Under the pieces are notes generated by a model that searched no databases, was not told the DNA's origin, and worked only from the letters and a program-made list of their open reading frames with translations. DNA of 13,857 nucleotides from Nitrospinae bacterium RIFCSPLOWO2_12_FULL_45_22 (GTDB taxonomy: Bacteria; 2-12-FULL-45-22): assembly GCA_001803565.1 (NCBI GenBank), contig MHDQ01000081.1, positions 1 through 13,857 of the forward strand. Reading direction: 5' to 3'. This document shows positions 1-13,857 of this stretch, in pieces (position 1 is the stretch's first letter; every line of letters starts with the position of its first letter). The translations under genes were made by a program, and so were the position numbers.

Positions 1-127
1 CATACGCTGCATGACCTATGCAGAGCAAGCTCTGCCACTACAGCCTACAAAAAAGTTTGTAGTGGTCGAGCTTGCTCGACTCCCTTCATCCCTTGGTGAC
101 TTAGTGCCTTGGTGGCTGAACGGTTAC
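1..127 (+). mobile_element. MITE-like fold-back repeat, copy 1 (left end outside window)
   Basis: This is the right part of a dispersed non-coding element that recurs at 5035-5248 (same orientation) and 13647-13845 (inverted). It ends in TGAACGGTTAC, the terminal inverted repeat seen complete in copy 2. Inside are short hairpins: CTGCAT/ATGCAG, GCAGAGC/GCTCTGC and GTCGAGC/GCTCGAC. There is no ORF. The left terminus is cut off by the window edge. The identity between copies is seen directly; mobility is inferred from the inverted ends and from the target duplication of copy 2. Confidence 0.8.
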
Positions 128-388
128 CAAAAATTTATTCCCTGGAAGGGTAAATTAGCGTATGGTAGATGGTTTTAGAAGAGTAGGAAAGTGGAGCGGT
201 GAAATTTTGAAAGGGATGATACTTGGTTGTAAAAATTTTTGGGAAACCTCCATTTCTAAAATTTCATTGACCTTACCCCCAGATAGGATTAAAATTAGTC
301 CCCTAACAATCCTTTCTTTTTTTGAGAAAGGCCGAAGGGGTATTAAGGGTAACCCTTGAATGGGACACAAAAACAAGGAGAACCGCAT
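128..388. other. Intergenic leader before the CoA-transferase
   Basis: I see no convincing gene in this stretch. A 65-codon frame at 162-359 has no ribosome binding site, and its C-terminal part looks like translated intergenic repeat. The stretch holds a promoter candidate at 267-295. Downstream of that are a T-rich hairpin (CCTTTC 311-316 with GAAAGG 326-331) and a small palindrome around AAGGGTAACCCTT at about 344-356. These lie in the presumed 5' untranslated region and could affect translation or transcript stability, but no known riboswitch is recognisable. Confidence 0.5.
267..295 (+). promoter_or_regulatory. Putative sigma-70 promoter for the CoA-transferase gene
   Basis: TTGACC at 267-272 is followed after exactly 17 bases by TAAAAT at 290-295. 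The predicted transcript start is near 302, giving a leader of about 87 bases. The match is good by eye, but no expression evidence is available. Confidence 0.5.
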
Positions 389-1630
389 ATGAGAAAAGAA
401 GAATTTTATAAAGAGGCTATACCTAATTCCCGCGGGCCGCTTGGAGGGATTAAGGTGCTGGAGGCCACTACTACCCAGGCTGGTCCAGTAGCAGGGGCTA
501 TCCTGGTAGACCTGGGTGCAGAGTCTATCAAGGTAGATGCCCCGGTAATGGGTGAACTGGGTCGGCATGTACCACCCCACCTGAATATTCCAAATAAACT
601 GGAGGCCAGTACGTATTATCTGACCCTTAACCGGGGTAAGAGGGGAATAACATTGACCCTCAATAAACCCGAAGGCCAGGAGGTCTTTCGGCAAATTGCG
701 GAGAAGATGGATGTTATTATCCAGAACTATAAGCCCGGAACTATGGAAAAGTGGGGCCTGGGATATGAAGATATTAGGAAAATTAATCCTAATATAGTTT
801 ATGTTTCTTTATCGGGCTATGGGCAATTTGGCCCTTATCAACACAAGCCCGGCTATGACCCGATAGGCCAGGCCATGAGCGGTTTCATGAGCATAACTGG
901 TTTCCCGGACGGCCCACCTATGAAGTCCGGTGGGGCCCTGGCAGATAATCTTACGGGCTGGCAGGGTGCTATGGGCGCCTTAGCAGCCCTCTATTACCGC
1001 GCTAAGACCGGCAGGGGCCAGCATGTAGAAAGCTCTCTGGTAGATGCTATGCTGGGGGTGAGTGACTGGGGGATCATGATGGCCGCTAATTTGGACCTAT
1101 TATGGGAGCGAAGAGGCAATGCCTATGGCCCGGTAGGGTTGGACCCGGTAGTAAAGTGCAAGGATGAGTATATCTGCCTATTAGTTGCCTTAGATAGCCA
1201 TTGGGCGAGGATGTGTAAGCTAATGGGCCGGGAAGACCTTATTGAAGACCCGCGGACCAAGAATTTAACCGCCCGGGCTGAACATGCTGACTTGATAAAT
1301 GGCGTCATTGGCGACTGGGCCAAAGAGAGAACCGCTGCTGAGGCAGTAAGAATCCTGGAAGAGGCCGATTTAGCCGTTGCACCTATCCTTAATTTTAAAC
1401 AGATATTAGAGGATAAGCATATTCAAGAAAGAGACATGATAGCAGAAGTGGAACACCCGGTGGCCGGCAAGCTAAAACTCTATGGCGTACCAACGAAATA
1501 CTCTCTGACCCCAGCCCACGTGAAAGGCCCTGCCCCTATGCTGGGACAGCATAATGAAGAGATTTATGGCGGTATGTTGAGATTCGATAAGAAGAAGATG
1601 GAAGAGTTAAAGGGCAAAGGGATAATATAA
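389..1630 (+). CDS. Class III (CaiB/BaiF family) CoA-transferase
   Basis: The product is a predicted cytoplasmic 413-residue enzyme that moves CoA from an acyl-CoA donor to a carboxylic acid through an aspartyl-CoA intermediate. Length and order of motifs fit the family: an N-terminal Rossmann-like part (GAILVDLGAESIKVDAP, about 36-52), NRGKRGITL (81-89), GYGQFGPY (143-150), and ALADNLTG (183-190). Asp186 in the last motif occupies the position of the nucleophilic aspartate (Asp169 of formyl-CoA transferase). The start at 389 is preferred over an in-frame ATG 33 bases upstream because AAGGAG lies 8 bases before it. The gene converges on the reductase/dehydratase cluster. Class III transferases (FldA, HadA) accompany 2-hydroxyacyl-CoA dehydratases, and others act in anaerobic aromatic degradation, so it may supply the CoA thioester for the neighbouring enzymes. 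The substrate is unknown, and a racemase-type activity cannot be fully excluded. Confidence 0.9.
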   Translation: MRKEEFYKEAIPNSRGPLGGIKVLEATTTQAGPVAGAILVDLGAESIKVDAPVMGELGRHVPPHLNIPNKLEASTYYLTLNRGKRGITLTLNKPEGQEVFRQIAEKMDVIIQNYKPGTMEKWGLGYEDIRKINPNIVYVSLSGYGQFGPYQHKPGYDPIGQAMSGFMSITGFPDGPPMKSGGALADNLTGWQGAMGALAALYYRAKTGRGQHVESSLVDAMLGVSDWGIMMAANLDLLWERRGNAYGPVGLDPVVKCKDEYICLLVALDSHWARMCKLMGREDLIEDPRTKNLTARAEHADLINGVIGDWAKERTAAEAVRILEEADLAVAPILNFKQILEDKHIQERDMIAEVEHPVAGKLKLYGVPTKYSLTPAHVKGPAPMLGQHNEEIYGGMLRFDKKKMEELKGKGII

Positions 1631-1632
1631 GC

Positions 1633-1770
1633 CTTCAGCCGTCAGCTATCAGCAGTCAGCAAAACTTATCGTCCGGCGTTAGGAGTAAAAGGTAAAGAGA
1701 AATTTTTCTTACCCCTCACACCGCACGATTAGTTTAGCTGAAAGCTGACCGCTAATAGCTGAACGCTAAC
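1633..1770. repeat. Nested inverted repeat between convergent genes
   Basis: The outer arms, 1633-1664 and 1732-1770, are built from degenerate CAGC-TCAGC / GCTGA-GCTGA units and are imperfect reverse complements. Inside them a second imperfect inverted repeat (CGTCCGG.. starting at 1670, ..CCGCACG ending at 1727) surrounds a short AAATTTTT-like centre. The whole can fold into one long hairpin just after both stop codons, so it could terminate or protect both converging transcripts. It resembles the dispersed intergenic repeats common in many bacterial genomes and has no coding content. Confidence 0.6.
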
Positions 1771-1778
1771 GGGATTAT

Positions 1779-2621
1779 TTAGCCTTGTGCAGCCTTTTTC
1801 CTGGCCCGCTCCAGGGCAAATAAGGCGGCACCCATGGCCCCAGCGATCTGGGGCTCGGGCGGGATACTAGCTTTGAGCCCGGCCTTCTCCTCTACCTTGC
1901 TCAATACCCCAACATTCTTACCAATACCACCAGTAACGACAAACTTCTCTTCGATCCCTACCCGCTTCAAGAGAGCTATGACCCGGCTGGAGATGGCATC
2001 ATGCAGGCCGGCCAAGATATCCGCCTTGGACGTCCCTTTCTTCAGCAAGGCCATTGCCTCTGATTTGGCAAATACGGCACAGATGGTATTAAAGGGGATC
2101 TTCTGGGTAGACTCCAGGGAGATCGGCCCGATCTTGTTCAGCGGAAGCTGTAAGATATCGGCAATGATCTCCATAAATCTCCCGGTGCCACCGGCGCACT
2201 TATCATTCATGATAAAATTGGTCACATTACCCTTCTCATCTACCCGAATACCCTTGCAGTCCTGTCCACCCATGTCCAGGATAGTTGCTACCCCGGGGAC
2301 AAAGCGGTATGCCCCTTTGGCATGGCAGGATATCTCGGTAATATTGGCATGGGCAAAGGGTACTATTACCCGGCCATAACCGGTCGCCACGATATAGGCT
2401 ATATCCTCTATCTTTATATGGTCAGTCTTGACATCAGGGAGCTCCATCCGATACTCACCCCAGAGCTCCGAGCGCCTATGGATCGCACAATCAAAGGCCG
2501 CATAGGCCGTCTTGGCGCTCTCTGGCCCGGTCTCTATGTTGCTATAGGTGATAAGCTCCCCATCATCACAAATGACACACTGGGCACTGCGGGAGCCAAT
2601 GTCTATTCCTGCGGTTAGCAT
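1779..2621 (-). CDS. ATPase/activator subunit Q, BcrA/BzdQ-like (BadF/BadG/BcrA/BcrD family)
   Basis: This 280-residue ASKHA-fold ATPase is predicted to hydrolyse ATP while passing a low-potential electron to the [4Fe-4S] catalytic subunits. The phosphate-binding loop is AGIDIGSRSAQ (4-14), the second nucleotide loop is ILDMGGQD (114-121), and VVTGGIGKN (228-236) is the adenosine motif. Cys142 (NDKCAGGTG) and Cys181 (TICAVFAKSE) are 39 residues apart, the same spacing as the cluster ligands Cys127 and Cys166 of HgdC. The sequence around DMGGQDCKGIR and VTNFIMNDKCA resembles BcrA/BzdQ more than HgdC. An extra stretch at about 45-70 (WGEYRMELPD) is absent from the partner ATPase. AGGAGG lies 9 bases before the ATG. 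It is last in the minus-strand cluster, 210 bases after the P gene. A homodimeric HgdC-type activator is the alternative. Confidence 0.88.
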   Translation of the reverse strand: MLTAGIDIGSRSAQCVICDDGELITYSNIETGPESAKTAYAAFDCAIHRRSELWGEYRMELPDVKTDHIKIEDIAYIVATGYGRVIVPFAHANITEISCHAKGAYRFVPGVATILDMGGQDCKGIRVDEKGNVTNFIMNDKCAGGTGRFMEIIADILQLPLNKIGPISLESTQKIPFNTICAVFAKSEAMALLKKGTSKADILAGLHDAISSRVIALLKRVGIEEKFVVTGGIGKNVGVLSKVEEKAGLKASIPPEPQIAGAMGAALFALERARKKAAQG

Positions 2622-2643
2622 CCTTTATTTCCTCCTCTTAACC

Positions 2644-2670
2644 TGATAATGTTACATTTTCTGATAGCAA
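2644..2670 (-). promoter_or_regulatory. Conserved leader block upstream of the Q gene
   Basis: Read on the minus strand, this 27-base block (TTGCTATCAG...TTATCA) matches the block at 3657-3683 upstream of the P gene at 22 of 27 positions. Both lie a short distance upstream of an AAGAGGAGG ribosome binding site. It may be a shared regulatory element or the relic of a duplicated leader. Its function is not known. Confidence 0.4.
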
Positions 2671-2681
2671 CGCCTCTAAAC

Positions 2682-2804
2682 AAATCCTAAATCTTAAGCA
2701 CGAAGCTCTAAACAATATCGAAATCCTAATCCCAAATCCCAAAACTATTTATGTTTCTATATTTTGAATTTTGGTCATTTGAAATTGTTTAGGATTTAGG
2801 ATTT
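2682..2804. repeat. AT-rich fold-back repeat between the P and Q genes
   Basis: The ends are inverted repeats: AAATCCTAAAT at 2682-2692 and ATTTAGGATTT at 2794-2804. An inner pair is TAAACAAT (2709-2716) with ATTGTTTA (2784-2791). The right arm contains TTTTGAATTTTGGTCATTTG, typical of a widespread class of intergenic palindromic repeats. A diverged relative lies at 3694-3825. There is no coding content. Confidence 0.65.
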
Positions 2805-2831
2805 CGAATTTATGGTTTATATTGATAATGA

Positions 2832-3611
2832 TTAGCCGGCCAACTGCTGGGCAATGATGGCCGCCCCTAAGGCCCCTACTATCTGTGGGTCCTCAGGTAT
2901 CAATGCCTTATGCCCTAACTTCTCCTCTATGGCCCGCACTATCCCTAAATTCTTACTTACCCCACCCGTCAGCACTACCTCGGGCACGACTCCGATCCGC
3001 TGGGTCATACCAAAGAGCCGATCCACTATGGACTCGTGGATACCCGCCAGGATATCTTCCTTCGGGGTGGGGGGGTCCCGATGGACATGGCTGATTACCT
3101 CAGACTCAGCAAAGATGACGCACATGCTGCTGATAGATGCCTTGGACTTGTGCTTTAAAGATACAGGACCCATCTCCTCTACCGGTACCCGCATCATCTT
3201 GCTCATAGCATGCAGGAATACCCCCGTACCAGCCGCACATTTATCATTGCCTACACTATCCTCTATCTTACCATCGGCACCGAGCTTTATCACCGTGGAA
3301 GACTCGGCCCCGATATCTATCACGGTACGGGCCGATGGAAAGAGCCAGTATGCCCCTTTGGCATGACAGCTCATGGAGGTACGCTGTTTCTGGGCAAAAG
3401 AGATCCCCTTACGGCCAGTACCGGTAGAGAGCACCAGCTTCAAGTCCTCTAGCTTCAAGCCCGCCCTGGCTAATGCCTCATCCATGGCGTGCCTGGCCTC
3501 TATCTCGCCTACCTCCCCACTGACCCTTGTGGCACTACTCAAGACCTTGTCACCTTCAAGAATCACCACCTTGGTAGACAAAGCCCCCATATCAATACCT
3601 GCTACCGCCAT
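2832..3611 (-). CDS. ATPase/activator subunit P, BcrD/BzdP- or HgdC-like (BadF/BadG/BcrA/BcrD family)
   Basis: This 259-residue ASKHA ATPase is the likely partner of the following Q subunit. Motifs: AGIDMGALSTK (4-14, phosphate loop), TVIDIGAESS (96-105), NDKCAAGTG with Cys125 (122-130), SSMCVIFAESE with Cys164 (161-171), and VVLTGGVSKN (212-221). Cys125 and Cys164 are 39 residues apart and should provide half of the [4Fe-4S] cluster that bridges the ATPase dimer. An upstream in-frame start at 3695 would add 28 residues with no family match; the start at 3611 is chosen because AGGAGG lies about 10 bases upstream and MAVAGIDMG is the usual family N-terminus. The length is close to HgdC (about 260), so a free homodimeric activator is possible. 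The side-by-side pair of unlike ATPases favours the class I benzoyl-CoA reductase arrangement. Confidence 0.88.
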   Translation of the reverse strand: MAVAGIDMGALSTKVVILEGDKVLSSATRVSGEVGEIEARHAMDEALARAGLKLEDLKLVLSTGTGRKGISFAQKQRTSMSCHAKGAYWLFPSARTVIDIGAESSTVIKLGADGKIEDSVGNDKCAAGTGVFLHAMSKMMRVPVEEMGPVSLKHKSKASISSMCVIFAESEVISHVHRDPPTPKEDILAGIHESIVDRLFGMTQRIGVVPEVVLTGGVSKNLGIVRAIEEKLGHKALIPEDPQIVGALGAAIIAQQLAG

Positions 3612-3651
3612 ACCTAATTCCCTCCTCTTACTAAAGTTTATACCCTTATTA

Positions 3652-3664
3652 CATTGTGACAATG
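3652..3664. promoter_or_regulatory. Palindrome CATTGTGACAATG upstream of the P gene
   Basis: This is a perfect 13-base palindrome with a single central base, placed just downstream of a weak promoter candidate (3668-3695, minus strand) and therefore near its predicted transcript start. It could be an operator. No matching site is seen before the Q gene, where the equivalent block is partly degenerate. Confidence 0.3.
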
Positions 3665-3683
3665 CTATATTTACTGATAACAA
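3657..3683 (-). promoter_or_regulatory. Conserved leader block upstream of the P gene
   Basis: On the minus strand this reads TTGTTATCAG...TTGTCA and matches the block at 2644-2670 at 22 of 27 positions. It overlaps the promoter candidate and the 13-base palindrome. The two ATPase genes themselves are far more diverged, so the block is either conserved for regulation or belongs to a larger repeat. Confidence 0.4.
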
Positions 3684-3695
3684 ACGGGCAGTCAA
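3668..3695 (-). promoter_or_regulatory. Weak promoter candidate for the P-Q genes
   Basis: On the minus strand TTGACT (3690-3695) is followed after 16 bases by TAAATA (3668-3673). The -35 lies at the very end of the fold-back repeat 3694-3825, so the repeat may have contributed part of the promoter. A start near 3660 would leave about a 50-base leader. Confidence 0.3.
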
Positions 3696-3825
3696 ATTCT
3701 AAATCCTAAGCACAAAATCCTAAACAATATCAAAATCGTAAATCCAAATCTCAAAACAAGTTTGACTGTTTTGAATTTTGGTTATTTGGATTTGTTTAGG
3801 TGGTAGCATTTTAAATTTAGAATTT
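3694..3825. repeat. AT-rich fold-back repeat between the orphan N gene and the P gene
   Basis: The ends are inverted: AAATTCTAAAT at 3694-3704 and ATTTAGAATTT at 3815-3825. The interior carries paired TAAACAA / TTGTTTA and CAAAAC / GTTTTG tracts. It is a diverged sibling of the repeat at 2682-2804 and sits at the matching place upstream of the other ATPase gene. It has no coding content. Confidence 0.65.
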
Positions 3826-3837
3826 TACTTTGTCAAA

Positions 3838-4980
3838 TTATTTACCTACCTTCATCATCTCTAAAAATGCCTCTACCCGGGTCCTTATCTGACCAATACC
3901 ACCCATTCCATATTCCAGGTCGAGCTCTAATACAGGAATTCCGGCGTCCTCCAATTTCTGTTTCATGACCGGTTTGTCATGGCCATAGACATCACAAAAC
4001 TTAATTATCTCATAAATCACCCCTTCCACCTTGAACTCGTTAATCAACCCCATGACAAAATCCATTCGCATAGAGAAAGGTCGCATGCGGGCACATGGTG
4101 GGTGGTTGAGATAGCGTTTAGCCAGGGCTTCGATAGGTTCTAATGTGGTATCGGTCAGATTCCACCAGAACCTGGTGCCAGTACAGAGCTCATCGGTGAC
4201 AACAATTGCCCCCAGGCTCTCTATGGCATTGATAAACTCTGGCCGGTCCAGTATGCTGCCAACAACCATTAATCTTGGCCGGTCGCCATTGGATAGCGCC
4301 TGACGCTGAGGCAGCTCAGCCAAAAGCCTTTCTAATTGCGAATTGAACTCTGCCCGCGGCATACGCATACTCGCCTGGATAATCTCCATGGTCTCCGTCC
4401 CACTGATCAAAGGCCCACCTGATTTCCTGAAGTCATATAATTTTCTGAAAAGTTCCCGGCTCTTATTATAGAGCTTTATGGTCTCCCTAAGCTTATCCGT
4501 AGTAATATCTACCTGGAAAAATTCCTCTAATTCTTGCTTTAAATGCCGAAGCTGTTGGGCAAAAAATTCTTCTGCCTCGGGGGTAATTTTGTGGGGGACA
4601 CTGACGATATGCCTAAATGGGGTTTGTAGATAGTTATTCCAGACATCAAATAGTCGCCTGATAGGGTCACAACTGGTCCCAGAGACAACTCCATCTAGAA
4701 AATCATAATCCTTTCTCAGGGCAAGCTCGAGACAACCCCGGGCAAAGGTACAGGTATTGGCATACAGATAAGCATCGGCCTCAGTGATATCTTCTGCCTT
4801 AGCCCCGGTAACTCTTATCGGGAGCATACCCCCAGCCTCGATGATTTCTTCGGGGATGTAAGTACATATCCAGCCAACAACCTTTTTCCCCTGGGCCTTC
4901 CAGGCCTGGATAGCCTTACTCTGGGGGAAGGGAGAGCTGGCTTCCTTCAATTCTTCCAATACCTTTAGAGATTGCTCCAT
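3838..4980 (-). CDS. Orphan N-type catalytic subunit, BcrC/BzdN-like (2-hydroxyacyl-CoA dehydratase subunit D family)
   Basis: This 380-residue [4Fe-4S] subunit is a third paralogue of the N subunits at 6547 and 9633. Family marks, numbered from the ATG: GWICTYIPEE (36-45), NTCTFARG with Cys77, TSCDPIRR with Cys104, DELCTGTRFWW (263-273), PPCAR (295-299), IIKFCDVYGHDKP with Cys329, and LELDLEYGMGGIGQ (351-364). Cys77, Cys104 and Cys329 have about the spacing of the three cluster ligands in 2-hydroxyacyl-CoA dehydratases. A GTG one codon upstream could also be the start; the ATG is preferred because AAGGAG lies 8 bases before it and it aligns with the start of the 6547 paralogue. No O-type partner gene follows; the next genes are the P and Q ATPases. 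The order N-P-Q is the bzdNOPQ order with O missing. It may borrow an O subunit or work alone. Confidence 0.88.
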   Translation of the reverse strand: MEQSLKVLEELKEASSPFPQSKAIQAWKAQGKKVVGWICTYIPEEIIEAGGMLPIRVTGAKAEDITEADAYLYANTCTFARGCLELALRKDYDFLDGVVSGTSCDPIRRLFDVWNNYLQTPFRHIVSVPHKITPEAEEFFAQQLRHLKQELEEFFQVDITTDKLRETIKLYNKSRELFRKLYDFRKSGGPLISGTETMEIIQASMRMPRAEFNSQLERLLAELPQRQALSNGDRPRLMVVGSILDRPEFINAIESLGAIVVTDELCTGTRFWWNLTDTTLEPIEALAKRYLNHPPCARMRPFSMRMDFVMGLINEFKVEGVIYEIIKFCDVYGHDKPVMKQKLEDAGIPVLELDLEYGMGGIGQIRTRVEAFLEMMKVGK

Positions 4981-4995
4981 CACCTCTGCTCCTTA

Positions 4996-5014
4996 TACTC
5001 AAGTTGTACTCAAG
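4996..5014. repeat. Tandem TACTCAAG boxes before the orphan N gene
   Basis: TACTCAAG occurs at 4996-5003 and again at 5007-5014, 11 bases apart, about one helical turn. The pair lies just upstream of the ribosome binding site of the orphan N gene. It could be a direct-repeat binding site or chance. Confidence 0.25.
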
Positions 5015-5034
5015 CCAAGTTATTTAAATTAATT

Positions 5035-5248
5035 GTAACCGTTCACCCGGCTAAGCTTTATCAGCCACCAAGACACGAAGGCACCAAGAGATGCGATCAT
5101 TTATCCGGTGTATGACATACGCTGCATGCCCTATGCAGAGCAAGCTCTGCCACTACAGCCTACAAAAAAGTTTGTACCTGCCTGCCGCAGGCAGGCTCGA
5201 CTCCCTTCATGCCTTGGTGACTTAGTGTCTTGGTGGCTGAACGGTTAC
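5035..5248. mobile_element. MITE-like fold-back element, copy 2 (complete, with target duplication)
   Basis: This is a complete 214-base non-coding element. Its ends GTAACCGTTCA (5035-5045) and TGAACGGTTAC (5238-5248) are perfect inverted repeats. AATTAATT stands directly on both sides (5027-5034 and 5249-5256), which reads as an 8-base target duplication. Longer imperfect inverted arms (CAGCCACCAAGACAC / GTGTCTTGGTGGCTG) follow the termini. Compared with copies 1 and 3, one internal hairpin (GTCGAGC..GCTCGAC preceded by TAGTG) is replaced by CCTGCCTGCCGCAGGCAGG. There is no transposase, so movement would need one in trans. The right target duplication supplies the TAA stop of the O gene that ends at 5251. 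Confidence 0.82.
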
Positions 5249-5250
5249 AA

Positions 5251-6525
5251 TTAATTTCGTACGCCGATTCCCTTTTTTTCCTCCATCCTCTCAAAAAATT
5301 CCTCTAGTTTACCTTTAACCTCTTCGGTAGAGGTGAAAGACTTGTCTACCAGGTCACAATCTATCACTGCTACTGGCAGGTCCAGTTTGTCCTGGAGTTC
5401 ATCCTTTACTGCCCGGATGCAGGCACAGGCCTGCCGGCAGCCGATATGGGCAAAGAACACAGCTCCATCCACCCGGTATTCCTGAGCAGATTTTACCATA
5501 CTCTCTATAAAAGGTTCCATAGGGCCATGCAGTTGGTAGCAAGCAGGGTGGACAAAGGTCTTTCGGGCCAGGTTTTCTACTGGCTTATTCGGATTTTTCA
5601 GCCAGTAAGGATCATGTCCCCAGGCATTAAGGATATCTGCTACTATAACTGCCCCGTGCTCTTCTTGCATCCAATCCATAATACTCATATCCCAAAATGG
5701 TATCACAAAAGGGAGTATTAGGCGATATCGTTCTTCGGGTAGTACCCCTATCCCTTTATCTACCCTCTCTTTCACCTCGTCCCGCATCTGCTCATAAAAA
5801 GTCACTGCTTCCGCTGTACCGGCCATGAGCCACATGACCGCTACCTGGGCAAAGAGGCCCTCACAGGGAAAAGGCTCAGGTACTGCTTTGCGTAATTCAT
5901 TGAGCTCCAGACAAAGCTCAGTAACTCTATAAGACCGGGCTACTATTTCCTTAAGCCGATCATAATCCATCTTACGCCCAGTTTGCTCCTCAAGAAACTG
6001 TATCAAGCCCTCATATTCTTCGGTATAATAGGCCAAGCTCAGGTCATCATAGACATAAGGCCGATCCAAAAAATAACCGGGAGAGCCATACATCTCGGCC
6101 ATACCCTCACCACTCTTAGGGGTATTATCGCAGGCCTGGGAAGAGAAGACAAAGAAGTCTGGCTTAGGGAAGGCCTGGGCTAAGACCATGGCATCGGTGA
6201 CCCGGTGGGCCGAACAGATCTCCGGTGGAAAGCCTACCTGGGCTGCTAATTCCAGATACTCTTTCAGGTCGCCAAAGAAATTGTTATACAGCGCATAGGC
6301 CTCAATATGCAAAGGGACAATATCCATGGCATAGAATAGTTCGATGGGGCACATGACAGTATGACCGACCAGGAATTTGCCCTGTTCTTTGGCACTAATG
6401 ACCCGCTCATAATACTTAATTACTAAATCGAGATATGGGAGAACAGATCTGAAGCTGGAATCTTTATATAACTCCTTAACCCCTTCTAATTTATTTATTA
6501 GCTCTTGCATAGTAGGGTTTCTCAT
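5251..6525 (-). CDS. O-type catalytic subunit 1, BcrB/BzdO-like (2-hydroxyacyl-CoA dehydratase family)
   Basis: This 424-residue partner of the N subunit is encoded just upstream (21-base gap). Family marks: GHTVMCPIELFYAM (54-67), PPEICSAHR with Cys104, QACDNTPKSGE with Cys132, QFLEEQTGRKMDYDRL (176-191), HIGCRQACAC with Cys363, Cys367 and Cys369 (360-369), and VIDCD (387-391). Cys104, Cys132 and Cys363 are spaced like the cluster ligands of HadB (84, 117, 346). The length matches BcrB/BzdO (about 48 kDa) rather than the shorter dehydratase subunits. AGGAGG lies 8 bases before the ATG. The function would be substrate reduction or dehydration with electrons from the ATPases. The stop codon lies inside the target duplication of the MITE-like element, which separates it from the orphan N gene. 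Confidence 0.9.
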   Translation of the reverse strand: MRNPTMQELINKLEGVKELYKDSSFRSVLPYLDLVIKYYERVISAKEQGKFLVGHTVMCPIELFYAMDIVPLHIEAYALYNNFFGDLKEYLELAAQVGFPPEICSAHRVTDAMVLAQAFPKPDFFVFSSQACDNTPKSGEGMAEMYGSPGYFLDRPYVYDDLSLAYYTEEYEGLIQFLEEQTGRKMDYDRLKEIVARSYRVTELCLELNELRKAVPEPFPCEGLFAQVAVMWLMAGTAEAVTFYEQMRDEVKERVDKGIGVLPEERYRLILPFVIPFWDMSIMDWMQEEHGAVIVADILNAWGHDPYWLKNPNKPVENLARKTFVHPACYQLHGPMEPFIESMVKSAQEYRVDGAVFFAHIGCRQACACIRAVKDELQDKLDLPVAVIDCDLVDKSFTSTEEVKGKLEEFFERMEEKKGIGVRN

Positions 6526-6546
6526 GCCTTTATCCTCCTAACAATT

Positions 6547-7695
6547 CTAGAAATGTTTAGTCTGGAGCATCTCTACGAAGGCCTCGGCCCGGGTTCTTAC
6601 CTGACCAGTACCGCCTTGACCATACTCCAGGTCCAGCTCTAAGACCGGTATGTCCCGTTTCTCTAGCCTCTCTTTCAGTAGGGGTTTATCATGCCCATAA
6701 GGGACACAGTAGCGCACAATCTCGGAGACAACCCCATGTACCTTAAACTGATCCAGCATATCAAAGATATGACTAAAGCGACGTTCAGAGGGCTGGAAGC
6801 GGGCACAGGGTGGCCGATTTAAATAGTAGCGGGCCAGGGCCTCCATAGGTGGTAAATCAGTATCTACCATGTTCCAGAAGTAGCGGGTGCCAGTACATAA
6901 CTCATCAGTTACCACTACGGCATCCAGGTCCTCAATGGCCTTGATCCATTCAGAATTGTGGAGGATACTACCCAGGATCATCAGTCTTACTCTTTTGTTT
7001 ATCTGGCGATCAGTATGCTCTAGCTCATTCACCAATCTCTCTAATATTTTATTGTATTGCTCCCGGGGGATACGCATAGCGGCCTTGACCACTTCCAGGG
7101 TCTCTGCACCAGTTATTGGGGGATTATTCCTCTTTCTAAATTCATATAGGCTGTGCAAAAGCTCCCTACTCCTGTTATAGACACTGATAGCATGACGTAG
7201 GGCCTCGTCACTAACTTCTTTCCCCACAAACTCTCCTAATTTTCCCTTTAACTCCTCCAGTTGAGCCCGGTAGAATTGGTGTGCCCGCTCAGTCCATTTT
7301 CTGGGGATATAGAAGATATGGGTGAAGGAGTTATTGTTGCCGTAGCGGAGCCATACATCATGGAGTCTCCGGGCACCATCACAGGTCTCAGCCGTCACTA
7401 AGCCCTCCAGGAAGTCGTATTGTCCTTCTATGGCTAATTGGAAGCCAGTACGGGCAAAAGAACAGGTGTTGATATAGAGGTAGGCCTCAGCCTTTTTTAG
7501 CTCCAGTTCTTCATTGTCGCCACTGACCCTGAAAGGAAGCACCCCGGCGGCATAGAGAATTTCTTCGGGGACGTAGATGCAGACATAACCTATAACCTTT
7601 CTTCCTGGCTTCTGCCATTCCTTGATAGCAGTATTTTTCGGGAAAGGCGTAGCCAGGTTTTTCAATTCTGTCAATGCCTCTAAGGAATTATCCAT
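6547..7695 (-). CDS. N-type catalytic subunit 1, BcrC/BzdN-like (2-hydroxyacyl-CoA dehydratase subunit D family)
   Basis: This 382-residue [4Fe-4S] subunit has predicted cluster ligands Cys78 (NTCSFAR), Cys105 (ETCDGARR) and Cys330 (VRYCVPYGHDKP). Other family marks are YVCIYVPEE (37-45), DELCTGTRYFW (264-274), PPCARF (295-300) and LELDLEYGQGGTGQ (352-365). The ATG overlaps the end of the TetR gene by 8 bases, and GGGAGG lies 5 to 6 bases upstream of it, inside the TetR gene. TetR, N and O therefore form one transcription unit. It resembles the N subunit at 9633 and the orphan at 3838, with all six family cysteines kept in each. Whether the dimer is an aryl-CoA reductase or a 2-hydroxyacyl-CoA dehydratase cannot be settled here; the BcrB-like partner and the BcrA-like ATPase lean toward the reductase branch. 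Confidence 0.9.
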   Translation of the reverse strand: MDNSLEALTELKNLATPFPKNTAIKEWQKPGRKVIGYVCIYVPEEILYAAGVLPFRVSGDNEELELKKAEAYLYINTCSFARTGFQLAIEGQYDFLEGLVTAETCDGARRLHDVWLRYGNNNSFTHIFYIPRKWTERAHQFYRAQLEELKGKLGEFVGKEVSDEALRHAISVYNRSRELLHSLYEFRKRNNPPITGAETLEVVKAAMRIPREQYNKILERLVNELEHTDRQINKRVRLMILGSILHNSEWIKAIEDLDAVVVTDELCTGTRYFWNMVDTDLPPMEALARYYLNRPPCARFQPSERRFSHIFDMLDQFKVHGVVSEIVRYCVPYGHDKPLLKERLEKRDIPVLELDLEYGQGGTGQVRTRAEAFVEMLQTKHF

Positions 7696-8329
7696 TTGAA
7701 CCTCCCTTTACGCTGATACCTTCTAAGATGAACCTATTAAGGATGCTCACCAGGTCATTTAAAATAACCTGGTTGCGATTTAAGAGCCACTGGAGGAGGA
7801 TACCTTGCCAGGCACCTATCAGGGTTACAGCCAGAAGTCGAGAGTCAATATCAGTCCTTATGCTACCAGCTCGCTTGCCTTCTTCCACTATCTCAGACAC
7901 AGATGAGAAAAATTCGTCAAAGGCATCCTTTAATACCCTTTCGAATTTTTCATCTACCTCGGTAAACTCAGCAATCAACACAATAAAGATAACGAACTGG
8001 TCTTTATTTTTGAGGGTCAGCTCCATAAAGATATCTAGCATCTTAATCAGCTTCTCTAGGGCTCCTCCTTCTTTACCGATTTCCTTAATTATTAAGCTAT
8101 TCCATAGGGCCTTTACCTCCCTCACTACCTCGCAAAAGATGGCTTCTTTACTCTCGAAATGACAATAGAAGGCCCCTTTAGTCATCCGGGCCGATTCAGC
8201 TATTTGGGAGATAGTGGTGTTATGGAAGCCATTTTTGGCAAAGAGGCTCACCGCGGCTTCCAGTATCTCCTGTTTAGTCCTTTCTCCCTTCAGGTCCCAG
8301 GTATTTTTTACTGAATATGGGGTCTCCAT
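7688..8329 (-). CDS. TetR/AcrR family transcriptional regulator 1
   Basis: This 213-residue one-component repressor has an N-terminal TetR helix-turn-helix (about 18-63), including FAKNGFHNTTISQIAESARMTKGAFYCHF-type residues with recognition helix near 47-56, and an all-helical ligand domain. The ligand domain shares long blocks with the regulator at 10796, for instance VIFIVLIAEFTEVDE and GILLQWLLNRN, so the two are paralogues. It heads a TetR-N-O unit, overlaps the N gene by 8 bases, and starts 35 bases after the stop of the preceding O gene. AAAGGA stands only about 4 bases before the ATG. It likely represses its own unit and may sense an acyl-CoA, as some TetR regulators of acyl-CoA metabolism do; the ligand is inference. 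Confidence 0.9.
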   Translation of the reverse strand: METPYSVKNTWDLKGERTKQEILEAAVSLFAKNGFHNTTISQIAESARMTKGAFYCHFESKEAIFCEVVREVKALWNSLIIKEIGKEGGALEKLIKMLDIFMELTLKNKDQFVIFIVLIAEFTEVDEKFERVLKDAFDEFFSSVSEIVEEGKRAGSIRTDIDSRLLAVTLIGAWQGILLQWLLNRNQVILNDLVSILNRFILEGISVKGGSNG

Positions 8330-8359
8330 TTTCCTTTACTGACACTAATTACTTACACT

Positions 8360-8376
8360 GATACTTACTTAGTATC
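8360..8376. promoter_or_regulatory. Candidate TetR operator before regulator 1
   Basis: GATACTTACTTAGTATC is a palindrome with 14 of 17 positions symmetric. Its half sites ATACT and AGTAT are the same as those of the site before regulator 2, but with a 5-base instead of 8-base centre. It overlaps the TAA of the upstream O gene and lies 31 bases before the regulator ATG. No strong promoter is seen nearby. Confidence 0.4.
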
Positions 8377-9636
8377 TTCTAGCATCTCGAAGAACCCTTC
8401 CAATTTCCCTCGCATCTCTTCCCCTGGGCTTAAGGAGGGATCAATGATGTCGCAATCGAGGGCGATCATGGGGATGCCGACATCATCTTTTAAGGCATCT
8501 TTCATACTACGGATGAGGGCGCATGCCTGGCGGCAACCAATATGGGCAAAATATATGGACCCATCAGCCTTATAGTCTATAGCCGCCTGCACAGCATCCT
8601 CAATAATACCTTCTGAAGGCCCATGCATCTGCCGGACCAGGGAACGGTAAAAAGACTTCTCAGCAATGCTTTCTAACGGCTTAGCGGGGTCCATATCCCC
8701 CTTTGCCCACCAGGAGCAGTATGGTTCCATAACACTTACCGCACCATACTCCTGCTCCATCCAATCCATCAGCTTCCACTCGTAAGAAGGGGGCAAGAAG
8801 AGGGTCAGGATACGGAACCTCTCTTCCGGAATACCACCTACACCTTTGTCTACCCGCTCCTTAATCTCGTCCCGTACCAGTTCAAAATATTCTACCGCTT
8901 CTTGAGTACCGGCATAGAGCCATTCAACTACCATCGAGTTAAGGAAGCAGCGATTGCGGGCTGGGGCCGGGATATTCCGCCTTAATTCGGCTATCTCTCG
9001 ATACAGCTCAGTGACCCGCTGGGAGCGGGCAACTGCCTCGCTTAACCTATCATAATCCATCTTTTGACCGGTCTGTTCTTCTAAAAATTGAACAAGCCTC
9101 TTCAATTCTTTAGTAAAATATTCTACTTCTCTGGTGGTATAGCGGTAAGGGCGATCCAGAAAGATACCGGGAATCTCATAGAGGTCCAGGATAGCATCCC
9201 CACTCTTGGAGGTATTGTCACAGACCTGATTGGTCCAGACAATAAAATCTGGCCGGGGCAATGAATTCTGAATCACGGTAGCTGCCAGCAGACGGTGGGC
9301 AGAACAGGTCTCCGGTGTCAGGCCGAAGCTACGGGCAGCATCAAAGAACTCGGCATAGTTACCGAGCAAGATGGCCATCATCATGGAGGTGGATTCTAGA
9401 TGCATGGGTACTATGCCCATACCATAAAAGACCTCCAGGGGCGACATGACTGTATGCCCTACTATGGTCCTTTCTTGTTCAACTGCCTCCATGATCCTAC
9501 GGTAGTATTTAACCATCAGCTCGTAGTATAACTCTTCACTGGCATAAGTAGGGTTCTTATGCCTATGGGCCAGGATATTCTCCAAAATCTTTACCATTTG
9601 TTGAATTCTAGGTTTAGCCAGAGTCGCTACCGTCAT
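8365..9636 (-). CDS. O-type catalytic subunit 2, BcrB/BzdO-like (2-hydroxyacyl-CoA dehydratase family)
   Basis: This 423-residue paralogue of the O subunit at 5251 keeps the same motif order: GHTVMSPLEVFYGM (60-73), TPETCSAHR with Cys111, NQVCDNTSKSGD with Cys139, QFLEEQTGQKMDYDRL (183-198), HIGCRQACA with Cys368 and Cys372, and ALDCD (392-396). The proposed cluster ligands Cys111, Cys139 and Cys368 are all present. Ser65 replaces the cysteine found at residue 59 of the other O subunit, and the third cysteine of HIGCRQACAC is also missing. The start codon overlaps the stop of the N gene by 4 bases (ATGA), a sign of translational coupling and of a 1:1 complex. GGGAGGGA lies about 6 bases upstream. 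It probably forms a dimer with the N product at 9633. Confidence 0.9.
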   Translation of the reverse strand: MTVATLAKPRIQQMVKILENILAHRHKNPTYASEELYYELMVKYYRRIMEAVEQERTIVGHTVMSPLEVFYGMGIVPMHLESTSMMMAILLGNYAEFFDAARSFGLTPETCSAHRLLAATVIQNSLPRPDFIVWTNQVCDNTSKSGDAILDLYEIPGIFLDRPYRYTTREVEYFTKELKRLVQFLEEQTGQKMDYDRLSEAVARSQRVTELYREIAELRRNIPAPARNRCFLNSMVVEWLYAGTQEAVEYFELVRDEIKERVDKGVGGIPEERFRILTLFLPPSYEWKLMDWMEQEYGAVSVMEPYCSWWAKGDMDPAKPLESIAEKSFYRSLVRQMHGPSEGIIEDAVQAAIDYKADGSIYFAHIGCRQACALIRSMKDALKDDVGIPMIALDCDIIDPSLSPGEEMRGKLEGFFEMLEDTK

Positions 9637-10784
9637 CTTGCTTCCCTCCCTTGTAACATTTCTAAAAATGCCTCTACCCTCGTCTTTATCTGACCAGTCT
9701 CTCCCATACCATATTCTACATCTAACTCCAGGACCGGGACCCCTATTTGGTTCAATCTTTCCCTCAGCAAGGGCTCGTCATGGGCATAAGGGACACAATA
9801 CCTAATTATCTCGGTCACGGCGCCTTGTACCCGATATTCTTTAATCATATTAAGGACATGCTCTAGCCGGACATCCCAGGGGTTCATCCGGGCACAGGGG
9901 GTATTATCCAGGTAGCGCCGGGCGATAGCCGCCAGGGGGTCTACTTTATTGTTTTCCACCAGGCGCCAGAAATAACGGGTACCGGTGCATAGCTCATCAA
10001 TAACTACTATACTACCGGCCTTTTCTACGGCCTGGATAAACTCGTGATTATTAAGGATGCTGCCATTTATCATTAAGCGGGGTCGAGGACCGGGCAAGGC
10101 CACTCTCCCTTTTAACTCTTGCAGCAATTGTCGCAATAAGTCATTGAACTGGGGCTTAGGCATGCGGTAGCTGGCATTAGTTATCTCTAAAGCCTCTGCC
10201 CCGCTAATGGGTGGGTTGTCTACTTTTCGAAGCGCATAGAGCTGATGCAATAGCTGCCGGGTTTCATTACATACCTGGATGGCTTCTTTCAGGCCCTGGT
10301 CAGTAATCTTGATACCAGCAAATTTCTCCAAATGTCCCTTAAACTCTTCTACCTCCTCCCGGTAGAGCTGGTGGGCATCCTCAGTAAATTTCCTGGGGAC
10401 ACTAAGGATATGGAGGAAAGGGGTGGGTATATAGTTTTTCCAGACGTCAAAGAGGCGCCTGGAACCATCACAGGTAGCTCCGGCTGCCAGCCCGTCTAAG
10501 TAGTCATACTGTTTCCGCAAGGCCAGATCCAAACAAGAGCGGGCAAAAGAACAGGTGTTAATATACAGGTAAGCATTAGCCTGTTCTAACTCCAATTCCC
10601 GGTTTATACCGCCCATCCTGATAGGGAGTATCCCTGCGGCCATTATCACTTCTTCCGGCACATAAGTACAGACCCAGGCAACAACCTTCTTCCCTTCCTT
10701 TTTCCAATCCAGGATGGCCCTGGACTGAGGAAAGTCATTACATAAATCCTTTATCTTAGCCATAGATTCTGGTACTGCTGTCAT
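9633..10784 (-). CDS. N-type catalytic subunit 2, BcrC/BzdN-like (2-hydroxyacyl-CoA dehydratase subunit D family)
   Basis: This 383-residue [4Fe-4S] subunit carries the motifs WVCTYVPEE (37-45), NTCSFARS with Cys78, ATCDGSRR with Cys105, DELCTGTRYFW (263-273), TPCARM (295-300), IIRYCVPYAHDEP with Cys330, and LELDVEYGMGETGQ (352-365). Cys78, Cys105 and Cys330 are the predicted cluster ligands. It follows the second TetR gene after 11 bases and overlaps the O gene by 4 bases, so TetR-N-O is one operon with the same plan as the unit at 8329-5251. GGGAGG precedes the ATG by about 7 bases. Together with the O product at 8365 it should form a catalytic heterodimer that relies on the distant P/Q ATPases, since no ATPase gene is found closer. 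Confidence 0.9.
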   Translation of the reverse strand: MTAVPESMAKIKDLCNDFPQSRAILDWKKEGKKVVAWVCTYVPEEVIMAAGILPIRMGGINRELELEQANAYLYINTCSFARSCLDLALRKQYDYLDGLAAGATCDGSRRLFDVWKNYIPTPFLHILSVPRKFTEDAHQLYREEVEEFKGHLEKFAGIKITDQGLKEAIQVCNETRQLLHQLYALRKVDNPPISGAEALEITNASYRMPKPQFNDLLRQLLQELKGRVALPGPRPRLMINGSILNNHEFIQAVEKAGSIVVIDELCTGTRYFWRLVENNKVDPLAAIARRYLDNTPCARMNPWDVRLEHVLNMIKEYRVQGAVTEIIRYCVPYAHDEPLLRERLNQIGVPVLELDVEYGMGETGQIKTRVEAFLEMLQGREAR

Positions 10785-10795
10785 AACGTCCCTCC

Positions 10796-11431
10796 CTAAT
10801 TTTTTGCTATAATCCTCTCCCTTTTGAGAGAAGGAGCCAATCCATCAAACACCATAGAGCGCAAGCAATTTACCAGGCTCTCCAACCTTACCTCGTTGCG
10901 GTTGAGGAGCCATTGTAGTAATATCCCTTGCCATACCCCCATAAAGGCTATAGCCATTAAATTAGTGTTAATATCTTTATGGATACTCCCCTCGCTTTTA
11001 CCATCATCGATTATCTGGGCGATAAACTCAAAGAATTCCATAAAACCCTCTCTGAGGGCGCGCTCAAATCTCTCATCTACCTCAGTAAATTCCGCTATTA
11101 AGACGATAAATATTACGTATCTCTCTTTATTTTCTAAAGTTGTTTCTACAAAGAGATCCAGGATATTCTCCATCTTTTTTTGAGCACTCCAGTTCCTCTT
11201 GAGATTTTTCCGCAAGACATCTTTCCATTCCTGCCTTACCTGATCTATAACGGCCATAAGGAGGTCTTCTTTATCCTCAAAGTGCCAATAAAGAGCCCCT
11301 TTACTCAGTTGGCACATCTCAGTAATCTGGGCAATAGAGGTGTTATGGAACCCATTCTTGGCAAAGAGAGAAATGGCCGCCTTGATGATGGTGGCCTTGG
11401 TCTTCTCGCTCTGTATGTCTTTCTTATTCAT
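10796..11431 (-). CDS. TetR/AcrR family transcriptional regulator 2
   Basis: This 211-residue TetR repressor is paralogous to the regulator at 7688. The helix-turn-helix covers about 8-54 (SLFAKNGFHN 21-30, recognition region QLSKGALYWHF 41-51). The ligand domain contains VIFIVLIAEFTEVDERFERA and GVWQGILLQWLLNRN. An in-frame ATG 21 bases upstream (11452) is rejected: it falls about 8 bases after the predicted transcript start and has no ribosome binding site, whereas the ATG at 11431 has AAAGGGA about 11 bases upstream. The gene heads the second TetR-N-O operon and ends 11 bases before the N gene. A strong promoter overlapped by a palindrome points to autorepression. The ligand is unknown; an acyl-CoA of the pathway is a reasonable guess. 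Confidence 0.9.
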   Translation of the reverse strand: MNKKDIQSEKTKATIIKAAISLFAKNGFHNTSIAQITEMCQLSKGALYWHFEDKEDLLMAVIDQVRQEWKDVLRKNLKRNWSAQKKMENILDLFVETTLENKERYVIFIVLIAEFTEVDERFERALREGFMEFFEFIAQIIDDGKSEGSIHKDINTNLMAIAFMGVWQGILLQWLLNRNEVRLESLVNCLRSMVFDGLAPSLKRERIIAKN

Positions 11432-11450
11432 GGGTGGGTATATCCCTTTC

Positions 11451-11468
11451 ATACTAAACGGTCAGTAT
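11451..11468. promoter_or_regulatory. Candidate TetR operator before regulator 2
   Basis: ATACTAAACGGTCAGTAT is an 18-base inverted repeat with 14 symmetric positions and perfect ATACT/AGTAT arms. It covers the predicted transcript start and touches the -10 box of the promoter at 11467-11495, the place where a TetR repressor would block RNA polymerase. The size and the ACCG/CGGT-type core fit TetR family operators. Confidence 0.6.
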
Positions 11469-11495
11469 TTTAGCTAACCGGGTAAAAAAAGTCAA
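11467..11495 (-). promoter_or_regulatory. Sigma-70 promoter of the TetR2-N-O operon
   Basis: On the minus strand TTGACT (11490-11495) is followed after exactly 17 bases by TAAAAT (11467-11472). The predicted start is near 11460, giving a leader of about 29 bases to the ATG at 11431. It is the clearest promoter on the minus strand and may drive the whole N-O cluster if transcription reads through. Confidence 0.65.
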
Positions 11496-11525
11496 GCAAA
11501 AAAAAATCAGTAAAAATTTAGCCAC

Positions 11526-11780
11526 AAAAAGGGGCATCCTGCAAAAGTAGTTAACAATTTGAAAGAGCAAAATATTTTGTAACAGTTCAGGTTCTTTGTC
11601 ATTTCGAGTGCAGCGAGAAATCTTTCCGAGACCGGAGGTAAATAAAGATTCCTCCCTTCTCACTCCTTACGATGTACGTATCTCTGTGATCTCTGCGTGC
11701 TCTGTGGCAAATTAGTAAAATTATTTTATTGACGAAAAGTGTTAACTACTTTTGGCCGAAGTGAAGGATGCCCCCTTTTC
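11526..11780. repeat. Nested fold-back element next to the tRNA gene
   Basis: The outer arms are AAAGGGGCATCCT..GCAAAAGTAGTTAAC (11528-11555) and GTTAACTACTTTTG..GGATGCCCCCTTTT (11741-11780); the right arm has about 10 extra bases. Inside is a second inverted pair, GAGTGCAGCGAGAAATCTTT (about 11607-11626) with AAAGATTCCTCCCTTCTCACTC, typical of widespread intergenic repeats. GTAACAGTTCA at about 11579 resembles the end of the MITE-like family. There is no credible ORF. Together with 11453-11525, which holds only the promoter and A-rich DNA, this fills the gap between the TetR gene and the tRNA. Confidence 0.6.
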
Positions 11781-11820
11781 TTGTACCTTTGTTGGTTAGA
11801 AAATGGGGGGATGAACCCAC

Positions 11821-11859
11821 CCAAAAAATTATTCGACTCCTAAGGGAAACCTCTCGAAT
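11821..11859 (-). terminator. Probable intrinsic terminator of tRNA-Pro
   Basis: On the minus strand ATTCGA (11854-11859) pairs perfectly with TCGAAT (11831-11836), with partial pairing further inside, and is followed by AATTTTTT. It lies 15 bases after the tRNA 3' end, as expected for a tRNA transcript terminator. Confidence 0.5.
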
Positions 11860-11873
11860 GTCAGATTTCAGAG

Positions 11874-11948
11874 TCGGGACGAGAGGATTTGAACCTCCGA
11901 CCCCCTGCTCCCGAAGCAGGTGCGCTAACCAGGCTGCGCTACGTCCCG
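11874..11948 (-). tRNA. tRNA-Pro (anticodon CGG)
   Basis: The sequence folds as a full cloverleaf of 75 bases. The acceptor stem CGGGACG pairs with CGTCCCG, followed by discriminator A. The D arm is GCGC..GCGC, the anticodon stem is CCTGC/GCAGG with loop TTCGGGA (anticodon CGG), the variable loop is GGGTC, and the T arm is GGAGG-TTCAAAT-CCTCT. The 3' CCA is not encoded and would be added after transcription. CGG reads the proline codon CCG. Confidence 0.95.
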
Positions 11949-11985
11949 ATCTCTATCAATTGCAGATGTTCGGTATGTATTATCC

Positions 11986-12036
11986 GTACCCGTTCACCCG
12001 CTTAATCCTTTATTTGCCACTAGGACCCAAAGACCT
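11986..12036. repeat. Degenerate terminal fragment of the MITE-like family
   Basis: GTACCCGTTCACCCG at 11986-12000, followed by CTTAATCCTTTATTTGCCACTAGGACCC-like sequence, matches the left end of copy 2 (GTAACCGTTCACCCGGCTAAG...) with scattered changes and one gap. No matching second end is found nearby, so it looks like a decayed remnant. It lies between the tRNA gene and pcm. Confidence 0.45.
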
Positions 12037-12081
12037 CATGTAGCCACAGGGCCCGGGTGCCCCATAGGTGCTGCTAAGATG

Positions 12082-12098
12082 GCAGCGTGAGACGCTGC
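12082..12098. other. Small perfect hairpin downstream of pcm
   Basis: GCAGCGT (12082-12088) and ACGCTGC (12092-12098) form a 7-base perfect stem with a GAG loop, about 40 bases after the pcm stop. No T-tract follows on the minus strand, so it is not a classical intrinsic terminator; it could stabilise the 3' end of the surE-pcm mRNA. Confidence 0.35.
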
Positions 12099-12139
12099 TG
12101 CTAACTGCCGGTTGTCCAGCAGCTTGGGCTTAGAACGGA

Positions 12140-12781
12140 TCAGTTTTTCCAACCGTGTTGCCCAATCATCTTCACAAAAAAACAGGGGGAGAGGGTTATT
12201 ACTCTCTTTCGCTCCCCATCTTTTATGACCTTGACCAGGGTCTGGGAGGTTTCGGTTCCCAGGGGGACAATCATGATACCCTTATCTTTCAATTGACTTA
12301 ATAAGGGTTCTGGTATTGTTGGGGAGGCAGCCGAGATAATTATCCGATCAAAGGGGGCGTCCTCACTCCAGCCATAACTACCATCGGCTATCCTCATAAG
12401 GATATTGATATATCCCAGGCCTTCTATCAGTTCCCTGGCCTTAAGGGCTAATGTTTTGATCCTCTCAATAGAATAGACCTTCTCGCTTAATTCGGCCAGG
12501 ACCGCGGTTTGATACCCGGACCCGGTGCCAATCTCCAGGACCCTTTCTGTCCCTTTTAACTCTAAAGTCTCTACCATAAAGGCTACCATGTAAGGTTGGG
12601 AAATAGTCTGCCCCTCACCAATCGGTAAGGGATGATCCCCATATGCCTTACTGCGTAGTGCTTCCGGGACAAATAAGTGGCGGGGGATCTTTCTCATGGC
12701 CGTTAATACGCGCTGGTCTTTGATCCCCCGGGTGATCAACTGCTCCTTTACCATCTTGAGGCGGGAAGAAGGAAATTCCAT
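12140..12781 (-). CDS. pcm: Protein-L-isoaspartate O-methyltransferase
   Basis: This 213-residue cytosolic repair enzyme transfers a methyl group from S-adenosylmethionine to abnormal L-isoaspartyl residues in aged proteins. Clear marks: GEGQTISQPYMVA (55-67, substrate loop), VLEIGTGSGYQTAVLAEL (81-98, SAM motif I), VYSIER (102-107), DGSYGWSEDAPFDRIII (133-149), and a C-terminal segment ending in GQHGWKN. A TTG at 12805 would add 8 residues and overlap surE by 11 bases. The ATG at 12781 is preferred because MEFPSSRLKMVKEQL matches the usual family N-terminus; the ribosome binding site is weak in both cases, which suggests coupling to surE. It follows surE after 13 bases, the surE-pcm pairing seen in many bacteria. 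Confidence 0.93.
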   Translation of the reverse strand: MEFPSSRLKMVKEQLITRGIKDQRVLTAMRKIPRHLFVPEALRSKAYGDHPLPIGEGQTISQPYMVAFMVETLELKGTERVLEIGTGSGYQTAVLAELSEKVYSIERIKTLALKARELIEGLGYINILMRIADGSYGWSEDAPFDRIIISAASPTIPEPLLSQLKDKGIMIVPLGTETSQTLVKVIKDGERKRVITLSPCFFVKMIGQHGWKN

Positions 12782-12794
12782 TATTGGCCCATTA

Positions 12795-13544
12795 TCAAAA
12801 CTCAATCCCCCAATCCAATAAATCTTTATAGGCAGAATAGTTAGTAAGGTCTATATGGAGGGGGGAAATAGAGATATTGCCTGTGTTTATAGCATGGAAA
12901 TCAGTCCCTTCTTCTCCATACCAGCCATCTTCACCTCCTCCTAACCAGTAATATTTCTGGCCCCTCGGATCAACCTTTTCAATCACTGCCCCACTATATC
13001 TTCTCTTACCCTGACGGGTAATTAATACCCCTTTCATCTCCTCTCTAGCCACATTGGGTACATTTACATTTAATATGGTATTGAGTGGTAGCCCTTTTTC
13101 TAGAATATATTGGCAGAGTTTCTGGCTGAAAGCGGCAGCTACCTGAAATTGGAAATTATTTCTCGTTACCAACGATACAGCGATGGAGGGGATGCCAAGA
13201 AGGTTCCCTTCGATAGCAGCCATCACCGTGCCAGAATAGGTTATATCATCCCCCAGGTTTCCTCCTTCGTTTATCCCTACGGCTATTAGGTTGGGTTTCT
13301 TATCCCGTAAAATGCCATTAACCCCCAGATTGATGCAGTCACTAGGGGTGCCATCCACCATGTACCAATGATCCTCGACCTCTTTTACCCGGAGGGGGCT
13401 ATACAGGGTAACTGAATGGCTGGCTGCACTCCTATTCCGATCCGGGGCAAGGACATATATTTCCCCCAGCCCTACTAAGGAATCGTATAAAGCCCTTAAT
13501 CCCGGCGAATAAATACCATCATCGTTTGAAATAAGGATAATCAT
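12795..13544 (-). CDS. surE: 5'/3'-nucleotidase SurE
   Basis: This 249-residue metal-dependent nucleotidase of the SurE family dephosphorylates nucleoside monophosphates and is linked to stress survival. Motifs: ILISNDDG (3-10) with Asp8 and Asp9, APDRNRSAASHS (33-44) with Ser39, GTPSDC (65-70), and GINEGGNLGDDITYSGTVMAA (90-110) with Asn92. Asp8, Asp9, Ser39 and Asn92 are the expected metal ligands. The length is typical. AAAGGA lies 8 bases before the ATG. It is the first gene of a surE-pcm unit unrelated in function to the reductase cluster. No strong promoter is obvious upstream; TTGGCT-17-CATGAT at about 13565-13595 on the minus strand is only a weak candidate. Confidence 0.95.
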   Translation of the reverse strand: MIILISNDDGIYSPGLRALYDSLVGLGEIYVLAPDRNRSAASHSVTLYSPLRVKEVEDHWYMVDGTPSDCINLGVNGILRDKKPNLIAVGINEGGNLGDDITYSGTVMAAIEGNLLGIPSIAVSLVTRNNFQFQVAAAFSQKLCQYILEKGLPLNTILNVNVPNVAREEMKGVLITRQGKRRYSGAVIEKVDPRGQKYYWLGGGEDGWYGEEGTDFHAINTGNISISPLHIDLTNYSAYKDLLDWGIEF

Positions 13545-13577
13545 AAGGTTTGTCCTTTCTGATCATCATGGTATCTC

Positions 13578-13646
13578 GTAACAGTACAGCCAACTAAAGT
13601 CTTGACTACCCAGAGAAATTCAGGAGTCAGAATACAGAATTCAGAT
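13578..13646. other. Intergenic stretch with a possible detached repeat end
   Basis: GTAACAGTACAGCC at 13578-13591 resembles the end of the MITE-like family (GTAACCGTTCAGCC). About 55 bases of unrelated sequence then follow, including CAGGAGTCAGAATACAGAAT, before the family resumes with CAGCCACCAAGG at 13647. The stretch may be an insertion inside copy 3, or the terminus may be a chance match. Confidence 0.3.
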
Positions 13647-13845
13647 CAGCCACCAAGGCACTAAGTCACCAAGGCATGAAGAGAGTCGAGCAAGCTCGAC
13701 CACTACAAACTTTTTTGTAGGCTGTAGTGGCAGAGCTTGCTCTGCATAAGGCATGCAGCGTATGTCATACACCGGATAAATGATCGTATCTGTTGGTGCC
13801 TTCGTGTCTTTGTGGCTGATAAAGCATAGCCTCGTGAACGGTTAC
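13647..13845 (-). mobile_element. MITE-like fold-back repeat, copy 3 (inverted orientation)
   Basis: As the reverse complement, this matches copies 1 and 2 almost throughout, including the CATACGCTGCATGCC hairpin, the GCAGAGC and GTCGAGC hairpins, the ATCATTTATCCGGTGTATGAC block and the terminus GTGAACGGTTAC at 13834-13845. Its internal hairpins agree with copy 1 rather than copy 2. No target duplication is evident. With copy 1 it brackets the window in inverted orientation. Confidence 0.8.
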
Positions 13846-13857
13846 TATTTTACTATC

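Follow-up and report, generated by a model that had tools for sequence, protein, structure and literature searches.

The 13,857-bp stretch of DNA analysed here (the window), which comes from an uncultured anaerobic bacterium, carries two gene pairs for putative acyl-CoA reductase subunits, N and O, each headed by a TetR-type regulator gene and followed by a further N gene and a pair of ATPase genes, P and Q. This arrangement raises the question whether one ATP-driven engine can supply several catalytic subunits with electrons. Class I aryl-CoA reductases catalyse, at very low potential, a biological counterpart of the Birch reduction; to our knowledge, each described system of this kind has a single N-O pair and a P-Q of its own. 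We consider it fairly probable that ATP-driven acyl-CoA reductases akin to class I benzoyl-CoA reductase are encoded here, with P/Q serving N1-O1, N2-O2 and, via N3, O subunits encoded alone.

Organization of the gene block

All nine open reading frames of the block were found intact in an ORF check and lie on the minus strand in the order TetR1-N1-O1-TetR2-N2-O2-N3-P-Q (Table 1), just as the original prediction had read them. The Pfam families agree with this order, comprising five HGD-D proteins (PF06050, E-values of 6e-65 to 8e-104), two BcrAD_BadFG proteins (1e-53 and 3e-59) and two TetR regulators; E-values this low exclude a chance family assignment. Pairwise identity amounts to approximately 51% among N1, N2 and N3 (N3 being equidistant from the other two), 46% between O1 and O2 and 48% between the two regulators.

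Table 1. Position and main characteristics of the features found in the window
Feature	Position	Strand	Evidence and remarks
Class III CoA-transferase, convergent neighbour	356-1630	+	PF02515 E 2e-114
Q, BzdQ-like activator ATPase	1779-2621	-	PF01869 E 3e-59; TIGR03192 261 bits, cut-off 380
P, BadF/BcrAD-type activator ATPase	2832-3695	-	PF01869 E 1e-53
N3, orphan double-cubane-type subunit without own O	3838-4983	-	HGD-D E 8e-104; six Cys
Palindromic repeat element, MITE-like, between O2 and N3	5015-5268		Inverted arms of 33 nt (88%) and 23 nt (96%)
O2, catalytic subunit	5251-6525	-	HGD-D E 6e-65; three Cys and Glu65, His131 replaced by Thr
N2, double-cubane-type subunit	6547-7695	-	HGD-D E 6e-97; six Cys
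TetR2, TetR-family regulator 2	7688-8329	-	PF00440 E 3e-17; 8 bp overlap with N2
O1, catalytic subunit, BzdO-like	8365-9636	-	HGD-D E 5e-65; 4 bp overlap with N1
N1, double-cubane-type subunit, BzdN-like	9633-10784	-	HGD-D E 5e-101; six Cys (C39/78/105/266/297/330)
TetR1, TetR-family regulator 1	10796-11452	-	PF00440 E 9e-16; opens the tightly packed N-O-N-O run

The six genes from TetR1 to O2 are tightly packed (gaps of -8 to 35 bp). The gaps between O2 and N3 (267 bp), N3 and P (142-226 bp) and P and Q (210 bp) contain palindromic dispersed repeats, and the true start of P is probably an ATG near 3611 rather than 3695. N3-P-Q is cut off from N2-O2 by the MITE-like element, of which more copies occur across the genome, two of them forming the ends of this contig; a second, AT-rich repeat is located in the N3/P and P/Q gaps. 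Upstream of TetR1 there is a promoter-like sequence (TTGACT-17-TAAAAT, 11495-11467), which is overlapped by an imperfect palindrome near 11453-11480. This palindrome, ACTAAACGGTCAGT, was rejected as an operator common to other loci, as 477 kb of host-genome contigs yielded no second exact match to it, and an 85-bp element upstream of both TetR1 and the N gene of contig C148, considered as a common control site, turned out to be a dispersed repeat with approximately 20 copies. Paralogues of the class III CoA-transferase gene are found near the O gene of C248 and adjoining that of C88; a tRNA-Pro gene and genes that we take, from reading their sequences, to be pcm-like and surE-like lie on the other side of the block.

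Cluster ligands and family relationships

BzdN holds its [8Fe-9S] cluster by Cys36/73/100/263/293/327, and BzdO carries a [4Fe-4S]-OH2 cluster on Cys95/128/380, with Glu65 and His131 as acid/base residues (PMC11971306). The equivalent residues were read off alignments, for which we checked the published numbering against the letters and then tabulated the columns. All six [8Fe-9S] ligands are present in N1, N2 and N3 and are kept by 24 of the 26 full-length N proteins of the host genome, whereas this set is absent from the corresponding columns of HadC and MbdN. O1 and O2 retain the equivalents of Cys95/128/380 and Glu65, but in both of them His131 of BzdO is replaced by Thr and Trp46 by Met. 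Conserved cluster ligands and Glu65 combined with altered pocket residues indicate a class I reductase-type machinery with a different pocket, and benzoyl-CoA itself is an unlikely substrate because His131 and Trp46 are missing. The expectation that all five N and O proteins are [4Fe-4S] subunits needs correction for the N proteins, which keep the six [8Fe-9S] ligands and are not simple [4Fe-4S] proteins. P and Q combine the PF01869 fold with both bridging-cluster cysteines typical of BadF/BcrAD activators (in P, within the motifs NDKCAAGTG and SSMCVIFAESE; in Q, the invariant Cys 142 and 181). AlphaFold models from the window sequences alone reached a mean pLDDT of 56 for O1 and 45 for N3, and these low-confidence models were left unused.

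None of the window proteins reaches the NCBIfam equivalog cut-offs for Bzd, Bcr, Had or double-cubane cluster proteins (DCCP). The Bzd models yield 183-215 bits for BzdN (cut-off 453.8), 78-83 for BzdO (448.6) and 261 for BzdQ (380); a real BzdNO (L119), used as positive control, passes the Bzd cut-offs. The closest solved chain of N1 is BzdN (217 bits). In quick trees, the window O proteins fall into a clade of their own with nine rows (support 98) and the window N proteins into one with six rows (98), in which N3 is basal; BzdN/BzdO, HadB/HadC, MbdN/MbdO and DCCP are all placed outside these clades, HadC on a long branch. Within the clades, O2 and N2 are sisters of the O (100) and N (67% identity) proteins of locus L089 in a related genome, G001, and O1 groups with the lone O genes of C289, C248 and C38 (94). 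Cut-offs, trees and pocket residues rule out a plain BzdNOPQ identity. Judged by their sequences, the window proteins are class I benzoyl-CoA reductase-like yet form a separate clade.

The presence of the six ligands in N1-N3, and the fact that double_cubane is their top-scoring NCBIfam model (245-274 bits), could also mean that the N genes encode DCCPs, that is homodimers acting on small molecules, with the O genes being incidental. This is highly improbable: N1-N3 all remain below the cut-off of 350 (NF040772), whereas the true DCCP of the host genome, encoded on C93, scores 474 and is the only protein whose closest company in the tree is the solved DCCP (100). Measured against this positive control, score and tree rule out a DCCP identity of the window N proteins. 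The original prediction had named membership of the N/O pairs in the double-cubane group as a finding that would refute it, and the window N proteins do not belong there. In addition, adjacent N and O proteins have diverged in parallel (Mantel r 0.74 over 20 pairs, reached in 0 of 9999 permutations), which indicates that the dimers are specific.

Catalytic subunits outnumber activators

The host genome, a fragmented metagenome-assembled genome (MAG) of 3.67 Mb that is 85% complete, contains 67 HGD-D matches. By our assignment, 35 of these are O and 32 are N, with a few of them probably being halves of one gene split over two contigs. On the first look at 386 genomes sampled around the host, of which only those with a strong match were listed in full, HGD-D counts were 68 for the host and 31 for G001 (68% complete), followed by 23, 20, 18 and 12 and by at most four in the rest. 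Ten PF01869 matches in the host genome correspond to about eight activator genes: P and Q of the window, a second pair P' and Q', three lone activators (C15, C51 and C249) and one long fused protein (C225). P' appears to be split between C178 and C153, as suggested by complementary halves at the contig ends. The second O-N-P-Q set on C178/C153 matches an O-N-P-Q operon of G001 (L088), and the window P/Q is therefore not the sole pair of the genome. That there is a single P/Q pair is thus true of the contig, which is bounded by repeats at both ends, but not of the genome.

Even if every activator is included, O genes exceed activator genes approximately fourfold, which makes sharing necessary somewhere, and we infer from the 67 HGD-D matches versus about eight activator genes that activators act in trans. 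Additional P/Q genes for each N-O pair, which would have contradicted a shared engine, were looked for and not found. The G001 orthologue of N2-O2 (L089) has no P/Q within the 20-kb stretch examined, and P/Q homologues stand alone in two other MAGs (L084 and L085; P 59-60% identical). P is placed in a clade with these stand-alone P proteins (97/90), and Q in one with the Q partners of N-O-P-Q operons (100/99). Most catalytic genes are located distant from any activator; this distance implies that they have no physical or regulatory tie to P/Q, which counts against our main reading, as does the lack of a further exact copy of the TetR1-promoter palindrome. A search of the literature covered here, on shared activators or on expansion of the HGD-D family, found no report.

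It is conceivable that P/Q serves adjacent genes only, or N3 and one O only, with the remaining activators working for the other pairs and the nearness to the two TetR-N-O cassettes being accidental. The repeat element between O2 and N3 and the further repeats parting N3, P and Q would fit such a restriction, as would the presence of at least four other activator systems in the genome and the G001 orthologue of N2-O2 without P/Q in the examined stretch. However, the roughly fourfold excess of O genes over activator genes demands some sharing in any case, and we regard a strictly local role of P/Q as doubtful. The idea of one ATPase engine driving several dimers is partly supported by the gene numbers, by the G001 locus and by the stand-alone P/Q, except that this P/Q is not the only pair at hand. 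The activators of C51, C249, C178/C153, C15 and C225 could serve many pairs, which speaks against our main reading, as does the fragmented state of the MAG.

Lone O and N genes

In the host genome, at least ten O genes lack an adjacent N and five N genes lack an adjacent O; a check beside these lone genes revealed no hidden fragments of either kind, the absence of a neighbour being judged over 232-504 bp for the four located at contig ends. Lone O genes outnumber lone N genes, and lone-O clades mostly correspond to clades holding a lone N: C38, C248, C289 and C302 match N3 (window clade), C21 and C88 match C147, C19 matches C314, and C153 and the second O of C178 match C216. With N3-P-Q lacking an O and four lone O genes falling into its clade, N3-P-Q may feed electrons to several O subunits and is a candidate for an electron module that lone O proteins share. 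N3 is more plausibly assigned to an N-P-Q block than to a third dimer. We tentatively propose, as one possible scheme, a hub-and-spoke aryl-CoA reductase, in which N3-P-Q, an ATPase pair with a double-cubane subunit, would deliver electrons to stand-alone, substrate-specific O subunits (C38, C248, C289, C302) in separate degradation cassettes, with exchangeable active-site subunits and with a selenocysteine Fe-S ligand in some family members of the genome (see below).

Functional context and proposed mechanism

Lone O genes of the window clade adjoin a CoA ligase gene (C38) or occur with genes for a hydratase and an SDR (C289) or for a hydratase and a CoA-transferase (C248). On C69, an N-O pair of the window O clade is followed by genes for an OYE and UbiD, and further along the same strand by MaoC, SDR and thiolase genes. 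This OYE is NCR-like: among solved proteins, 2-naphthoyl-CoA reductase (NCR; 6qkg) is its top match, with 381 bits. In the naphthalene pathway, OYE-type reductases act first and a type I ATP-dependent reductase follows, with neighbouring genes (PMC13365417). This parallel, the OYE and UbiD of C69 and the neighbours indicative of CoA activation and beta-oxidation-like reactions favour reduction of a ring or conjugated acyl-CoA over dehydration.

It is unlikely that the N-O pairs instead work as HadBC/HgdAB-like (R)-2-hydroxyacyl-CoA dehydratases, for which P/Q would be the activator and a single electron would be recycled, although the proteins share a superfamily, HadB also has Glu65 and the three O cysteines, O1 scores higher with the HadB model (100 bits) than with the BzdO model (83 bits), and the C169 locus adjoins genes for a D-2-hydroxyacid dehydrogenase and a CoA-transferase. 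The double-cubane ligands kept by N1-N3 are lost in HadC, HadB and HadC belong to other clades, and C69, with an O of the window clade, combines its N-O pair with OYE and UbiD. Where the original prediction had left the choice between reductase and dehydratase, the former is thus preferred.

For such a reductase, an electron order from ferredoxin via P/Q, the double cubane of N and the cluster of O to the substrate may be proposed by analogy with BzdNO and the dehydratase activators (PMC11971306, PMC8473912). Ferredoxin would reduce a [4Fe-4S] cluster bridging the P/Q ATPase dimer, and ATP hydrolysis would drive electrons onto the predicted [8Fe-9S] double cubane of N, which might act as electron store; from there, electrons would pass to the [4Fe-4S] cluster of O, where the CoA-thioester substrate would be reduced. 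The two TetR-controlled N-O cassettes would provide different O active sites, and N3-P-Q would represent a separable engine block for N1-O1 and N2-O2 which, via N3, probably also serves O subunits encoded alone elsewhere. Sharing of P/Q in trans is inferred, as are the substrates, probably aryl-CoA or other stabilised-ring acyl-CoA compounds; the reaction of the window proteins is not fixed by sequence, a point against our main reading.

Approximately 35 catalytic subunits on about eight engines imply that the lineage pools its expensive ATP-dependent step, a single engine probably driving many interchangeable reductases that act on carbon rings or on other stable CoA-bound compounds. Substrate range would then evolve by addition of O (and N-O) modules, and the lineage would offer a library of exchangeable low-potential reductases, which suggests that anoxic settings hold many kinds of refractory, CoA-activated substrates.

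Predicted selenocysteine ligands

One in-frame TGA each was detected in the O genes of C53, C148 and C231 of the host genome and in one N gene of G001, while the window genes contain no in-frame UGA. The TGA codons coincide exactly with the positions of BzdO Cys95 (the three O genes) and BzdN Cys100 (the G001 N gene), and the C53 and C148 O proteins, which are 58% identical, have the TGA site in common. Genes for SelB and tRNA-Sec are present in both genomes, and hairpins are found 3' of all four TGA codons with mixed z values (-1.1, -0.1, -2.7 and -2.6). TGA is the ordinary stop in 49 of 249 long ORFs; by a simple estimate, four random stops would all hit ligand codons with a chance of approximately 6e-9. 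Selenocysteine is thus a predicted cluster ligand of these four proteins. With the C53 O as query against the 386 genomes, the UGA form was found in the host genome only, and a literature search for selenocysteine in the HGD-D family found no report, an earlier one being possible beyond the literature covered. If real, selenocysteine ligands on the catalytic [4Fe-4S] cluster and the double cubane would represent a new route for tuning such clusters.

Comparison with known systems

Among the related systems, class I benzoyl-CoA reductase BzdNOPQ (PDB 8s02) likewise combines N, O and two BadF-type ATPases, with six double-cubane cysteines in N and three cluster cysteines and Glu65 in O (PMC11971306). 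In contrast, the window N and O proteins form their own clades, score below the Bzd equivalog cut-offs and lack His131 and Trp46, and there are two TetR-N-O cassettes and an orphan N per P/Q, with lone O genes elsewhere in the genome. The 3-methylbenzoyl-CoA reductase MbdNOPQ (9g87, 9gai) shares the N-O-P-Q composition, and the window Q resembles MbdQ (228 bits), but MbdN lacks three of the six cysteines and both trees place the Mbd proteins in other clades. HadBC/HadI and HgdAB/HgdC are similar in superfamily, activator fold and the logic of electron activation (PMC8473912); they differ in clade, in the missing six-cysteine set of HadC and in their homodimeric activator, as opposed to the predicted P/Q heterodimer. 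DCCP, with its activase (6eno, 7yyl), has the six-cysteine site and ATPase-driven reduction in common with the window system, yet this protein is a homodimer without O, and the window N proteins are below its cut-off and in another clade. Finally, the naphthalene pathway of N47 and NaphS2 combines a type I aryl-CoA reductase with type III (OYE) reductases (PMC13365417), and C69 likewise joins N-O to an NCR-like OYE and UbiD; this likeness, drawn from the description of the pathway rather than from its sequences, concerns C69 and not the window locus.

Predicted selenocysteine codons at cluster ligands

In three O genes of the window's own genome and one N gene of a relative that carries an N2-O2 orthologue, the in-frame TGA falls exactly on the codon of a cluster-ligand cysteine, and both genomes encode SelB and tRNA-Sec. 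Both the catalytic [4Fe-4S] cluster and the double cubane are predicted to have selenocysteine ligands in these proteins. A lone O gene on contig C19, whose relatives on C53 and C148 are predicted to be Sec-type, lies beside a gene of the YqeC family, a family linked to selenium metabolism.

Features of the window and of the loci compared
Feature	Position	Strand	Remark
O gene, own genome	L048:6642-7889	+	single TGA at BzdO Cys95
O gene, own genome	L049:3047-4339	-	single TGA at BzdO Cys95
O gene, own genome	L061:5211-6518	+	single TGA at BzdO Cys95
N gene, relative (G001)	L092:6527-7780	+	single TGA at BzdN Cys100
YqeC-family gene, C19	L064:10438-11214	-	adjoins lone O
C69 cluster	L076:2840-12880	-	N(partial)-O-OYE(NCR-like)-UbiD
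P-Q pair	L084:5948-7582	+	uncultured Deltaproteobacteria MAG; no N or O nearby
P-Q pair	L085:570-2282	+	second such MAG; no N or O nearby
Palindromic repeat, ~230 bp	window 5015-5268, 1-136, 13646-13849		splits O2 from N3; bounds contig
AT-rich palindromic repeat	window 2644-2812, 3657-3819		P/Q and N3/P gaps
Dispersed hairpin repeat	window 11570-11665		upstream of TetR1
Imperfect palindromes	window 11453-11495		over -10 and start region of TetR1 promoter
True double-cubane cluster protein gene, C93	L041:736-2031	-	own genome; 474 bits (cut-off 350)
C15 locus	L078		O, activator, O, N

Repeats and the TetR1 promoter

The ~230 bp repeat occurs genome-wide in six long copies, besides some 60 partial matches. 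The AT-rich repeat recurs in C163, and the hairpin, with about 20 near-full genome copies, also lies upstream of the N genes on C148 and C96. The palindromes at the TetR1 promoter are likely an autoregulatory operator; an exact-match search of 477 kb of own contigs found no further copies.

Related gene clusters

The O of the C69 cluster belongs to the window clade, and PHP, MaoC, SDR and thiolase genes follow farther along the same strand; the cluster looks like one for aromatic or polycyclic acid degradation. The two MAGs with isolated P-Q pairs hold 21 and 12 HGD-D matches. The C15 locus, beside a glycyl-radical (PFL-like) enzyme gene and with N-O-activator retained in its G001 counterpart (L091), is an HGD-D system of a different kind.
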